Shown here: positions 1-64,000 of the stretch, in pieces
Position numbering within the stretch: position 1 is the stretch's first letter
Layout of the letters: each line of letters begins with the position of its first letter
Assembly (NCBI RefSeq): GCF_032116555.1
Contig: NZ_CP134949.1
Coordinates: 62,001 to 126,000 of the forward strand
Length of the DNA stretch: 64,000 nt
Direction: 5' to 3'
DNA from: Halobaculum sp. XH14
GTDB lineage: Archaea; Halobacteriota; Halobacteria; Halobacteriales; Haloferacaceae
Program-made: the position numbers and the translations under genes
Notes under the pieces: model-generated
Seen by the model: the letters and a program-made list of their open reading frames with translations, nothing else
Told to the model about the DNA's origin: nothing
The model's database searches: none

Positions 1-166
1 CGTCACCGTCGCGCCGTCGGAGCGGCCCGACGACGAGGACGCCGAGTTCACCGCGCGGGTGTCGAACGAGAGCGACGTGGCCACCGAGAGCCGGGTCACG
101 CTCGGCGTCGAACTGGACAAGGCACACCTGTTCGACGGCCGGACCGGCGAGAACGTCCTCCGGTAG
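1..166 (+). CDS. Sugar-type ABC transporter ATP-binding protein, C-terminal end (partial)
   Basis: Only the last 54 codons are present; the frame begins at base 2 and ends at a TAG at 164-166. The residues end in the pattern KAHLFDGRTGENVL, typical of the C-terminal TOBE/OB region of MalK/UgpC-type ATPases that energise sugar importers. The Walker and signature motifs would lie upstream of the window and are not visible. The gene runs convergently into the LarA-like gene, 21 bases away. If the assignment is right, it supplies sugars or sugar acids to the enolase-superfamily enzymes that follow. Identity rests on the C-terminal motif only. Confidence 0.65.
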   Translation, partial: VTVAPSERPDDEDAEFTARVSNESDVATESRVTLGVELDKAHLFDGRTGENVLR

Positions 167-187
167 TTGCCGGGCCAGCCCCGCCCC

Positions 188-1480
188 TCACTCCGCCGGT
201 TCGAACGACGGCTCGCCGTCCACGAACGAGAGTTCCTCCGGTCCCTCCACGACGACGCCCTCGGGCGGGTCGCGCGCGAGCGCCTCGGAGACGCGGAACG
301 ACGACAGCGACGCGGTGTCCCGGATCCAGGCGACGCGGACGTCCGCCGGGTCGTAGGTCCCGACGGTGGAGAGCGCGGCCGTCAGCGCCCGCTCGTCGTC
401 CGGGAGGACGACCGGGAGCTTCGCCTTGCTGAGCGACCCGCTCGTCAGCGCGTTCGTGTACACCTGGTCGAGGTCGAGTTCATCGGCGACCGCGCGGGTC
501 GTCACGTCCGCCAGCCCGATGCCGTTGCCGTTGCCGTGGGTCGCCTCCGTCAGCCCCCGCACGACGATGCGCTTGATGTCGGGCAGCGCCGGGTCCTCGG
601 CGTTCAGCACGCTGTACCGGCCGACGACGTTCGTGTCCATCCCCGCGCCGGAGACGTCCTTGCCGATCTCGTCGACGACGAGCACGTCGAGGTCGTCGAA
701 CGGGAGCGTCGGCATGTACTCGTCGGCCCGCTCCAGCAGCGGCTCCTCCGCGTCGGGGAGCGCCGACGCGGGCACGCCCTCGACGTGGGCCGTCCGGTCG
801 TGGAAGTTCTCAACGACGGCGAGGCCCCCCAGCAGCGGCGTCTCGGCGCGGACGACGTCGTAGGCCGCGGCGATGACGGGTACGTACCCCTCGACGAGCG
901 CGTGCTCGTGGGCCGCCTTCGCGCCTGGCTGTTTGCCCAGCCCGATGGTCGCCATCTTCGTCAGCCCGCTCTCGAACCGGCCGGTGAAGTTGGTGTGGGC
1001 CTTCACGCGGTTGATCACGAGGACCCCGTCGGCCTCCAGGGCGGCCGTCGAGAACGGCACCGTCGCGCCGACCGCGGAGTCGCCGAGGTCGGTCGTGTCC
1101 ATCCGCGCGTCGATCGGACAGCCGAGTGCGTCCTCGGTCAGCCCGATGCCGGCGAGCGTCCGCCGCTGGCCCTCGGCGGTCGCGCCGCCGTGGCTCCCCA
1201 TCGCCGGCACGACGAACGGCTCGAAGCCGCGACGTGCCAGTTCGTCGATCACGGCCCGTGCTGCTGGAACGACGTCGTGGATGCCACGGCTCCCCAGCCC
1301 GACCGCGACGCTCCCCCCCGGGGGGACGTCGCCGAGCGGGAGTTCGTCCACCTCCGCGCGGGTCCTCCCCTCGACGTCGTCGAGTTCGGGCGTCTCCGGC
1401 TCGTACCGCACCGACGCGAACCGGGGGAGGGTCGGTCGGCCGAGCGCCGCGTCGACGACATCGGCGTCCGGGAATCGCAT
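188..1480 (-). CDS. LarA-like (DUF2088) nickel-pincer-type isomerase family protein
   Basis: This 430-residue protein has the length of lactate racemase LarA and looks like its family. Conserved features include an early GSRGIHD stretch, AMGSHGG near residue 120, and a KAHTNFTG...ESGLTKM...AAHEHA block that matches the His/Lys/His positions known in LarA. LarA relatives racemise or epimerise 2-hydroxy acids with a nickel-pincer nucleotide cofactor. The ATG at 1480 was chosen because a TATA-like box lies about 27 bases upstream (1503-1511) and because family homology starts there; the open frame continues 31 codons further without similarity. It is divergent from two sugar-acid-dehydratase-like genes, so a sugar acid substrate is plausible, but that is inference. 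No larB/C/E genes are in the window. Confidence 0.75.
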   Translation of the reverse strand: MRFPDADVVDAALGRPTLPRFASVRYEPETPELDDVEGRTRAEVDELPLGDVPPGGSVAVGLGSRGIHDVVPAARAVIDELARRGFEPFVVPAMGSHGGATAEGQRRTLAGIGLTEDALGCPIDARMDTTDLGDSAVGATVPFSTAALEADGVLVINRVKAHTNFTGRFESGLTKMATIGLGKQPGAKAAHEHALVEGYVPVIAAAYDVVRAETPLLGGLAVVENFHDRTAHVEGVPASALPDAEEPLLERADEYMPTLPFDDLDVLVVDEIGKDVSGAGMDTNVVGRYSVLNAEDPALPDIKRIVVRGLTEATHGNGNGIGLADVTTRAVADELDLDQVYTNALTSGSLSKAKLPVVLPDDERALTAALSTVGTYDPADVRVAWIRDTASLSSFRVSEALARDPPEGVVVEGPEELSFVDGEPSFEPAE

Positions 1481-1502
1481 GCTCGTTCGTTGGCGAGCGG
1501 CG

Positions 1503-1582
1503 AGTAAACCGTGTCGGCGGTGCTGCGCGGTCTCGTGTCCCGTCGTTTCGTGTCGTGTGGTACCACTGAGCATAACGATTTA
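1503..1582. promoter_or_regulatory. Divergent promoter pair for the LarA-like and enolase-superfamily genes
   Basis: Two TATA-like boxes face away from each other. One is GGTTTACTC read on the minus strand (1503-1511), about 27 bases before the ATG at 1480. The other is CGATTTACC on the plus strand (1574-1582), about 27 bases before the ATG at 1606. Both spacings fit leaderless haloarchaeal transcripts. Confidence 0.5.
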
Positions 1583-1605
1583 CCGATCCGTCCCGAAAGG
1601 CTCGT

Positions 1606-2709
1606 ATGGAAGTCGCCGAGGTCGAGAGTTTCGCGGTCTCCATCCCGCTGGCGGAGCCGGTGTCGTTCGCGACCCGGACCGTCGAGGAGCGTGACCACGC
1701 CGTCACGTACGTCCGGACCGACGACGGGGTCGAGGGGCTCGGCTACACGCTCGGCTACGGCGGGGCGGGGCTCGTCGCCGACGCCGTGACCGACGTGCTC
1801 GCGCCCATCGTCGAGGGCGAGGACCCGCGCGACACCGAGCGCCTGTGGCGCGAGATGTTCGACGGGACGGTCCAGATCGGGCGGAAGGGCGTCATGCTGC
1901 GGGCCATCGCGACCGTGGACGTCGCGCTGTGGGACGTCGCCGCGAAGGCGGCGGGCGTGCCGCTGTACAAGTACCTCGGGGCGTACCGCGACTCGGTTCC
2001 CGCCTACGCCAGCGGCGGCTACTACCGCGAGGGGAAGGGGCTGGAGGGGCTCCGCGAGGAGATGGGGCGGTACGTCGAGCGCGGCCACGACGCGGTGAAG
2101 ATGAAGGTCGGGCGGCTCTCGCCCGCCGAGGAGGCCGAGCGCGTCGCGGCGGTCAGGGAGACCATCGGCGACGAGCGGGTCCTGATGGTCGACGCGAACG
2201 GCGCGTGGAAGAGCAAGCCGGAGGCGCTCCGAACGTGCCGGGCTATCGCCGAGTACGACCCGTACTTCGTCGAGGAGCCGGTGATGCCCGACGGCGTCTC
2301 GCTCATGGCCGAGGTGAACGACGCGCTGGAGTACTCCGTGGCGGCCGGCGAACTGGAGTTCTCGCGGTACGGCTTCGCCGAGTTGCTCCGCGAGGGCGCC
2401 GTCGACGTGGTCCAGCCCGACGCGACCGTCTGTGGCGGCATCACCGAGTGGCTGAAGGTGGCGAACACGGCCGCCAGCTACGACGTGCCGGTGGCGCCCC
2501 ACTACAACTGGGACCTCCACGCCCACCTCGTCGCAGCCAGCGAGAACGGCACCTGGGTCGAGTACTTCCACCGCGACTCGGACGTGAAGGTGTTCGACGA
2601 CGTGATCGAGGAGCCGCTGACGCCCGAGGACGGCGAGATCGCGCTGCCCGACCGCCCGGGCCACGGCATCGAACTCGACCGGGACGCCCTCGCGGCGTTC
2701 GAGGTGTGA
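1606..2709 (+). CDS. Mandelate racemase/muconate lactonizing enzyme family protein (enolase superfamily)
   Basis: A 367-residue protein with the two-domain fold of the family: an N-terminal capping domain (about residues 1-120) and a C-terminal barrel. Visible active-site elements are the K-x-K of KMKVG (about residue 165), the metal ligands in MVDANGAW, the acidic EEPV, the Glu in AAGELEF, and the His of PHYNW. KxK plus His is the mandelate racemase subgroup signature. These enzymes abstract the alpha proton of a carboxylate; haloarchaeal members include gluconate and xylonate dehydratases. It heads a tight pair with the next enolase-superfamily gene, whose GTG overlaps its stop. The substrate cannot be read from sequence. 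Confidence 0.82.
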   Translation: MEVAEVESFAVSIPLAEPVSFATRTVEERDHAVTYVRTDDGVEGLGYTLGYGGAGLVADAVTDVLAPIVEGEDPRDTERLWREMFDGTVQIGRKGVMLRAIATVDVALWDVAAKAAGVPLYKYLGAYRDSVPAYASGGYYREGKGLEGLREEMGRYVERGHDAVKMKVGRLSPAEEAERVAAVRETIGDERVLMVDANGAWKSKPEALRTCRAIAEYDPYFVEEPVMPDGVSLMAEVNDALEYSVAAGELEFSRYGFAELLREGAVDVVQPDATVCGGITEWLKVANTAASYDVPVAPHYNWDLHAHLVAASENGTWVEYFHRDSDVKVFDDVIEEPLTPEDGEIALPDRPGHGIELDRDALAAFEV

Positions 2710-3938
2710 CCGTGCGGGACTACGGCAACCGGGCGACGCGCCGGGCCGACGCGCGTGACGTGGAAATCACGGGGCTCGACACCGCCGTGATCGAGGGGAA
2801 CTTCGACTGGAACCTCGTGCGGGTCCACACCGACGAGGGCGTGACGGGCATCGGCGAGTCGTACCGCGGCGGGGCGGTCACCGACGTCATGGCGTACATG
2901 GGCGAGTTCCTCGTCGGGGAGAACCCGCTCGACGTGGAGCGACTGTTCCGCCGGATGGTCCAGGAGACGTCCGGGCACGGCGGGACGACGGGGAAGGTCG
3001 TCACCGCCGCGTCGGGCATCGAGATCGCGCTCTGGGACCTCGCGGGAAAGCTGCTCGACGTGCCGACCTACCAGTTGCTCGGCGGGAAGTACCGCGACGA
3101 CGTGCGGGTCTACTGTGACCTCCACGCGGGCGAGGCGTACGCGGTCGACGACGCCTCCGGGTTCACCGAGTACGCCGACGAGGCGGCGTACCGGCCGGCC
3201 GCGTACGCCGAGACCGCCGGGGCGGCCGTCGAACTGGGGTTCGACGCCATCAAGTTCGACCTGGACACGCCCGGGGACAACGAACCGGACCCGTTCAACG
3301 GCCGGCTCTCGGCGGCGGACGTGGAAGACAAGCGCGAGATCGTCGCCGCCGTCGACGACGCGGTCCCCGACGGGGTGGAGGTCGCGTTCGACTGCCACTG
3401 GGACTACTCGCTCGACTCGGCAAAGCGCCTCGCGCGGGCACTGGAGCCGTACGGCCTCATGTGGCTGGAGGACGTCGTCCCGCCCGAGAACGCGGCGGCC
3501 CAGCGAGAGGTTGCCCGCTCGACGAGCACGCCGCTGGCGACCGGGGAGAACCGCTTCCGCGTCCACGAGTTCTCCGAACTGCTGTACGAGTTCGCCGTCG
3601 ACGTCGTGACCCCGGATCCGACGACCTGCGGCGGGCTCGCGGAGTCGCGGGCCATCGCCAACCGAGCCGAGGAGAACTACGTCGTGTTCTCGCCGCACAA
3701 CGTCTGTAGCCCCGTCGGGACGATGGCGTGTGCTCACCTCGGGGCGTCGGTGCCGAACTTCGGCGTGCTGGAGTACCACGCGCTGGAGGTGGACTGGTGG
3801 GACGACCTCCTGGCGCGCTCGGAGCCGCTCATCGAGGACGGCTCCATCGCCGTCCCTGAGACGCCGGGGCTCGGCGTCGAACTCGACGAGGAGGTCGCCG
3901 CGGAACACGCGAAGGGAGCGGGCGATCTCTGGCCGTGA
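2706..3938 (+). CDS. Second enolase-superfamily enzyme, sugar-acid dehydratase-like
   Basis: About 410 residues. The N-terminal capping domain carries TAVIEGNFDWNLVRV, and the barrel shows AIKFDLD (K-x-D in place of K-x-K), the metal site FDCHWDY, WLEDVVPPEN, the Glu in ATGENRF, and the His in FSPHNV. This layout fits the gluconate/galactonate/mannonate dehydratase-like branch. The start is taken as GTG 2706, which overlaps the upstream stop in the GTGA coupling arrangement; GTG 2712 is an alternative. It shares little beyond fold with its partner, so the two probably act on different sugar acids or successive steps. Convergent with the DUF6789 gene, 50 bases away. Confidence 0.82.
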   Translation: MTVRDYGNRATRRADARDVEITGLDTAVIEGNFDWNLVRVHTDEGVTGIGESYRGGAVTDVMAYMGEFLVGENPLDVERLFRRMVQETSGHGGTTGKVVTAASGIEIALWDLAGKLLDVPTYQLLGGKYRDDVRVYCDLHAGEAYAVDDASGFTEYADEAAYRPAAYAETAGAAVELGFDAIKFDLDTPGDNEPDPFNGRLSAADVEDKREIVAAVDDAVPDGVEVAFDCHWDYSLDSAKRLARALEPYGLMWLEDVVPPENAAAQREVARSTSTPLATGENRFRVHEFSELLYEFAVDVVTPDPTTCGGLAESRAIANRAEENYVVFSPHNVCSPVGTMACAHLGASVPNFGVLEYHALEVDWWDDLLARSEPLIEDGSIAVPETPGLGVELDEEVAAEHAKGAGDLWP

Positions 3939-3988
3939 GTCGCGGGCCGGAAGCCTGGACCACCAGGCCCCGAACCCCTTCGGCCGGC

Positions 3989-4513
3989 TCAGACGAGCGT
4001 GTCCGGCCGCGTCGAGAGGTAGTCGAACACCGCGCCGAGGCCGAAGCCGTAGCCGAGGTGGCCGACGAACGTGAACAGGAGGTAGCCGGCCAGCCAGTAC
4101 GACGGGTCGTAGAACGCCATGGCGAACCCGGTCCAGATGACGGCCCCGAACGTGATGCCCCGGAGGGCGAAGCGGTCGCCCGGCAGGTACGAGCCGATCG
4201 AGGCGAACAGCAGCGGCCAGATCACCATCCCGCCGGCGAGGAACACGAGGAAGCCGACGGCGACGGGGTACTGCGGGAAGAACACGATGGTCCCGGTCAT
4301 CTCGGCCAGCGTCCCGAACGCCGCCAGGTCGAACGCGCCGAACGTCCGCGCGACGAGCAGGCCGACGGTGATGATGGCGGTGCCGACCGCGCCGCCGACC
4401 GCGCCGACGAACCCGTCGGTGATGACGCCGAACAGGTGGTCGAAGTCCGGTTCAGCCTCCTCCTGGGCGGCGTCGACGGTCGGGGTGTCGACCCGTGATC
4501 GCTCCTCGTCCAT
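3989..4513 (-). CDS. DUF6789-type membrane protein next to the cytochrome oxidase genes
   Basis: This 174-residue protein has a short acidic N-terminus and about five hydrophobic segments. The central stretch (SYLPGDRFALRG, then TGFAMAFYDP) is the pattern I associate with DUF6789 proteins, sometimes annotated as cytochrome oxidase subunit I-like. It is transcribed divergently from coxB. The ATG at 4513 is preferred over the long upstream extension because a TATA-like box (GCTTTTCAC on the minus strand, 4538-4546) sits about 28 bases before it. No catalytic residues are recognisable. A role in assembly or accessory function of the oxidase is a guess from position only. Confidence 0.7.
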   Translation of the reverse strand: MDEERSRVDTPTVDAAQEEAEPDFDHLFGVITDGFVGAVGGAVGTAIITVGLLVARTFGAFDLAAFGTLAEMTGTIVFFPQYPVAVGFLVFLAGGMVIWPLLFASIGSYLPGDRFALRGITFGAVIWTGFAMAFYDPSYWLAGYLLFTFVGHLGYGFGLGAVFDYLSTRPDTLV

Positions 4514-4662
4514 GTCATATGATACCATCGTTCGTGGTGAAAAGCGTTCCGTCGATCTCGGCCGCCGGAGCCGGCTTTCGGGGGAGGGCCCGGTGGCTCT
4601 CGCCGCAATGAATAAGTGAACCGGGGGGAAGTTGGGACCAACGTGCAGAGTTAACGGATGGC

Positions 4663-5457
4663 ATGACATTCAACCACATCGGGGCGGCAGTCACGCTCGC
4701 GCCGCTCCAGAACGGTATCGTCCCGCGAGGGACGCGCGTGGAAGTGTTCCGGGAGATCTTCGACGTGTTCCTCCTGCTCGGGACGCTCGTCGGCGTGGTC
4801 GTCGTGGGGTACATGCTCTACAACGCCTACAAGTATCGGGCGGGCGCCGATGGCGTCGAGCGGAAGAACGGCGAGGACGAACTCCCCACGCTCGGCGAGC
4901 TGCCGACGGGCGGCGGCGGGGGCGGCAAGCTGTTCGTCTCGTTCACGCTGAGCGCCGTCATCGTGATCTCGCTCATCGCCTGGACGTACGGCGCGCTGGC
5001 GTTCGTCGAGACCGACTCGCCGGTCGACGAGGACTCGCTCCGTGTCCAGGTCGAGGGGTACCAGTTCGGCTGGCAGTTCGAGTACCCGAACGGCTACACC
5101 GACACGACCCTCCGGGTGCCGGTGGACAGGTCCGTCCAGCTTTCGGTCACCTCCCGTGACGTGTTCCACAACATCGGCATACGCGAACTCCGGGTGAAAG
5201 CCGACGCCATCCCCGGACAGACCACGAACACGTGGTTCATCGCCGACGAGCGGGGGACGTACATCGCGCAGTGTTACGAGCTCTGTGGCGTCGGCCACTC
5301 GTACATGACCGCCCAGGTGAAGGTTATGCCACAGGACGAGTACGAGGCGTGGTACGCCAACACGACCGCCGAGAACGGGACCGCCGGCGGCGCGAACGGC
5401 ACCGCCGGCAACGCCACCGGCTCCGGTAGCTCCGCGAACGTGGTGGGTGCGCTATGA
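4663..5457 (+). CDS. coxB: Cytochrome c oxidase subunit II
   Basis: A 264-residue subunit of the membrane heme-copper oxidase that accepts electrons at the binuclear CuA centre. Two transmembrane helices (about residues 28-50 and 88-112) are followed by the extracytoplasmic cupredoxin domain. The CuA site reads CYELCGVGHSYM (Cys204, Cys208, His212, Met215), with the upstream ligand His in DVFHNIGI. The C-terminal tail is a Gly/Ala/Thr/Asn-rich linker. It overlaps coxA by four bases (ATGA), so the two are translationally coupled. A weak TATA-like AATGAATAAG lies near 4606-4618, suggesting a short leader. Confidence 0.95.
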   Translation: MTFNHIGAAVTLAPLQNGIVPRGTRVEVFREIFDVFLLLGTLVGVVVVGYMLYNAYKYRAGADGVERKNGEDELPTLGELPTGGGGGGKLFVSFTLSAVIVISLIAWTYGALAFVETDSPVDEDSLRVQVEGYQFGWQFEYPNGYTDTTLRVPVDRSVQLSVTSRDVFHNIGIRELRVKADAIPGQTTNTWFIADERGTYIAQCYELCGVGHSYMTAQVKVMPQDEYEAWYANTTAENGTAGGANGTAGNATGSGSSANVVGAL

Positions 5458-8057
5458 CCGAGCGCGACGAGGTCGACGACCGGGCCGACGAGGCGACTAC
5501 GACCGACGAGACGACCGCGACCGACGGCGGCCACGGGGCAGCCGGCGAGCTCGAGGACCACCACGGCCTCCCGGGCACGAACACGCTCACGCGCTGGTTC
5601 GTCACGACGAACCACAAGGACGTCGGCATCCTCTACACGGTGACGGCGCTGTTCTTCCTCGTGTTCGGGGGCGTGCTGGCGATGCTGATGCGGGCACAGC
5701 TCTGGATCCCGGGCGACCAGATCCTCTCGGCGGCCGCCTACAACCAGGCCGTCTCGGCACACGGCCTGCTGATGGTGTTCTGGTTCCTCTCGCCGTTCGC
5801 GTTCGGCTTCGCCAACTACGTCGTGCCGCTCCAGCTCGGGGCCAAGGACCTCGCGTTCCCGCGGCTGAACGCGCTCTCCTACTGGCTCTACCTGTTCTCG
5901 GGCGGGCTGTTCTTCGTCTCGTTCTTCCAGGGCGGGACGTTCACCGGCGGCTGGACGATGTACGCGCCGCTCAACCTCCCGATGTACACCCCGGAGCCGG
6001 GGGCGACGACGACGGTGCTCGCGATGATCATGTTCGTCGCCTCGGTGACGGTGTCGTCGGTGAACTTCCTCACCACGATGCACCGCATGCGCGCGGAGGG
6101 GATGCGCATGCGGGACATGCCGCTGTTCAGCGCCTCGATCCTGCTCACGGTGTGGATGATGCTGTTCGCGTTCGCCGCGCTGCTGGCGGCGATGATGATC
6201 CTCACCTCGGACCGCCTGCTCGGGACGACCTACTTCGCGGCGACGAGCGCGGGCGGGTCGCTGCTGTGGGCCCACCTGTTCTGGTTCTTCGGCCATCCGG
6301 AGGTGTACATCGTCTTCTTCCCCGCGCTGGGGGCCATGGCCGAGATCTTCCAGACGTTCACCGGGCGCCGCATCGTCGGGCGCAAGTGGTTCATCGCGTC
6401 GATGCTGCTCGTCGCGCTCCAGAGTTTCGTCGTCTGGATGCACCACATGTTCCTGACGGCGATCAACCTGCAGATCAAGACGCTGTTCATGGCGACCACC
6501 ATCGGCATCTCGCTGCCGTTCGACCTGATGGTGTTCGCGCTCATCTACACGACGATCAAGGGGCGCATCCGGTTCAAGACGCCGTTCCTGTTCGCCTTCG
6601 GCGGCCTGCTGGTGTTCATCATCGGCGGCATCACCGGCGTGTTCCTGGGCGCGGTCGTGCTCGACTACGAGTTCCGGGGCACCTACTGGGTCGTCGCGCA
6701 CTTCCACTACGTGATGGTCGGGGGCGTCACCGCGCTGGTCGGCGCGCTCTACTACTGGTACCCGAAGATGTCGGGGCGGATGTACGACGAGTTCCTCGGG
6801 AAGGTCCACTTCGCGGTGTACTTCATCGGGTTCAACCTGCTGTACTTCCCGATGTTCATGGCCTGGGAGACGCCGCGCCGGGTGTTCGAGTACCCGATGG
6901 CGCTCATCGGCTACCACCAGAGCGCGACGATCGGCGCGTTCCTGCTCGGCGGGTCGTTCATCATCATGTTCTGGAACCTCACGAAGAGCCTCTGGGCCGG
7001 CGACCCCGCGCCGGACAACCCCTGGGAGTACGCGACGACGGCCGAGTGGGTCGTCTCCTCGCCGCCGCCCCTGGAGAACTTCCCCGGGCGCCCGAGCTAC
7101 GCGAGCGGGTCGCTCTCGTTCGTCGACGAACTCCGGCCGGGCGGCGACTCGGGGACCCCGAGCGTCGCGGACGGCGGCGTGGCCGACGGGGGCGTCGCCG
7201 ACGCGACGATGCCGGTCGCACACGACGCGGGCGAGCACGCCGAGGAGGACCACGGCGCGGACCACGCGAGCGTCTGGCCGTTCGTGATCGGCCTCGGCGG
7301 TTTCTTCGCCCTGCTGGGCCTGTCGGGCTTCCAGGAGGGGAGCTTCGTCGGCGGGATGGCCGGCGCGATGTACGTCGGCCTCCTCGCGGTCGGGACCGTC
7401 GTGCTCGGCTACGGGCTCGTCGGGCTGACCCGCGAGCCGTTCGAGGGGCTCACCGGCCCGTTCGGGTCGAGCTGGCCGTTCGAGAACATCGAGAACACGA
7501 AGCTGGGGATGTGGATCTTCCTCGGCTCGGACGTCGTGCTGTTCGGCGCGTTCATCGGCTCGTACGTGTTCATCCGGGTCGCGGAGGGGTGGCGCAACTG
7601 GCACCACCTCATCCCGGAGGCCCACGTCCCGCTCCCGGGGCTGATCAACACGTACCTGCTGCTCACCAGCAGCTTCACCGTCGTGCTCGCGCTGGTCGCC
7701 GCCGAGAAGAACAAGCGGTGGGGCGTCGTCGGCGGCCTCGGCGCGACGTTCCTGCTCGGGGTCGGGTTCCTCATCAACAAGGCCCAGGAGTGGCTCCACC
7801 TGTTCCACGTGAGCACCGAGGCGTTCCCGCACGGCTGGACCCTCTCGACGAACGTCGCCTCCTCGACGTTCTATCTCACGACCGGGCTCCACGGCGCGCA
7901 CGTCGCCGTCGGGCTGCTCATCACGCTGTACATGCTGGTCCGCGCGGTGAAGGGGGCGTACCTCGACGACGAGCGGCCGGTGGAGTACTTCGGGCTCTAC
8001 TGGCACTTCGTCGACATCGTCTGGCTGTTCCTCTTCCCGCTGTTCTACATCCTCTAG
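5454..8057 (+). CDS. coxA: Cytochrome c oxidase subunit I and III fusion
   Basis: An 867-residue fusion. The N-terminal part (to about residue 570) is subunit I, with His103 (heme a), the HPEVY cross-link motif at 281-285 (CuB His and Tyr), the CuB pair His330-His331, and His416/His418 in the HFHYV motif. A hydrophilic linker with repeated VADGG units and His/Asp-rich sequence follows, then a subunit III-like helical domain from about residue 600 (TYLLLTSSFT, LHGAHVAVG). The enzyme reduces oxygen to water and pumps protons. Fused I/III subunits are known in archaea and some bacteria. It lies between coxB and the subunit IV gene in one operon. Confidence 0.95.
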   Translation: MTERDEVDDRADEATTTDETTATDGGHGAAGELEDHHGLPGTNTLTRWFVTTNHKDVGILYTVTALFFLVFGGVLAMLMRAQLWIPGDQILSAAAYNQAVSAHGLLMVFWFLSPFAFGFANYVVPLQLGAKDLAFPRLNALSYWLYLFSGGLFFVSFFQGGTFTGGWTMYAPLNLPMYTPEPGATTTVLAMIMFVASVTVSSVNFLTTMHRMRAEGMRMRDMPLFSASILLTVWMMLFAFAALLAAMMILTSDRLLGTTYFAATSAGGSLLWAHLFWFFGHPEVYIVFFPALGAMAEIFQTFTGRRIVGRKWFIASMLLVALQSFVVWMHHMFLTAINLQIKTLFMATTIGISLPFDLMVFALIYTTIKGRIRFKTPFLFAFGGLLVFIIGGITGVFLGAVVLDYEFRGTYWVVAHFHYVMVGGVTALVGALYYWYPKMSGRMYDEFLGKVHFAVYFIGFNLLYFPMFMAWETPRRVFEYPMALIGYHQSATIGAFLLGGSFIIMFWNLTKSLWAGDPAPDNPWEYATTAEWVVSSPPPLENFPGRPSYASGSLSFVDELRPGGDSGTPSVADGGVADGGVADATMPVAHDAGEHAEEDHGADHASVWPFVIGLGGFFALLGLSGFQEGSFVGGMAGAMYVGLLAVGTVVLGYGLVGLTREPFEGLTGPFGSSWPFENIENTKLGMWIFLGSDVVLFGAFIGSYVFIRVAEGWRNWHHLIPEAHVPLPGLINTYLLLTSSFTVVLALVAAEKNKRWGVVGGLGATFLLGVGFLINKAQEWLHLFHVSTEAFPHGWTLSTNVASSTFYLTTGLHGAHVAVGLLITLYMLVRAVKGAYLDDERPVEYFGLYWHFVDIVWLFLFPLFYIL

Positions 8058-8066
8058 GTGAGACCA

Positions 8067-8330
8067 ATGACATCAACAAAACTCTACACGGCGATATACG
8101 TGGTCCTGTTCGTGCTGGCGACCGGACAGGTGCTCATCGAGCAGTTCGAGGGGTTCACCTACTGGACGGCGTTCGCGATCATCATGGTCGTCTCGGCCGC
8201 GAAGGCGGTCGTCGTCGCGGCCTACTACCAGCACCTGCGCTCGGAACCACGTTCGGTGACCTACATCATGGTCGGCGGGCTGGTCGCCGCGCTGGCGCTG
8301 ACGGTCGCGGCCTCGTACTCGATCCTCTAG
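8067..8330 (+). CDS. Cytochrome c oxidase subunit IV family protein
   Basis: An 87-residue protein with three transmembrane segments, of the small prokaryotic subunit IV type (SAAKAVVVAAYYQHLRSE is characteristic). It begins nine bases after the coxA stop. ATG 8067 is preferred to GTG 8058 because GGTGAG at 8057-8062 can serve as its ribosome binding site. It completes the cox operon. Confidence 0.85.
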   Translation: MTSTKLYTAIYVVLFVLATGQVLIEQFEGFTYWTAFAIIMVVSAAKAVVVAAYYQHLRSEPRSVTYIMVGGLVAALALTVAASYSIL

Positions 8331-8428
8331 CCTCACGCGCGGCGACGGCGTCCGGGGGCGACCCCGTTTTCGCCGACTCGCTCCAGCCGACGACAACACT
8401 GATTGGGGTCGGCCGGAATCGGGCGGAC

Positions 8429-8998
8429 ATGGTCTCCCGCAGCACCACCGTCGTCCTCGCCCTCCTCGCGTTCGTCGGCGGCGTCACCGCCGGCGGCCTC
8501 ACGGCCGTCGTCGCCACGGACGACCCGTTCGCCGGCCAGCAGGACGCGACGCTCCAGGGGTTCGAGACGGTCAGCGTCGCCTGCGTCGACCCGACCGAAC
8601 GGGGGAAGATCGACCGCACCGCGAGCGCCCCGAACGGCTCCGGGGCCGACCTCACGCTCCGCGAGAACGTCACGGTCCCCGACACCGCGTCGGGACTGGA
8701 GCCCCGGTTCGACCGCATCGCCCCCGGGACGTTCCTGCTCGACGTGCGGACGGTCACCGCCGACGGGGAGGACGCCGGGGATGACTGCGGCGAGGGCCGC
8801 CCCGAGGCCAGGTACGTCGCGAACCTCACCCTCCCGACCGAGGAGTACACGCTCGTCCTGTTGCGCGACGGCGAGTACGTCGGCGTCAACTACGCCACCT
8901 CCGGGGCGCTGTCCGGGAGCGCCGGTGCGGGCCGGAGCGCGTCCGCGTCCGACGGCGGCGAGTCGTCGGACGATGCTGACGCCGGGAACGCCTCCTGA
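8429..8998 (+). CDS. Secreted or membrane-anchored hypothetical protein
   Basis: A 189-residue protein I do not recognise. The N-terminus (MVSRSTTVVLALLAFVGGV) is a signal peptide or anchor helix. The body is acidic and Asn/Thr-rich with two Cys (SVACVDP and DDCGEG) that could form a disulphide, and the C-terminal 30 residues are a Ser/Gly/Asp-rich low-complexity tail. It follows the cox genes by 98 bases on the same strand and may be co-transcribed, but nothing ties it to the oxidase. Confidence 0.7.
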   Translation: MVSRSTTVVLALLAFVGGVTAGGLTAVVATDDPFAGQQDATLQGFETVSVACVDPTERGKIDRTASAPNGSGADLTLRENVTVPDTASGLEPRFDRIAPGTFLLDVRTVTADGEDAGDDCGEGRPEARYVANLTLPTEEYTLVLLRDGEYVGVNYATSGALSGSAGAGRSASASDGGESSDDADAGNAS

Positions 8999-9097
8999 CC
9001 GGCCCGGCCCGGATTCGCGGGACGCCGCCCGCTCACCGATCCGAACCGACGGGCCGCTTCCGACAGCGTTTCACCGCGGGCCGCCCGAGTGCCGCCA

Positions 9098-10081
9098 ATG
9101 ACCCTGCGGGTGACGTTCCTCGGGACGAGCGGCGCGGTGCCGACGGTCGAGCGCGCCCCCAGCGCCGTCCACGTCAACCGCGAGGGCGACGAACTGCTGT
9201 TCGACTGCGGGGAGGGCACACAGCGGCAGATGATGCGGTACGGCACCGGGTTCGGCCTCTCGCACGTGTTCGTTTCACACCTCCACGGCGACCACATCCT
9301 CGGGCTCCCCGGCCTCGTGCAGAGCCTCGATTTCAACGACCGCGAGGAGGCGCTCGCCATCCACGGCCCGCCCGGATCGAAGCGAACCATCCGCCGGCTG
9401 GTCCACGCGGGCGGGCACGAGCCCACCTTCCCGGTTCGTATCGACGAGGTCCGCCCGGGGAACGTCGCGCTCGCCCGCGAGGAGTACCAGGTCCGGACGT
9501 TCGAGACGGACCACCGGACGACCTCGATGGGGTTCGCGCTCGCCGAGGCAGACCGGAAGGGCCGCTTCGACCGCGAGAAGGCCGAGGACGAACTCGGGAT
9601 TCCGCCCGGCCCGGCGTACGGCCGGCTCCACGGCGGCGAGGCGGTCGAACTGGACGACGGCACCGTGATTCGGCCCGAGGCGGTCGTCGGGCCGCCCCGG
9701 CCGGGCCGGACCGTGGTCTACACCGGCGACACGCGACCCGTGGACGCGACCGTCGAGGCCGCCGACGGCGCGGACCTGCTGATCCACGACGCGACGTTCG
9801 CGGACGACGACGCAGAGCGCGCCCGGAAGACGGCCCACTCGACCGCGACCGAGGCGGCCGAGATCGCCCGCCGGGCCGGCGCGAAGCGGCTCGCGCTCAC
9901 CCACATCTCCTCCCGGTACGCCGCCCGCGCGGGGCTCCTGGAGTCGGAAGCGAGGGAGGCGTTCGAGGCGACGGGGGTCGACGCGCGGACGGGCGTCGGA
10001 GGCGGAAACGGCGACGCCGTCTCGGTGTTCGTCCCGGACGACGGCGACGAGGTCGAGGTCCCGTTCCCGGACGACCGGTGA
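9098..10081 (+). CDS. rnz: Ribonuclease Z (tRNA 3' processing endonuclease)
   Basis: A 327-residue metallo-beta-lactamase-fold nuclease that removes the 3' trailer of pre-tRNA. It opens with VTFLGTSGAVPT, and the zinc motif SHLHGDH places His61, His63, Asp65 and His66 as ligands. Later ligands are in ETDHRTTSMG and VVYTGDTRP, with LTHISSRY near the end. The ATG at 9098 has a TATA-like GCGTTTCACC (9066-9075) about 27 bases upstream, consistent with a leaderless mRNA; GTG 9089 is less likely. Confidence 0.95.
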   Translation: MTLRVTFLGTSGAVPTVERAPSAVHVNREGDELLFDCGEGTQRQMMRYGTGFGLSHVFVSHLHGDHILGLPGLVQSLDFNDREEALAIHGPPGSKRTIRRLVHAGGHEPTFPVRIDEVRPGNVALAREEYQVRTFETDHRTTSMGFALAEADRKGRFDREKAEDELGIPPGPAYGRLHGGEAVELDDGTVIRPEAVVGPPRPGRTVVYTGDTRPVDATVEAADGADLLIHDATFADDDAERARKTAHSTATEAAEIARRAGAKRLALTHISSRYAARAGLLESEAREAFEATGVDARTGVGGGNGDAVSVFVPDDGDEVEVPFPDDR

Positions 10082-10205
10082 GTCGGTCCGGCGACGACGA
10101 CCGGCGAGTCGTCTTCGGGGCGGCGAGGAGTGACTACGTTTCCCACACGGCGACCATACCCGCCACATAGCGGCCGTTAAGCCGCGATGGACGGACCCAC
10201 GGACG

Positions 10206-10595
10206 ATGACCGACGCCGACCTCCGCCTGTTCCTGGCCGACGCGAACGCGGGGTTCCGCGCCGCCGCGGTCGAACTGCTGGGACGGGACGGAATCCTCGT
10301 CGAGTCGACCCCGCGGATCCGCTCGGTCCCGGACTCGGCGTGGCGAGCCGACTGCGTCGCGGTCGATCCGGGGGTCGCGGCCGGCGCCGTCCGGGCAGTC
10401 TGGCTGGCGCGCCGCGGGCCCCCGCTGGTCGTCGTCACGGGCGCGCCCGTCGAGGACCTGCCCGAGGTGCTGCTCGCGGCCGCCGACGGCTACGTGGAGA
10501 AGGGGACGAACGGGACGTTCGGCGCGCTCGAGGGCGCCGTCCGGCGCGCCGCCGAGGGGCGGAGCGAGGCCCCGACGGTCACGGGCGTCGCCTGA
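10206..10595 (+). CDS. Degenerate response-regulator receiver-like protein
   Basis: A 129-residue single-domain protein with the alternating pattern of a CheY-like receiver. FLADANAGF corresponds to the acidic pocket end of strand 1, VAVDPGVAAG to the usual phospho-Asp strand, VVVTGAP to the strand with the conserved Thr/Ser, and YVEKGT to the conserved Lys. The acidic pocket is reduced, so phosphorylation is doubtful. There is no output domain and no partner kinase next door. It stands alone between rnz and the DUF460 gene. Family assignment is moderate. Confidence 0.6.
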   Translation: MTDADLRLFLADANAGFRAAAVELLGRDGILVESTPRIRSVPDSAWRADCVAVDPGVAAGAVRAVWLARRGPPLVVVTGAPVEDLPEVLLAAADGYVEKGTNGTFGALEGAVRRAAEGRSEAPTVTGVA

Positions 10596-10735
10596 TTCGG
10601 GGGCGCATCCGGTCTGGCCCCTCACGGACGCCACACACGCAGGGTGGCTGGAGCGGCGACCCGACTCCCGATCCATCGACGCCGTGGGTCGGTTCCGGCG
10701 GGGCATTTTTAGCCCCGAACCGCCAACGAGGGGGC

Positions 10736-12706
10736 GTGAACGCCCGGACGAGCGTGCTCGACTCCCTCGTCTACGGGGTCGACGTGCAGAGCGGTGACAT
10801 CCGGGGCGACGCGCCCTCCTACGCCCTGGTGGCCTTCGACGGCGAGACGCTGGAACGCGACGTGGTGAGCCACCGCAAGCTCAGACGGCGCATCGACGCC
10901 GAGGGGCCGGCGCTCGTCGCCACCGACAACATGTACGAACTGGCCGAGGACAAGGACGCTCTCGTCCACTTCCTCCGCGCGCTCCCCGCCGAGACGTCGC
11001 TCGTGCAGGTGACCGGCGACGAACGGCCCGAGCCCCTCTCGCGGGTCGCGGCCCGCCACGGCGTCCCGTACGGGAAGGACCCGATGAAGGAGGCCGAGGC
11101 GGCCGCCAGGCTCGCGGCCGCGAACGTCGGCTACGCGGTGCGCGCGTTCGCCGACACGACGACCGTCAAGGTCTCGCGCGGCCGCTCGACCGGCAAGGGC
11201 GGGTGGAGCGAGGACCGCTACACCCGGCGCATCCACGGGAACGTGAAGCGGCGCGCCCGCGAGGTCGAGGACGCGCTGGAGGGGGCGAGCCTGGAGTTCG
11301 AGATGGACGTGAAAGAGCAGTACGGCGGCTACGGCAACGCGGTCTTCACCGTCGAAGCGCCGCCGGCGGACATCCCCGTCTCGCGGAACCGCTCGGGCGA
11401 CACCCGGGTCGAGATCGAGCGGGAGCGGCGCGACGGCGTTGAGTTCGAGCCGCTCGCCAAGCGCCGCGACCACGTCGTCGTCGGCATCGACCCGGGGACG
11501 ACCACGGCGGCGGCCGTCCTCGACCTCGACGGGAACGCCCTCGACGTCGTCTCGACCAGGACCGCCGACACGGCCGAGGTCATCGAGTGGCTCGTCGAGC
11601 GGGGCCGACCCGTCGTCGTCGCCGCGGACGTGACCCCGATGCCCGAAACGGTCGAGAAGTTCCGCCGGTCGTTCGACGCCGCCGGCTGGGCGCCCGAGCG
11701 CGATCTGCCGGTGGACGACAAGCTCCACCGGACCGAGGACGTCGCCTACGACAACGACCACGAGCGGGACGCCCTGGCGGCGGCGCTGTTCGCCTTCGAC
11801 GACCACGAGGATCAGTTCGAACGGATCACGCACAAGACCCCGGCTGGGATCGAGCGCGGGGAGGTGATCGCCAGGGTCGTCGCCGGCGAGGAGTCCGTCG
11901 AGGCGGCGCTGGCGGAGCTGAGCGACGACCCCGAGGACGAGGGGGCCGAGGAGTCCGACCACGAGCCGCGGGAACTCACCGAGCAGGAGGAGCGGATCCG
12001 CGACCTGGAAGCCCGGGTCGAGCGCCTGCAGGAGCACGCCGAGGACTTGAAAGCGGATCGGGCGGAGAAGGACGACCGCATCGCGGAACTCGAGGACGAA
12101 CTCACCGAGGCCAGACGCGAGTCGCGCCGCGAGGCGCGGCGCGACCGCGAGGTGACGCGCCTCCGGCGCGAGAACGACCGGCTGGAGCGGGAGAAGGACG
12201 ACGCCGAGGCGCGCGCCGAGGAGCTGTCGGACAAGCTCGACCGGCTGAAGGCGCTCTGGAAGCTGGACCACGACGACTTCGCGGACGTGGCCGAGGGCCG
12301 CGACCTCGTGCCCGTGAAGGTGGTCGAGCAGTTCACCAAGGCCGCGCTCGACCACGCGGAAGAACAGTTCGGCCTCGCCGCCGGCGACGTGGTGTACCTC
12401 CGGGACGCGTCCGGCGCGGGCCGGGCGACCGCCGAACGGCTCGCCGACGTCGAGCCGCGGGCGGTGCTCCGCAGCGGCGGGCTCTCGGACGCCGCCGACG
12501 CGGTGCTGTTCGAGCACGAGGTGCCGGTCGGGCCGGCCGCCGACGTGCAGGTTCAGGAGGTGGACGAACTCGCGGTCGCCCGCGAGAGCGACGTGGAGGC
12601 GCTCGTCGCGGACTGGGCGGACCGGGCCGAGGAGCGCGAGCGGGAGCAGACCGCCGACATGGTGGACGAGATCATCTCCGAGCACAGGGCGAGCGGCGCG
12701 GAGTGA
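10736..12706 (+). CDS. DUF460 family protein (RNase H-like fold with coiled coil)
   Basis: A 656-residue archaeal DUF460 protein. The N-terminal domain (1-240) is family-specific. From about residue 245 an RNase H/RuvC-like core appears: VVGIDPGTTTAAAV, later VVAADVTPMP and DNDHERDALAAALFAF, whose acidic residues could bind metal. Residues about 410-510 form a long charged coiled coil, followed by a C-terminal domain. The start is GTG 10736; a TATA-like GCATTTTTAG (10703-10712) lies about 27 bases upstream, so the mRNA is probably leaderless. Nuclease activity is inferred from the fold. Confidence 0.85.
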   Translation: MNARTSVLDSLVYGVDVQSGDIRGDAPSYALVAFDGETLERDVVSHRKLRRRIDAEGPALVATDNMYELAEDKDALVHFLRALPAETSLVQVTGDERPEPLSRVAARHGVPYGKDPMKEAEAAARLAAANVGYAVRAFADTTTVKVSRGRSTGKGGWSEDRYTRRIHGNVKRRAREVEDALEGASLEFEMDVKEQYGGYGNAVFTVEAPPADIPVSRNRSGDTRVEIERERRDGVEFEPLAKRRDHVVVGIDPGTTTAAAVLDLDGNALDVVSTRTADTAEVIEWLVERGRPVVVAADVTPMPETVEKFRRSFDAAGWAPERDLPVDDKLHRTEDVAYDNDHERDALAAALFAFDDHEDQFERITHKTPAGIERGEVIARVVAGEESVEAALAELSDDPEDEGAEESDHEPRELTEQEERIRDLEARVERLQEHAEDLKADRAEKDDRIAELEDELTEARRESRREARRDREVTRLRRENDRLEREKDDAEARAEELSDKLDRLKALWKLDHDDFADVAEGRDLVPVKVVEQFTKAALDHAEEQFGLAAGDVVYLRDASGAGRATAERLADVEPRAVLRSGGLSDAADAVLFEHEVPVGPAADVQVQEVDELAVARESDVEALVADWADRAEEREREQTADMVDEIISEHRASGAE

Positions 12707-12821
12707 GCGGCGGCCGAGCCGGTTAGTACCCCGCTAATCGAGCCCCTACCGAACTGCTGGTTGCACTCGCCGACAACCACCTGACTGCGAGCCGAACACT
12801 CTCGAATTCGGACACCTCGAA

Positions 12822-12846
12822 GACCCCTTCGTTTCGAGTGGAGTGT
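12822..12846 (-). other. ORB-like motif (candidate Orc1/Cdc6 binding site)
   Basis: Read on the minus strand the site contains TCCACTCGAAACGAAGGGGT, resembling the archaeal origin recognition box (an imperfect dyad followed by a G run). It lies in the 172-base spacer between the convergent DUF460 and ilvA genes. A second, less exact copy is at 46775-46797. No orc1/cdc6 gene is in the window, so origin function is unproven. Confidence 0.4.
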
Positions 12847-12878
12847 GGGGATTTACCACGGGAGTAGTCCTCGTGTAC

Positions 12879-14093
12879 TCAGTTGACGCGTTCGACCTCG
12901 TACCCCTGGTCGCGGACCGCCGAGATGATCCCGCTCGCGTGCTCGCGGCCGCTGGTGACGACCCGGAACACGAGGTACGCCTCGCCGACGCGGAGGTCCT
13001 CGACCGCGCGGTCGTGTCGGACGTGCCGGATGTTCGCGCCCTCCGCGGCGATGCGGTCGGACAGGCGCGCCATCTCGCCGGGCTCGTCGTCGATGCGGAC
13101 CCGGAGCCGGAGGAGCTGGTCCCGGTCGGTCATCGCGTGGGTGAGCACCGTCTGGAGCATCGACATGTCGATGTTACCGCCACACAGCACCGGGACGACC
13201 GTCTCGTCGGTCACGTCGAGGTCGGGCGAGAGCATCCCCGCGACGGAGGTCGCGCCCGCGCCCTCGACGAGCTGTTTCGCCCGCTGGAGCAGCGTGAGGA
13301 TGGCGTGGGAGATCTCGTCGTCGCTGACGGTCACCACCTCGTCGACGTGTTCCTCGATGAGTCCGTAGGTCAGCTCCGAGATGCCGCCGGTGGCGATGCC
13401 GTCGGCGATGGTCCGGGTCTCGTCGACGCCGACCGGCTCGCCCTTGTCGAGGCTCTCCGGGACCGTCGCGGCCTCCTCGGCCTGCACGCCGACGACGCGG
13501 ACGTCGGGCGCGACGGCGGCGAGCGCGGTCGCGATACCCGAGATGAGCCCGCCACCCCCGATGGGCACGACGACGGCGTCAACGTCGGGTACCTGTTCGG
13601 CGATCTCGAGCCCGAGCGTCCCCTGGCCGGCGACGATGTCGGGGTCGTCGTAGGCGTGGACGAACAGGCTCCCCGGCTCGTCGGCCAGTTCCTCGGCGTG
13701 GGCGAGCGCGTCCTGGAAGCCCGCGCCGTGGAGGACGACCTCCGCGCCGTACCCGCGGGTGGCGTTCACCTTCATCTGCGGGGCCGTCTTCGGCATCACG
13801 ATGGTCGAGGGGATTCCCTCGTGGGCGGCCGCGAGCGCGACGCCCTGGGCGTGGTTGCCCGCGCTGGCGGCGACGACGCGCTCGGCCTCGCCCGCCTCCG
13901 CGACCCGGGAGAGCTTGTTCGACGCGCCGCGGGTCTTGAACGAGCCGGTGCGCTGGAGGTGCTCCATCTTGAGGCGCACGTCCGCGCCGCTCAGTTCCGA
14001 GAGCGAGCGGGAGCGTTCGATCGGCGTCTCGCGGACGATGTCGGTGGCGAACCGCTCCCGGGCGGCCCGGATGGCGGTGACGTCGACGGTCAT
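12879..14093 (-). CDS. ilvA: Threonine ammonia-lyase (threonine dehydratase) with ACT domain
   Basis: A 404-residue PLP enzyme converting threonine to 2-oxobutanoate, the entry to isoleucine synthesis. The PLP lysine is Lys53 in TGSFKTRGASNK, and the phosphate-binding loop is PIGGGGLISG near residue 180. Residues from about 325 form a C-terminal ACT domain (VRIDDEPGEMARLSDRI), the regulatory module. The ATG at 14093 is preceded on the minus strand by the TATA-like CAATTTTTGTAAC, about 27 bases away. It is transcribed away from the SWIM protein gene, with no operon partner. Confidence 0.95.
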   Translation of the reverse strand: MTVDVTAIRAARERFATDIVRETPIERSRSLSELSGADVRLKMEHLQRTGSFKTRGASNKLSRVAEAGEAERVVAASAGNHAQGVALAAAHEGIPSTIVMPKTAPQMKVNATRGYGAEVVLHGAGFQDALAHAEELADEPGSLFVHAYDDPDIVAGQGTLGLEIAEQVPDVDAVVVPIGGGGLISGIATALAAVAPDVRVVGVQAEEAATVPESLDKGEPVGVDETRTIADGIATGGISELTYGLIEEHVDEVVTVSDDEISHAILTLLQRAKQLVEGAGATSVAGMLSPDLDVTDETVVPVLCGGNIDMSMLQTVLTHAMTDRDQLLRLRVRIDDEPGEMARLSDRIAAEGANIRHVRHDRAVEDLRVGEAYLVFRVVTSGREHASGIISAVRDQGYEVERVN

Positions 14094-14175
14094 GGGTGCG
14101 CGTCGCGGCGCCGTTACAAAAATTGCGGGAATGGCTAGTCGAGAACGTGCGGGAATAGCCGGTCGGGGAACGCGA

Positions 14176-14718
14176 TCAGAGGAAGTCGTGGACGTCCGAG
14201 TACCACATGTCGTGGTGGTCCACGCGGTCGACCCGTTCGGCCAGGTCGACCGCGATGGCGTGCCAGCAGCGCTCGTCCGGACGCTCGGCGTCGAGGTTGT
14301 ACGTCGCGTCCGGGCAGTCGCAGTCGCCCTCCTCCACGATGTGCTCGGCGCGGTGGCCGACGACGACCGTGAAATCGCGGTACTGTTTCACCCGTTGCTC
14401 GGAGACGGCCTCGATGGCGCGCCGGCCGCGACCGTCGTGGGTCTCGATGATCGCCTTCACGATGACCGGGCGGAGTTCCCCCGTCGCGGCGAGGGCCGCC
14501 CGCCAGTCCTCCTCCGCGAGGGCGGCGACTTCCTCGGCCGAGGGGCCGTCGCTGTCCGCGTCGGCGGACGCCTCGTCTGCCGGGTCGACGTCCGCCGGAT
14601 CCGCGTCGGAAGCGGCCGAATCCGCCTCGGAAGCGACCGGATCCGCCTCGGCGTCGATGCCGGCGTCGGCGTTCCCCTCGGGCACGTCCGGCGCTTGGTG
14701 CCCCCGGGGGAAAACCAC
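14176..14718 (-). CDS. SWIM zinc-finger domain protein with repetitive acidic N-terminus
   Basis: A 180-residue protein. The C-terminal half has the SWIM pattern Cx1C...CxH: GDCDCPDATYN followed by RCWHAIAV, which would bind one zinc. The first 60 residues are low-complexity Ala/Asp/Glu/Ser, encoded partly by three tandem 21-base repeats at 14594-14656. The start is GTG 14718; no ATG is available upstream of the domain. SWIM domains bind DNA or proteins; the partner here is unknown. Confidence 0.7.
   Translation of the reverse strand: MVFPRGHQAPDVPEGNADAGIDAEADPVASEADSAASDADPADVDPADEASADADSDGPSAEEVAALAEEDWRAALAATGELRPVIVKAIIETHDGRGRRAIEAVSEQRVKQYRDFTVVVGHRAEHIVEEGDCDCPDATYNLDAERPDERCWHAIAVDLAERVDRVDHHDMWYSDVHDFL
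14594..14656. repeat. Three tandem 21-base repeats within the SWIM protein gene
   Basis: Units at 14594-14614, 14615-14635 and 14636-14656 each contain the core CCGRATCCGCSTCGG. They are in frame and encode seven-residue Ala/Ser/Asp/Glu units in the N-terminal linker, so unit number can change without breaking the frame. Confidence 0.75.
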
Positions 14719-14824
14719 TTCGGAGGCTCGAATCCGCGGGTTTCGCGCCTTCGGAGGGACGCCCGCGGCGGCCGTCCGTCGCAGTCGGGTCGCTTATCCC
14801 CGCTAGCGCCCCAGTGCCGACAGC

Positions 14825-15943
14825 ATGGAGATCGAGGAAGGGGGCGTCACGGTCGAGATCGAGGACGCCCGCGACGGGGCCAGCGAGGGGCGCACCGACG
14901 ACGTGTTCTACAACCCCGAGATGGAGCTAAACCGGGACGTCACCGTCGCCACGCTCCGCGCGTACGCCGACCGCGAGGGGCGGGCCGAGACGTACCTCGA
15001 CGCGATGGCCGCCTCGGGCGTCCGGGGCACCCGCGCCGCCGCCGAAGGCTGGGCGGTCACCTGCGCCGACGTCGAACCCGAGTCCGTCGAACTCGCGGCC
15101 CGGAACCTCGCCGACTACGACGGCTGCGAGGCGGTCGAGCGCGACGCGAACGCGCTGCTCCACGCCGACTTCTTCGACGTGGTCGACGTCGACCCGTACG
15201 GCTCGCCGATACCGTTCGCCGACGCCGCGGTCGCCGGCACCCGGAACCTGCTGTGTGTCACCGCGACGGACACGGCGCCCCTGTGTGGCGCGCACTTCGA
15301 CGCCGGCGTCCGTCGCTACTCGACGGTCCCCCGGAACACGGACTACCACCCGGAGATGGGCCTCCGAGTCCTGCTCTCGGCGCTCGTCCGTCGCGCCGCC
15401 AGTCGGGACAAGGCGGCCACGCCCGTCTGCTCGCACGTCTCGCGCCACTACGCCCGGACGTACCTCGAACTCGACGCGTCGGCCTCCGCGGCGAACGACC
15501 GGCTCGACGACCTCGGACACGTCCACCACTGCCAGGACTGTCTCGAACGCGAGCACGAGTACGGCCTCCACGCGGACCCGCCCGAGGCCTGCCCTCACTG
15601 CGGGTCGAACCGCCTCGTCATCGCGGGTCCACTCTGGCTCGGCCGGGTCGCCGACCCCGAGTTCGCCGACTCCGTCCGCGAACACGTCACCGACGATATG
15701 GGCACCGCAAAACGCGCCAGGAAGCTGCTCGAGACGGTTTCCGACGAACTCGACACGCCGACCCACTACGACCAGCACCGGCTCTGTGAACTGTGGAACC
15801 GGCCGGCCTCGGGGATGGACGAGTTCGTGGAAACCCTGCGAAGCGCCGGCTTCGACGCCAGCCGCGCCCACTACGCCGGCACCGCGCTGAAGAGCGACGC
15901 GACGATCGCGGAGATGCGGGAGGCGACCGCCGACCTGGGGTAA
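14825..15943 (+). CDS. trm1: tRNA (guanine26-N2)-dimethyltransferase
   Basis: A 372-residue SAM-dependent enzyme that dimethylates G26 of tRNAs. It shows [15 protein letters not shown] at the N-terminus, the SAM-binding [11 protein letters not shown], and the catalytic-type DVDPYGSP near residue 125. A zinc-ribbon-like pair CQDC...CPHCG lies near 237-262, as in archaeal Trm1. A TATA-like GCTTATCCC (14789-14797) precedes the ATG, giving an mRNA with almost no leader. Confidence 0.95.
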
Positions 15944-16089
15944 CCCTCGCCTTCCGCGGACACGATACGGACCGGCAGGCGCGCCCGACGACGACCCCGA
16001 GGACCGGTCGGGGAGGATCATCGAACTCGGCGACCGTCACGTCTCGGCCGCCGACCGGGGCCGAGCCCTGGACGACGCTCACGGCCGCG

Positions 16090-16413
16090 TCAGTCCACGA
16101 ACACGTACCGTTCCGCCTCGATGGCGAGGGTTCCGTCCGTCGTGATCCGGACGTGATAGCCCGCGTACTCGAACGCGAGGTGCCCCTCGGTGAGGCGAGA
16201 CCTCCCGGTTTCATCCGCGGTGAAGAGGGTCTCGAGCGCGTCCGGGTCGACGGCGTCCGCGAGGAGCGGCAACTCGGTGGGGACGGTGTCGTCGACGGCG
16301 GCGACCGCCCGGAGCAGTTCCGTCCTCGCGGATTCGGTCTCCGGGTCGAACTCGTGCAAGTAGCGGTACGGTGCGGTTGAGGGCTCGTCGTCGGTTTCGT
16401 TCTGGTCCGGCAT
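16090..16413 (-). CDS. HalOD1 output domain protein
   Basis: A 107-residue protein matching the haloarchaeal HalOD1 output domain: an N-terminal YRYLHEFDPE segment, a helical middle part, and the C-terminal beta pattern HLAFEYAGYHVRITTDGTLAIE. These domains are found alone or behind receiver/HTH modules and are thought to act in signalling. The ATG at 16413 is chosen over the 15-codon longer frame because homology begins there. It has no obvious operon partner; a second HalOD1 protein is at 33085-33432. Confidence 0.7.
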   Translation of the reverse strand: MPDQNETDDEPSTAPYRYLHEFDPETESARTELLRAVAAVDDTVPTELPLLADAVDPDALETLFTADETGRSRLTEGHLAFEYAGYHVRITTDGTLAIEAERYVFVD

Positions 16414-16722
16414 TGGTGGATCACGGAGCGTTGGACCCTGTGGTGTTCCCGTGGACACGGCCGACCACGCACACGACTCACCGCACTACTGGCGTCCTGC
16501 TTCCCATCGAGAGTGGACACACGGCGTGAAATCTCTCGTTTGCACGTGGAGACCGGATGCACAAAACCCCCGCATTCACCCGGATCATCAAAACCGGCCA
16601 GTCGGTCGCGGCGCTACCGGACGATTCGCGGCGTATCGGCGACCGTGTGTTACACGGGGGGCGCCGGACTCGGGTGCGGAATCGCCATAGCACTCTTGTC
16701 GCTGTCAGGCGAACCACGGACC
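16414..16722. other. Divergent spacer without a supported gene
   Basis: This 309-base spacer separates the HalOD1 gene from the YihY-type gene. I see no convincing coding frame or tRNA. A small perfect hairpin (CCGTGT/ACACGG, 16643-16657) is present. The YihY frame stays open upstream to an ATG at 16513, but the extra residues do not resemble the family. No strong TATA box is evident for either gene. Confidence 0.5.
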
Positions 16723-18069
16723 GTGTCAACGCAGCTCCGGGCCAGAGCTTCGCGGACAGTCGCCGTCCTCGGCCGGGTGGCCCGGACGACGAGCGATCGG
16801 GACGTCACCTTCCTCGCGGCGGGCGTCGCCTACTACGCGTTCGTCTCGTTGCTCCCGACGGTCGTCCTCGTGTTCGTGCTGGCGACCGCGGTCGGCCAGC
16901 AGCAGCTCGTCGCGGCCGTCGTCGACGGCAGCGCCGGCGTCCTCACCGAGGCCGGCCAGCAGTTCGTCATCGAGGCGCTGGCCAGCGGGGCGGGACGGGG
17001 CGGCACCACCGTCTTCAGCGTCCTGCTCGCCGTCTGGGGCTCCCTGAAGGTGTTCCGGGGCATCGACACCGCGTTCGAGGAGATCTACGGCGCGAGCGAC
17101 TCCAGTTCGTTCGTCGGGCGGCTCCGGGACTCGCTCGTCGTCGCGGTGAGCATCGGCGCGAGCTTCCTCCTCATGCTCGCGCTCGGGGGCGTCCTCGCCG
17201 TCGTCGACCTGGGATTCGGGCTCGGCATCTTGAGCTTCTTCGTCCTCCCGGCCGTCCTGACGGCCGCGTTCCTCCCGATGTACTACTTCTTCCCGAACGT
17301 GGACGTGAGCGTCCGCGAGGTGCTCCCCGGCGCAGTGTTCGCCGGGGTGGGCTGGACGCTGCTCCAGGCGCTGTTCCAGGTGTACGTCGGGTACCAGGGG
17401 AGCGCCGGGAGCGGCCCGCAGGTGTACGGCGCGATCGGCGCGGTGCTGCTGCTCGTAACGTGGCTCTACCTCGGCGGGATGGTCCTCCTCGTCGGCGTCG
17501 TCCTGAACGTGACGCTCGCGTCGGAGGGCCGTTCCGGCGTCGACCACGACGAGGATCGGGGGCGTGGCGAGCTCGTCGGCGACGGGAGCGGCCTCGGCGC
17601 CCCGGCCGGGCACGACGGGTCGACCGCCCCCCACGACCCGACGGACCGGCACGGTAAAGGGGACCCCGGACGACGCCGGTCACGTATGAGCGGGGACGAT
17701 ACCGACGAGCCCGCACCCGACATCGCCGAGCTGGACCGCCGGGTCGCGGCGCTGCGGGCCGACCTCGACGACATCGACGGCCGGACCGTCGAGAAGCCGG
17801 CCCTCGAGTCGGAGCTGAAGCGGTACGTCCGCGGCCGGATGCGCCGGGGGCACGCACGCGGCTGGGGCCCGTACCTCGTGCTGCTGTACGGCGTCGTTCT
17901 GACGCTCGGCGCGTTCAGGTGGCTGGAGGGGCTCGTCGCCATCGCCGCGATGCTCATCCTGTTCCTCTCGACGCTCGGACTGTACACCCTGTTCCTCATC
18001 GTCGGAGTGGGGCTGAACCTCCTCGACGTCCCGGGCAAGGCGCTCGACGCCGTCCGGGCGAGGCGGTGA
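16723..18069 (+). CDS. YihY/BrkB-type membrane protein fused in frame to a second membrane protein
   Basis: A 448-residue open frame. Residues 1-270 are a YihY/UPF0761-type integral membrane protein: DVTFLAAGVAYYAFVSLLP, VWGSLKVFRGIDTAFEEIYG, then four or five more helices. A low-complexity Gly/Asp/His linker follows, and from about residue 322 (the Met encoded at 17686) comes a coiled-coil segment (ELDRRVAALRADLDDIDG) plus two or three helices that look like a separate small protein. The junction holds a C6 tract (17627-17632) and an out-of-frame TAA at 17655, so an indel may have joined two genes. Start GTG 16723 was chosen by homology. Confidence 0.75.
   Translation: MSTQLRARASRTVAVLGRVARTTSDRDVTFLAAGVAYYAFVSLLPTVVLVFVLATAVGQQQLVAAVVDGSAGVLTEAGQQFVIEALASGAGRGGTTVFSVLLAVWGSLKVFRGIDTAFEEIYGASDSSSFVGRLRDSLVVAVSIGASFLLMLALGGVLAVVDLGFGLGILSFFVLPAVLTAAFLPMYYFFPNVDVSVREVLPGAVFAGVGWTLLQALFQVYVGYQGSAGSGPQVYGAIGAVLLLVTWLYLGGMVLLVGVVLNVTLASEGRSGVDHDEDRGRGELVGDGSGLGAPAGHDGSTAPHDPTDRHGKGDPGRRRSRMSGDDTDEPAPDIAELDRRVAALRADLDDIDGRTVEKPALESELKRYVRGRMRRGHARGWGPYLVLLYGVVLTLGAFRWLEGLVAIAAMLILFLSTLGLYTLFLIVGVGLNLLDVPGKALDAVRARR
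17651..17688 (+). promoter_or_regulatory. Possible internal promoter and start (ATG 17686) within the YihY fusion
   Basis: CACGGTAAAGG at 17651-17661 resembles a haloarchaeal TATA element and lies about 28 bases before the internal in-frame ATG 17686, from which a self-contained 127-residue membrane protein could be made. This suggests the second half was, or still is, its own gene. Confidence 0.35.
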
Positions 18070-18072
18070 CCC

Positions 18073-19047
18073 ATGCGCGGGGTCGGACTCGCCGGGGCGC
18101 TCGCGGCGCTGCCCGAGCCGGTCGTGGCACTCGCCGCGCTGCTCACACAGCTCGGCGACGCGTGGTTCCTCTATCTCGGCCTGACGCTGCTCTACTGGCT
18201 CGGTAGCGACCGGCTCGCGGTGAACCCGCGGCGGGTCGGCGCGACGCTCGTCGCGCTGGGGCTGGCGGCCCTCGCCGTGACGACCGCGCTGAAGACGCTC
18301 TTCCTGTTCCCGCGACCGCCCGGTGCCGCGGTGGCGACGGCGCCGCTGTGGCTCCCCGACCTCCTCGGCCCGGCCTACGAGAACGCGGCGACCGGCGAGA
18401 GCTTCGGCTTCCCGTCGGGCCACGCCATCGGCGCGACGATGGTGTACGGCGGGCTCGCGGCGTTCCTCGACGTGTGGGACCGCCGGACCCGCTGGCTCGC
18501 CGCGGGGGGCGTCGTCGTGACCGTCTCGCTCACGCGACTCGTGCTCGGCGTCCACTACCTCGTCGACGTCCTCGTCGGGATCGCGGTCGGACTCGTCGCG
18601 CTCGCGGTCCTCGACCGCGTCGCCAGGTCGGGGTTCCAGCCCCGGCCGGACCGCGCGTTCTTCGCGGCCGCCGTCGCCGGCGTCTGTGCGATGGCGGTCG
18701 CGTTCGCGGGCGGGCACGGAACCGAGACGCTGGACGCGGCCATCGCCGCCGGCGGCGCGCTCGGCGGCTACGCCGTCTGGCGGCTCCGTGGGACGGAGAC
18801 GGCGCCCGTCGGCCCCGCGGCGGCCGCGCTCGGCGGGGTGCTCATCGGGACGCCGTTCCTCGGGGCGTACGGCATCACGGTCGTCGGCCTGCCGTACGTG
18901 TTCGGCGTCGTCCCCGACACGACCCGGTATCAGCTGCTCGCGGTGCTGCCGCTCTCGTTCCTGGCGGTCGCGCTGGTCGTCGCCTGGCCGACGGTCGTCG
19001 GCCGCCTGGGTCGGCCCGAGCTCGCGGAGCCGGCGGGCGACGGCTGA
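18073..19047 (+). CDS. PAP2 family phosphatase
   Basis: A 324-residue integral membrane protein with the three acid-phosphatase motifs: KTLFLFPRPPG (C1), the PSGHAIGAT block (C2, catalytic His) and SLTRLVLGVHYLVDV (C3, catalytic His). Such enzymes dephosphorylate lipid phosphates such as isoprenyl diphosphates or phosphatidic acids at the membrane. Several further helices follow the catalytic core. It begins three bases after the YihY fusion stop, so it is probably co-transcribed with it. Confidence 0.87.
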   Translation: MRGVGLAGALAALPEPVVALAALLTQLGDAWFLYLGLTLLYWLGSDRLAVNPRRVGATLVALGLAALAVTTALKTLFLFPRPPGAAVATAPLWLPDLLGPAYENAATGESFGFPSGHAIGATMVYGGLAAFLDVWDRRTRWLAAGGVVVTVSLTRLVLGVHYLVDVLVGIAVGLVALAVLDRVARSGFQPRPDRAFFAAAVAGVCAMAVAFAGGHGTETLDAAIAAGGALGGYAVWRLRGTETAPVGPAAAALGGVLIGTPFLGAYGITVVGLPYVFGVVPDTTRYQLLAVLPLSFLAVALVVAWPTVVGRLGRPELAEPAGDG

Positions 19048-19174
19048 CCGGGTCGCTGACGACTGCCGGGCTGGTTCGCTGACGACGGCCATCCGAACGC
19101 GGTCCCGGCGCGGAATCGACGGCGACGCGTCTCACCGTCGAGCGACGCGCAAAAATCGGAGGTCCGGGAGCGGC

Positions 19175-20554
19175 TCAGAACGTCTCGAGGTACTGGTCGA
19201 GCTCCCACTCGGAGACCTCGACGCGGTACTCGTCGTACTCGGCCGTCTTCGCCTCGACGAACTTCTCGCTGACGTGCTCGCCCAGCGCGTCCTGGACGAC
19301 CTCGTCCTCCCCGAGCGCGTCGATCGCCTCGCCGAGGTTCGAGGGCAGCGTCTCGATGCCGTACTCCTCGCGCTTGGCCTCGTCGAACTCGTAGATGTTC
19401 TCGCGGATCGGGTCGTCGCAGTCGAGCTCCCGCTCGATGCCGTCGAGCCCGGCGCTGATGAGCGCGGCGAACGCGAGGTACGGGTTGCACGACGGGTCCG
19501 GGAAGCGCGCCTCGATGCGCGAGGCCGCCGGGACGCGCGCGGCCGGCTTGCGGATGAGCGCCGAGCGGTTCCGGTCGGACCACGCCACGTAGACGGGCGC
19601 TTCATAGCCCGGCACGAGCCGCTTGTAGCTGTTCACCGTCGGGTTCGTGACGGCCGCGATCGCGGGCGCGTGTTCGAGGATGCCCGCGGTGAACTGCTTT
19701 GCCGTCTCGCTCAGGTCGAACTCGTCGTCACCGTCGTGGAACGCGTTCTCGCCGTCCTCGGTGAAAAGCGAGATGTGCGTGTGCATGCCCGAGCCGTTGA
19801 TGCGCGGGATGGGTTTCGGCATGAACGTCGCGTGCAGGTCGTGCTGGGCGGCGATTGCCCGGACGACCGTCCGGAACGTGCCGACGTTGTCGGCCGTCGA
19901 GAGCGCGTCGTCGTACTCGAAGTTGATCTCGTGCTGGCCCTCGGCGACCTCGTGGTGGGACGCCTCGATCTCGAAGCCCATCGACTCCAGGCCGTAGATG
20001 ATGTCACGGCGCACGTCGCTCGCGAGGTCCTTCGGCGCGAGGTCGAAGTAGCCGCCGGCGTCGTTGGTCGTCGTGGTCGCGCGGCCGTCCTCGTCCTCCT
20101 CGAAGAGGAAGAATTCCGGCTCCGGCGCGGCGTTGACCTCGAAACCCATCTCCGCGGCCCGGTCGAGGACGTCCTTCAGGACGCGCCGGGGATCGCCCTC
20201 GAACGGCTCGCCCGTCGAGGTGTTGATGACGTCACAGATGAGCCGTGCGGCGCCGCCGCCGTCGTTCTCGCGGGTGCGCCACGGGAGCACGGCGAACGTC
20301 GCCGGGTCGGGTTTGAGCCGCATGTCCGACTCCTGGATCCTGACGAACCCGTCGATGGAGGAGCCGTCGAAGTAGATCCCCTCGCTGAACGCCTTTTCGG
20401 CCTGGGAGGCCGGGATGGAGACGTTCTTCACCGTCCCCAGGATGTCGGTGAACTGGAGCCGGAGGAAGTCGACGCCCTTCTCCTCGATCTCGTCGAGGAC
20501 CCGCTGTTCGTCCGCACTGAGCCCGCCGTCAGTAACCGCGTTTTCGTCCGTCAT
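19175..20554 (-). CDS. glnA: Glutamine synthetase, type I
   Basis: A 459-residue enzyme that makes glutamine from glutamate, ammonia and ATP. Motifs seen: [10 protein letters not shown] near residue 65, [21 protein letters not shown], the ATP-binding [12 protein letters not shown], and [13 protein letters not shown]. It is divergent from lrp. On the minus strand a strong TATA-like TTTTATACT (20584-20592) lies about 34 bases before the ATG at 20554, giving a leader of only a few bases. Lrp-type control of glnA is known in Halobacterium, and the arrangement here fits that. Confidence 0.97.
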
Positions 20555-20583
20555 GTACTCAGACGGTAGGACTGTGAACACCC

Positions 20584-20658
20584 AGTATAAAATCCTTGTC
20601 GGTCGGTGCAACCATCCCCTCCTGAGCCAATGGGTGGACATTCGTAAAATTCTAAACC
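20584..20658. promoter_or_regulatory. Divergent glnA-lrp promoter region
   Basis: It holds the TATA-like AGTATAAAA (20584-20592, serving glnA on the minus strand) and TCTAAACC (20651-20658, about 27 bases before the lrp ATG at 20681). The roughly 60 bases between the two boxes are the likely place for Lrp operators; no clear palindrome stands out. Confidence 0.5.
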
Positions 20659-20680
20659 CCCAGACCCGTGGTGGAACGTG

Positions 20681-21136
20681 ATGACGTACGAAAACCTCGA
20701 CGCGAAACTCGTCAACGCACTGCTCGGAAACGGTCGCGCCAGCCTCCGGAGCCTGGGCGAGGACCTGGACGTCTCGGTGACGACCGTCTCGAACCACCTC
20801 CGCGACCTGGAGGAGGAGGGCGTCATCGAGGGGTACACGCCCCGCGTGAACTACGACAAGCTCGGCTACGACGTCACCGCCATCGTCCAGTTGAAGGTCG
20901 AGGGCGAGGCGCTCCCGGAGATCGTGGACCGGCTCGAGGACCAGAAGCAGATGGTGTCGGTGTACGAGGTGACGGGCGATTACGACGTCATCGCCATCGG
21001 CAAGTTCACCGACACCGACGAGATGAACGAGGGCATCAAGGGCCTGCTCGCGGACGCGGACATCCGCGAGACGAACACCTCCGTCGTGTTGAACACCGTC
21101 GTCGAGAACGGCCAGTTCGACCTCGACGTGGAGTAA
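20681..21136 (+). CDS. lrp: Lrp/AsnC family transcriptional regulator
   Basis: A 151-residue regulator with an N-terminal winged helix-turn-helix (about 5-55, including [17 protein letters not shown]) and a C-terminal RAM/AsnC ligand-sensing domain ([16 protein letters not shown]). Divergent from glnA, it probably regulates glutamine synthesis and itself. GTG 20678 is directly adjacent, but the ATG at 20681 matches the expected leaderless start. Confidence 0.92.
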
Positions 21137-21234
21137 GCGCGGTCGAGCCGTCGCTCGTCTCGCCGTTCCCACGGTCGCTCACAGAACCACCTCGGCCGGC
21201 CGTCCCGTCGTTCTCAGCGCCTCGATCCCGGGGG

Positions 21235-21423
21235 TCACACCAGATACTCGGTCACGTCGTCCATGTCCGTCCGACAGAACGGACAGCGGTAGCGCGTCGA
21301 GAAGCCGCCCGACTGGGCCGTCGTCTTCGCCTCGAGTTCGTGCATCCCGATCTGACGGCCGCAGTCGGGGCAGTTAACTTTCGGCACGGGTGTGTCACTC
21401 GATTCCACGGTCATAAACCCCAT
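21235..21423 (-). CDS. Small two-CPxC zinc-ribbon protein
   Basis: A 62-residue protein with NCPDCGR and RCPFCRT, a four-Cys zinc ribbon typical of the many small haloarchaeal zinc proteins. A TATA-like AAATAGATTA on the minus strand (21443-21452) is about 25 bases before the ATG at 21423; a second in-frame ATG is at 21414. No function is known. Confidence 0.75.
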   Translation of the reverse strand: MGFMTVESSDTPVPKVNCPDCGRQIGMHELEAKTTAQSGGFSTRYRCPFCRTDMDDVTEYLV

Positions 21424-21561
21424 GACACGGCGTCGGAGAGTAATCTATTTGGTCGAAGAATCACAGTAGCGGCCCGCTACCCCGTCCCTGTCGGGATGAC
21501 GCGATCCGAAGACGAGCGTCAGATCCGGCCGTCCAGTCAGTCGAGTGACTTCTCTCGCCGC

Positions 21562-22644
21562 TCAGTCCCGCTCCTCGAACGTGAACGTTCCGTCCCGCTG
21601 GACGACCTCGCCGTCGAGTTCGATGACCGAGTCCTCGCTCATGTCGACGATCATGTCCACGTGCTCCGCGGACTCGTTCACCTCGTTGCCCTCGCCGACG
21701 GTCTCCGGGTACGCGCTGCCGACCGCCATGTGGACCGTATCGCCCATCTTCTCGTCGAACAGCATGTTGTAGGTGAGCCGGTCGATGGCGCGGTTCATCC
21801 CGATGCCGAGTTCGCCGAGGTAGCGGGCGGCCTCGTCGGTGTCGAACACGCCCGCGAGCACCGCCTCGTTGCGCCCGGCCGAGAACGACTCGACCCGCCC
21901 GTCCTCGAAGCGGAGGCGGACGTCCTCGATCTCGCGGCCCTGCCGGTACAGCGGCATGTCGAAGTGGACCTCGCCGGTCACCGACTCCTTCACCGGGGCC
22001 GTGAACACCTCGCCGCCGGGCAGGTTCTCCTCGCCGACGTCGTTGATCGCGGTGTTGCCGGCGATCGACATCGTGAGGTCGGTTCCCTCGCCCGACCGGA
22101 TCCGGACCTCGTCGGCGTCGTTCAGCAGGTCGACCAGTTGTTGCTGGAACTCGCCCTGGGCCTCCCAGTCCAGCGACACCGCGTCCCAGACGAAGTTCTC
22201 GTACGCGTCCGTGCTCATGCCCGCCAGCTGGGCGTGGCCCCGCGTCGGGTACTGGGTGAGACACCAGCGCTTCGAGAGTCGCTCCCGCTGGACGGGACGC
22301 ATCGCCCGGTTGTACGCCGCGGTCGTTTCGGGGTCGACGTCCGACTTCTCGGCGACGTTGCCGCCCGAACGTGCGATGACGAACGCGTCGGCCTCCTCGT
22401 ACAGCGCCCGCCGGTGCTCGGGCGTCTCGAACTCGTCGTCGCCGGCGCGGAGGAACGCCCGCGTCGCGCGGTCGTCGTTGTTCAGGAGTACCGGGTTCGC
22501 GCCGCGGTCGCCCGCGAGTTCGTGGACGGCGACCGCGAGGTCGGCTGCCTCGCTCGGCAACTGGACGACGAGGTCGTCGCCCGCCCCCAGGTCGATCGAG
22601 TGGTCGACGATGATCTCTGCGTGCTCCCGGATTCGCGGATCCAT
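21562..22644 (-). CDS. Aminopeptidase, M29 family
   Basis: A 360-residue metallopeptidase of the thermophilic aminopeptidase (AmpS/T, M29) type. Recognisable regions are VDHSIDLGAGDDLVVQLP at the N-terminus, TQYPTRGHAQLAGMS near residue 140, and in the C-terminal half AGRNEAVLAGVFDTDEAARYLGE-like sequence, FDEKMGDTVHMAVG and SAEHVDMIVDMS, which carry the Glu/His/Asp metal ligands. It removes N-terminal residues from peptides in the cytoplasm. It has its own gap from the MazG-like gene upstream (68 bases, same strand), so the two could be co-transcribed. Confidence 0.88.
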   Translation of the reverse strand: MDPRIREHAEIIVDHSIDLGAGDDLVVQLPSEAADLAVAVHELAGDRGANPVLLNNDDRATRAFLRAGDDEFETPEHRRALYEEADAFVIARSGGNVAEKSDVDPETTAAYNRAMRPVQRERLSKRWCLTQYPTRGHAQLAGMSTDAYENFVWDAVSLDWEAQGEFQQQLVDLLNDADEVRIRSGEGTDLTMSIAGNTAINDVGEENLPGGEVFTAPVKESVTGEVHFDMPLYRQGREIEDVRLRFEDGRVESFSAGRNEAVLAGVFDTDEAARYLGELGIGMNRAIDRLTYNMLFDEKMGDTVHMAVGSAYPETVGEGNEVNESAEHVDMIVDMSEDSVIELDGEVVQRDGTFTFEERD

Positions 22645-22712
22645 TGGCGTGAGGTGCGGACGACGAAAGGTATGGATTTCGACTGGCGGGCGACCGGGCG
22701 CTCGCCGGGACA

Positions 22713-23045
22713 CTACCCCTCGTTCTCGACCCGTTCGAGCACGATTCCCTCCGCGAACCGACCGCGCTCCGACGCCTTGGCGGTTCGAATCCGGTTCACG
22801 TGCGACCGGTCCCGCCAGTCGAGCAGCGTCTCCACGACCTCCAGCACGTCCGCGAGTTCGGCGTCGGCGTCCTCGTCGTCGTCCGTGCGGGCCTCGCGGA
22901 ACTCGGTCGCTTCCTCGACCAGTTTCTCCGCGAGGTAGGCGTCGTACTCCGCGCCCTCGACCCGCCGGGTGACCGGCGTCTCGTCGTTCCCCTCGATTAT
23001 CTCGGGGATGCGGTCGTGGACGAGTTTGTCGTACTCGGTGGGCAT
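22713..23045 (-). CDS. MazG-like / phosphoribosyl-ATP pyrophosphohydrolase-like protein
   Basis: A 110-residue all-alpha NTP pyrophosphohydrolase-like protein. It begins MPTEYDKLVHDRIPEII, and the metal-binding pattern is seen in LVEEATEFREA followed by ELADVLEVVETLL (ExxE...ExxD). Members hydrolyse nucleoside triphosphates, possibly as house-cleaning. It lies downstream of alaS on the same strand, 121 bases away. The ATG at 23045 is where family similarity starts. Confidence 0.82.
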   Translation of the reverse strand: MPTEYDKLVHDRIPEIIEGNDETPVTRRVEGAEYDAYLAEKLVEEATEFREARTDDDEDADAELADVLEVVETLLDWRDRSHVNRIRTAKASERGRFAEGIVLERVENEG

Positions 23046-23124
23046 CGTCCGGGGATGGGCAGGGGGCTCTGAAAAGTCGGCCGGGTCGGTGGCCACCTCG
23101 GGCGTCCACTTCACCGACGGCCGG

Positions 23125-23177
23125 TGTCGGCTCAGGCGTTCACTTCGACGGCGTACCGTTGCCGGCTCAGGCGTTCA
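23125..23177. repeat. Direct repeat at the 3' end of alaS
   Basis: Two 18-base copies (23125-23142 and 23160-23177, 17 of 18 identical) sit 35 bases apart. The second spans the last alaS codons and stop; the first lies just beyond it. It looks like a small tandem duplication of the gene's end. Confidence 0.6.
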
Positions 23178-25935
23178 GCACGGCCCGAAGGATCTCCGGC
23201 GCCGCATCCAGCGCGTCGGCGAGCGCGCCGACGTCGGGGCCGCCGCCCTGCGCGAAGTCCGGCGGGCCGCCGCCGCCGCCGCCCACGCGGCCGGCCAGTT
23301 CGCCGACGACCTCGCCGGCGTTCACCCCCACGTCGTCCGGGACGCCGACGACGAACGTCGCCGCGCCGCCCGCGCCCGACCCGAGCACTGCGATGCGGCC
23401 GTCCGCGACGAGCGCGTTCGCGGCCGCCCGCAGTTCGTCCGAGTCGGCGTCCATCCGCTCGACGATGGCGGGTGTACCGTCTATCTCGGCGGCGGGTTCG
23501 GCCGTCTCGATGCGCAGATTCGCCAGTTCCTCCTGCAGTCGGTCGATGGTCTTGCCGCGGTCCTTCCACTCGGTGAAGAACCGCTCGGCCGTCTCCGGCA
23601 CGTCCTGCGGGTCGACGTCGAGAACCGCGGCCGCGTCGTACAGCGCGTCCTCGGTCCGGTGGGTCGCGTCGACCGCTGCCTCGCCGGCGGCGAAGACGAT
23701 GCGCTCGACGCCGTCCTGCACCGGCTCGGTCTTGAGCACCTTGATGAGGCCGATGTCGCCGGTCCTGGCGACGTGGGTGCCGCCGCAGGCCTGCACGTCG
23801 TCGCCGACGGTGATGACCCGGATCTGCTCGCCCGGCGGGATGCCGCCCTGGTAGAGGTCGAAGCCGTACTCGGACTGGGCGTCGTGGCGGTCGGGCCACT
23901 CCTGCTTGACCGAGCTGTTCTCCCGGACGAGGTCGTTGGCGACGCGTTCGATCTCCTCGACCTCCTCGCGCGAGATGCGGTCGTAGTGGGCGACGTCGAG
24001 CCGGGAGGAGTCGAGCCCCTTCTGGGCGCCCGCCTGCCGGACGTGCTCGCCCAGCACCTCGCGGGCGGCGTAGCCGACGACGTGGGTCGCCGTGTGGTGG
24101 GCCATCAGCCGGCGGCGGCGCTCGCCGTCGACCTGGCCGCGGACGAACTCGCCCTTGCCGGGGTCCGCGTCGGTCCGGTGGAGGATGACGCCGTCCCTGA
24201 TCTGGACGTCGTCGACCTCGGCGGTGAGGTCGTCGGTCGAGAGCGTCCCGCGGTCGGCGGGCTGACCCCCGCCCTCGGGGTAGAACATCGTCTGGTCGAG
24301 CACGACGTCGTAGCCGTCCTCGCGCTCGAACACGTCGAGGACGACCGCCTCGAACTCCGTGCGGTCCTGATCGTCGTAGTAGAGCCGCTCGGTCTCCGGG
24401 AGGTCCGCGAGGCGCTCGTCGCTCCCGGCCCCCTCGCTCGCCGCGTCGACGGCGTCGTGGCGGGCGGCGACGAGCCCGTAGAAGTCGTCGGGCACCCGCA
24501 CGGTCGCGCCGCGCTCCTCGGCGATCTCCCGTACCATGTCGGGCTGGATGCCGTGGGAGTCGTACAGTTCGATGAGTTCCTCGACCGGAATCGACTCGTC
24601 CGTGCCGGCGTGCTCGTCGGCGAGCGCCTCGACCTTCCGGCCGCCGCGCTCGAGCGTCTCGCGGTACTTCTCGACCTCGGTACGGACGATGTCGCGGATG
24701 GTGTCCCGGTTCCGGTAGCCGAGGCGGTCGGCCTGCATGTCGACGAGTTCGTCGAGCGGGGCGTCGACGCCGACGGTGTCGACGAGCCGCTTCGTCCGGC
24801 GGAGCACCATCCGGGCGAGATAGCCCGTGCCGACATTCGAGGGGACGATCTCGTCGCCGAACATGTACGCGAGCGTCCGGCAGTGGTCCGCGATGGCGTA
24901 GATGTCCTCCAGCGGACGGAGCAGGTCGGTGAGCCGCTCGGTCCCCACGTCGAGCTTGTCGGCGATGTTGTCGCGGGCGGCCTCGACGTCCTCGGCCTCG
25001 TCGATGTCGAGGTGGCCCGAGAGCTTCGACGCGCGGTGGACGAGCGTCTCCTCCGCCTCGGTGAGTTCGATCCCGGCGTTCTCCTTCAGGAACGAGATCA
25101 TGTCCGGGTAGACGGCCTCGTACACCGTCGGGGTGCCCTGGCTCATCCAGGTCCACCGCTCCAGCCCGTAGCCGGTGTCGACGATGTACGTGTCCATCTT
25201 CGAGTACGTGTTCCCGTCCTTCATCTCGAACTCGCCGTCGGGGTCCTGCTCCATCGACATGAAGACGAGCGTGGCGAGTTCCGCGCCCTTGTAGATGACC
25301 TCGATGGCGGGGCCGGCGTTGCCGCCGCCGACCCACGGGTCCTCGATGTAGGTGATCTCCGCGAGGTCCGCGCCCATCGACTCGAAGAAGCCGTCGCAGT
25401 AGCGGACCGTCTCGTCCTTCCAGTACACCTCGCCCGAGTAGGCGTACTTGTCGCCGACCTCCTCGCGGGCGTTGAACGCGTGGTGGGCCATCATCTCGAA
25501 CGCCATCGTGTGCCGGCCCGTCTTGCCGACGTTGTCGATGTCCTGCATCCGGATGCACGGCTGGCTGATACAGAGCGGGTTCGCCGGCGGCGGCGTCCGC
25601 CCGGAGGTGACGAGCGGCTGGAAGTCGTAGATGGATGCCTGCGTCAGGAGGACGTCGTCCCGCCAGCGGTTCGCCGCGACCGGGTACGGCTCGATCCGCT
25701 CGTGGTCGTTGTCCTCGAAGTACGAGAGGAACGCCTCGCGCATCTCCTCGAGGCTGTACGCCTCGTCGAAGCCGGGGTCGTCGATGAAGGAGTAGTCCTC
25801 GCACGGCGGTTCGCCGCACAGCTTCCGCTCGGGGTCGCGGGTCCAGAAGTGGTCCCCGCAGGAGGAACACTCGCGTCGGTGGAACCCCTCCTCCTCGAAG
25901 TAGTCGAGGCGGTATTCCCCAGTGAGGTCGCTCAT
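23167..25935 (-). CDS. alaS: Alanyl-tRNA synthetase
   Basis: A 922-residue class II synthetase of archaeal type. It starts with an archaeal N-terminal zinc module ([15 protein letters not shown]), then the class II catalytic core ([17 protein letters not shown]). The editing domain has the [14 protein letters not shown] zinc motif and later [17 protein letters not shown]-terminal DHHA1/C-Ala region with a Gly-rich stretch ([17 protein letters not shown]) closes it. A TATA-like CCTTTTGCA on the minus strand (25961-25969) fits a leaderless start at 25935. It is divergent from the histidine kinase. Confidence 0.97.
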
Positions 25936-26080
25936 TACGCCTCACTACCCCCGTCACCGTGCAAAAGGGTTCCGGGCCGGCGACGGCGCCGCCCGACGCC
26001 GTTCACGGGCCGGGAGCCCCCTCACCGACATTCTTAAATTCCCGTTCGCTAACAATGGGTCCGACTGTCCGGTGGACCAC

Positions 26081-28834
26081 ATGACACCGTCGCTCAGGCA
26101 CCTCGTCGTCGCCGGCGACGACGCCGCAGACGTGGCTGCGGGGCTCTCCGACGCGGGGAGCGACTCGGTCGAGGCCGTGGCCCTCTCGGAGCTACGGGGG
26201 CGGATCCGGTCGGGGTCGACCGACTCCCCGCCGCCCGACGCGGTGGTCCTCTCGAACGCTGCCGAGCCGGACGAGGAGACGCTCGACGCGCTCGACGTCG
26301 CCGGCGTCCCCGTCGTCGTCATCGGCGCGGAGCCGCCGCCGTACGCCGACGGGTTCGTCCCGACGGACGACCCGGCGACATTGCTCCTGGAACTGTCCCA
26401 CGCGGTCGCCGGCGAGACGCGGCTCCAGTTGCGCGAGAGCCGAAACCGCATCACCCGACTGCACGATGGAGCGGCCGAAATCGCCGCCTCCCGGAGCTTC
26501 GACGAGCTGTTCGAGCGCGCGAGCGACGTCGCCGAGCGGGTGCTCTCGTTCGACCACAGTTGGCTCGGCGTACACGAGGGCGACCGGCTCGTCGCCCGCT
26601 TCCGGATCGGCGACCCCGACCCGGTGCGGGACGGCATCGACGTCGACGAGGGGCTCGCGGGCGTGACGTTCCGGGAGAACGAGTCGATCCTGGTCGAGGA
26701 CGCCGACGAGCACGGCGGGGTACGGGATCCGGACGGGTTCGGGTCGTTCGTCAGCGTGCCGGTCGGCGACGTCGGCGTGTTCCAGGCCGCGTCGTCCCGA
26801 CGGGGCGGCTTCGACGGGGAGGACCTCGAACTCGCCGAGCTGTTCGCAACCCACGTCGCACAGGCCCACGGCCGCATCCAGGCCGAGACCGACCTCCGGG
26901 AGCGCCAGCGGACGGTGACCGAACTCCACCGCGCCGCTCCCGGCCTCATCGACGCCGACAGCGAGGAGGCGCTGTTCGAGCTCACCGTCGACATCGCGGA
27001 GAAGGTGCTCGCGTTCGACCGGTCGTACCTCCTCGTGGCGCTGCCTGACGGCGACGGCTTCGAGACGGTCGCGACCACCGACCCGGACGCCCCCGACCGA
27101 GCACCCAACGCCGGCGTCCTCGGCAAGACGTACGAGGAGGACCGGACGTTCCTCGTCGACGCGGTCGCGGACCACCCCCACGCGCGGCCCGACCGGGACG
27201 GCCCACAGAGCGCCATCAGCGTCCCGTTCGGCGACGACGCGGTGTTTCAGGTCATCGCCGAGCGGGAGGGCGCGTTCGACGAGGCCGACCGCGAACTCGC
27301 CGAACTGCTCGTCTCGCACGCGACTGCGACGCGCGAGCGGGTCCGCTCGGAGTCGGCGCTCCGGGAGTCCCGCCGAACCATCGAACGGCTCCACGAGGCG
27401 GCCACCGAGATCTCCCTGGCCGAAACCGAGGACGCCGTGCTCGACCGGGCCATCGACGCCGCCGAGGGCGTGCTCTCGTTCGACAGGTGTACCATCAGCC
27501 TGCTCGACGAGACGGGCGAGATGCTCGTGCCGGCGGCCGAACCCGAGAGCGCGGACCCGGACGCCTCCCGCGCGATGCACGTCTCGGAGGGCGTGACGGG
27601 ACGGACGTTCCGGACGGGCGAGTCGGTCCTGATCGAGGACGTCGCCGACAGCGAGGACGCATCGCCCGCCAAGCCGGAGTACCGCTCCGGGGTGAGCGTG
27701 CCGATCGGTGACCTCGGCACCTGTCAGGCGGTGGCGACGCGGCCGAACGCGTTCGACGAGACGGACCTCGAACTCGCCGAACTGCTGATGTCACACGTCG
27801 CGGTCGCGCTGGAGCGCGTCCGTGCCGAGGGGGACCTCCGCGCCGAGCGGGACCGGCTCTCCGCGCTGTTCGAGAACGTCCCCGACGCCGCCATCTCGTT
27901 CGAGATGGTCGACGGCCAGCCCATCGTGCAGGAGGTCAACAGCGCCTTCGAGGACGTGTTCGGCTACGACGAGGCGGACGTCCTCGGCCGGGACGTCGAC
28001 GAGTTCATCGTTCCCGACGAGGGCGACCTGAAGCGGGAGGCCGCGGAGCTGAACAGGCGACTCAAGCAGGGGGACAACGTGAGGCGGGAGACCCGGCGGC
28101 TGACCGCCGACGGCGTGAGGGACTTCCTGATGTACGTGGTCCCGCTCGAACTCGACACCGAGAACCTCGGCGGCTACGCCATCCTCTCGGACATCACCGA
28201 GCGGAAGGAGCGCGAACGGGCGCTCGAGCGGCAGAACGAACGGCTCGAGGAGTTCGCCTCGGTCGTGAGCCACGACCTCCGGAACCCGCTCTCGGTCGCG
28301 GAGGGCTACCTCGACCTGGCGCGAGAGACGGGCGACGACGAGCACATCGACACCGTCGCGGACGCCCTCGATCGGATGCGGGGACTCATCGACGACCTGC
28401 TGACGCTCGCCCGGGAGGGCCGGGTCGTCGGCGACACGGAGGCCGCCGAACTGGCGGCCGTCGCGGACGTCGCCTGGCGGCACGTCGACACCGACGAGGC
28501 GACGCTGGCGGTCGAGGAGGACTGCGTCGTCGAGGCCGACCCGGACCGCCTCTCGGAACTGCTGGAGAACCTGTTTCGCAACGCGGTCGAGCACGGCGAC
28601 CCCGACGTCGCCGTCCGCGTCGAGTGCACCGAGGCCGGCTTCGCCGTCGAGGACGACGGGGACGGCATCCCGGAGGCCGACCGCGAGACGGTGTTCGAGC
28701 CGGGCGTCACCACCTCCCAGGACGGTACCGGGTTCGGGCTCGCCATCGTCCGCAGGGTCGCGGAGGCCCACGGCTGGTCGGTCGAACTCACGGAGTCGTC
28801 GTCGGGCGGCGCGCGGTTCGAGTTCTCGACGTGA
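26081..28834 (+). CDS. Sensor histidine kinase with three GAF domains and a PAS domain
   Basis: A 917-residue soluble kinase with no transmembrane segment. After a receiver-like N-terminal region (about 1-115, DAVVLSN, VPVVVIGAEPP) come three similar GAF modules (about 125-275, 290-445, 455-590), each with a SFDRS/SFDHS-like start and a SVPxGD motif. A PAS domain (about 595-705) follows. The HisKA dimerisation helix carries His731 in SHDLRNPL; the ATPase domain has Asn834 in RNAVEHG and DDGDGIPEA, then GTGFGLAIVRR. Inputs are probably small molecules, light or redox. No cognate response regulator lies beside it. A TATA-like TTCTTAAATTC is at 26029-26039. Confidence 0.93.
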   Translation: MTPSLRHLVVAGDDAADVAAGLSDAGSDSVEAVALSELRGRIRSGSTDSPPPDAVVLSNAAEPDEETLDALDVAGVPVVVIGAEPPPYADGFVPTDDPATLLLELSHAVAGETRLQLRESRNRITRLHDGAAEIAASRSFDELFERASDVAERVLSFDHSWLGVHEGDRLVARFRIGDPDPVRDGIDVDEGLAGVTFRENESILVEDADEHGGVRDPDGFGSFVSVPVGDVGVFQAASSRRGGFDGEDLELAELFATHVAQAHGRIQAETDLRERQRTVTELHRAAPGLIDADSEEALFELTVDIAEKVLAFDRSYLLVALPDGDGFETVATTDPDAPDRAPNAGVLGKTYEEDRTFLVDAVADHPHARPDRDGPQSAISVPFGDDAVFQVIAEREGAFDEADRELAELLVSHATATRERVRSESALRESRRTIERLHEAATEISLAETEDAVLDRAIDAAEGVLSFDRCTISLLDETGEMLVPAAEPESADPDASRAMHVSEGVTGRTFRTGESVLIEDVADSEDASPAKPEYRSGVSVPIGDLGTCQAVATRPNAFDETDLELAELLMSHVAVALERVRAEGDLRAERDRLSALFENVPDAAISFEMVDGQPIVQEVNSAFEDVFGYDEADVLGRDVDEFIVPDEGDLKREAAELNRRLKQGDNVRRETRRLTADGVRDFLMYVVPLELDTENLGGYAILSDITERKERERALERQNERLEEFASVVSHDLRNPLSVAEGYLDLARETGDDEHIDTVADALDRMRGLIDDLLTLAREGRVVGDTEAAELAAVADVAWRHVDTDEATLAVEEDCVVEADPDRLSELLENLFRNAVEHGDPDVAVRVECTEAGFAVEDDGDGIPEADRETVFEPGVTTSQDGTGFGLAIVRRVAEAHGWSVELTESSSGGARFEFST

Positions 28835-28964
28835 GGCCGCCAGCGACCGGGTGGCGCCTGGCGCGTCCGAGCCGCAGCGAGGAGCGCCCCGACCACCCCA
28901 GAGGGTGTTCTGATGGCTGCACGGGTGGCCCACGCTTAAGCCGAACGCGACCGTCCCTTCGACC

Positions 28965-29507
28965 GTGTCGACCGCAGCCAGCGGCGGGGCCGCGGGGCGG
29001 CTGGGATCCCGGCTCGGCCTCGTCGCGCTCGTCGTCCTCGTCAACGCGCTCGGCGCGGCGCCGGCGCTGCTCGCCGGCCCGGACACCGCCTGGTTCGCCG
29101 CGCTGGCGAAGCCGGGGCTCTACCCGCCGCCGGTCGTCTTCGGCGTCGTCTGGACGCTCCTGTTCACTCTGCAGGCGGTCGCGCTGTGGCTCGTCGTCCG
29201 CGGCGGCTCCGGTCGGACCGGGGACGGTGACGCCGGCGTTCGAGGCTGGGGTCGCCCCCGGCGCGTCGCGGTCGCGGCGTTCCTCGTCCAGTTCGCCGTC
29301 AACCTGGCCTGGACGCCGACGTTCTTCGGACTTCAGCGGCTGCTGGGCGGCCTGGTGGTCATTCTGGTGCTGTTCGGACTGGCGCTCCTCACGGCCGGCG
29401 CGTTCGCGCGGGTCGACCGCCGGGCGGCGCTGCTGCTGGTGCCGTACCTCGCGTGGGTCGCGTTCGCGGCCGTGCTGAACTACCGGTTCTGGGCGCTGAA
29501 CGCCTGA
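28965..29507 (+). CDS. TspO/MBR family protein
   Basis: A 180-residue five-helix membrane protein with the TspO signature: WFAALAKPGLYPPPVVFGVVWTLLF-like sequence in helices 1-2, NLAWTPTFF in the centre, and a final LNYRFWALN. TspO proteins bind tetrapyrroles and regulate stress responses. A Gly/Arg-rich loop of about 20 residues after helix 2 is longer than usual. GTG 28965 has a TATA-like CGCTTAAGC (28932-28940) about 27 bases before it, so the mRNA probably begins at the GTG. Confidence 0.9.
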   Translation: MSTAASGGAAGRLGSRLGLVALVVLVNALGAAPALLAGPDTAWFAALAKPGLYPPPVVFGVVWTLLFTLQAVALWLVVRGGSGRTGDGDAGVRGWGRPRRVAVAAFLVQFAVNLAWTPTFFGLQRLLGGLVVILVLFGLALLTAGAFARVDRRAALLLVPYLAWVAFAAVLNYRFWALNA

Positions 29508-29518
29508 CCGGTCGCCCG

Positions 29519-30544
29519 TCAGGCCGACTCGACCGCGTCCGCGATGCGGTCGAGCGCCGTTTCCACGTCCTCGCCGTCGACGTCGAGGTGGGTGCAGAGC
29601 CGGCAGGTGTGCTCGCCGAACGGGGAGAAGGAGACGTCACGCGCCTTGCAGGCCGTCGAGAGTTCCTCGCCGGTGAGTCCCGCGCCCCCGCTATTGACCA
29701 TCACGATGTTCGTGTCCGGCGTCGGCGCCGAGAGCCCCTCGATGGCGTTCAGGCCCTCGGCGAGTCGCCGCGCGTGCTCGTGGTCCTCGGCGAGGCGGTC
29801 GACGTTGTCCAGCGACTCCAGTCCCGGCGCGGCGATGATTCCCGCCTGCCGCATCGCGCCGCCGAACAGCTTCCGGATCCGGCGCGCCCGGTCGACGAAC
29901 GCCGCCTCGCCCGCCAGAACCGACCCGACGGGCGCGCCCAGCCCCTTCGAGAGACAGAACAGCACCGAGTCGACGTGTTCGGTCATCGCGGCCGGGTCCT
30001 CCTCGAGCGCGACGCAGGCGTTCAGGAACCGGGCGCCGTCGAGGTGGACCGGCACGTCGCGCTCGTGGGCCGCCGCGGCCGCCGCGTCGAGGTGCTTCTT
30101 CGGGACCGCGACGCCGCCCCGGGAGTTGTGGGTGTTCTCGAGACAGAGCAGCCCCGTGCCGGGGCGGTGGAGGTCCTCGGCGACGTACCCGGCTTCGACC
30201 TGCTCGGGCGTCGGGACGCAGCGCTCGCCGCAGTCGAGGATACGCGGCTGGACGCCCGAGAGCTGCGGGATGCCGCCGAGTTCCCACTTGTACACGTGGG
30301 CCTGCTCGTCGCAGAGCAGTTCCTGGCCCCGGTCGGTGTGGGTCCGGATGGCGATCTGGTTGCCCATCGTCCCGGAGGGGACGAACAGGGCGGCCTCCAT
30401 CCCGGCGAGGTCGGCCGCGCGCGCCTCGAGTTCGTTGACGGACGGGTCGTCACGGTACACGTCGTCGCCGACGGGCGCGTCCGCCGCGGCCCGCCGCATC
30501 GCGTCGCTCGGCTTCGTGACGGTGTCCGAACGGAGATCGATCAT
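29519..30544 (-). CDS. Low-specificity threonine aldolase
   Basis: A 341-residue fold-type I PLP enzyme cleaving threonine or allo-threonine to glycine and acetaldehyde. It begins IDLRSDTVTKPSDAMR, has VPSGTMGNQIAI, LENTHNSRGG, HLDGARFLNA, and the PLP lysine in FCLSKGLGAPVGS. It may supply glycine or degrade threonine. It is convergent with tspO (11 bases) and stands alone on its strand. Confidence 0.93.
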   Translation of the reverse strand: MIDLRSDTVTKPSDAMRRAAADAPVGDDVYRDDPSVNELEARAADLAGMEAALFVPSGTMGNQIAIRTHTDRGQELLCDEQAHVYKWELGGIPQLSGVQPRILDCGERCVPTPEQVEAGYVAEDLHRPGTGLLCLENTHNSRGGVAVPKKHLDAAAAAAHERDVPVHLDGARFLNACVALEEDPAAMTEHVDSVLFCLSKGLGAPVGSVLAGEAAFVDRARRIRKLFGGAMRQAGIIAAPGLESLDNVDRLAEDHEHARRLAEGLNAIEGLSAPTPDTNIVMVNSGGAGLTGEELSTACKARDVSFSPFGEHTCRLCTHLDVDGEDVETALDRIADAVESA

Positions 30545-30624
30545 CGGGTGACAGTCGTCGTTCGCGCGGAAATATCGCGCGGTCCCCGGGCGATGTTGCT
30601 CCTTCGTCGCCGCTACTGTCCCAC

Positions 30625-30696
30625 CGCCCGACCGTCCACCGGCCCTTACGCCCAACTGCCCACTAGCCCATACGCCCGACCGGCCACCTGCCAGCG
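30625..30696. repeat. Three imperfect 24-base tandem repeats
   Basis: Units at 30625-30648, 30649-30672 and 30673-30696 each start CGCCCRACYG. They lie about 80-150 bases upstream of the threonine aldolase start. They might affect its promoter or be neutral slippage products. Confidence 0.65.
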
Positions 30697-30775
30697 TCCG
30701 CCGGACTACCCACGGCGGCACGAGCGGTAGTCGGGGGAGCGGCGCTCGGCCGAGTTCCCGCAGGGGGAGGGAATG

Positions 30776-30890
30776 GAAGGGGCCGCGGCTCTCGGGGAAC
30801 CCCGGACCCGTAAGCACCGCAGGAGCGACCGCAGGAAGCGGCGAGGAGCACAGCGCGGTCCGCGGGAGCCGAGAGCCGCGGGGGCTTCCG
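30776..30890. repeat. Foldback repeat element, copy A
   Basis: It is bounded by inverted repeats at 30776-30796 and 30870-30890: an outer 5-bp match (GGAAG/CTTCC), a GGG/GGG mismatch, then 13 perfect pairs (CCGCGGCTCTCGG). Internal blocks AAGCACCGC and GAGGAGCACAGCG recur in copy B at 42682-42848. Non-coding; possibly a miniature mobile element or a structured RNA. Confidence 0.6.
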
Positions 30891-31023
30891 AGGCGGTCCG
30901 AACGGGGCGGGTGGCTGCTCCAGGTACGGTGATACAGGAGACGACTGATGACACACGGGGAAACCGACCGGACCACACGCACCACGAGAAGGCTTACGTT
31001 GGCTCCCCCAATACCCCGACTCG

Positions 31024-31680
31024 ATGGCCGACATCCTGCCCTCCACCCCCGACCTCGGGAGCCCCGAGGAACGCGAGCCGCGGGTGCTCGGCGTCGACGC
31101 CGACGACGCCGACGACGTGCTCGCCGCACTCTCCTCCGAGACCGCGAGGACCGTCCTCGCGACGCTGCACAGCGACCCCGGCAACGCCAGCGACGTCGCC
31201 GAGCGCGCCGACACCAGCCTCCAGAACGCACAGTACCACCTGAAGCGGCTCCGCGAGGCCGGCCTCGTCGAGGTCGGCGGCACCGCCTACTCCGAGAAGG
31301 GCCGCGAGATGGACGTCTACCGGCCCGCCGACCGCGCGCTCGTGCTCGTCGCCGGGCGCGAGGAGGACACCCGCGGGCTGAAGGGGACGCTCAAGCGCCT
31401 GCTCGGCGGCGTCGGCGTCGTCGGGCTGCTCGCGGTGCTCATCGAGACGGCCCTCGAGGGGCCGTTCGCCCCGCCGCTCCCGTTCGGAACGGCCGCGAGC
31501 GGCTCCGCCGACGCTGGCGGGGAGTACCAGATGACGGCCGAGTCGACGGATATCGCCGCCTCCGCCGGGCCGACCCTGCTGGAGCAGGTCGCGGCCTCGC
31601 CGGGCGCGCTGTTCTTCCTCGGGGGCGTACTCGCGCTCGCGCTGGCCGTCGGGTACGTCTACTGGCGACGGAGCCGCTGA
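31024..31680 (+). CDS. ArsR-type winged helix regulator with C-terminal membrane helices
   Basis: A 218-residue protein. Residues about 25-95 form a winged helix (LAALSSETARTVLATLHSD, NAQYHLKRLREAGLVEV). Two hydrophobic helices follow, near 120-142 (VGVVGLLAVLI) and 190-212 (ALFFLGGVLALALAVGYVYW), so the regulator is probably membrane-tethered with a short external loop between them. This architecture is common in haloarchaea. The ATG at 31024 sits at the predicted leaderless start. Target genes are unknown. Confidence 0.82.
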   Translation: MADILPSTPDLGSPEEREPRVLGVDADDADDVLAALSSETARTVLATLHSDPGNASDVAERADTSLQNAQYHLKRLREAGLVEVGGTAYSEKGREMDVYRPADRALVLVAGREEDTRGLKGTLKRLLGGVGVVGLLAVLIETALEGPFAPPLPFGTAASGSADAGGEYQMTAESTDIAASAGPTLLEQVAASPGALFFLGGVLALALAVGYVYWRRSR

Positions 31681-31933
31681 GTCGGGGGCTCACCGCGAGC
31701 TGTGACGACCGCGGGACCCGCGGTCGACGGGTGCGTGTGTGACTAAAAGCGCCGTTTGACATTACCGTGGGTATATGCTGTGAGCGGCAGTACGGGTGAG
31801 TACGGTCCCCCGACGCTTCGGCCCTCCAACCCGGTCCCCGCTGAACCCCCCGCTCCGCCCGAACGGACGGCACCCGTTTCGAGACGCTCTCTTGTGGAGG
31901 ACCCTCGCCGGTCCACACCGACCATCGTTCGTC

Positions 31934-32482
31934 CTACTCGCGGTCGGGCGACACCGTGAACCGCCGGAACGGTTCCCCGTCCGTCGTCACCAGTCGCCCG
32001 ACCAGCCCCTCCGCCGCCGGGTCGGCTTCCAGTTCGGCGTGTGCGGCGCGGTTCCCCCGCGGCTGGGCGTGGCTCCCCGGGTTCAACAGCGGGACGTCGC
32101 CGGAGTCGTCGAACTCCGGGCGGTGGCTGTGGCCGAACACGACCAGGTCCGCGTCCCGCTCGCGGCCGAACAGCGCCAGCCCGGTCGCGCCGCTCCGACT
32201 GCGGTGCCGGACGGCGACCGTGACGCCCTCGTAGGCGACGACCCGGTCGGTCGGGAGCCGGTCCCGCACGGCCGCGTCGTCGTTGTTGCCGACGACGCCC
32301 GACAGCGAGTCGTTCTCGTCGAGGAAGGCGTCGAGCACCGGTTCGCGGTAGAAGTCGCCGGCGTGGATCACGCGGTCGGCCTCGCGGACCGCCGCCAGCG
32401 TCCGTCCGCGGAGGCGATGGCCGTCCGTGCCGTGGGTGTCGGAGACGACGGTGAGCACGTCCGACCGTACGGGTGCCGACAC
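31934..32482 (-). CDS. Metallophosphoesterase, YfcE family
   Basis: About 182 residues with calcineurin-like phosphoesterase motifs: VVSDTHGTD, VIHAGDFY, VVGNNDD, and the paired histidines in VFGHSHRPE. Such enzymes hydrolyse phosphodiesters using two metals. The start is uncertain. GTG 32482 gives the length and N-terminus usual for the family, while ATG 32551 adds 23 residues and sits about 30 bases from a weak minus-strand TATA-like element near 32578-32588. Divergent from the DUF7344 gene. Confidence 0.82.
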   Translation of the reverse strand: MSAPVRSDVLTVVSDTHGTDGHRLRGRTLAAVREADRVIHAGDFYREPVLDAFLDENDSLSGVVGNNDDAAVRDRLPTDRVVAYEGVTVAVRHRSRSGATGLALFGRERDADLVVFGHSHRPEFDDSGDVPLLNPGSHAQPRGNRAAHAELEADPAAEGLVGRLVTTDGEPFRRFTVSPDRE

Positions 32483-32638
32483 CTGAACGGTTCGGTCCGG
32501 CGGCCGGTCGTGCCGCGGCGACCCGCCGTCCGGAACCCGCAGCCATCCCACAGCCAGACGACAGCGACGGCGCAGGAACGTATTTGTACCACGGATTCTG
32601 GGCCGTACAATTATACGCGCCGACGCCTAGCCGAGCGT

Positions 32639-33088
32639 ATGGCAGAGGAGTCACGCGACGGCGGGGAGACGGACGCGTCCGGACCGAGCGGTCCGCGTGA
32701 GACCATCAACCAGGGAATGCTGGACCTGGAACACGTGTGCGAGACGCTCGCTCACTCGCGCCGTCGCTACCTCATCTACTCGCTGAAGGAGGACACCGAG
32801 TGGTCGCTGCGGGAACTCGCAACCAGGGTCGCCGCGTGGGAGGACGACGTCCCCGAGGCGGCCGTGAGCGAGGCGCGCCGCGACCGGGTGTACGTCTCCC
32901 TGTATCACACGCACGTGCCGAAGTTGCGGGACGAGGGGGTCGTCGCGTGGGACCCGGGGACGGAGACGATCACGGCCGGCGAGCACGCCGAGCAGGTGCT
33001 GGCCGCGCTCGCCGGGATGGGCGCGAGCCTCGACGCCAGCCAGGAGGCCCACGCGCGCACCATCGACGGTCCGGGGGTCGAGGAATGA
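32639..33088 (+). CDS. DUF7344 winged-helix domain protein
   Basis: A 149-residue predicted transcription regulator. The helix-turn-helix part runs from about residue 28 (HVCETLAHSRRRYLIYSL, WSLRELATRVAAWE), continuing with YVSLYHTHVPKLRDEGVVAWD, the DUF7344 pattern. The N-terminus is acidic and disordered. A good TATA-like AATTATACG (32607-32615) lies about 28 bases before the ATG. It overlaps the following HalOD1 gene by four bases (ATGA), so the two are coupled. Confidence 0.8.
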   Translation: MAEESRDGGETDASGPSGPRETINQGMLDLEHVCETLAHSRRRYLIYSLKEDTEWSLRELATRVAAWEDDVPEAAVSEARRDRVYVSLYHTHVPKLRDEGVVAWDPGTETITAGEHAEQVLAALAGMGASLDASQEAHARTIDGPGVEE

Positions 33089-33432
33089 CGAGTCCGGCCG
33101 ACGAGTGGACCGCCGACGGGGGAGAGTCCCTGGACGAGTCGGACGGGACCTTGCGGGAACTCACGCAGGCACACTACGACCCGGCGACGAACGGGGAGCT
33201 CTCGACGGCCATCGTCTACGCCGTCGCCGAGGCCGCGGGCGTCGAGGCGACCGAACTCAGGTCGCCCCTGCTGTACGACGCGGTCGACGTGGCCGCACTG
33301 GAGAGCGCGCTTTTCGGCCCGAACACGGACGGGCACTCCCGACGGGGCGTCGAGACGGTCGAGTTCGAGTTCGACGGGTACCTCGTCCGCGTCCGCAGCG
33401 ACGGCTGGATCACGGTGCTGGAACCGGGATGA
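33085..33432 (+). CDS. HalOD1 output domain protein, coupled to DUF7344
   Basis: A 115-residue HalOD1 protein: ELSTAIVYAVAEAAGVEATEL, SPLLYDAVDVAALESALFG, then the beta-rich VEFEFDGYLVRVRSDGWITV end. Its start codon lies inside the stop region of the DUF7344 gene. Coupled translation suggests the two proteins act together in one regulatory pathway, which is inference. Confidence 0.78.
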   Translation: MTSPADEWTADGGESLDESDGTLRELTQAHYDPATNGELSTAIVYAVAEAAGVEATELRSPLLYDAVDVAALESALFGPNTDGHSRRGVETVEFEFDGYLVRVRSDGWITVLEPG

Positions 33433-33510
33433 GTCCGGCGCGGACCGAATCCCCCCGGCGGCCCGACCGGTCCACCCAAAGATAAGTTCGGGGCGGGCGA
33501 GTGTCCGGCA

Positions 33511-34473
33511 ATGGCCGGGAGCAAGTCCGTCGTCATCGCCGCGCTGTTCGCCAACGGCGCGATCGCAGTCACGAAGTTCGTCGGCTACCTGCTGACCGGA
33601 AGCCCGTCGATGCTCTCGGAGACGTACCACTCCGTCTCGGACACCGGGAACCAGGTGTTCCTGCTCATCGGCATCCGCTACTCGGCCCAGGAGGCGAACC
33701 GGACGCACCCGTTCGGCTACGGCAAGGCGCAGTTCTTCTACGCGTTCCTCGTCTCCGTGCTGCTGTTCGGCATCGCCGGCTGGGAGTCGCTGAACCACGG
33801 CTGGAACGCCCTCACCGGGGGCGGGCACGGTGCCGAGCAGGCCGACGTCGTCATCGCCGGCGTGAACCTCACCGAACTGCTGCCCGTGGAGGCGTTCTGG
33901 GTCAACGTCGTCGTCCTCGTCGGCGCCATCCTGTTCGAGACGTACGCGTTCTGGAAGGCGTACCAGGAGCTGAACCGCCAGACGGAGCTGTACGGCTGGT
34001 CCGGCTTCAGGGAGGCGTTCCGGAAGACGAGCGACGTGACGACGCTCACCGCGTTCACCGAGGACGCGGTGGCGCTGGGCGGGGCGATCATCGCGCTCGT
34101 CGGCATCAGCCTGACCCGATACACGGGTAACGGCGCGTACGACGCCGCGTCCGCGGTGATCATCGGCCTGTTGCTGATGGGGTTCGCGCTCGCGCTCGCC
34201 TGGGAAAACAAGCGCCTGCTGGTCGGCGAGTCGCTCCCCGAGGACGTCGAAGCCGAACTCCGGGCGGCGGTCTCGGGGAACGGTCGCGTGACCGACCTCC
34301 GGGAGCTCCGGACGATGTTCATCGGGGCGAACGAGGCGCTCGTGACCGTGACCGTCGGCTTCGACGACGACATGGTCACCGACGAGGTCGAGGCGGAGAT
34401 CGAGCGGATCGAGCGGGCGCTGCGGGAGCGGGACGAGCGGGTGAAGCTGGTCTACGTCGAACCGGAGCGGTAA
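33511..34473 (+). CDS. Cation diffusion facilitator (CDF) family transporter
   Basis: A 320-residue CDF protein exporting divalent metals in exchange for protons. About six helices; the metal site of helix 2 reads SETYHSVSDTGNQVFL (His and Asp), and a second one includes TEDAVALGGAI near residue 185. The family's HPFGYGKAQFF loop is intact. The cytosolic C-terminal domain (about 245-320) is of the ZT-dimer type. A TATA-like AAGATAAGTT is at 33479-33488, about 27 bases upstream. Confidence 0.9.
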   Translation: MAGSKSVVIAALFANGAIAVTKFVGYLLTGSPSMLSETYHSVSDTGNQVFLLIGIRYSAQEANRTHPFGYGKAQFFYAFLVSVLLFGIAGWESLNHGWNALTGGGHGAEQADVVIAGVNLTELLPVEAFWVNVVVLVGAILFETYAFWKAYQELNRQTELYGWSGFREAFRKTSDVTTLTAFTEDAVALGGAIIALVGISLTRYTGNGAYDAASAVIIGLLLMGFALALAWENKRLLVGESLPEDVEAELRAAVSGNGRVTDLRELRTMFIGANEALVTVTVGFDDDMVTDEVEAEIERIERALRERDERVKLVYVEPER

Positions 34474-34543
34474 CTCGGCGCCCGAGGGCGCGTGCGAACT
34501 CCCGACACGCCCGACTTTTCCCGTCCCGGCCTGATGGGCCCCC

Positions 34544-35128
34544 ATGGGAATCGGGGAGACGGCGCGGGCGGCCTACCGGGACGCGCTGCCCGCGCTGTCG
34601 GGCAGCCTCGTCGGCGGGCTGCTCGCGGGCGTCGTCCTCGGCGGGATGCGCGCGGAGTTCCGCGCCGTTCCGGGCCTCCTCGTCCTCGTCCCCGCGCTGC
34701 TCGCGACCCGCGGGAACGTCTACGGCAGCTTCGGCGCGCGGCTCTCGACCGGGCTCCACCAGGGGCTCGTCGAACCGCGCGTTTCCCCCGGCGACGAGCG
34801 GCTGCGCGGGGCCGTCGCCGCCGCGCTCTCGAACGGCGTCGGCGTGGCCGCCTTCGCCGCGGTGGCGGCGTTCCTCGCGCTCCGACTGCTCGGCGAGCCG
34901 GTCGCGCCGCTCGGGACGCTCGTGCTGATCGCGGTGCTCGCGGGGCTGCTCTCGGGCGCCGCGCTCGCCGCCGTCGTCATCGTCGTCGTCTTCGCGGGCT
35001 ACCGGCGCGGGCTCGACCCCGACACGCTCGTCGGGCCGCTGGTGACGACGACCGGCGACGTGTTCGGCACGCTGTTCCTCCTCGTCGCGGTGCGGGCGAC
35101 GCTGGCGCTCGTGGGGGGTGGCGGATGA
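34544..35128 (+). CDS. MgtE/SLC41-type magnesium transporter half, first of a pair
   Basis: A 194-residue protein with five helices, equal to the integral membrane domain of MgtE/SLC41 without CBS or N domains. Family features are LVPALLATRGNVYGSFGARLST and, near the end, LVGPLVTTTGDVFGTLFLL, which includes the ion-pore Asp. A TATA-like GACTTTTCCC (34513-34522) fits a leaderless ATG. The next gene is a diverged homologue, so the functional unit may be a heterodimer. Confidence 0.82.
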   Translation: MGIGETARAAYRDALPALSGSLVGGLLAGVVLGGMRAEFRAVPGLLVLVPALLATRGNVYGSFGARLSTGLHQGLVEPRVSPGDERLRGAVAAALSNGVGVAAFAAVAAFLALRLLGEPVAPLGTLVLIAVLAGLLSGAALAAVVIVVVFAGYRRGLDPDTLVGPLVTTTGDVFGTLFLLVAVRATLALVGGGG

Positions 35129-35171
35129 CCGCGGCCCGGCGGTGCCGACCGGACGCCAGCGGAGGTGACCG

Positions 35172-35732
35172 ATGACCGAGGAGTGGACCGTCCGGCGCAT
35201 CTCGCGGGCGATGGTGCCGCTGCTGCTCGTGCTCACGGTCGTGGAACTCGGCTCCGGGCTGGTGCTGAGCGCGTTCGAGGAGCGCCTGCTGTCGGCCCCG
35301 TCGCTGCTCGTCCTCCTCCCGGTGACCATCGGCACCGCCGGGAACCTCGGGTCGGTGCTCGCCTCCCGGCTCTCGACGGCGTTCCACCTCGGCACGCTGT
35401 CGTTCTCGCCGACCGACGACGACCTGGCCGGCAACGCGCTTGCGACGGTCGCGCTCGCGCTGACGCTGTTCCCGGCCGTGGGGCTCGGCGCGTGGGCGCT
35501 GGCCGGGCTCACCGGCTCGACCGCGCTCCCGCCCGGGACCGTCCTCCTGATCGCGGTGAGTTCGGGCGTCACGCTCGCCGTGCTGGCGGTGGCGGTGACG
35601 CTGACGGCGACGTACGCGGCCTACCGGCTCTCGCTCGACCCGGACGACGTGGTCATCCCCGTCGTGACGAACGTCTGTGACGTGCTCGGCGTGCTGGTGC
35701 TGTTCGCGGCCGTGCTGGCGTTCGCGCCGTAG
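35172..35732 (+). CDS. MgtE/SLC41-type magnesium transporter half, second of a pair
   Basis: A 186-residue partner of the preceding gene with the same layout: LLVLLPVTIGTAGNLGSVLASRLST early and VIPVVTNVCDVLGVLVLF late. The start is supported by GGAGGTG at 35161-35167, a good ribosome binding site five bases before the ATG, as expected for a downstream operon gene. The pore-region residues remain (Asn/Asp in TNVCDV), so both halves are probably active. Confidence 0.82.
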   Translation: MTEEWTVRRISRAMVPLLLVLTVVELGSGLVLSAFEERLLSAPSLLVLLPVTIGTAGNLGSVLASRLSTAFHLGTLSFSPTDDDLAGNALATVALALTLFPAVGLGAWALAGLTGSTALPPGTVLLIAVSSGVTLAVLAVAVTLTATYAAYRLSLDPDDVVIPVVTNVCDVLGVLVLFAAVLAFAP

Positions 35733-35893
35733 GACCGTCGTCGGTCCCGCGGCGACGCGACGAAACTACACGCCGCCGCCGGAACCGCACGCATCGCCGG
35801 ACCTGCACGTGCCACCGACGGCGACTGCCGGGGACCTGAATCGTTCACACGCGACCGCAGCCCCTAAACCCGGACCGCCCCCCACACCAGACG

Positions 35894-36925
35894 ATGGACG
35901 GCACGCTCCGCGACGACGTCGTGGTCGTCTCCGGCGACGCCCGCCAGCGGTTCCACGACGCGCGCGGCTACGGCCGGGCGCGCGGCCCCGACGTGACGCT
36001 GGCCCGGATCGAAGCGGCACACCTGCTGTACCGCGGCGACCTCGAGACGGTCGACGGGATGGCGTTCCGCGAGTTCTTCACCCGCTCGGTCGAGCGCGGG
36101 GAGCGGTTCGCCGCCCGGTTTCTCACCTACGCCGACCTGCGCGAGCGCGGCTTCTACGTCGCGCCCGACCGCGACCGCTGGCCCGGCGAGAGCGCCGACC
36201 CGCTCCCGGACCTCACCGTGTTCGAACGGGGCGAGAAACCCGGCGGCGACGTGGCCTACCGGGTTCGCGTGGTCGGCGAGCGTGAGGAGCTTCCGGCCCG
36301 CGACCTCGCCGGCCTGACCCTCGCGGTCGTCGACGAGGAGAGCGAGGTGACGTACTTCGCGTGCGAGGCCGGCGGCGGCTTCGACGGCGACACCGAGTAC
36401 GACCTCCCCGATTCGCTCGACTCGGACCTGCTGGAGGACCGCGTCGTCTGCTGGGACCCGCCGGGGTCGCTGTACGGGTCGGCGTTCTACGGCCAGCCCG
36501 TCGCCGGCCGGGACGCCGCCGTCGTGGCGGGGCTCCAGCTCTCCTTGCTCGAAGCCGCCGACCTCGCTGAACGCGGGACCCTCTCGCTCGACGCGGACGC
36601 CGTGATCGAGCGCGGCCGGAAGGTCGAGGGCGACCGGTTCGACCGCCGGCTGACCGTCTACCGGCGCCTGCGCGACCGGGGCGTCGTCCCCAAGACGGGC
36701 TACAAGTTCGGCGCGGACTTCCGCACGTACGACGCCGTCGAGTCGGTCGAGGCGCTCCCGCACTCGGAGGCGCTGGTCCGTGTCGTCGCGCCCGACCACC
36801 GGTTCCACCCGCGGGACCTCGCGCTCGACGTGCGACTGGCCGGCGGCGTGCGGAAGCGAATGGTTTTTGCGCTGGCCGGCGACGACTCGGTCGCGTACCT
36901 GACGGTCGCACGACTCACCCCATGA
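35894..36925 (+). CDS. endA: tRNA-splicing endonuclease
   Basis: A 343-residue EndA of the fused, duplicated haloarchaeal type: an inactive N-terminal repeat (about 1-165) and a catalytic C-terminal repeat. The catalytic triad is visible as Tyr in KTGYKFGADF, His in LPHSEALVRVV and Lys in GGVRKRMVFA. It cuts introns at bulge-helix-bulge motifs in pre-tRNA and pre-rRNA. A TATA-like CCCTAAACCC (35861-35870) precedes a leaderless ATG. Its end overlaps trpS by four bases. Confidence 0.95.
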   Translation: MDGTLRDDVVVVSGDARQRFHDARGYGRARGPDVTLARIEAAHLLYRGDLETVDGMAFREFFTRSVERGERFAARFLTYADLRERGFYVAPDRDRWPGESADPLPDLTVFERGEKPGGDVAYRVRVVGEREELPARDLAGLTLAVVDEESEVTYFACEAGGGFDGDTEYDLPDSLDSDLLEDRVVCWDPPGSLYGSAFYGQPVAGRDAAVVAGLQLSLLEAADLAERGTLSLDADAVIERGRKVEGDRFDRRLTVYRRLRDRGVVPKTGYKFGADFRTYDAVESVEALPHSEALVRVVAPDHRFHPRDLALDVRLAGGVRKRMVFALAGDDSVAYLTVARLTP

Positions 36926-38538
36926 CGAGCGACGATTCCGCCCCCGACGGGGGCACGACCGGCGAGGAACAGGGCGGCGCGAGTGACGACGGCGGCGTCG
37001 CGCTCGACCCCTGGGGCTCGGCGACCGTCGGCGACTACCGGAACCTGTTCGAGGAGTTCGGCATCGAGGAGTTCGACGAGATCATCGACCGCGTGCCCGA
37101 CCCCCACTACCTCATGCGCCGGGGGGTCATCTTCGGCCACCGGGGGTACGACGCCGTCGCCGACGCGATGCGAAAGGGCGACGAGGTCGCTGCCCTCTCG
37201 GGGTTCATGCCGACCGGCGACCCGCACATCGGGCACAAGCTGGTGTTCGACGAACTGATCTACCACCAGGAGCACGGCGCGGACACCTACGGGCTCATCG
37301 CGGACCTGGAGGCCCACTCGGCCCGCGGGATGACCTGGGCGGAGATCGACGAGCACGCGCGGGACTACCTGCTCTCGCTCATCGCGCTCGGCTTCGACGC
37401 CGAGGCGGGGACGCTGTACCGCCAGTCCACCAACCGGGAGCTCCAGGACCTCGCGTTCGAACTCGGCGCGAAGGCCAGGTTCGCGGAGTTCGAGGGCATC
37501 TACGGCTTCGACGGCGGCACCTCCGTCTCGCACATGCAGTCGGTCGTCACCCAGATGGCCGACATCCTCTACCCGCAACTGGTGGACGGGCCGAAGCCGA
37601 CCGTGATCCCGGTCGGCCCGGACCAGGACCCGCACGTCCGCTTCTCGCGGGACATCGCCGCGCGGATGCGCTACTTCAGGGTGACCGAGGCGTTCGCCAG
37701 CTTCGAGCTGACCGACGCCCAGCGCCGCGTCGTGGCGGTCGCGTACGACGACCGCGAGGCGTACGCCGCGGACCCGGAGACGCCCAGATGTGAGGAGGCC
37801 GCCGAGTACCTCCGGAACGCTCGCGGCGACGACGCGTCGGACGTCGGCGCGGCCGACGAGGTCGTGGACGCGACGATCGGGAAGCTGGCGAACGGCGGGA
37901 AGGAGCCGCTCCGCCCCCGGCTCCGCTTCCTCGACCGCAACGCGACCGACGGGGCGTTCGAGGCGCTGATCGACGCGGTCCCGGGCGAGAAGCGCGTCTT
38001 CGAGGCCCACGTCGACGCGTTCGAGATGGACCGCGCGGCCGCCGAGGAGCTCGCCCGCGAGGTCGAACTCGACCACGACGGCTACGGGTTCGTCGCGCCC
38101 TCGTCCATCTATCACCGGTTCATGACCGGCCTGACGGGCGGGAAGATGTCCTCCTCGGATCCCGCGTCCCACATCTCGCTGCTCGACGACCCCGAGGACG
38201 GTTACGACAAGGTGAAGGCCGCGACCACCGGCGGCCGCGAGACGGCCGAGAAGCAGCGCGAACTCGGCGGAAGGGCGGACGAGTGCCCCGTCTACGAGCT
38301 GTACGCCTACCTGCTGGCCGGCGACGACGACGAGTTCGCCGAGGCGGTGTACGAGGAATGCGTCGGCGGCGAGCGCCTCTGTGGCGACTGCAAGGAGCAG
38401 GCCGCCGGGCTGATGCGCGAGTTCCTCGCGGAGCACCAGGAGAAACGCGAAGAGGCCGAGGAACTGCTCGCGGACTTGGACGTCGACCTCGACGTCGACG
38501 CGAGCAGGCGCGGCGTCGCGCCGAGCGCCGAGGAGTAG
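36922..38538 (+). CDS. trpS: Tryptophanyl-tRNA synthetase
   Basis: A 538-residue class I synthetase, longer than bacterial TrpS, as usual in archaea. The HIGH-like motif is GFMPTGDPHIGHKL and the KMSKS loop is GGKMSSSDPASH. A C-terminal acidic extension rich in Glu/Asp follows. It is translationally coupled to endA (ATGA overlap). Haloarchaeal tRNA-Trp carries an intron removed by EndA, so the operon joins maturation and charging of the same tRNA. Confidence 0.96.
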   Translation: MTSDDSAPDGGTTGEEQGGASDDGGVALDPWGSATVGDYRNLFEEFGIEEFDEIIDRVPDPHYLMRRGVIFGHRGYDAVADAMRKGDEVAALSGFMPTGDPHIGHKLVFDELIYHQEHGADTYGLIADLEAHSARGMTWAEIDEHARDYLLSLIALGFDAEAGTLYRQSTNRELQDLAFELGAKARFAEFEGIYGFDGGTSVSHMQSVVTQMADILYPQLVDGPKPTVIPVGPDQDPHVRFSRDIAARMRYFRVTEAFASFELTDAQRRVVAVAYDDREAYAADPETPRCEEAAEYLRNARGDDASDVGAADEVVDATIGKLANGGKEPLRPRLRFLDRNATDGAFEALIDAVPGEKRVFEAHVDAFEMDRAAAEELAREVELDHDGYGFVAPSSIYHRFMTGLTGGKMSSSDPASHISLLDDPEDGYDKVKAATTGGRETAEKQRELGGRADECPVYELYAYLLAGDDDEFAEAVYEECVGGERLCGDCKEQAAGLMREFLAEHQEKREEAEELLADLDVDLDVDASRRGVAPSAEE

Positions 38539-38636
38539 TCGGGACGGACGACTCCGGCACGAAATGTGAACCCGCTAACGTGTGGGACGGACCGACAACA
38601 CTTTATTGTTGGTCTTTGAGTGGCGAATGATTCGGG

Positions 38637-40040
38637 ATGCTCGACGTCTCATCGGAGGACATCACCGAGGGCTCGCTGGGGAAAGCCCTCGCGTACCTCT
38701 CGATACCGATCGTCGCCCAGCAGCTCGCGCTCGTCGCACAGCAGGTGATCGACGTGTTCTGGATCGGCCGGCTGAGCGGCGACGCCGTCGCGGCGGTCGG
38801 GCTCGTGATGCCGGTTCTTGGCATCTTCGCGGCCGGCACCATGGCCGTCTTTCTGGGGAGCCAGATCGTCGTCTCCCAGCGGATCGGCTCGGGCGACGTC
38901 CCCGGGTCGCGCCGCGCCGCCTTCCACGGGCTCGTCGGCGCGGGCGCGGTGGGGGTGACGCTCGCGGCCGTCACGAATGCCGTCGCGCTCGACATCACAC
39001 GGCTGTTCGACCCCGGCGAGACCGTCGCCTCGCTCGCCGCGATCTATCTGGGGACGATGGTCTTTTCCTACACGATCAGCGGGATGAGCGACGCGATGGA
39101 GGCCGCGTTCGTCGGGTCGGGCGACTCGCGGACGCCGCTCGTCGTGAACCTCGTCGCCGTCGTCGTCAACGTCGTGCTCGACCCGTTCCTGATGTTCGGC
39201 TGGTGGCGCTTCGACGCCTACGGCATCGCCGGCGCGGCCTACGCGACGCTCGTCGCCTACGCGGTCGGACTCGCCATCGCGCTCGCGGTCGCCGTCTCCG
39301 GGCGCGGCGGGTTCACGCTGACGCGCGATGCGGTCGGCATCGAGGCGACCGAGTTCCGTGAACTCGTCGACGTCGGCGGCCCGAAGGCCGCCCAGGAGAG
39401 CGCGCGGCAGGTCGCCAGGCTCGTCATGGTTGCCGTCATCTCGACCACCGGCGGCGGCGCGGCGCTGGCGGCCTACACCGTCGGCGCGCGGATCTCGACG
39501 GTCGCGTTCGTCCCGGCGGCCGCGGTCGGCTCCGCCGGGACGACGCTCGTCGGCCAGAACCTGGGAGCCGACCGGCCCGAACGAGCGACCCGGGCGACCT
39601 GGCTCGGCGTCGGCGTCGGCGCGATCGGCGTCGGCGTGCTGGGGATCGTTCAGTGGTTCGTCCCGGGCTTGCTCGCCGAGGTGTTCGTGCCCGGAATCTC
39701 GGGCGAGACGCTGGCGTACACGGTTGCGTACCTCCAGATCCTCGCGCTCGGCTACTGGGCGCTCGGGGCGATCTACACCGTCGAGGCCGGCTTCAACGGC
39801 GCCGGTAAGACGAAAATCTCGATGTACTCCACGATGCTCCAGTACTGGGCGGTCCGCGTCCCGGTGGCCGCTGTCCTCGCGTTCGCGCTGAGCTTCGGCG
39901 CGCTGGGGGCGTTCTGGGCGGTCACGCTCTCGAACGCCGTCGCCGCGGTCGGCCTCTGTGCGTACTTCCGCTACACGACGGACGGCGGGATGCTCGACCG
40001 CGCTGCGGCGGCCGCGACCGGCTCGGACGCGGCGAACTGA
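38637..40040 (+). CDS. MATE family efflux transporter
   Basis: A 467-residue protein with twelve predicted helices in two similar halves, the MATE fold. It exports organic cations or drugs in exchange for Na+ or H+. Recognisable stretches are SIPIVAQQLALVAQQVIDVFWIG at the start and VGGPKAAQESARQ at the beginning of the second half, with YWALGAIYTVEAGFNGAGKT late. A TATA-like CTTTATTG (38601-38608) lies about 33 bases before the ATG. An upstream ATG at 38627 is out of frame. Confidence 0.9.
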   Translation: MLDVSSEDITEGSLGKALAYLSIPIVAQQLALVAQQVIDVFWIGRLSGDAVAAVGLVMPVLGIFAAGTMAVFLGSQIVVSQRIGSGDVPGSRRAAFHGLVGAGAVGVTLAAVTNAVALDITRLFDPGETVASLAAIYLGTMVFSYTISGMSDAMEAAFVGSGDSRTPLVVNLVAVVVNVVLDPFLMFGWWRFDAYGIAGAAYATLVAYAVGLAIALAVAVSGRGGFTLTRDAVGIEATEFRELVDVGGPKAAQESARQVARLVMVAVISTTGGGAALAAYTVGARISTVAFVPAAAVGSAGTTLVGQNLGADRPERATRATWLGVGVGAIGVGVLGIVQWFVPGLLAEVFVPGISGETLAYTVAYLQILALGYWALGAIYTVEAGFNGAGKTKISMYSTMLQYWAVRVPVAAVLAFALSFGALGAFWAVTLSNAVAAVGLCAYFRYTTDGGMLDRAAAAATGSDAAN

Positions 40041-40103
40041 GCGGTAGGGAAGGGGTGAACGGACCGCCTGCTCGGCAACCGATCGGGCGGCCCGATGGCC
40101 ATT

Positions 40104-42173
<2,070 letters not shown>

Positions 42174-42476
42174 TGACGGGGGCAGGGGCCCGAGTCACTT
42201 GACGGACGCGGTTGGGGTGGCTGACAGGCGGCACGGGTGGCCGGGTCATCGGCTCGAAGCCGAGGCCGACCCGGGGTCCGCTCGGACCCGCTGGCGGGGC
42301 GGTGTGCCGCGCGACCGCGTTTCGCCCCGCGACATCGGTCACGTCACGGGGCGTCTGGTGCCGGTATCACTGATAAAATTTCGCCGATGCAACTGACTAG
42401 CCACCTGGCGCGCGACCGCTCGTGCGAGGCTCACGCGAGCGGAGTCGTTCGAAAATCGAAGAGTTTCGTGATGCTG

Positions 42477-42743
42477 TCGGATTTCGACGGAATCCGACCG
42501 CTGACGGGAAACCGTCGGTTTCCCGTACTGACGAAAGACGCCCTGGCGTCTTTCGAACCACGAGGGTGAGTTCCGAGGAGCTCGCTCCGAGGTAAGACGA
42601 GCACCGGAGGACTGAGCGAAGCGAAGGAGCGAAGAGCACAGGAGGCTGGGGAGGGTGAGGCGCGGTGCGGTGGGTGGGACTGAAAGGGGCCGCGGCGTTC
42701 ACGGGCGCTTGCGCCCGTGAATTCGGGAGAGCGTGCTCTCCCG
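42477..42743. repeat. Five perfect hairpins in series
   Basis: Perfect stems: 42477-42497 (7 bp), 42504-42526 (10 bp, 3-base loop), 42532-42555 (11 bp, loop CT), 42698-42721 (11 bp, loop TT) and 42724-42743 (9 bp, loop GT). The tiny loops and lack of coding sequence suggest selection for structure, as RNA or as cruciform-like DNA. Confidence 0.75.
42595..42660 (+). repeat. Dispersed repeat block (related copy at 49674-49730)
   Basis: Shared landmarks, in order, are GAYGAGCACC, a stretch of GAGCGAA-like units, and GGCTGGGGAGGGTG. The middle differs between copies. Non-coding in both places. Confidence 0.5.
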
Positions 42744-42848
42744 TAAGTCGGCGCAGGCGCGGACCGACAAGCACCGCGGGCGAGCGAGCGAAGCGAGTGA
42801 GACGAGGAGCACAGCGGCCGCACCGAGCCGAGCGCCGCGGGGCCTTTC
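42682..42848. repeat. Foldback repeat element, copy B
   Basis: Terminal inverted repeats GAAAGGGGCCGCGGCG (42682-42697) and CGCCGCGGGGCCTTTC (42833-42848) match at 14 of 16 positions. Internal blocks AAGCACCGC and GAGGAGCACAGCG match copy A at 30776-30890. Two additional hairpins lie inside this copy. Confidence 0.6.
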
Positions 42849-43013
42849 GAGGTGTGTACCACACCGACCTAACCAATCCTCGATCCGACAGCCGAGAGGG
42901 ATTTCGAGGCAGCTTGCCAGCCGGACATAACCACCCAGAACAACCGAAATCATCCACCCGGAACCACGCGAACCCACGCAACGTTTTTGTCCGAACACGC
43001 CACAGCACCCGAC

Positions 43014-43094
43014 ATGGCACGAGAACCCGCCATCGACCGCACCGTCCCGCAGCCGACGACCGGCGGGTTCGCCTTCTTTTTCCGCCGCGCCTGA
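43014..43094 (+). CDS. Phe-rich leader peptide of pheST (candidate)
   Basis: A 26-codon open frame (ATG 43014, TGA 43092). Its last ten residues are GGFAFFFRRA, four Phe in five positions, in a proteome where Phe is a minor residue. The TATA-like GTTTTTG at 42983-42989 is centred 28 bases before the ATG, so transcription would begin at the ATG and translation would be leaderless. It lies 180 bases upstream of pheS on the same strand. Bacterial pheST has an analogous Phe-rich leader (PheM). The role as an attenuator sensing Phe-tRNA is inference. A chance open frame is possible, but unlikely given the matching promoter, hairpins and downstream gene. Confidence 0.6.
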   Translation: MAREPAIDRTVPQPTTGGFAFFFRRA

Positions 43095-43106
43095 GCGGCG
43101 GACCCG
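43023..43106 (+). promoter_or_regulatory. Candidate transcription attenuator of the pheST operon
   Basis: Helix 1 is a perfect 9-bp stem: GAACCCGCC (43023-43031) with GGCGGGTTC (43062-43070). It is followed at once by the T-rich GCCTTCTTTTTCC, which is also the Phe codon run, so helix 1 plus the T tract resembles a terminator. Bases 43064-43073 can instead pair with 43097-43106 (10 pairs, one G-U), which excludes helix 1. A third hairpin, 43082-43088 with 43095-43101 (7 bp), spans the leader stop and competes with the second pairing. A ribosome paused on the Phe codons would cover the 3' arm of helix 1. Confidence 0.5.
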
Positions 43107-43273
43107 AGCGGCCCCGGGAGGGACCGCGACGCGAAACCGTTCGGTTCGGCACGCGGTTCGGAGCGGCGACGTTCCCCGAACCGACGACCATCGGAACGTG
43201 CGGCGTCGCTCGCCCGCGCGAACCACACAACAGAACGCCTATCGGACGACACGCCACACACCAACCCAAGACC

Positions 43274-44839
43274 ATGCCACGCTCACCTGCGGAGGTCGCG
43301 CTGCTGGAGGCCGCCAGCGCGACCGACGCGAAGACCGTCGAACAGCTCGCCGCGGAGACCGACTTGAAGCCGGAGACGGTCACCCGCGCCGCCTTCGAAC
43401 TCCGGGACGAGGGGCTCGTCGCCGTCGAGGAGGCGACCGAGACGACCGCGACGGTCACCGAGGAGGGACGACGGTACGCCGCGGACGGGCTGCCCGAGGT
43501 CCGGCTCTACCGGGCCGCGGTCGACGCCGGAGCCGACGATGACCCCGTCTCGATGGGGCAAGTCATCGGTGCGTCGGGGCTCGAGGGGCCGGAAGTCGAC
43601 ATCGCGCTCTCGAACTATTCGCGGAAGGGGTACGGCGAGATCGACGCCGGGAACGTCACCGCCTCGGCGGACGCGCCGGTTCGGACCGCCGAGGACAAGG
43701 AGAAGACCACCCTCGAACTGCTCGCGGGGAACGCCGACGACGGCGACGAAGTTCCCGAGTGGGAGGCTGACGTGATCGAGCAACTCGACCGCCGCGGGCT
43801 CGTCGAGGTGTCCGAACGGACCGTCCGCTCGGTGACGCTCACCGACGAGGGCGTGACGGCGCTGATGGAGGGCGTCGAGGCCGCCGAGACCGCCGACCGC
43901 CTGACGCCCGAGCTGCTGACGTCGGGCGAGTGGGAGGACGCCGAGTTCTCGGCGTACAACGTCGAGGCCGACGCGCCCGAGATCGAGGGCGGTCGGAAAC
44001 ACGTCCTCCGCGGGATGGCCGACCGCGTGACGGACGTGCTCGTCGGCATGGGGTTCCGCGAGATGGACGGCCCGCACGCCGACGCGGACTTCTGGATCAA
44101 CGACTGCCTGTTCATGCCCCAGGACCACCCGGCACGGACCCACTGGGACCGCTTCGCACTCGACGTGCCGCCGGTGCGCGAACTGCCCGAGCAACTGGTC
44201 GACCGCGTCGAGGCCGCCCACCGCGAGGGCGTCGGCGAGGACGGCGACGGCTACCACTCGCCGTGGTCCGAGGAGTTCGCGCGGGCGATCGCGCTGCGGG
44301 GCCACACCACCTCGCTGTCGATGCGTTACCTCTCGGGGTACGCGGACGCCGACTTCGGCGGCGAAGGGGGGCCGCCTCAGCGCACCGACATCGAGCCGCC
44401 ACAGCGGTACTTCTCCGTCGAGAAGGTGTACCGCAACGACACCCTCGACGCCACGCACCTGCTGGAGTTCTTCCAGATCGAGGGGTGGGTGATGGCCGAG
44501 ACCCTCTCGGTCCGGGACCTGATGGGCACCTTCGAGGAGTTCTACCGGCAGTTCGGCATCGAGGACGTCCGGTTCAAGCCCCACTACAACCCATACACGG
44601 AGCCGAGCTTCGAGCTGTTCGGCACCCACCCCGAGACGGGCGAGGAGATCGAGATCGGCAACTCGGGGATGTTCCGCGACGAGGTGCTGGACACGCTCGG
44701 GGTCGACTGCGACGTGATGGCCTGGGGGCTCGCGCTCGAACGGCTCGCCATGCTCACGACCGGGGCCGAAGACATCCGCGACCTGCACGGCACGCTCGCG
44801 GACATCGAGTTCCTGCGGACCGCGGAGGTGACCTACTGA
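43274..44839 (+). CDS. pheS: Phenylalanyl-tRNA synthetase, alpha subunit
   Basis: A 521-residue catalytic subunit. The N-terminal 200 residues are winged-helix tRNA-binding modules (LAAETDLKPETVTRAAFELRD-like). The class II core follows: motif 1 region HVLRGMADRVTDVLVGMGF, motif 2 region YFSVEKVYRNDTLDATHLLEF, and motif 3 GLALERLAMLTTG. The ATG at 43274 is the family start. Its stop overlaps the pheT ATG (TGATG). A weaker promoter-like CCTATCGG (43238-43245) lies about 30 bases upstream, so leader-independent transcription cannot be excluded. Confidence 0.96.
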   Translation: MPRSPAEVALLEAASATDAKTVEQLAAETDLKPETVTRAAFELRDEGLVAVEEATETTATVTEEGRRYAADGLPEVRLYRAAVDAGADDDPVSMGQVIGASGLEGPEVDIALSNYSRKGYGEIDAGNVTASADAPVRTAEDKEKTTLELLAGNADDGDEVPEWEADVIEQLDRRGLVEVSERTVRSVTLTDEGVTALMEGVEAAETADRLTPELLTSGEWEDAEFSAYNVEADAPEIEGGRKHVLRGMADRVTDVLVGMGFREMDGPHADADFWINDCLFMPQDHPARTHWDRFALDVPPVRELPEQLVDRVEAAHREGVGEDGDGYHSPWSEEFARAIALRGHTTSLSMRYLSGYADADFGGEGGPPQRTDIEPPQRYFSVEKVYRNDTLDATHLLEFFQIEGWVMAETLSVRDLMGTFEEFYRQFGIEDVRFKPHYNPYTEPSFELFGTHPETGEEIEIGNSGMFRDEVLDTLGVDCDVMAWGLALERLAMLTTGAEDIRDLHGTLADIEFLRTAEVTY

Positions 44840-46626
44840 TGCCCGTCGTCGACATCGACACGGACGAACTGCGCGAACTGACCGGCCACGACGAGAAGAC
44901 CGACGGGGAGTTCGAGGAGGACCTGTTCGCGCTCGGCCTCGAGTTCGAGGGCGAGACCGACGAGGGCGACCTGCAGTTCGAGTTCGGGCCGGACCGGCTC
45001 GACCGCCTGTCGGTCGAGGGCGTCGCACGGTCGCTCCGCTACCAGTACGGCGACGCCCGCGGCGTCCACGTCCCCGACCCGAACGACGCGGACTGGACCA
45101 TCGAGGTGGACGAGTCGGTGCCCGACGAGCGCCCGTTCGTCACCGGCGCGGTCGTCCGCGGCCTCGACCTCGACGAGTCGGCGCTCGACTCGCTCATCCA
45201 GCTCCAGGAGAAGCTGCACGCGACGATGGGCCGCGAGCGCGCCAAGGGCGCCATCGGCATCCACGACCTCACGATGCTGAAGGGCGGCCGGCTCTCGCAG
45301 GAGTCCGAGAGCTCCGGAACCGCCGAGGGGCCGGCCTCGAAGATCCAGGGGACGCCAAACACCATCACCTACCGTGGGGTCGACCCGGACGGCGACCGGT
45401 TCGTCCCGCTGGACTCGAACGCGGAACGCACGCCCGCCGAAGTGCTGGAAGAGCACCCGGTCGGGGGGAAGTACGCCGACCTCGTCGCGGACCTGGATCG
45501 CTACCCGGCGATCTACGACGAACTCGGCCTGTTCTCGTTCCCGCCGGTCATCAACGGCCGCCGGACCGAGGTGTCGACCGACTCGCGGGACCTGTTCGTC
45601 GAACTCACCGGCACCGACCAGTGGACCATCGACCGGATGTGCGTCATCATCTGCTACGCGCTCGCCGCCCGCGGCGGGACGCTGGAGGAGGTCGAGGTCG
45701 TCTACGACGACGGCGCGACCCACCCCGACGAGTACGGGCCGGAACTGATCCGACCGAACCTCGAGACCGACGAGAAGTCGGTGAGCCACGAGCGCATCGA
45801 GTCGACCCTCGGCGTCGAACTCGACCGTGACGAGGTGGTCGACCTGTTCGAGCGCTCGGGGCTGGACGCCGCATACAGCCTGGGAGAGGAGGCGACGACA
45901 TACGACGTGACGGTGCCGCCGTACCGCGTCGACGTGCTCCACCCGCTCGACCTCATCGACGACGTGGGGCGGGCGTACGGCTTCAACTCGCTCGACCCGA
46001 CCTACCCCGACATCGGCACCATCGGCGGCCGTCACGAGCGCTCGCGGCTGGAGGACGCCGTGCGGACGAGCCTCGTCGGCCTGGGCTTTCAGGACACCCT
46101 GAACTTCCACATGACGAGCGCCGCCGAGAACTACGACCGGATGGGCGTCGAGGAGGGGAGCGACGTCCTCGGCGCCGGCGAGCGCGCCGAGATCACCAGC
46201 CCGTACAGCGAGGAGTACACCCAGCTTCGGACCTGGGCGCTCCCCTCGCTCGCGCAGGTGCTGGAGAACAACACCCACCGGCCCTACCCGCAGGACCTCG
46301 CGGAGGTCGGCTTCGTCGCCCGCCGCGACGACGAGGCGAACACCCGGGTCGCCGAATCGCGCCACGTCGCCGCCGCACTCGCACGGACGGACGCCTCCTA
46401 CGAGGACGCGAAGGCCCGCCTGCAGGCGCTGTGTGACGACTTCGACGCCGCCCTGGAGACGCCCGCGACCGACCACCCGAGCTTCATTTCGGGTCGAGTC
46501 GCCGCGGTCGTCGTGAACGGGGACGCCGTCGGCGTCGTGGGGGAACTCCACCCCGCCGTGCTGGTCGAACACGACATGGAGGTTCCCGTGGCCGCGTTCG
46601 AGTTCGACCTCTCCGCGTTAGCCTGA
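44839..46626 (+). CDS. pheT: Phenylalanyl-tRNA synthetase, beta subunit
   Basis: A 595-residue subunit of archaeal/eukaryotic type, without the bacterial EMAP-like N-terminal domain. It has B3/B4 editing-domain sequence (KLHATMGRERAKGAIGIHDL near residue 130, FPPVINGRRTEV), B5 (VPPYRVDVLHPLDLIDDVGR) and a catalytic-like C-terminal domain (LGFQDTLNFHMTS, ADLGEVGF-like QDLAEVGFVAR). It forms an alpha2beta2 enzyme with PheS, to which it is translationally coupled. Confidence 0.96.
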   Translation: MPVVDIDTDELRELTGHDEKTDGEFEEDLFALGLEFEGETDEGDLQFEFGPDRLDRLSVEGVARSLRYQYGDARGVHVPDPNDADWTIEVDESVPDERPFVTGAVVRGLDLDESALDSLIQLQEKLHATMGRERAKGAIGIHDLTMLKGGRLSQESESSGTAEGPASKIQGTPNTITYRGVDPDGDRFVPLDSNAERTPAEVLEEHPVGGKYADLVADLDRYPAIYDELGLFSFPPVINGRRTEVSTDSRDLFVELTGTDQWTIDRMCVIICYALAARGGTLEEVEVVYDDGATHPDEYGPELIRPNLETDEKSVSHERIESTLGVELDRDEVVDLFERSGLDAAYSLGEEATTYDVTVPPYRVDVLHPLDLIDDVGRAYGFNSLDPTYPDIGTIGGRHERSRLEDAVRTSLVGLGFQDTLNFHMTSAAENYDRMGVEEGSDVLGAGERAEITSPYSEEYTQLRTWALPSLAQVLENNTHRPYPQDLAEVGFVARRDDEANTRVAESRHVAAALARTDASYEDAKARLQALCDDFDAALETPATDHPSFISGRVAAVVVNGDAVGVVGELHPAVLVEHDMEVPVAAFEFDLSALA

Positions 46627-46774
46627 CCGTTCGGCCCCCGTCGGGGCGTTTCGCCGGCGTCGATCCCGGGAAACAGGCGGGACCCACCGTCGGAGCCGGC
46701 GTCGCTCGCTCCAGTTTCCCCCCGGAGCCGCGCGCTCGTGAAGCGGCGTCACGTCACCCCGCCGGGGGAGGCGC

Positions 46775-46797
46775 GTTCCACTCGAAGTGGAGGGGTC
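46775..46797 (+). other. Second ORB-like motif
   Basis: The site contains TTCCACTCGAAGTGGAGGGG followed by TC. It matches the minus-strand motif at 12822-12846 at both ends (TCCACTCGAA and AGGGGTC) and differs in four central bases. It lies in the spacer between pheT and the DUF7553-like gene. Confidence 0.35.
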
Positions 46798-46889
46798 GGC
46801 GGGCAGCCGGCGAGTCGGTTGGCCGGCGGCCGAACGTCGCCGATGTCACGGTCCGTACGGTTTTGTCGCTCCGCTTGCTATCGACCCAC

Positions 46890-47159
46890 ATGAGCAGACA
46901 GGAACTCGAGGACGCCAGCGACCACCTGCGCCGGGCTGCCGAACGCGCGGAGGGGGACACGCGGGAGAAACTCGGCGAACAGGCGCACCGCTTTGCCGAC
47001 GCAGCGAACCGGGAGAACGGCCCCGACCACGGCTGGCTCGACCGTCACACCCACGTCGTCCGCGAACTCGCCACGGACCTGGACGAGGAGGGCCAAGAGC
47101 AAGTCGAGGCGGCGGTCGAGCGGATCAATGCCTACCGGGAGACCGTTCCCGGCGTCTGA
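46890..47159 (+). CDS. Small haloarchaeal protein, DUF7553-like
   Basis: An 89-residue, highly charged, probably all-helical protein (RQELEDASDHLRRAAERA, LDRHTHVVRELATDLDEEGQ). It resembles small conserved haloarchaeal proteins of the DUF7553 type; function unknown. A TATA-like GGTTTTGTC (46858-46866) is about 27 bases before the ATG, giving a leaderless mRNA and supporting this start over the slightly longer frame. Confidence 0.65.
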   Translation: MSRQELEDASDHLRRAAERAEGDTREKLGEQAHRFADAANRENGPDHGWLDRHTHVVRELATDLDEEGQEQVEAAVERINAYRETVPGV

Positions 47160-47220
47160 CCGGGCCGCCGAACCCCGCCACGACGCCGCTCGACTGGGGT
47201 TCCGTCGGTAGCACGGCCAC

Positions 47221-47847
47221 TCAGCAGACGTTCTTCGGCTTCACGCCCATCCCCTCCAGCGTCTCGACGTAGTCGTCGTAGGCGGCCTCGACGACCGCGT
47301 CGGCCGCCTCGCGGGCCGCCGCCCACTCCTCGTCGGCCTCACAGACCTCGTCGAGGAGGTCCGTCGCCTCGCCGAGGCGGTCGGAGACGTCGGCGCGCAG
47401 GTCGCGGAACTCGTTTGCGGCCGTCGGGTCCGCGTTGCCGACGAAGAAGCCGACCACCTGTCCGGTCCGCGTGTCGGCGAGCAGACAGCGGGCGAGCAGG
47501 CCGCCGGCGCGGGCGGGCGTCGTCTCCAGGTCCGCGAGCACCTCGTACTCCGGGAACGACCTGGCCTCATCGGCGTCGAACCCGTCGGGCGCGACCGCGT
47601 CCCGGTGGTCCCGCCCGTCCTCGCCGACCGCGCCGAACAGGGCGGCGGCGTCCCCGCTGCCCTCCGTGGCGCTCCAGGCCTCGAACCGCTCGGCCGCCGC
47701 GGCGGCCTCGGCGGCGGCCGCCGCGCGCACCGCGTTCGCGGCCATCTCGCCGCCGGTCAGCGCGTAGAGCGACTTCGAGGAGCCCAGCCGCGAGAGCGCC
47801 GTCTCGTTGCGCGCGCGCAGGTCCGAGAGAAAGGTTTCGCCGTTCAT
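47221..47847 (-). CDS. Rubrerythrin-like / anti-termination-factor-like haloarchaeal protein
   Basis: A 208-residue predicted helical protein that begins NGETFLSDLRARNETALSRLGSSKSLYALTGGEM and is rich in Ala in the middle (AAAAEAAAAAERFEAW). Similar haloarchaeal proteins are called rubrerythrin family or transcription anti-termination proteins. I see no full set of ferritin-like Glu/His iron ligands, so the functional label is weak. Single gene, convergent with the small gene at 46890. Confidence 0.6.
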   Translation of the reverse strand: MNGETFLSDLRARNETALSRLGSSKSLYALTGGEMAANAVRAAAAAEAAAAAERFEAWSATEGSGDAAALFGAVGEDGRDHRDAVAPDGFDADEARSFPEYEVLADLETTPARAGGLLARCLLADTRTGQVVGFFVGNADPTAANEFRDLRADVSDRLGEATDLLDEVCEADEEWAAAREAADAVVEAAYDDYVETLEGMGVKPKNVC

Positions 47848-47952
47848 GGCCGGCGGTAGGGGCGTGACGCGCTTGAAACCCTCGGCAGCGGCGGATTCGG
47901 CGGCGGGGTCGCCGACGGTAGCGTTACGTGACCGGGGACCGTGACGCCAGCC

Positions 47953-49521
47953 ATGTCCACCGATCGGTCCCCGTCGCTCTCCGACGCGTTCACCGGCGCC
48001 GGCCGCGTGCTCGCCGACCACCCCGTCGCCGTCGTGTCCGCCTACCTGCTCGTGGTCGCCGTGGTGCCCATCGCTCGCGTTCCGTTCCTGGTCGCGCTGA
48101 CCGCCGCAGTCGGCGTGCTGGCCGCGGCCGGCCGCATCGAACCCGTCGTCCAGGCGCTCGCGGAACAGGCGAGCATCTCGGAGGACGGGGGGCTCGGCGG
48201 CGGCGGCATCGGCGAGGGCGGCATCGGCGGCGGGTTCGGCGGGGGCGACCCGCCGATCTCGCCGGAACTCGAGCGGGCCGTCGAGGGATTGTTCGTGCCG
48301 GAGGTCGGCCTGCTCCTCGTCGCGGGGGTGCTCCTCACGGTAGTCGTGGCGGTGCTCGTGGGGGCGGTCGCCACGGCGGTCTCGACGGGGACGGTGTGGG
48401 CCGCCCTCGACGGGCGGCCGCCGCTGGAGGACGGCGTCGCCACCGCGGGGCGCTGGCCGACGTTCCTCGGCGTGACGCTCGTCCGCGCGGTCGCCGTGCT
48501 CGTGCCCGTCGCCGTCCCGGTCGCGCTCACGCTCGGAATCGCCACGCTCGCGGGGGGCATCGGTGTCAGCGTCGGCGTCGCGGTGGGCGCGCTGCTCGTG
48601 CTCGCGGGCGCGCTGGTGTCGCTGCTGGTCTACCTGCTGTTGGTGTTCGCCGAGGCGGCGGTCGTCGTCGACGGCGCGGGAACGGTGGAGGCGGTCCGCG
48701 GGAGCCTCGGGTTCGTCCGCCGGAACGTGCTGGCGACGGTCGTGTTCGCGCTCGTCGCGCTGGGCGTCTACGTCGGGGCGAGCGTGGCTGTCGGCCTCCT
48801 CAACCTCGTGGGCGTGAACCGGCTCGGCGCGCTGGTGCTCTCGCTGACGGTCGCGCCGCTGCTGGACGCCTTCGCGGTCGCCCTGTACGCCGAGACCGGG
48901 CTCCCGGCGGCCGATCGGGCGCCGCTCGGCACTCGGGTTCGCGGCGCGCTCGCCGACGGCTGGAGCGCACTCTGGCGGTTCGTCCGCGAGCACCCGGCCG
49001 CCAACGCCGCCGGGGCGCTGCTGCTCACCGGCGGGGCCGTCGCCGGCTACCTGTTCACCGCGCCGATGGGCGTCACGCTCCCGCCGCCCGAGAACGTCGC
49101 GACCGTGTTCGGCGTGGTCCCGGTCGGCCCGTTCCTCAACATCGCGGCGAACAACTGGCTCGTCTCGGCCGGCACCGCCTTCGGCGGGCTGGCGGCCGGC
49201 GTCCCCGCGGCGGCCTCGCTGCTGTTCAACGGCGTGCTCATCGGGGCGCTCGGCGGCATCTTCGACCGGGTGGCGTTCCTCGCGCTGGTCGCGCCACACG
49301 GGGTCATCGAACTCCCCGCCATCGCCGTCGCGGGCGGGCTCGGCGTCCACCTCGGCGTCGTCGGGTGGCGCGGCGCGCGCGGCCGGTCGGACGCGGGGAC
49401 GGTCGCCGCGGAGCTCCGCCGGGCGACGTGGGTGCTCGTGGGACTCGCGCTGGTGCTCGTCGTCGCCTCGTTCGTCGAGGCGTTCCTCACGCCCCGCATC
49501 GCGGCGTTCGTGCTCGGGTGA
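47953..49521 (+). CDS. Multi-helix membrane protein with C-terminal SpoIIM-like domain
   Basis: A 522-residue integral membrane protein. The first 330 residues have about eight helices and a Gly-rich external loop (GGGGIGEGGIGGGFGGG), resembling a haloarchaeal DUF7847-type domain. From about residue 330 a stage II sporulation protein M-like domain follows (FLNIAANNWLVSAGTAFGG, SLLFNGVLIGALGG, APHGVIELPAIAVAGGLG). The ATG at 47953 lies about 28 bases after a TATA-like GCGTTACG (47919-47926). SpoIIM relatives in archaea have no sporulation role; function unknown. Confidence 0.75.
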   Translation: MSTDRSPSLSDAFTGAGRVLADHPVAVVSAYLLVVAVVPIARVPFLVALTAAVGVLAAAGRIEPVVQALAEQASISEDGGLGGGGIGEGGIGGGFGGGDPPISPELERAVEGLFVPEVGLLLVAGVLLTVVVAVLVGAVATAVSTGTVWAALDGRPPLEDGVATAGRWPTFLGVTLVRAVAVLVPVAVPVALTLGIATLAGGIGVSVGVAVGALLVLAGALVSLLVYLLLVFAEAAVVVDGAGTVEAVRGSLGFVRRNVLATVVFALVALGVYVGASVAVGLLNLVGVNRLGALVLSLTVAPLLDAFAVALYAETGLPAADRAPLGTRVRGALADGWSALWRFVREHPAANAAGALLLTGGAVAGYLFTAPMGVTLPPPENVATVFGVVPVGPFLNIAANNWLVSAGTAFGGLAAGVPAAASLLFNGVLIGALGGIFDRVAFLALVAPHGVIELPAIAVAGGLGVHLGVVGWRGARGRSDAGTVAAELRRATWVLVGLALVLVVASFVEAFLTPRIAAFVLG

Positions 49522-49918
49522 GCGTCACGCCGGTCGGGGCGTATCACGGGTCGTCGACGTCGGGCGACCGGCGGCGGCTGGCGGCCGAACTGTCCACCCG
49601 CGTCGAAGACGGCCATCCATCACGGCGTGCGCGACCGCGAGCCCCTCGGGGGCGAGCACAGACGCGCGCGAGGGATGAGCACCACAGCGAACGAAGTGAG
49701 CGAGGAGCGCAATCGGCTGGGGAGGGTGTGGAGGCCGTGCGGCGCGGGCGGGCGGGCTTTCGGGCAGTCTCCATCTGATGAACACGGCATCACGCAAGCC
49801 GCGAGTTGCACGAGGAGGCGGGCGATTTCTACCGAACCGTTCCCCGAACCCGATTTCGTCAGCTCATCGGATCGAATCGCACACCAGCTATTTGCCAGGA
49901 CCGCACGAACCCCCGACG
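49522..49918. other. 397-base spacer carrying a dispersed repeat
   Basis: No supported gene. It contains the repeat block at 49674-49730 related to 42595-42660, followed by GGGCTTTCGG near 49756 reminiscent of the right end of the foldback elements. The TATA-like CTATTTGCC (49888-49896) serves the small membrane protein gene at 49919. Confidence 0.55.
49674..49730 (+). repeat. Dispersed repeat block (related copy at 42595-42660)
   Basis: It carries GATGAGCACC, then GCGAACGAAGTGAGCGAGGAG, then GGCTGGGGAGGGTG, the same order of landmarks as the copy upstream of pheST. It does not read as a plausible protein in any frame. Confidence 0.5.
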
Positions 49919-50227
49919 ATGACAACGACACTCACCCTCCCCGCGCCCCGTCGCGCCGGCCAGTACCTGTTCGGCGCCTCCTCGGTCGTCCTCGCGCTGC
50001 TCGTCGTCGGCATCGCCCTCGTCCACCTCGCGGCCGGCGTGGCCAGCGCGGCGTTCGCCGGCGTCGCCGGCCTCGCGCTGCTCGCGGTCGGATTCGTGGC
50101 GGCCCCGGCCGGTCGGCGGGTACTCGACCGCCGCGGGGTCCGGCTCGACGCGACCGAGGCTGCGCTCGCAGTGGTCGGGTTCCTGGCGCTGGCCGGCGCG
50201 GCGTTCTCGCTGTTCTTCCTGCTGTAG
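49919..50227 (+). CDS. Small three-helix membrane protein
   Basis: A 102-residue hydrophobic protein with three predicted helices (VVLALLVVGIALVHLAAGV, AFAGVAGLALLAVGFVAA, ALAVVGFLALAGAAFSLFFL) and one charged loop between the second and third (GRRVLDRRGVRLDATE). I do not recognise a family. A TATA-like element about 27 bases upstream supports the ATG. Confidence 0.65.
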   Translation: MTTTLTLPAPRRAGQYLFGASSVVLALLVVGIALVHLAAGVASAAFAGVAGLALLAVGFVAAPAGRRVLDRRGVRLDATEAALAVVGFLALAGAAFSLFFLL

Positions 50228-50360
50228 CGCGCGCCGGTCCGTCTGCCGGCGGTTCGCTGAACGTCCACTGGAAGTCCGCTGGAAGTTCGATGCGGGTTCG
50301 GCGTCGACTCGGCGTGTCGTGAGTGCGCGAAAAACGTCGTGGTGCGGCCCGATGTCCCTC

Positions 50361-51221
50361 CTACTCCGCGTCGCCCGTCTCGACGGGCGCGCCGACAAGG
50401 TTGCCCCATTCGGTCCAGGAGCCGTCGTAGTTGACGGTCTGGTCCTGTCCGAGCAGTTCGTGGAGCGCGAACCAGGCGATCGAGGAGCGCTCGCCGATGC
50501 GGCAGTAGGCGACGATCTCGTCGTCGCCCGAGTCGATGACCTCGCCGTAGAGCTCCTGCAGCTCGTCGGCGGTCTTGAACGTCCCGTCCTCGTTGACCGT
50601 CGCGGCCCACGAGATGTTGCGCGCGCCGGGGATGTGGCCGCCGCGCTGGGCGGTCTCCTGCAGGCCCGGCGGGGCGAGGATCTCGCCGCGGAACTCCTCG
50701 GGCGAGCGCACGTCGACGAGCGGGACGCCGGCGTCGATGGCGTCACCCACCTGGTCGCGGTACGCGCGGATGGACTCGTCCGGCTCCTCGGCCTCGTAGG
50801 TCGTCTCCGGGAAGTCGGGCACCTCCTCGGTGAGCGGGTAGTCGTTCTCCAGCCAGTAGTCGCGCCCGCCGTTGAGCAGGCGCACGTCGTCGTGGCCGAA
50901 GTACTTGTACTGCCAGTAGGTGTAGGCGGCAAACCAGTTCGATGAGTCGCCGTACAGGACGACCGTCGAGTCGTCGCTGATGCCGTGACTGGCGTTCAGC
51001 GCCTCGAAGTCCTCCTTGGTGAGCACGTCGCGCTGGGTCTGGTCCTGGAGCTGCGTCTCCCAGTTGAAGCCGATGGCACCGGGCGCGTGGCCCGTCCCGT
51101 AGGCCTCGGTGTCCACGTCGACCTCCACCAGCCGATACGCGGGGTCGTCCGACTCGAACTCGTCGAGGTGGTCCTCGACCCAGTCCGCCGACACGAGTAC
51201 GTCCTTGGCGTAGTCCGTCAT
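50361..51221 (-). CDS. Thiosulfate sulfurtransferase (two-domain rhodanese)
   Basis: A 286-residue protein with two rhodanese domains. The C-terminal domain has the active-site loop YCRIGERSS with Cys240; the N-terminal domain has no Cys at the matching place (LYGDSSNW), as in typical tandem rhodaneses. It transfers sulfane sulfur from thiosulfate to thiol or cyanide acceptors. On the minus strand a TATA-like GTATTATGC (51250-51258) lies about 33 bases before the ATG. Divergent from a second rhodanese gene. Confidence 0.92.
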   Translation of the reverse strand: MTDYAKDVLVSADWVEDHLDEFESDDPAYRLVEVDVDTEAYGTGHAPGAIGFNWETQLQDQTQRDVLTKEDFEALNASHGISDDSTVVLYGDSSNWFAAYTYWQYKYFGHDDVRLLNGGRDYWLENDYPLTEEVPDFPETTYEAEEPDESIRAYRDQVGDAIDAGVPLVDVRSPEEFRGEILAPPGLQETAQRGGHIPGARNISWAATVNEDGTFKTADELQELYGEVIDSGDDEIVAYCRIGERSSIAWFALHELLGQDQTVNYDGSWTEWGNLVGAPVETGDAE

Positions 51222-51507
51222 TGCAAACAGTGCGTACGTTCTCCCCGAGCATAATACCCGTAGCCCCGGCAGAGTCGGCCATTCGTTCCACGTACCGGAT
51301 CATGTTGCCGGCGCCGTTCGCGCGATGGCCGCGCGGTCCCGGCGGGGCGGGCGAGCGGCCGCGAGGGAACGTCTCGCCGCGCCGACATCGCGCGGCAGGC
51401 GGCAGGGGGCGGGCGTCAGAAACCGGCAATGATTGCCCCCGTGTCTGACGCCCGTCGGGGTTCGCCGGTGCGGCGGCGTTTTTCCCCTCGGCCGCGAACC
51501 GGTGGAC

Positions 51508-52287
51508 ATGGACACCTTCGTCTCGGCCGACTGGCTCGCCGAGCGGCTCGAGGACGTGCGGGTCGTGGACGTGCGGGACGGGTGGGAGTACGAGGGCATC
51601 GGCCACCTTCCCGGGGCGGTTTCGATCCCCTTCGGCGAGTTCCGCAGCGGCGAGGGCGACGAGGGGATGCTCCCGGGCGCCGACCGCTGGGCCGACCTGC
51701 TCTCGGCGGCGGGCATCGGCGTCGAGGACGACGTCGTCGCCTACGACGACACCCACGGCGTGTTCGCGGCCCGCTTTCTCGTCACCGCCGAACTGTACGG
51801 CCACGACCCCGCGAGGCTCCACCTGCTGGACGGCGACTACTCCGCCTGGAGCCGCGAGCGCCCGACGACGACCGACGCGGTGGAGCCGGACCCGACCGAG
51901 TACGAACCCCGCGAGCCGGCGGACTCGCCGCTCGTCGGCTTCGACGAGGTCGCCGCCGCGCTGGAGGCCGAGGGGACGGTCGTCGTCGACACCCGCGAGG
52001 CGTGGGAGTTCGAGGAGGGCCACCTCCCCGGCGCGGTGCAGCTCGACTGGATGGAACTCGTCGACGCCGAGTCGCGCGGGCTGAAACCCCGGGACGAACT
52101 GGCGTCGATCCTCGCGGATCGGGGCGTCACGCCCGACCGTCGCGTGCTGCTCTACTGCAACACGGCGCGGCGCATCAGCCACACGTACCTCGTGCTCGGC
52201 CACCTCGGCTACGACGACCTCGCGTTCTACGAGGGGAGCCTCACCGAGTGGGAGGCGCGCGGCGGGGCGACGGAGACCGGGACGTAG
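51508..52287 (+). CDS. Second two-domain rhodanese (sulfurtransferase)
   Basis: A 259-residue tandem rhodanese. The active loop YCNTARR with Cys217 is in the second domain; the first domain has AYDDTHG, Asp replacing Cys. Its loop differs from the CRIGERS type, so its substrate may differ, for example a 3-mercaptopyruvate or persulfide acceptor. A TATA-like CGTTTTTCCC (51478-51487) is about 26 bases before the ATG. It forms a divergent pair with the preceding rhodanese. Confidence 0.9.
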   Translation: MDTFVSADWLAERLEDVRVVDVRDGWEYEGIGHLPGAVSIPFGEFRSGEGDEGMLPGADRWADLLSAAGIGVEDDVVAYDDTHGVFAARFLVTAELYGHDPARLHLLDGDYSAWSRERPTTTDAVEPDPTEYEPREPADSPLVGFDEVAAALEAEGTVVVDTREAWEFEEGHLPGAVQLDWMELVDAESRGLKPRDELASILADRGVTPDRRVLLYCNTARRISHTYLVLGHLGYDDLAFYEGSLTEWEARGGATETGT

Positions 52288-52312
52288 TCGGGGGCAGTGA
52301 AGACCGGGACGT
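52274..52312. repeat. Short direct repeat across the rhodanese stop codon
   Basis: AGACCGGGACGT occurs at 52274-52285 and again at 52301-52312, with similar flanking G-rich sequence. The first copy encodes the last residues before the TAG. It is probably a small duplication. Confidence 0.5.
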
Positions 52313-52405
52313 GAGCGGGGGCGACGAAGACGGGCGCACGGTCGAGGACGGGAGGCCGGAGCGTCGTCGGTACGGGGGGAACCGACGAGTCGACGCTCGG
52401 CCGAC

Positions 52406-53539
52406 TCACCCGTCCGTCGGCTCGGTCCCGGCGACGCCGTCGGGCGCGTCGTCCACGTCGTCGCCGGCGACGTGGGCGTCCCCGGTCGTCCCGCCGTCAC
52501 CGACCGCACCGTCGCTCGACCCACGCCCGTCGGTCACGCCCGACAGTTGCGTCTGCTCGCTCGCCGTGCCGTCCGAGAGGAGGCTCACGACCTCCGCGAG
52601 CAGCGCGACGACGAGCGGGCCGACGACGAAGCCGATGGCGCCCAGCGACAGGAGGCCGCCGACGAAGCCGACGAAGTACACCGAGACGGGCATGTCCGTC
52701 GTCTCGCTGGCCAGCCGCGACCGGATGACCGCGTCCGGGACGAAGCCGACGAAGAACAGGCCGAGCCCCGTGACCAGCAGCGCCCGGACGACGTTGCCGG
52801 CGACGACGTCGACCGCCGCGAGCGCGACCACGACGATGCTCGGCCCGAGCACGGGGACGAACTGCAGGAGGCCAGCGACGACCGCGAGCGCGAACGGCGA
52901 CCGGTAGCCCAGCGCCACGAGGAGGACGAACGCGACGAGGAACGTCCCGAACGCGGTGGCCGCCTGGAGCACGTAGATCGCCCGAAGGGTGCTGGCCGTC
53001 CGGCGGTGGAGCGCGAACACGATGTCGTGGTACTCGCCCGGACAGAGCCGCAGGACCGCGGTCCGAGGCGAGGTCGGCGCGTAGAGGATGCCGTAGACGA
53101 CCAGCACGAACAGGAGCGCCTTCAGCGCGAACACGGGCGCCGCGGTCGCCAGCGAGGTCGCCAGCGAGCGGACGGCGGCGATGGCAACCTCGAGCAGCGG
53201 GTCGGTCTCGACGACGTACGTGAGCCCGCCCACGTCGACGGTGATCGCGGCCGGGATGGCCCGGAGGAAGTCGACGAACTCCGCCCGCCGGGAGTAGAGG
53301 ACGTACGCGATGGGGCCGGCGATGACCAGCAGCGCGAGGAACGCCGTCGTCGTCGCCGTCGCCGCCGCGAGGCGCGTCGAGAGCCCACGCCGACGGAGTT
53401 CCTGGCGGAGCGGGTAGAGGACGTACGCGACCGTCACGGCGAATACGACCGTGGCGAGCACGCCGAACAGCACGACCACCGTGAGCGAGAGCATCGCCGC
53501 CAGCAGCGCGGTCAGGACGGTGCGGCGACTCGGGGGCAC
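52406..53539 (-). CDS. AI-2E family (YdiK/PerM-type) transporter
   Basis: A 377-residue membrane protein of the AI-2E family, with about eight helices: two N-terminal, a long amphipathic middle, and the conserved C-terminal region (GLLQFVPVLGPSIVVV, GAIGFVVGPLVVALLAEVV). Some members export autoinducer-2, others Na+ or unknown solutes. The C-terminal 50 residues are acidic and low-complexity. GTG 53539 starts the usual PPSRRTVLTALL N-terminus; the frame extends nine codons to a TTG, which is less likely. Confidence 0.82.
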   Translation of the reverse strand: MPPSRRTVLTALLAAMLSLTVVVLFGVLATVVFAVTVAYVLYPLRQELRRRGLSTRLAAATATTTAFLALLVIAGPIAYVLYSRRAEFVDFLRAIPAAITVDVGGLTYVVETDPLLEVAIAAVRSLATSLATAAPVFALKALLFVLVVYGILYAPTSPRTAVLRLCPGEYHDIVFALHRRTASTLRAIYVLQAATAFGTFLVAFVLLVALGYRSPFALAVVAGLLQFVPVLGPSIVVVALAAVDVVAGNVVRALLVTGLGLFFVGFVPDAVIRSRLASETTDMPVSVYFVGFVGGLLSLGAIGFVVGPLVVALLAEVVSLLSDGTASEQTQLSGVTDGRGSSDGAVGDGGTTGDAHVAGDDVDDAPDGVAGTEPTDG

Positions 53540-53733
53540 ACCCCGACCGGTGGGCCCCCGGGGCAAAACCGTTGTGCTCGGCGGTGCGGCGGCCGGTCGC
53601 GGCGGCGTCCGGTCCGACGGAGCGCTCGATTCGGGTGAACTATGGGCAATATTTTTGTGTTCTCAGATTCATTACATGCACGAACCGTGTCAAACAGACT
53701 TCATAACAGGGTGTGCCGAACGACGGGGGGAGG

Positions 53734-54090
53734 ATGGTGGCGCTGAGCGAGGAGTCCCGCGCGTTCGACGTCGCGCCCGAAACGGCGTTCGAGGTGCTGG
53801 CCGACGACCGCCGCCGCGCCGTCCTGTCGGTGCTCCGCGACTCGGCCGAGACCTGCGTTCCCGTCGCGGAACTCGTCGACGACGTCGCGGCGATGCGATC
53901 GGAACACGGCCGGTGCGACCGGGAACGGGTCGCCGTTCGGTTCCATCACGCGACGCTGCCGAAGCTAGCGGATTCGGGCGTGATCGAACACGATTCGGGG
54001 GAGGGGACCGTCCGCTATCGGGCCCACCCGTTCGTGGACGCGTGTCTCGACCTCCTCGCGGAGCACGGGGCAGGAACGGGGACGAACTGA
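53734..54090 (+). CDS. DUF7344-type winged-helix regulator
   Basis: About 118 residues. VAPETAFEVLADDRRRAVLSVL begins the helix-turn-helix, and VAVRFHHATLPKLADSGVIEHD is the DUF7344 signature seen also in the gene at 32639. Transcription could start near the ATG at 53734, given CTTCATAACA (53699-53708); GTG 53713 is an alternative. It precedes the thiamine-type transporter operon, but 177 bases and a hairpin separate them. Confidence 0.72.
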   Translation: MVALSEESRAFDVAPETAFEVLADDRRRAVLSVLRDSAETCVPVAELVDDVAAMRSEHGRCDRERVAVRFHHATLPKLADSGVIEHDSGEGTVRYRAHPFVDACLDLLAEHGAGTGTN

Positions 54091-54135
54091 ACCGGCGTTC
54101 GGGTCAGGGCGAACCAGTTTGCCCGGAGGGGGGCC

Positions 54136-54158
54136 GGACCACGAACCGTTCGTGGTCC
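54136..54158. terminator. Perfect 10-bp hairpin between the DUF7344 gene and thiB
   Basis: GGACCACGAA and TTCGTGGTCC enclose a CCG loop. No T run follows, so it is not a standard terminator; it may mark the 3' end of the regulator mRNA or act upstream of the transporter promoter. Confidence 0.4.
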
Positions 54159-54236
54159 CACGAGCGGCCCGCAGGTGCCGGAGTGAGAGAGACGTCGCCC
54201 GGCCGCCGCGCAGCCGGCCGTTCGGAGACCGCGTCC

Positions 54237-54244
54237 GTTAAATA
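54237..54244 (+). promoter_or_regulatory. TATA box of the thiamine-type transporter operon
   Basis: GTTAAATA is centred about 27 bases before the ATG at 54268, one of the best TATA matches in the window. Initiation would be at or next to the ATG, leaving no leader for a TPP riboswitch. Confidence 0.55.
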
Positions 54245-54267
54245 CCACAGAGTGAAACAACCCGGTA

Positions 54268-55422
54268 ATGAGTCGAAGCAGACGGGAGTTCCTGACCGCG
54301 GCGGGCGCGAGCGGTGCGGCGCTGCTCGCCGGCTGTCAGGCCGAGCCGGTGGACCAGGAGACGCCCACGCCGACGGCCACGGAGGCCGACGGGGCCGGGA
54401 CGACGGCGGGATCGCCGACGCCGAGCGGGGCCGACACGCTCGTCGTGGCGACGTACCCGCCGTTCGTGAACGCGCCGAGCACGAGCCCGGGCGCGTGGCT
54501 GAAGCGGCGGTTCGAGGAGCAGTTCGACGCGACGCTCGTCTACCAGACGCCGGAAAGCGAGCTGAACTACTACCTCGAGCGGGCCATCCAGGGCGTCGAG
54601 TTCGAGGCCGACGTGTACGTCGGGCTGAACACCGGTCAGCTCATCGACGCGGACGACCGCCGTGGCGAGGGGCAGTTCACCGACCCGCTGTTCGCCGAAG
54701 CCGGCGACGTCGAGGGGATGGATCGGCTCCGAGATGGGCTCCAGTTCGACCCGCGGAACCGGGCCGTACCGTTCGACACGGGCTACATCTCGCTCGTCTG
54801 GAACGCGACGATGGACGGCGGCGAGTTCGTCGCGCCCGAGACGTTCGAGGCGCTGACCGAGTCCGAGTACGAGGGCGACCTCATCGCGCAGAACCCGGCG
54901 AGCTCCTCGACCGGCGAGGCGTTCATGCTCCACACCATCAAGGAGTACGGCCCGGACGGGTTCCTCGACTACTGGGACCGGCTCCAGGCGAACGGCGTCA
55001 CGGTACTGGGCAACTGGACGGACTCGTACACCGCCTACACGAACGAGGAGGCCCCGATGGTCGTCTCCTACTCCACCGACCAGGTGTTCGCCGCCGCCGA
55101 GGACCAGGACCTCCAGAAGCACCAGATCCGCTTCCTGAACGACCAGGCGTACGCAAACCCCGAGGGGATGGCCCGCTTTGCCGACACTGACGCCCCCGGA
55201 CTCGCCGGCGAGTTCATGTCGTTCATGCTCCAGCCGGAGATCCAGGCCGGCATCGCCCAGCGAAACGTCGCGTTTCCGGCGATCCAGGACGCCCCGCTGC
55301 CAGAGGACTACTCCCGGTACGCCCAGGAGCCGCCCGAACCGGTCACCTTCACGTACGACGAGTTGCAAGGAAACGTCGACGAATGGACCGATCAGTGGGC
55401 GCGGCGCTTCGCCGGCGGGTGA
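54268..55422 (+). CDS. thiB: Thiamine-type ABC transporter substrate-binding lipoprotein
   Basis: A 384-residue binding protein. The N-terminus has a Tat signal (SRREFL) and a lipobox ending at Cys23 (LLAGC), so it is exported folded and lipid-anchored. A Thr/Pro-rich spacer leads to a type 2 periplasmic-binding fold with ThiB features: LVVATYPPFVN near residue 57, VPFDTGYISLVWN, and VVSYSTDQVF. The substrate is probably thiamine or a phosphate ester. It is first in a three-gene operon. Confidence 0.87.
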   Translation: MSRSRREFLTAAGASGAALLAGCQAEPVDQETPTPTATEADGAGTTAGSPTPSGADTLVVATYPPFVNAPSTSPGAWLKRRFEEQFDATLVYQTPESELNYYLERAIQGVEFEADVYVGLNTGQLIDADDRRGEGQFTDPLFAEAGDVEGMDRLRDGLQFDPRNRAVPFDTGYISLVWNATMDGGEFVAPETFEALTESEYEGDLIAQNPASSSTGEAFMLHTIKEYGPDGFLDYWDRLQANGVTVLGNWTDSYTAYTNEEAPMVVSYSTDQVFAAAEDQDLQKHQIRFLNDQAYANPEGMARFADTDAPGLAGEFMSFMLQPEIQAGIAQRNVAFPAIQDAPLPEDYSRYAQEPPEPVTFTYDELQGNVDEWTDQWARRFAGG

Positions 55423-57179
55423 GCCGCGCCCGGCGGACGGCGCGCCGGGTCGGTCGCGCGGTGCGCCGGCCCGGAGGCGCCGACGTCCTCGAACGGCGGG
55501 CGCTCCCCCTGCTGGCGGTCGGGACGGCCCTCCTCCTGACCGTGCTGTTCTACTACCCCGTAGCGACGGTGCTGGTGGAGTCGGTCCGCGAGGCGGGGCG
55601 GCTCACGTTCGGCCCGCTGGTCGACGTGCTGACCGACGAGTTCTACGTCGTCCGCGTGTTCGGCTTCACGGCCTGGCAGGCGTTCCTCTCGACGCTCGCC
55701 AGCGTCGCGCTCGGTCTCCCGGGCGCGTGGGTGCTCGCCCGGTTCGACTTCCGCGGCCGGGAGACGCTCAAGTCGCTGACGATGGTGCCGTTCGTGCTCC
55801 CGTCGGTGATGGTCGCGGTCGGCTTCTACGCCACGTTCGGCGCGTCCGGCACGCTCAACGATGCGCTCGGCGCGCTGGGCGTGGGCGGGGTCGACCTGCT
55901 CCCGTCGCTCGGCGCGATCATCGTCGCCCACGCCTTCTACAACGCCCCGCTCGTCACCCGCGTCGTGACCGCCTCGTGGGAGTCGGTCGACGCCGGTGCG
56001 GTGGAGACGGCCCGCTCGCTGGGCGCGTCGCCCCGCCGGGCGTTCCGCGACGTGGTGCTCCCGCAGCTGTTGCCGGCGGTGCTGATGGGGGCGACGCTGA
56101 CGTTCGTGTTCACGTTCGCCTCGTTCCCCATCGTGCTCGCGCTCGGCGGGTTCCAGTACGCGACCGTCGAGGTGTTCATCTACTCCGCCGTCCAGCAGCT
56201 CGACTACGCGGAAGCCGCCGCGCTGGCGGCCGTCGAGTCGGCCGTGTCGCTCACGCTCACCGCGCTCTACCTGCGGTACGAGCGTCGCCAGACCGCCGAG
56301 CGCCGCGACGTCCGCCCGCTCCCCCGGGAGCGGCTCGTGCCCGAATCGTGGCGGAGCGCCGCCGCGTGGACCCGCGAGCGGCTGGTCTCCCGGCTCGCCG
56401 TCGCCGGCTACGCCGCGGTCGTGGTCGTCGTGTTCCTCGGGCCGATCCTCAGCATGATCTACGCCAGCCTGACCGTCGACGGCCAGTTCACGCTCTCGGC
56501 GTACCGCTTCCTGCTCCGGCGACAGGTGTCGGGCGCGGCGTTCCAGGTGAGGCCGCTGCCGGCGGTGCTGAACTCGCTCGCGTTCGGCGTCGCCACGCTC
56601 GCCGTCGCCCTGCCGATGGGCGTCTCGATGGCCGTGTTGACGACCCGGCGGTTCCGCGGCCGGGTCGCGCTCGACGCGCTGTCGATGGCTCCCCTGGCGG
56701 TGTCGGGCATCGTCGTCGGCCTCGGCCTGCTCCGCGGGCTGGTGTTCGGCGTCGAGGCGTTCGGCTACCGCTTCTCCGCGTCGGGCCCGGCGGCCATCGT
56801 CGCCGCCCACGCCGTCGCCGCCTACCCGTTCGTCGTGCGCAACGTCTCGCCGGGGCTCGACGGCCTCGACCGGACGCTCGTGGAGTCGGCGCGGTCGCTC
56901 GGCGCGTCCCGGGTCCGGGCGCTCCTCGACGTCGAACTGCCGCTCGTCTGGCCGGGCGTCGTCGCCGGCGCGGCGTTCGCGTTCGCGCTCAGCGTCGGCG
57001 AGTTCGACGCCACGGTCATCCTCGCGGAAGGGGGTAACGTCTACACGATGCCCGTCGCCGTCGAGCGCTACATCGGGCGACGGCTCGGCCCCGCGACCGC
57101 GATGGGCACCGTGCTGCTCGCGGTGACGGCCGCCTCGTTCGTCGTCATCGAGCGCGTCGGGGGTGGGTTCCGTGGCTGA
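55419..57179 (+). CDS. thiP: Thiamine-type ABC transporter permease (double-length)
   Basis: About 586 residues with twelve or so helices in two homologous halves, each with an EAA loop (ETARSLGASPRRAFRDVVLP near residue 200 and ESARSLGASRVRALLDVELP near 510) that docks the ATPase. This fused permease form is typical of ThiP and iron FbpB types. GTG 55419 overlaps the thiB stop in a GTGA arrangement; an ATG at 55383 would add 12 residues. Confidence 0.87.
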   Translation: MSRARRTARRVGRAVRRPGGADVLERRALPLLAVGTALLLTVLFYYPVATVLVESVREAGRLTFGPLVDVLTDEFYVVRVFGFTAWQAFLSTLASVALGLPGAWVLARFDFRGRETLKSLTMVPFVLPSVMVAVGFYATFGASGTLNDALGALGVGGVDLLPSLGAIIVAHAFYNAPLVTRVVTASWESVDAGAVETARSLGASPRRAFRDVVLPQLLPAVLMGATLTFVFTFASFPIVLALGGFQYATVEVFIYSAVQQLDYAEAAALAAVESAVSLTLTALYLRYERRQTAERRDVRPLPRERLVPESWRSAAAWTRERLVSRLAVAGYAAVVVVVFLGPILSMIYASLTVDGQFTLSAYRFLLRRQVSGAAFQVRPLPAVLNSLAFGVATLAVALPMGVSMAVLTTRRFRGRVALDALSMAPLAVSGIVVGLGLLRGLVFGVEAFGYRFSASGPAAIVAAHAVAAYPFVVRNVSPGLDGLDRTLVESARSLGASRVRALLDVELPLVWPGVVAGAAFAFALSVGEFDATVILAEGGNVYTMPVAVERYIGRRLGPATAMGTVLLAVTAASFVVIERVGGGFRG

Positions 57180-58314
57180 GGAGGGGACGGGTCCCGACGC
57201 GGGAGCCGACGCCGGCGGACCCGCGGCGGCCGAACGGTCGTCGACCGGACGGTCCGCGGTCGACGGACGCGACGCCGCCCCGGTCCGGCTCGACGACCTG
57301 CGCGTCGAGTACGGCGGGACGACCGCGCTCGACGGCATCGACCTGGCCGTCGAGCCGGGCGAGTTCTTCACGCTCGTCGGCCCCTCGGGCTGCGGGAAGA
57401 CCACCACGCTGCGCGCCGTCGCGGGGTTCGAGTCCCCCACGGACGGATCGGTCGAGATCGGCGGCGAGCCGATGGACGGCGTCCCGCCGGAGGCCCGCGG
57501 CGTCGGCGTCGTCTTCCAGAACTACGCGCTGTTCCCGCACATGACCGTCGCGGAGAACGTCGCCTACGGCCTGCGATTCTCCGATCCGCCCGGCGGGGTC
57601 GGCCGCGACGAGCGCGTCGCGGACCTGCTCGACATGGTCGATCTCTCGGGGTTCGGTGACCGCGACCCGTCGACGCTCTCGGGCGGGCAGCGCCAGCGAG
57701 TCTCGCTGGCCCGGGCGCTGGCTCCCGGTCCGCGGCTGCTGCTGCTCGACGAGCCGATGTCGGCGCTCGACGCCCGACTGCGCGAACGGCTCAGGGTGCA
57801 GGTCCGGAAGATCCAGCGGGAGCTCGGAATCACGACCGTCTACGTCACCCACGACCAGGAGGAGGCGCTGGCCGTCTCCGACCGCGTGGCGGTGATGAAC
57901 GACGGGCGCGTCGAGCAGGTCGGCGCGCCGCGGGACCTCTACGGCGCGCCGCGCACCCGGTTCGTCGCGTCGTTCCTCGGCGACAACAACGTCCTCACCG
58001 GGGTGGTCCGCGAGTCGACCGACGGGGGCTGCACGGTCGACGTGGGCGGGCACGCGCTCCGCGTCCCTCCCTGCGGGGCCGCTCGCGGTGACCACCTCAC
58101 CGTCTGCGTGCGGCCCGAGCGCCTGCGGGTCGATCCCGAGAACGCCGACAATCGACTCTCCGTCGCCGTCGAGAGCGCGGAGTTCCTCGGCGAGGCCACC
58201 CGCCTGCACTGTGACTGGGCGGGGACGCCCCTGACGGTTCGGACCGACGGCGACCGCTCGGGGACGATCACCGTCGGGTTCGACGCCGCCGACGTACACG
58301 TCGTCGAGGAGTGA
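57172..58314 (+). CDS. thiQ: Thiamine-type ABC transporter ATP-binding protein
   Basis: A 380-residue ATPase with Walker A GPSGCGKTT, Q-loop FQNYALF, signature LSGGQRQR, Walker B LLLLDEP and the switch His in YVTHDQEE. The C-terminal 120 residues form a TOBE-like regulatory domain, longer than in bacterial ThiQ and more like PotA/MalK types, so polyamine or sugar specificity cannot be ruled out from this subunit alone. The N-terminal 35 residues are an acidic extension. GTG 57172 overlaps the thiP stop. Confidence 0.85.
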   Translation: MAEEGTGPDAGADAGGPAAAERSSTGRSAVDGRDAAPVRLDDLRVEYGGTTALDGIDLAVEPGEFFTLVGPSGCGKTTTLRAVAGFESPTDGSVEIGGEPMDGVPPEARGVGVVFQNYALFPHMTVAENVAYGLRFSDPPGGVGRDERVADLLDMVDLSGFGDRDPSTLSGGQRQRVSLARALAPGPRLLLLDEPMSALDARLRERLRVQVRKIQRELGITTVYVTHDQEEALAVSDRVAVMNDGRVEQVGAPRDLYGAPRTRFVASFLGDNNVLTGVVRESTDGGCTVDVGGHALRVPPCGAARGDHLTVCVRPERLRVDPENADNRLSVAVESAEFLGEATRLHCDWAGTPLTVRTDGDRSGTITVGFDAADVHVVEE

Positions 58315-58335
58315 GGATCGGCGTGCGGCCGCGTC

Positions 58336-58512
58336 TCAGGTCGCCGCGCGTTTCAGTATCATCGGGGTGACGAGCGCGTCGAGGACGGCGATCCCGAGGA
58401 TGATCCAGCGAATCGTTCCCTCGAAATACGAGAGGGCGACGAACGCGAGGATCAGGGCGCCGCTGAGACCGATTCCGTACCGGAAGGCCGGATTCTCGAA
58501 TGGGGAACTCAC
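58336..58512 (-). CDS. Small two-helix membrane protein
   Basis: A 58-residue protein with two helices (YGIGLSGALILAFVALSYF and IRWIILGIAVLDALVTPMIL). GTG 58512 is favoured: on the minus strand a TATA-like GTTTATCAGA (58532-58541) lies about 25 bases upstream, and the N-terminus SSPFENPAFRYG looks like the family start. The longer ATG at 58551 would lie upstream of that initiation site. Function unknown. Confidence 0.6.
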   Translation of the reverse strand: MSSPFENPAFRYGIGLSGALILAFVALSYFEGTIRWIILGIAVLDALVTPMILKRAAT

Positions 58513-58735
58513 GTGCCTTGGCTCGACGACCGGTCTGATAAACGCCACCATCTTCGTCCGCCCGGAGCGACCGCGACCGTGCGGGGACGGTGACGCCCGT
58601 GCCGACCTCGCCGACGTGCACGTCGTCCCCGGAGCCGGGCCCGGGGTCGGTCCCGTCGCCGCGTGGCTGCCCGTCGTCGGCTTGCACGTCCCGGCACAGT
58701 CCGTTTGGGACCTCGCGTCGTACTGGCGGGACTAC

Positions 58736-60304
58736 ATGGCCCCGACCGAGGACGCCACCGGCCGGGAGCGACCGCCCGGAGCGGACACGAGGACGTCGGT
58801 GTGGACGGCGACGAGCGCCGCGTCCGACTACGACCCGCTCGCCGAAGGGAAACACGTCGACGTCGCGGTCGTCGGGGGCGGCATCGCCGGGGTGACGGCG
58901 GCCGCCGAACTCGTCGCGGCCGGGGAGTCGGTCGCCCTGCTCGAGCGCGACCGGATCGGCTCGGGCGCGACCGGGAACACGACCGCGAAGGTCACCTCAC
59001 AGCACGGCGTGATCTACCGCTTCCTGTCGAGCGAGGCCAGCGCCGACGTTGCCCGCGCGTACGCCGAGGCGAACGAGGCCGCCATCGACTACGTGGAGGC
59101 GAAGGTCGGTGAACTCGGCGTCGACTGCGGGTTCCGGCGCCTCCCGGCGTTCGTCTACACCCACGACCCCGAGGAGCGTCGTCGATACCGGGCGGAGGCC
59201 GCGACCGCGCGTCACCTCGGGATTCCCGCGAGGTGGGTCGAGGACGTTCCGCTCCCGGACGACGCCGCGGCGGCCGTCCGGTTCGACGACCAGGCGGCGT
59301 TCCACCCCCGCGACTACCTGCTCGCGCTCGCCGAGTCGGTCGTCGACGGCGGCGGACGGATCTACGAGGAAACCCGGGTCGAGGACGTCGAGGACGGGTC
59401 ACGCGGTCCGTGCCGGGTCGAGACCGAACGGGGGACCCTCGGGGCCGACGCCGTCGTCGTCGCCACACACTTCCCGCTGGTCGACCCGGCGTTCTACTTC
59501 GCCCGCCTGTCCCCGAAGAAGTCCTACGTCGTCGCCGTCGACGCCGCCGACCCGCCCGACGAGGGCGTGTTCTACCGCGCCGACGAGCCGTACGTTTCGG
59601 TCCGGACCTGCGAGACGGACGAGCACGGGACGCTCACGCTCGTCGGCGGGCAGAACCACAAGACCGGGCAGGGCGGCAGCGTCGCCGAGCGGTTCGACCG
59701 CGTCGAGGCCGAGGCCCGCGACCGCTTCGACGTCTCCGCCGTGCCGTATCGCTGGTCGACCCAGGACTTCGTGTCGGTCGACCGGCGGCCGTTCGTCGGC
59801 GAACTCGAGCGGCGCGAGAACGTGTACGTGGCGACCGGGTTCGGCGGGTGGGGAATGACGAACGGCACCGTCGCGGGGATGCTCCTCGCCGACCTCGTCC
59901 GCGGGCACGACAACGACTGGGCGGGGGCGTACGACCCGTCCCGGGTCCCGCGCGGGGCGGCGACGGGGACGTTCCTCCGGGAGAACCTGAACGTGGGACA
60001 CCAGTACGTCGGTGACTGGACGCGTGCGCCGTTCTCGGGGGGCGAGCACGGCTCGCTCGGGGACCTCTCGCCGGGCGAGGGCACGGTCGTCCGCCGCGGC
60101 ACGGACCTGCTGGCGGTGTCGCGGGCCGACGACGGCGACCTGCGGGCCGTCTCGGCGGTGTGCCCGCACATGGGCTGTCTCGTGAGCTGGAACGACGGCG
60201 AGGGGACGTGGGACTGTCCGTGTCACGGCTCCCGGTTCGAGGCGGACGGGCGCGTCATCGACGGGCCGGCGGTGGCGGACCTCGCGAAACGGGACGACGA
60301 GTGA
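58736..60304 (+). CDS. FAD-dependent oxidoreductase with C-terminal Rieske domain
   Basis: A 522-residue fusion. Residues about 40-400 are a DAO/glycine-oxidase-type flavoprotein: VDVAVVGGGIAGVTAA binds FAD, and YVATGFGGWGMTNGTVAG is the C-terminal FAD contact. The last 90 residues are a Rieske [2Fe-2S] domain, with ligands Cys476/His478 in CPHMGC and Cys494/His497 in CPCHGS. Fusions of this kind occur in bacteria and haloarchaea; their substrates are mostly unknown. The ATG at 58736 precedes the acidic leader of the flavodomain. Confidence 0.88.
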   Translation: MAPTEDATGRERPPGADTRTSVWTATSAASDYDPLAEGKHVDVAVVGGGIAGVTAAAELVAAGESVALLERDRIGSGATGNTTAKVTSQHGVIYRFLSSEASADVARAYAEANEAAIDYVEAKVGELGVDCGFRRLPAFVYTHDPEERRRYRAEAATARHLGIPARWVEDVPLPDDAAAAVRFDDQAAFHPRDYLLALAESVVDGGGRIYEETRVEDVEDGSRGPCRVETERGTLGADAVVVATHFPLVDPAFYFARLSPKKSYVVAVDAADPPDEGVFYRADEPYVSVRTCETDEHGTLTLVGGQNHKTGQGGSVAERFDRVEAEARDRFDVSAVPYRWSTQDFVSVDRRPFVGELERRENVYVATGFGGWGMTNGTVAGMLLADLVRGHDNDWAGAYDPSRVPRGAATGTFLRENLNVGHQYVGDWTRAPFSGGEHGSLGDLSPGEGTVVRRGTDLLAVSRADDGDLRAVSAVCPHMGCLVSWNDGEGTWDCPCHGSRFEADGRVIDGPAVADLAKRDDE

Positions 60305-60353
60305 GAGTTTCGAGCGTGACACCGCGGACCGTTGGACGCGGAGCCGGAGCGGT

Positions 60354-61118
60354 TCAACGGGAGACGCCGACGGTGAGCAGCGTGCCGTAGGTGCGGTACC
60401 GCTCGACCATCGCCTCGCGGCTCTCCCAGTTCTCGGTGGGGAACGCCTCGGCCGGCGGGATCTCGATCTCGCGGTCCGGCACGTTGTCCTGGGCGGCGAC
60501 CGCGAGGCCCGCGTCCCGGAACGCCTCGCGGTACTCGGCGGCGTCCCACCGGGTCATCTCGACCGAGATGTTCTCCTGCCAGCCGTGGCTGTGGACGTTC
60601 TCCTCGTAGTAGTTCACCGCACAGTGGAACGTGCCGCCGGGCCGGAGGACGCGGGCGACCTCCCGGAGCGCCTCGTGGGGGTCGCTGCTGTAGTAGAACG
60701 CCTCCATCGTGACCGCGTGGTCGATCGAGTCGTCAGCGAACGGAAGGTGGCCGAAGTCGCCGACGACGAACCCGAGATCAGTGGCCGAGGCGGCCGCGGT
60801 CTCTCCGTCGAGGTCGGTGGCCGAGGCGGCACCGGTTTCTCCGCCGAGATCTGCCCCCGTGGCGGCTTCTAGCGTGTATTCACGGGCGTTACGGGCCATC
60901 TCGGGTGAGCCGTCGAGGCCGTAGCCGCGGCCGAGGTCGGTCGCCTCCGCGAGCGCGCGGACCGCGTAGCCGCTCCCGGTCCCCAGGTCGAGCACGGCGT
61001 CGCCCGGTTCGACCGGCATCCGTGCGAGCACGTGTTTCGCGGTGTGCCAGTGTCGCTCCTCCATCCCCCGGTCCCGGCCGTCGGCGGCCCAGGCGTCGAA
61101 CTCGTCGCGGACGCTCAT
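60354..61118 (-). CDS. Class I SAM-dependent methyltransferase with repeat insertion
   Basis: A 254-residue methyltransferase. Motif I is VLDLGTGSGYAVRAL (about residues 43-57), and the acidic strand-2 end is YGLDGSPEM. The post-motif segment VVGDFGHLPFADDSIDHAV and the ARVLRPGGTFHCAVNYY region are typical. Between helix B and strand 3, two 12-residue repeats (DLGGETGAASAT-type) are inserted, encoded by 36-base tandem repeats at 60781-60852. The substrate is unknown. Convergent with the FAD/Rieske gene. Confidence 0.85.
   Translation of the reverse strand: MSVRDEFDAWAADGRDRGMEERHWHTAKHVLARMPVEPGDAVLDLGTGSGYAVRALAEATDLGRGYGLDGSPEMARNAREYTLEAATGADLGGETGAASATDLDGETAAASATDLGFVVGDFGHLPFADDSIDHAVTMEAFYYSSDPHEALREVARVLRPGGTFHCAVNYYEENVHSHGWQENISVEMTRWDAAEYREAFRDAGLAVAAQDNVPDREIEIPPAEAFPTENWESREAMVERYRTYGTLLTVGVSR
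60781..60852. repeat. Two 36-base tandem repeats in the methyltransferase gene
   Basis: Units at 60781-60816 and 60817-60852 both begin GTGGCCGAGGCGGC. Being a multiple of three, they add 12 residues each without a frameshift. Partial units flank them on both sides. Confidence 0.75.
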
Positions 61119-61199
61119 ACCGGGTGGAGCGCGCCTGCGGAGGTAAGCCCCGCGATACCCCCGCGGGACTTACGTCGGTGGGTGGCGTACGGACGGCGT

Positions 61200-61622
61200 A
61201 TGGAGATTCGGGACGGGGTCGAAGCCGACGCCGCCGCGCTCGCGGCCATCGCCGACGCCCCGACCGAGGCGATGCGGGGGGTCATCCACGACCGGACGGT
61301 GCGGGTCGCCGTCGACGAGTCGACCCCCGAACCGGGCGAGGAGGAGACCGACCCCGACGACGTCCTCGGCTTTCTCAGCTACGACGCGCGGGACGACACC
61401 GTCCACGTCACCCAGTTCGGCGGGAGCAAAGCGGTCTGTGCTCGCCTGCTGGAGGAACCGCTCCGCTTTGCCGCGAGCGAGGGGATGGCCGTGGAACTGC
61501 TCGTGCTCGACGGCGAGGACGAGATGCGCGAGGCCGCGGTGGAGGCCGACTTCGAGGAGGTCGGCCCCGGCCCGCGCTTCGACGGCGAGCGGACCACCCG
61601 CTACCGCCTCGACGCGCCCTGA
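61200..61622 (+). CDS. GNAT-like acetyltransferase family protein
   Basis: A 140-residue protein starting MEIRDGVEADAAALAAIADAP, a GNAT N-terminal pattern, with RTVRVAVDE and VLGFLSYDARDDTVHVTQFGG as the central sheet and a C-terminal LLVLDGEDEMREAAVEADFEEVG. The acetyl-CoA loop (usually Q/RxxGxG/A) is not clear; the matching place reads GSKAVCARLL. It may therefore be a divergent member. Transcribed divergently from the methyltransferase gene. Confidence 0.7.
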   Translation: MEIRDGVEADAAALAAIADAPTEAMRGVIHDRTVRVAVDESTPEPGEEETDPDDVLGFLSYDARDDTVHVTQFGGSKAVCARLLEEPLRFAASEGMAVELLVLDGEDEMREAAVEADFEEVGPGPRFDGERTTRYRLDAP

Positions 61623-61689
61623 GCGACCGGGTTCTCGTCGTCGGACCCTGCCGTCGCGGAGGCGTGGCCGGCGGTGCGGTCCCGGCCCA

Positions 61690-62745
61690 TCAGAACGGCC
61701 CGACGTTCGTGTACCGAACCCGCCGGTAGAGGTAGAACGCGCCGAACGGGAGCGCCAGGACGAGGCCGCCGAGCGCGTACCAGAGCGCGAGCGGCCGCCA
61801 GCCCACGTCGGCCCGGCGGACCGCCGTCGCGTCGAGGTAGAAGCCGAGCGGGACGAGGACGTATCGGAGGAACAGGACCGCCAGCAGTACCGCGAGCAGC
61901 GGCCCCGACAGCGCCGTCCCGAGGCCCGCGGGGAGCGCCGAGAGCGCCTCCGAGGCGGCGACCAGCCCCTCGACGAGGCCGCCGAGCACGACGCCGACGA
62001 CGACCAGCACCCACCAGTTCGAGGGGACGATGCGGCCCTCGTAGAACGCGAACCGATCGCCGAACGGGAGGTGGGGGACGCCGACGTAGCGCCGGCGCGC
62101 CAGCAGGTAGTAGACGCTCGTGGGGAGCGGCGCGAGGAGCACCGCGGGCCCCAGGAGCCGGCACGACGGCGACCAGTTCACGCCCTCGGCCCGCCCGAGC
62201 AACGTGGCGTCCCGGAGGAGCGAGATCGGCAAGAGGAGCGCGCGGAGCAGCGCGGCGACCGCGAGACCGAGCAGCACGCCGCCGCCGGCCGCGGACGCGA
62301 GCCGGCCCGAGAGCGAGGGAACGGGCAGTTCCGCGAGCGCGAGCGGGAGGCTCCAGAGCGCCGCCACCAGCGCCCAGGCGACCGTGCCGACCAGCAGCAC
62401 GGCCCACCACGACGCACCCGTCGGGTCGGAGTCCCGAAACCGGGCCGGCGGTCGCGGCAGTTCGACGGACAGTGGGCCGCCCGACTCGCTCGTGGCGGCC
62501 GACACCCCCGACCGCTCCCGGCCGTCGGATTCGACCGAATCCCCGGCGTCGGTGGAGTCATCGGGACGCGGGGTGCCGAGCGGGCGGGACGGCTCCGCCG
62601 GGAGCCGGACCGTGACCTCCGTTTCCGAAGCGTCCGACCCCGCCGCGTCAGACGTTCCCACATCCCCCGATCGTGCCGACCCCGTCCACTCGAAACCGTG
62701 TCCTTCCGAATCGTCGTCCGTCGGGCGGTCGGACGGGTCCGTCAT
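61690..62745 (-). CDS. Multi-helix membrane protein with long acidic N-terminus
   Basis: A 351-residue protein. The first 105 residues are acidic, Ser/Asp/Gly-rich and probably disordered. About seven helices follow (WWAVLLVGTVAWALVAALW, LLLGLAVAALLRALLLP, WWVLVVVGVVLGGLVEGLV, and others), with two similar loops YYLLARRRYVGVPHLPFG and YLYRRVRYTNVGPF suggesting an internal duplication. I do not recognise a family. A TATA-like element (GCTTAAGTG/CACTTAAGC at 62770-62778) lies about 28 bases before the ATG. Confidence 0.68.
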   Translation of the reverse strand: MTDPSDRPTDDDSEGHGFEWTGSARSGDVGTSDAAGSDASETEVTVRLPAEPSRPLGTPRPDDSTDAGDSVESDGRERSGVSAATSESGGPLSVELPRPPARFRDSDPTGASWWAVLLVGTVAWALVAALWSLPLALAELPVPSLSGRLASAAGGGVLLGLAVAALLRALLLPISLLRDATLLGRAEGVNWSPSCRLLGPAVLLAPLPTSVYYLLARRRYVGVPHLPFGDRFAFYEGRIVPSNWWVLVVVGVVLGGLVEGLVAASEALSALPAGLGTALSGPLLAVLLAVLFLRYVLVPLGFYLDATAVRRADVGWRPLALWYALGGLVLALPFGAFYLYRRVRYTNVGPF

Positions 62746-62893
62746 CGACCGTCCGGAGGGGGGTGTGACACTTAAGCAACGGGGGACGAACAGCGGACGG
62801 TTCGGCGACGGCGTGGTCGCAGTGGGGTGGCGAACAGTGCCGAAGCGGTGCCGTGCTGTGCGGTTCACGAGCGTCAGTACCGCGAGCGAGGGA

Positions 62894-62912
62894 GGCGCGG
62901 CGCAGCCGCGCC
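62894..62912. repeat. Small perfect hairpin
   Basis: GGCGCGGC and GCCGCGCC enclose a GCA loop. It is one of two hairpins in the 273-base spacer between the membrane protein gene and the PolD small subunit gene. Confidence 0.5.
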
Positions 62913-62946
62913 GACCGAGTCTGGCGGCGTTTTGGCATGAACGGGT

Positions 62947-63009
62947 TTTGCGGGGGTTCGACGAGCGAGGGCCGGCTGAGCCGGCCCGAGCGAGGAGGAC
63001 CCCCGCAAA
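62947..63009. terminator. Long two-tier hairpin just downstream of the PolD small-subunit gene
   Basis: An 11-bp outer stem (TTTGCGGGGGT at 62947-62957 with ACCCCCGCAAA at 62999-63009) encloses an 8-bp inner stem (62969-62976 with 62980-62987, loop TGA). It starts ten bases past the minus-strand stop at 63019. It may define the mRNA 3' end. No T run follows in that direction. Confidence 0.45.
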
Positions 63010-63018
63010 GGAGGTTCC

Positions 63019-64000
63019 TCAGGTGAACTTCCGAACCGTCATGTCCAGCGTGTCGAGTTCGAGGATTGGCGCGAACCCGGCGTCGGGGTCGATGTTGACG
63101 GACTTCTGGAAGTCGGTCTGGGCCTGCCAGCAGCCCGAGTTGACCGCGAGGACGTTGTGGTACTTCCCCCAGCCCAGCTTGTGGACGTGGCCGGTGTGGA
63201 ACACGTCCGGCACCTCGTCCATCACGAGGTAGTCCTTCTCCTCCGGGGCGATGCGGGTGTGACCGCCGTACTGCGGTGCGACGTGGCGCTTCTTCAACAG
63301 CTGGTACATGGCCCTGTGGGGCTCGTCGTAGCTGGCCTTCTCTTCGGGAAGCTCGGCGATGACCTCGTCGAGCGAGACGCCGTGGTACATGAGGATCGAG
63401 ACGCCCTCGACGTCGACCATCGACGGGTTGCCCGAGATCTGCGGGTCGTGGGCCGACATGATGTCGCGGAGCTCCTCGTCGAAGCCCGGTTGCGGTTCGG
63501 CGAGCCGGACCGCGTCGTGGTTGCCCGGGATCATCACGATCTCCATGTCGCCGGGCACCTCCTTGAGGTACTCCGCAAAGCGCTCGTACTGGTCGTAGAT
63601 GTCCACCACGTCGAGTTCCTCGTCCTGGTTCGGGTAGACGCCGACGCCCTCGACCATGTCGCCAGCGACGAGGAGGTACTCGACGCGTTCGGCCTCCTCG
63701 GTGTGGAGCCAGTCGGCAAAGCGGTGCCAGGCGTCGGCCATGAACTCCTGGGAACCGACGTGGACGTCCGAGATGAGCGCCGCCTCGACCTCGCGGTCGG
63801 CCGTGCTCGGCCTGTACGTCCGTGGGACGTCCGGGAAGTGGATGGCGTCGACGAACAGGATGCCCGCGTCGTCCGCGAGGGTGCCCTGGACGGCGATGCA
63901 CTCGTCCAGCAGCAGTTCGTCGACCAGGTCCGCGATGTCCCGGTCCTTCATGACGAGACACGGAAACGTCCCCGTCGTGTCCTCGAGTTCGATCAGCCAG
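63019..64000 (-). CDS. polB: DNA polymerase D small subunit (DP1), N-terminus beyond window
   Basis: The C-terminal 326 codons of the exonuclease subunit of archaeal DNA polymerase D. Calcineurin-like phosphoesterase motifs are intact: LISDVHVGS, LLVAGDMVEGVG, MIPGNHDA, MYHGVS, and HTGHVHKLGWGKYHN. They form the Mn-dependent 3'-5' proofreading site. The internal ATG at 63951 is not the start: the frame continues to the window edge with in-family OB-fold sequence (WLIELEDTTGTFPCLV). The large subunit is not in view. Confidence 0.94.
   Translation of the reverse strand, partial: WLIELEDTTGTFPCLVMKDRDIADLVDELLLDECIAVQGTLADDAGILFVDAIHFPDVPRTYRPSTADREVEAALISDVHVGSQEFMADAWHRFADWLHTEEAERVEYLLVAGDMVEGVGVYPNQDEELDVVDIYDQYERFAEYLKEVPGDMEIVMIPGNHDAVRLAEPQPGFDEELRDIMSAHDPQISGNPSMVDVEGVSILMYHGVSLDEVIAELPEEKASYDEPHRAMYQLLKKRHVAPQYGGHTRIAPEEKDYLVMDEVPDVFHTGHVHKLGWGKYHNVLAVNSGCWQAQTDFQKSVNIDPDAGFAPILELDTLDMTVRKFT

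Follow-up and report, generated by a model that had tools for sequence, protein, structure and literature searches.

A mosaic dispersed repeat with a conserved, covarying core between uvrB and pheS of Halobaculum sp. XH14

Introduction

Between uvrB and pheS of Halobaculum sp. XH14, five perfect hairpins are crowded into a short non-coding interval behind a TATA-like box. An initial annotation of the window (the whole stretch of 64,000 nucleotides analysed here, from contig NZ_CP134949.1) read them as a possible structured RNA expressed from that box or, alternatively, as an array of DNA cruciforms or protein sites. The question that the locus raises is thus what these hairpins are, and how they came to stand between these two genes. 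The surroundings have a haloarchaeal character. By the calls of a home-made codon-score gene finder, uvrB lies on the minus strand with its ATG at 42173, no gene is called over the next 1.1 kb or so, and pheS and pheT follow on the plus strand.

Results

The five stems are present at the places proposed for them. Four are tight-looped, with 11 bp and a loop of 1 at 42504-42526, 11 bp and a loop of 2 at both 42532-42555 and 42698-42721, and 9 bp and a loop of 2 at 42724-42743; the remaining one, read off the sequence, has 8 bp and a 7-nt loop at 42476-42498. Their origin by chance had been judged unlikely, and this judgement stands: when perfect stems of at least 7 bp with loops of 1-4 were counted, a definition under which the 8-bp stem falls outside, dinucleotide shuffles of 42398-42743 gave a mean of 0.139 hairpins, and in none of 1000 shuffles was even the observed number of four reached. 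The same interval has the highest hairpin density of the window in 346-nt steps. In agreement with the earlier view that no protein is read from it, the gene finder calls none between uvrB and pheS, and the whole window contains no tRNA and no Rfam match at the gathering threshold. The TATA-like box also exists (TGATAAAATTT at 42370-42380 on the plus strand), but its assignment to the hairpins did not hold. Read on the minus strand as CGAAATTTTATCA, it lies some 200-210 nt upstream of the uvrB ATG, outside the repeat described below and within a conserved uvrB-upstream region common to two congeners (G001 and G002), which carry GAGGGTTTATC or GAGGGTTTTTATC at the same place; homology with G001 stops at 42378. 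Because the box lies within conserved uvrB-upstream sequence, a promoter facing the hairpins is rejected.

The interval is not unique. Against its own genome it gave 164 blastn matches, and in the 40 regions inspected these matches split into modules with sharp borders. A model built from 14 uninterrupted copies found 102 places at E<=1 and 88 at E<=0.01 in the own genome (150 scored candidates), and 77 matches at E<=1e-6 when applied to 80 own loci. This multiplicity rules out a one-off non-coding RNA gene. The same first model matches 39 of 60 relatives, and a cross-species model matches 97 of 116 genomes sampled within the class, in 39 of 46 genera, leaving 19 genomes without a match. Copy counts per genome are lower bounds, as no more than about 55 were scored with the first model and 32 with the cross-species one. 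An exact 17-mer scan of a species collection returned at least 120 stretches; among the 80 matches listed, 78 bear haloarchaeal names, one is from an uncultured archaeon and one is a Prevotella record. Thirty plasmid records match, all haloarchaeal among the 20 matches listed; no phage record matches, and no viral contig contains the exact 17-mer. There are thus dozens of copies in this genome and a family across the class. A variant core with a different apical part (..CAGCGACCCCTATC..GATATGTCGGT..AGCGACC..) was seen in Haloarcula vallismortis and Halorussus amylolyticus (L206 and L208). We did not find the repeat family described in full-text searches judged by titles and the starts of abstracts, or in passages of PMC12306157 and PMC2229807.

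The interval is best read as one copy, at about 42397-42870 on the plus strand, of a mosaic, non-coding, dispersed repeat, the nesting of which was deduced from copies that lack one or another part. The copy opens with the centre and start of a 5' domain (..GCGCGCGACCGCTCGTGCGAGG; 42397-42429), a string that recurs unchanged in other copies and at the orthologous site of G002, where a remnant carries it. This is followed by module D, a double-hairpin insert (42430-42595) divided into 42430-42444 and 42561-42595 by module A, a 116-nt hairpin array (42445-42560) that sits in the loop of D and holds three of the five stems. Another copy (L113) has D without A, against which A appears as a clean gap, and a further one (L035) has neither. 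The remainder of the 5' domain (GACGAGCACC..GGAGGCTGGGGAGGGTGAGG..; 42596-42671), delimited by comparison with other copies, leads into a structured core (GGGTGGGACTGAAAGGGGCC .. GGGGCCTTTCGAGG; 42672-42852) with an outer helix P1 (42682-42686 with 42844-42848) and a helix P2, to which the model matches at C1:104715-104858 with 45.9 bits. The other two stems lie in module C, a double-hairpin insert (42698-42746) that splits the 5' strand of P2, and the predicted fold keeps P2 around it. The 3' tail of the repeat and its junction with the pheS-side segment (42853-42870) were placed by comparison with other copies and with the congeners. In other copies A-like and C-like units occupy other core positions, and A-like units are found inside the core of six (L004, L010, L017, L019, L023 and L039). 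A second, uninterrupted core copy lies in the window at 30765-30899 on the plus strand (C1:92765-92899, 114.6 bits). The five hairpins therefore come from nested palindromic inserts (D within the 5' domain, A within D, C within P2), and the cluster noted initially is the sum of these insertions. Further units resembling GGGGGCTTTCGAGG follow the core on its 3' side (L031 from 2210, and other own copies), with 12 gaps in 45 copies of which eight are exactly 57 nt; a coding or CRISPR-like nature of this 57-nt downstream repeat was considered.

The core, about 115-180 nt long, has a conserved and covarying structure. The consensus fold of the 14 uninterrupted own copies has 18 of 32 pairs compensated. 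Across the own matches on the model, standard pairs fill 93.6% of 2377 pair cells and both sides change in 27 of the 32 pairs; covariation scores 0.442, compared with 0.131 in shuffled and 0.05-0.08 in slid alignments. The alignment behind all these figures was fitted to the model and hence leans toward it. P1 itself covaries, with 16 sequences of the own-genome set changed on both sides at one pair. A structure-free alignment of 28 sequences, three of them own and 25 taken one each from other haloarchaeal genomes, 26 genomes in all, has 20 of 28 predicted pairs compensated. For this set 39 genomes were tried, 13 of which gave no core by pattern, and L208 was excluded for its different apical part. 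Exact foot motifs served to pick this set and those used below for P2 mismatches and loops, so that the foot and outer helix are constant in them by construction. In two Natrinema species, at a site with seemingly the same flanking genes by eye, the P2 arms differ and yet each is complementary (L167 and L178). Compensatory changes in relatives had been suggested at the outset as a check, and pairing is indeed kept, as demonstrated for the core that holds the hairpins rather than for each inserted hairpin. Such cross-species compensation is as found in a functional structured RNA; a folded single-stranded DNA would look alike. Conservation of a shape across a class by compensatory change is unusual among dispersed repeats.

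Isolated mismatches in P2 were counted in 177 distinct copies, keeping only those with at least seven of the first ten P2 positions paired, and comprised 31 G.T, nine A.C and 30 others, beside 1945 Watson-Crick pairs. G.T exceeds A.C by 24 to 6 outside the own genome and by 7 to 3 inside it. A double-stranded cruciform would lack such a bias, and the excess therefore argues that one strand folds alone, as RNA or as one DNA strand, although strand-biased deamination could mimic the bias and an RNA gives the same one. The loops bear on the choice between the two molecules. In 150 cores, with scoring that admitted G.A pairs and with counts that refer to copies rather than independent events, the best apical hairpin has a triloop in 112, against 38 in shuffles, and a C-GNA-G apical loop in 58, where mononucleotide shuffles average 1.8. 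Only seven cores have tetraloops, none of them GNRA or UNCG, and UUCG never occurs. GNA triloops are unusually stable in DNA, and for this reason we lean toward single-stranded DNA over RNA as the folded core strand. P1 spans a foot of the form GGGTGGG..GGGG..GGGG, of which GGGxGGG, GGGG and GGGG are all kept in 60 of 77 own copies; this G-tract foot is predicted from its sequence to be one that could form a G-quadruplex.

The own copies lie between genes, as called by codon score, and show no fixed orientation to a gene that they might serve: the orientation classes of the flanking genes number 25, 21, 18 and 12 among 77 copies, one being without gene calls, which is as expected at random. 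A family-wide role as terminator or leader is thus unlikely, and no shared promoter was seen by eye upstream of 45 copies. Together with the recurrence of the modules in 40 regions and the attachment of the TATA-like box to uvrB, this random orientation tells against a single promoter-driven RNA gene. What survives of the initial alternatives is closer to a DNA hairpin or protein site than to a single RNA expressed from its own promoter. Among 85 matches on C1, all eight pairs less than 900 nt apart are divergent, as are five 17-mer pairs, 22-31 nt apart, in other species. The divergent pairs have matching outer ends (CTCGAAAGCCCC.. and ..GGGGCTTTCGAG); these are candidate terminal inverted repeats, and solo copies have one end of this kind. 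Along the chromosome there is no strand trend, with 34 of 68 neighbouring singles alike.

The history of this copy can be read from its orthologous sites. At the uvrB site the full mosaic is found here. In G001, which is empty, the homologous flanks stand 18 nt apart, and what G002 retains is a remnant with the beginning of the repeat joined to its 3' end. A comparison of these three states gave no clear target-site duplication, the flanks being too diverged to define one. In both congeners trpS is followed by 0.7-0.9 kb (692-931 nt) in which no repeat was seen and then by pheS-pheT, while uvrB lies elsewhere, adjoining the gene that follows pheT here. The pheS-side segment begins here at the 3' end of the repeat, and a gene-order junction thus lies at this copy. 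The own order differs from that of the relatives at three junctions (trpS/MATE, uvrB/pheS and pheT/next gene), with the repeat seen at one only; the second copy in the window (30765-30899) is also at a synteny break. At six of 20 repeat loci in G002, a long flank also occurs at a repeat locus of the own genome, in an uncontrolled count on flanks of 1.5-2 kb, among which diverged ones may escape. One of the six has both flanks in common with its own counterpart; the other five have one flank in common with any own locus, and among these five is a locus that joins the flanks of two different own loci. At some other orthologous sites the relatives' copies have shrunk to remnants, and the copy is missing from two other genera. 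Congener remnants at L114 (1900-4420) and L127 (1880-2620) are shrunken or degenerate with their outer ends preserved, from which internal deletion seems to be a frequent fate. Spread, plasmid carriage and presence or absence at given sites speak for past mobility, and shared sites that look inherited and decaying speak for the age of the family.

A Y1 transposase (RAYT or IS200/605 TnpA) in this genome is ruled out, as Y1_Tnp (PF01797) has no match in it; five of 14 control genomes match, including Haloferax volcanii. A mobilising enzyme for the repeat was not found, in what covered Y1_Tnp and the neighbouring genes of nine plasmid regions. On plasmids the repeat has a recurrent neighbour. 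In seven of nine plasmid hits examined, among the 20 listed, a conserved gene for a protein of about 290 aa has the repeat upstream, at about 445-555 nt and in divergent orientation. The C-terminal part of this protein resembles the RPA OB fold (NCBIfam replication factor A, E 1e-15 to 3e-18, below the curated cut-offs). At the relatives' loci of this RPA-like gene, the core is upstream and divergent in 11 of 27. Dependence of the repeat on this plasmid protein is unsupported, as some repeat-rich genomes lack it; G025, for example, has at least 39 core matches and no such protein at E<=1e-15. The gene occurs on haloarchaeal plasmids (L319-L326 and L328-L354) and in the own genome at C2:78207-79064. 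Upstream of it are about 430 nt of conserved DNA rich in inverted repeats (CCATTCCGGGC..GCCGGGCTAAA), with GGGCTAAA in 22 of 27 loci and only sub-threshold miRNA matches in Rfam; this DNA is a candidate plasmid origin or large RNA.

Discussion

We regard it as somewhat probable that the hairpins belong to a MITE/ERIC-like, strand-specifically folded and recombinogenic repeat with a putative partner protein. In the core, one strand only, the GGGTGGGACTGAAAGG strand, would fold and work on its own, more probably as single-stranded DNA exposed in replication, transfer or repair than as RNA, and a putative trans-acting enzyme or binding protein for single-stranded DNA may recognise P1 or the G-tract foot. 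The family would have spread as a MITE-like element, with palindromic modules gathering in its loops, and its copies may be substrates for ectopic recombination, by which pheST would here have been joined to the uvrB-side copy. A bolder form of this explanation makes the repeat a class-wide folded single-stranded DNA element, with a strand-specific hairpin, a G-tract foot and GNA minihairpin loops, that acts as a site of priming, transfer or recombination. We consider this form unlikely; if true, archaea would have in this element a counterpart, in principle, to single-strand origins or to folded recombination sites, and one that is carried on chromosomes and reshuffles gene order.

Several other explanations share part of this evidence. 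The core may be a structured non-coding RNA of many transcribed copies, by read-through as proposed for ERIC and NEMIS or as a small-RNA family. The strong compensatory change, the excess of G.T over A.C on one strand, the invariant inner letters of the 28-sequence alignment (such as AG.AC and the GCGCAG region) and the preservation of the fold around module C all agree with this, against which stand the lack of a gathering-level Rfam family in the window, the random orientation to genes, the lack of a shared promoter by eye at 45 copies, loops of the GNA triloop type and not GNRA or UUCG, and the scarcity of wobbles in P2 (31 G.T to 1945 Watson-Crick pairs). We hold an RNA to be doubtful, yet deserving of serious consideration. 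The near-perfect pairing of hypervariable arms, the internal deletion and expansion at orthologous sites and the absence of the uvrB-site copy from G001 would equally be expected of functionless palindromic debris, in which each hairpin arm is corrected in replication against its own other arm. Such debris is improbable in view of unpaired inner letters that are invariant across the class, wobbles that are asymmetric between strands, the presence of the family in 97 of 116 sampled genomes and the divergence of all eight close pairs. It is very improbable that the element is a terminator, attenuator or promoter element serving uvrB or pheS, as its location between these divergent genes and the Phe-rich leader ORF before pheS might suggest: copies of the family take random orientations to genes, the sequence around the TATA-like box is common to G001, which has no repeat there, and both G001 and G002 have the pheS leader ORF behind trpS, with no repeat seen in the 692-931 nt.

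The strand-specifically folded, MITE-like repeat that we favour has parallels in bacteria. ERIC, or IRU, is a small repeat, 127 bp in length, that is dispersed between genes and gives stable stem-loop transcripts; the passages of PMC2229807 used here class it among bacterial MITEs. The haloarchaeal repeat is likewise small, intergenic, dispersed and structured, a comparison in kind only, but belongs to another lineage and is distinguished by divergent pairing, nested palindromic modules, a G-tract foot and C-GNA-G loops; for the 7-bp TIR, target-site duplication and terminal TA of ERIC no counterpart is established in it. The Correia or NEMIS repeats are hairpin-forming elements of 107 and 155 bp, the long form having an extra 50-bp internal sequence (PMC2229807, in the same passages). 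Their 24-bp TIR and target-site duplication are not established here, and the haloarchaeal family is class-wide rather than confined to one genus. REP/BIME elements with RAYT transposases are short intergenic palindromes in mosaic arrays and many copies (PMC2817692). Ours is also an intergenic, multi-copy mosaic of palindromes, in contrast with a longer core of several covarying helices, and the Y1 HUH transposase (RAYT) that would mobilise such elements was not found in this genome. Archaeal palindromic repeats are reported by the RepRanger survey of bacterial and archaeal REPs (PMC12306157); its main text has no word starting with 'halo', and the passages of it drawn on here describe no covarying core of this kind. 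By analogy, our repeat may resemble ERIC, NEMIS and REP/BIME in its working, and we claim membership in none; what sets it apart from them is its class-wide covariation, together with its nested modules and divergent pairing. The BOX elements of Streptococcus are modular mosaics of hairpin-forming boxes, alike in this respect and different in sequence, host domain and the divergent pairing of the haloarchaeal repeat.

Many haloarchaeal genomes thus hold copies, some of them dozens, of an element for which the window gave no Rfam match. Clusters of hairpins between the genes of haloarchaea may be fragments of this mosaic repeat. If the fold is one of DNA, it would point to an archaeal system for recognition of single-stranded DNA structure and for reshuffling of gene order; if RNA, to a very abundant undescribed archaeal RNA family.

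The leader of pheS contains a short ORF, MAREPAIDRTVPQPTTGGFAFFFRRA (43014-43094, plus strand), that follows an AT-rich box and precedes inverted repeats. We did not find an F-rich haloarchaeal pheS leader ORF described, in literature seen in part. Bacterial pheM is a Phe attenuation leader, and by analogy the haloarchaeal ORF looks like one as well. A pattern match found an F-rich leader ORF upstream of pheS at 20 of 30 loci (the own and those of 29 relatives), with GFGFFF in nine of the 20.

Follow-up and report, generated by a model that had tools for sequence, protein, structure and literature searches.

The E. coli pheM-pheST leader and the trp-type leaders are leader-peptide attenuators that carry a run of codons for the cognate amino acid. 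T-box leaders of bacterial synthetase genes likewise place a synthetase operon under the control of tRNA charging, but they read the tRNA directly and contain no leader peptide. Attenuation by a leader peptide is thus known from bacteria, and we found no description of it in archaea in the open-access literature. The initial annotation of the DNA analyzed here had made the same statement for archaeal synthetase operons, and it needs one qualifier: an upstream ORF (uORF) in front of pheS had already been listed, without a mechanism, in Hfx. volcanii. In that dRNA-seq study (Babski et al. 2016, PMC4983044), a 26-aa uORF with a pI of 5.9 is placed in the 5′UTR of pheS (HVO_2948) and a 23-aa uORF before the tryptophan--tRNA ligase gene HVO_A0127, both among 16 uORFs in 5′UTRs of 150-250 nt. 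Neither main gene is given a separate transcription start site (TSS) there, and at pheS the leader and the gene share one transcript, with a 5′UTR continuous through the uORF. The passage on these uORFs treats transcription starts and peptide size only, and leaves the Phe and Trp codons, hairpins, conservation and regulation undiscussed.

Here we analyzed a 64,000-nucleotide stretch of the Halobaculum sp. XH14 genome (the window) that contains pheST. Comparison with other haloarchaea indicates that the Phe leader upstream of pheST is real and deeply conserved, and we consider it likely that this leader is a cis-regulatory, attenuator-like sensor of charged tRNA-Phe that works by ribosome stalling. 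As in the pheM-pheST and trp-type leaders, a short ORF with a cognate codon run lies upstream of synthetase genes (Phe at pheS and, in a second system, Trp at trpS2), conserved and covarying hairpins overlap the ORF and follow its stop codon, and the operon matches the codons. Unlike pheM-pheST, the haloarchaeal leader has an archaeal promoter at leaderless spacing and an unrelated sequence, its U-rich tract lies inside the Phe codons, it lacks a covariation-supported alternative helix, and it has an added hairpin with a conserved internal loop. No terminator downstream of the sensing codons, and no U-tract terminator past the leader stop, is seen in the window, although one of the factor-dependent type would be invisible in sequence. 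The features are collected in Table 1, and every position assigned by the initial annotation checks out. Its identification of the downstream genes as pheST is borne out by HMM matches; the stop of pheS and the start of pheT overlap as TGATG, and the upstream neighbor, on the opposite strand, is uvrB by HMM. The trpS1 gene of the same genome lies on the + strand about 5 kb upstream of the pheS region (window about 37186-38463), and in several relatives trpS1 adjoins pheS directly.

Table 1. Features of the pheST leader region, in window positions
Feature	Position	Strand	Support
Leader promoter P1, BRE-like AACG and TATA-like TTTTT	42980..42989	+	Sequence; spacing in homologues; long pheS 5′UTR with the uORF mapped in Hfx. 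volcanii
Leader ORF, 26 codons, MAREPAIDRTVPQPTTGGFAFFFRRA and stop	43014..43094	+	91 distinct homologous leaders; model match in own genome
Hairpin 1, 5′ arm, GAACCCGCC, Glu-Pro codons	43023..43031	+	Covariation
Hairpin 1, 3′ arm, GGCGGGTTC, Gly-Phe codons	43062..43070	+	Covariation
Phe codons F19, F21, F22, F23, including TTCTTTTTC	43068..43082	+	Sequence; TTT enrichment; T5C at 43077-43082
Hairpin 2, CGG-YGGAN-[stem-loop]-NGAAA-CCG	about 43095..43140	+	Covariation; R2 model matches
Putative pheS-proximal promoter P2, AGAACGCCTATC, degenerate in the window	43232..43243	+	Box kept across loci
pheS, phenylalanine--tRNA ligase alpha	43274..44839	+	NF003210 588 bits, TIGR00468 (HMM)
pheT, phenylalanine--tRNA ligase beta	44839..46626	+	TIGR00471 431 bits (HMM)

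The Phe-rich frame first read from the single sequence is found across haloarchaea when the spacers upstream of pheS are aligned. In a redundant sample of 137 pheS upstream regions, 99 contain a Phe-tailed ORF (91 distinct leaders), and these come from most haloarchaeal families. The leaders are 23-30 codons long, follow the consensus M-A/T-S/P-E-P/S ... G-F-G-F-F-F and in most cases stop 1-3 codons beyond GFGFFF. The 26-aa uORF of Hfx. volcanii (PMC4983044) occupies the same position as the leader of a close relative in our set (L094), which is also 26 aa long and has a pI of 5.94 as against 5.9. A covariance model of the leader gave 34 strong matches (E<1e-5) among 60 relatives, all 34 directly upstream of pheS, and in the Halobaculum genome itself the window locus was the best match (E 3.5e-13). 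Among 295 genomes sampled from the phylum, the model matched 38 times, always within the window's own order and never outside it. At one locus (L111, G011:C1:2640500-2642200), full-length pheS is preceded by an additional, truncated copy of its N-terminal region, and a second, weak match to the leader model lies about 0.9 kb further upstream. The covariance model is blind to reading frames, yet its match lengths are all multiples of 3, and those of the first search, in 60 relatives, fall into six length classes, which argues for a reading frame. TTT and TTC interchange freely within the Phe run, indicating that what is conserved is the coding of Phe and not a fixed T-tract, and the Phe codon in the hairpin 1 arm is TTC in all 63 leaders. 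These observations point to a frame that is translated and on which an RNA structure is superimposed.

The perfect 9-bp stem noted initially, now called hairpin 1, is present and, like the leader ORF, lies far beyond chance by comparison. It pairs codons 3-6 (CC-GAA-CCC-G) with the Gly-Phe codons (C-GGG-TTC-GG) that immediately precede the Phe run. In its 9-pair core helix 96% of cells are standard pairs, and the strong covariation that one would look for in such a stem was found: double-sided changes number 52 against 19.5 in shuffles (0/500 shuffles), with 0/1000 in a species-swap test. Whole clades have compensated variants of the helix, including GAATCC/GGATTC, GAACGC/GCGTTC, GAACAC/GTGTTC and CCGGACCCG/CGGGTCCGG.

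The same comparison points to a second conserved element, hairpin 2, which the initial annotation had missed. In most loci it starts 2-11 nt past the leader stop. Its outer stem covaries well past the fixed core, as in GGTCGG/CCGACC, GAGCGG/CCGCTC and TCGGCCGG/CCGGTCGA; double-changed cells number 83 against 41 in shuffles (0/500), and the species-swap test gave 0/1000. Hairpin 2 accompanies the leader in 90 of 99 loci, and a loose pattern detects it in 5 of 37 leader-less loci, where most of the hits are chance matches. The internal loop is invariant in 55 aligned members, a figure biased by a search pattern that demanded part of the loop. Its unusual conservation suggests more than a simple hairpin. 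A k-turn was considered for this loop, but the loop is symmetric and therefore a poor fit, and we make no such claim. We also considered hairpin 2 as a general motif and rejected the idea: apart from two weak matches, the R2 model finds it at pheS leaders only.

Two further structures had been proposed from the single sequence, and both are present there. An alternative 10-pair helix (43064-43073 with 43097-43106) would exclude hairpin 1, but it gains no covariation among the aligned leaders that would speak for mutually exclusive pairing of the hairpin arms (73.5% paired against 75.1% in shuffles); its TTCG:YGGA core is invariant, so covariation is uninformative for that core. A hairpin across the leader stop fares no better, since 333 of 1000 species swaps score as high. 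Minimum free energy (MFE) folding of 43014-43160 gives a structure no more stable than shuffles (z -1.25), which makes the energy of one sequence uninformative for an RNA so rich in GC. Rfam models give no match at gathering level in any of six related loci, and the T-box family is absent from the matches to the window region even at E 10. The T-box covariance model gives no support for a T-box riboswitch at this locus.

A leader of the same kind precedes trpS2 (the type orthologous to HVO_A0127). It carries a conserved WRW, as in MNAAPWRWWSPASGADSP..., MRSALRTWRWQTPGERTVS and MVSTSHANCWRWHAFREVDSIAV, and its sequence is wholly different from that of the pheS leader. The Trp codons occupy the loop of a hairpin that covaries: its own score of 27.3 exceeds the maximum of 1000 swaps (22.9). 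These leaders were found at loci L140-L144, L146, L170-L199, L254 and L255, and trpS2 is often plasmid-borne. The WRW leader of Hfx. mediterranei is 23 aa long, the length of the Hfx. volcanii trpS uORF reported in PMC4983044. A conserved GCTCACTCGCTTTCTC-like stretch follows the leader stop; pairing of the hairpin 3′ arm with this post-stop sequence was weakly supported (17/1000) and was set aside. A simple ORF screen found no cognate leader at trpS1 in 23 loci, and no cognate-codon leader in small samples of hisS, archaeal leuS and thrS. Thus, in two systems, the leader codons specify the amino acid charged by the synthetase encoded downstream. Another reading is that the pheS leader ORF encodes a functional microprotein that precedes pheS by chance. 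The ends of the peptide are indeed conserved (EP close to the start and GFGFFF close to the end), and the ORF has a promoter of its own. However, the middle of the peptide is unconserved, the EP and GF codons are accounted for by RNA pairing with compensatory changes, the leader is always next to pheS, and its Trp counterpart shares none of its sequence. We regard a chance microprotein as very improbable.

The TATA-like GTTTTTG proposed for the leader is found at 42983-42989, 28 nt 5′ of the leader ATG. This spacing is the one expected for a leaderless haloarchaeal mRNA, and in most homologues a CGnAACGTTTTTG-type box precedes the leader ATG by roughly the same distance. Most loci, and most of the leader-less ones among them, also have a GGAACNGYTAAC-type box some 40 nt upstream of pheS. 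This box is probably a second promoter, and its conservation even at leader-less loci suggests that pheST may have a leader-independent transcript as well. No TSS is listed at the position of this box in Hfx. volcanii (PMC4983044). The gap between the leader stop and pheS is 179 nt in the window and 105-245 nt in most loci. At L127 it is only 37 nt, and hairpin 2 and the pheS-proximal box are both missing, leaving the leader promoter as the only visible promoter there. Several genera have lost the leader; it is absent in Halohasta, Halonotius and several Halorubrum, among others. Loci L014, L015, L017, L021, L058 and L088, among others, have the pheS-proximal box and neither leader nor hairpin 2.

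The Phe run forms a U-rich tract directly 3′ of hairpin 1, and the terminator-like combination of this stem with U-rich codons, remarked on at the outset, is conserved. Of the Phe codons in the run, 50 of 170 are TTT, compared with 79 of 1527 for pheS, and 27 of 63 leaders contain an exact T5C, a sequence that gives 95% termination in an Hfx. volcanii reporter (PMC7237163). As the authors of that study noted, T stretches of this kind are very rare within the coding sequences of the GC-rich Hfx. volcanii genome. In the window, the only T5C of the leader region is the one within the Phe codons, and no T-run longer than 2 occurs between the leader stop and pheS (43095-43273). The initial annotation had proposed that a ribosome, by stalling on the Phe codons, blocks termination at that same run. 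This proposal fails on geometry: RNA polymerase passes the Phe run before its codons reach the ribosome, so a ribosome stalled there acts on a T-run already transcribed and cannot decide termination at it. A switch at the U-run cannot, by this reasoning, sense Phe, and the sensing step must act downstream of the run. The same geometry, the T5C leaders and the strength of T5C as a terminator would all suit a partial terminator at hairpin 1 that senses ribosome loading, and hence the state of translation in general, and in which the Phe codons mainly supply the T-tract. We consider such a terminator improbable, since 36 of the 63 leaders have no T5C, TTCTTCTTC keeps Phe without a T-run, the trpS2 leader keeps its Trp codons (TGG) without any T-tract, and hairpin 2 would stay unexplained.

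We instead favor an attenuator-like leader that senses Phe. In the scenario that we envision, hairpin 1 and the U-rich Phe codons would make RNA polymerase pause or partly terminate if no ribosome is loaded on the 5′ AUG, and the polymerases that survive would thus have a ribosome close behind. Hairpin 1 and the U-run would form a checkpoint for a loaded ribosome, like the pause hairpin of bacterial leaders. When Phe-tRNA is plentiful, the ribosome would reach the stop codon, where with a typical footprint it should cover the 5′ arm of hairpin 2, and would then leave; hairpin 1 would re-form, and the polymerase, now on an untranslated spacer, would be exposed to factor-dependent termination of the FttA type, which we propose because no U-tract is visible past the leader stop. 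When Phe-tRNA is scarce, the ribosome would stall on the run, whose first Phe codon lies 5-6 codons before the stop, a distance that, again with typical footprints, would leave hairpin 2 free. Hairpin 1 would stay open and hairpin 2 would fold at once, serving as an antiterminator or a factor-binding site that allows pheST to be transcribed. The physical linkage of transcription and translation in haloarchaea has biochemical support (PMC8576121), and the exclusion of FttA by a coupled ribosome is a hypothesis only (PMC11616081). We are fairly confident that the leader responds to Phe; the specific route, with hairpin 2 as antiterminator and FttA as terminator, is offered tentatively. The response could also be post-transcriptional, with a stalled ribosome keeping hairpin 1 open and protecting or remodeling the 5′UTR, so that the stability or translation initiation of pheST mRNA is altered without any termination. 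The continuous 5′UTR through the uORF to pheS in Hfx. volcanii (PMC4983044), the missing U-tract after the leader stop in the window and an invariant internal loop that would suit a bound protein are consistent with this model. On the other hand, the enrichment of T5C immediately 3′ of hairpin 1 resembles a transcription signal, and in most loci the distance from the leader to pheS is too great for coupling by termination-reinitiation, an effect that wanes beyond 30-40 nt (review PMC12548453). On balance we think a purely post-transcriptional response rather unlikely.

Control by a stalling ribosome needs a polymerase and a ribosome that cooperate on the same RNA. Conserved, amino-acid-matched leaders before two synthetase genes would allow transcription-translation coupling to be tested directly in an archaeon amenable to genetics, and its regulatory use would likewise come within reach of experiment in archaea. 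We see about an even chance that haloarchaea evolved their own attenuator class for aminoacyl-tRNA synthetases (Phe for pheST, Trp for trpS2), combining leaderless leader mRNAs, archaeal termination at U-tracts or by FttA where bacteria use intrinsic terminators, and a dedicated antiterminator hairpin with a conserved internal loop. Reading these ORFs as leaders would account for two orphan uORFs of Hfx. volcanii, and it predicts how haloarchaea may sense the charging of their Phe and Trp tRNAs.
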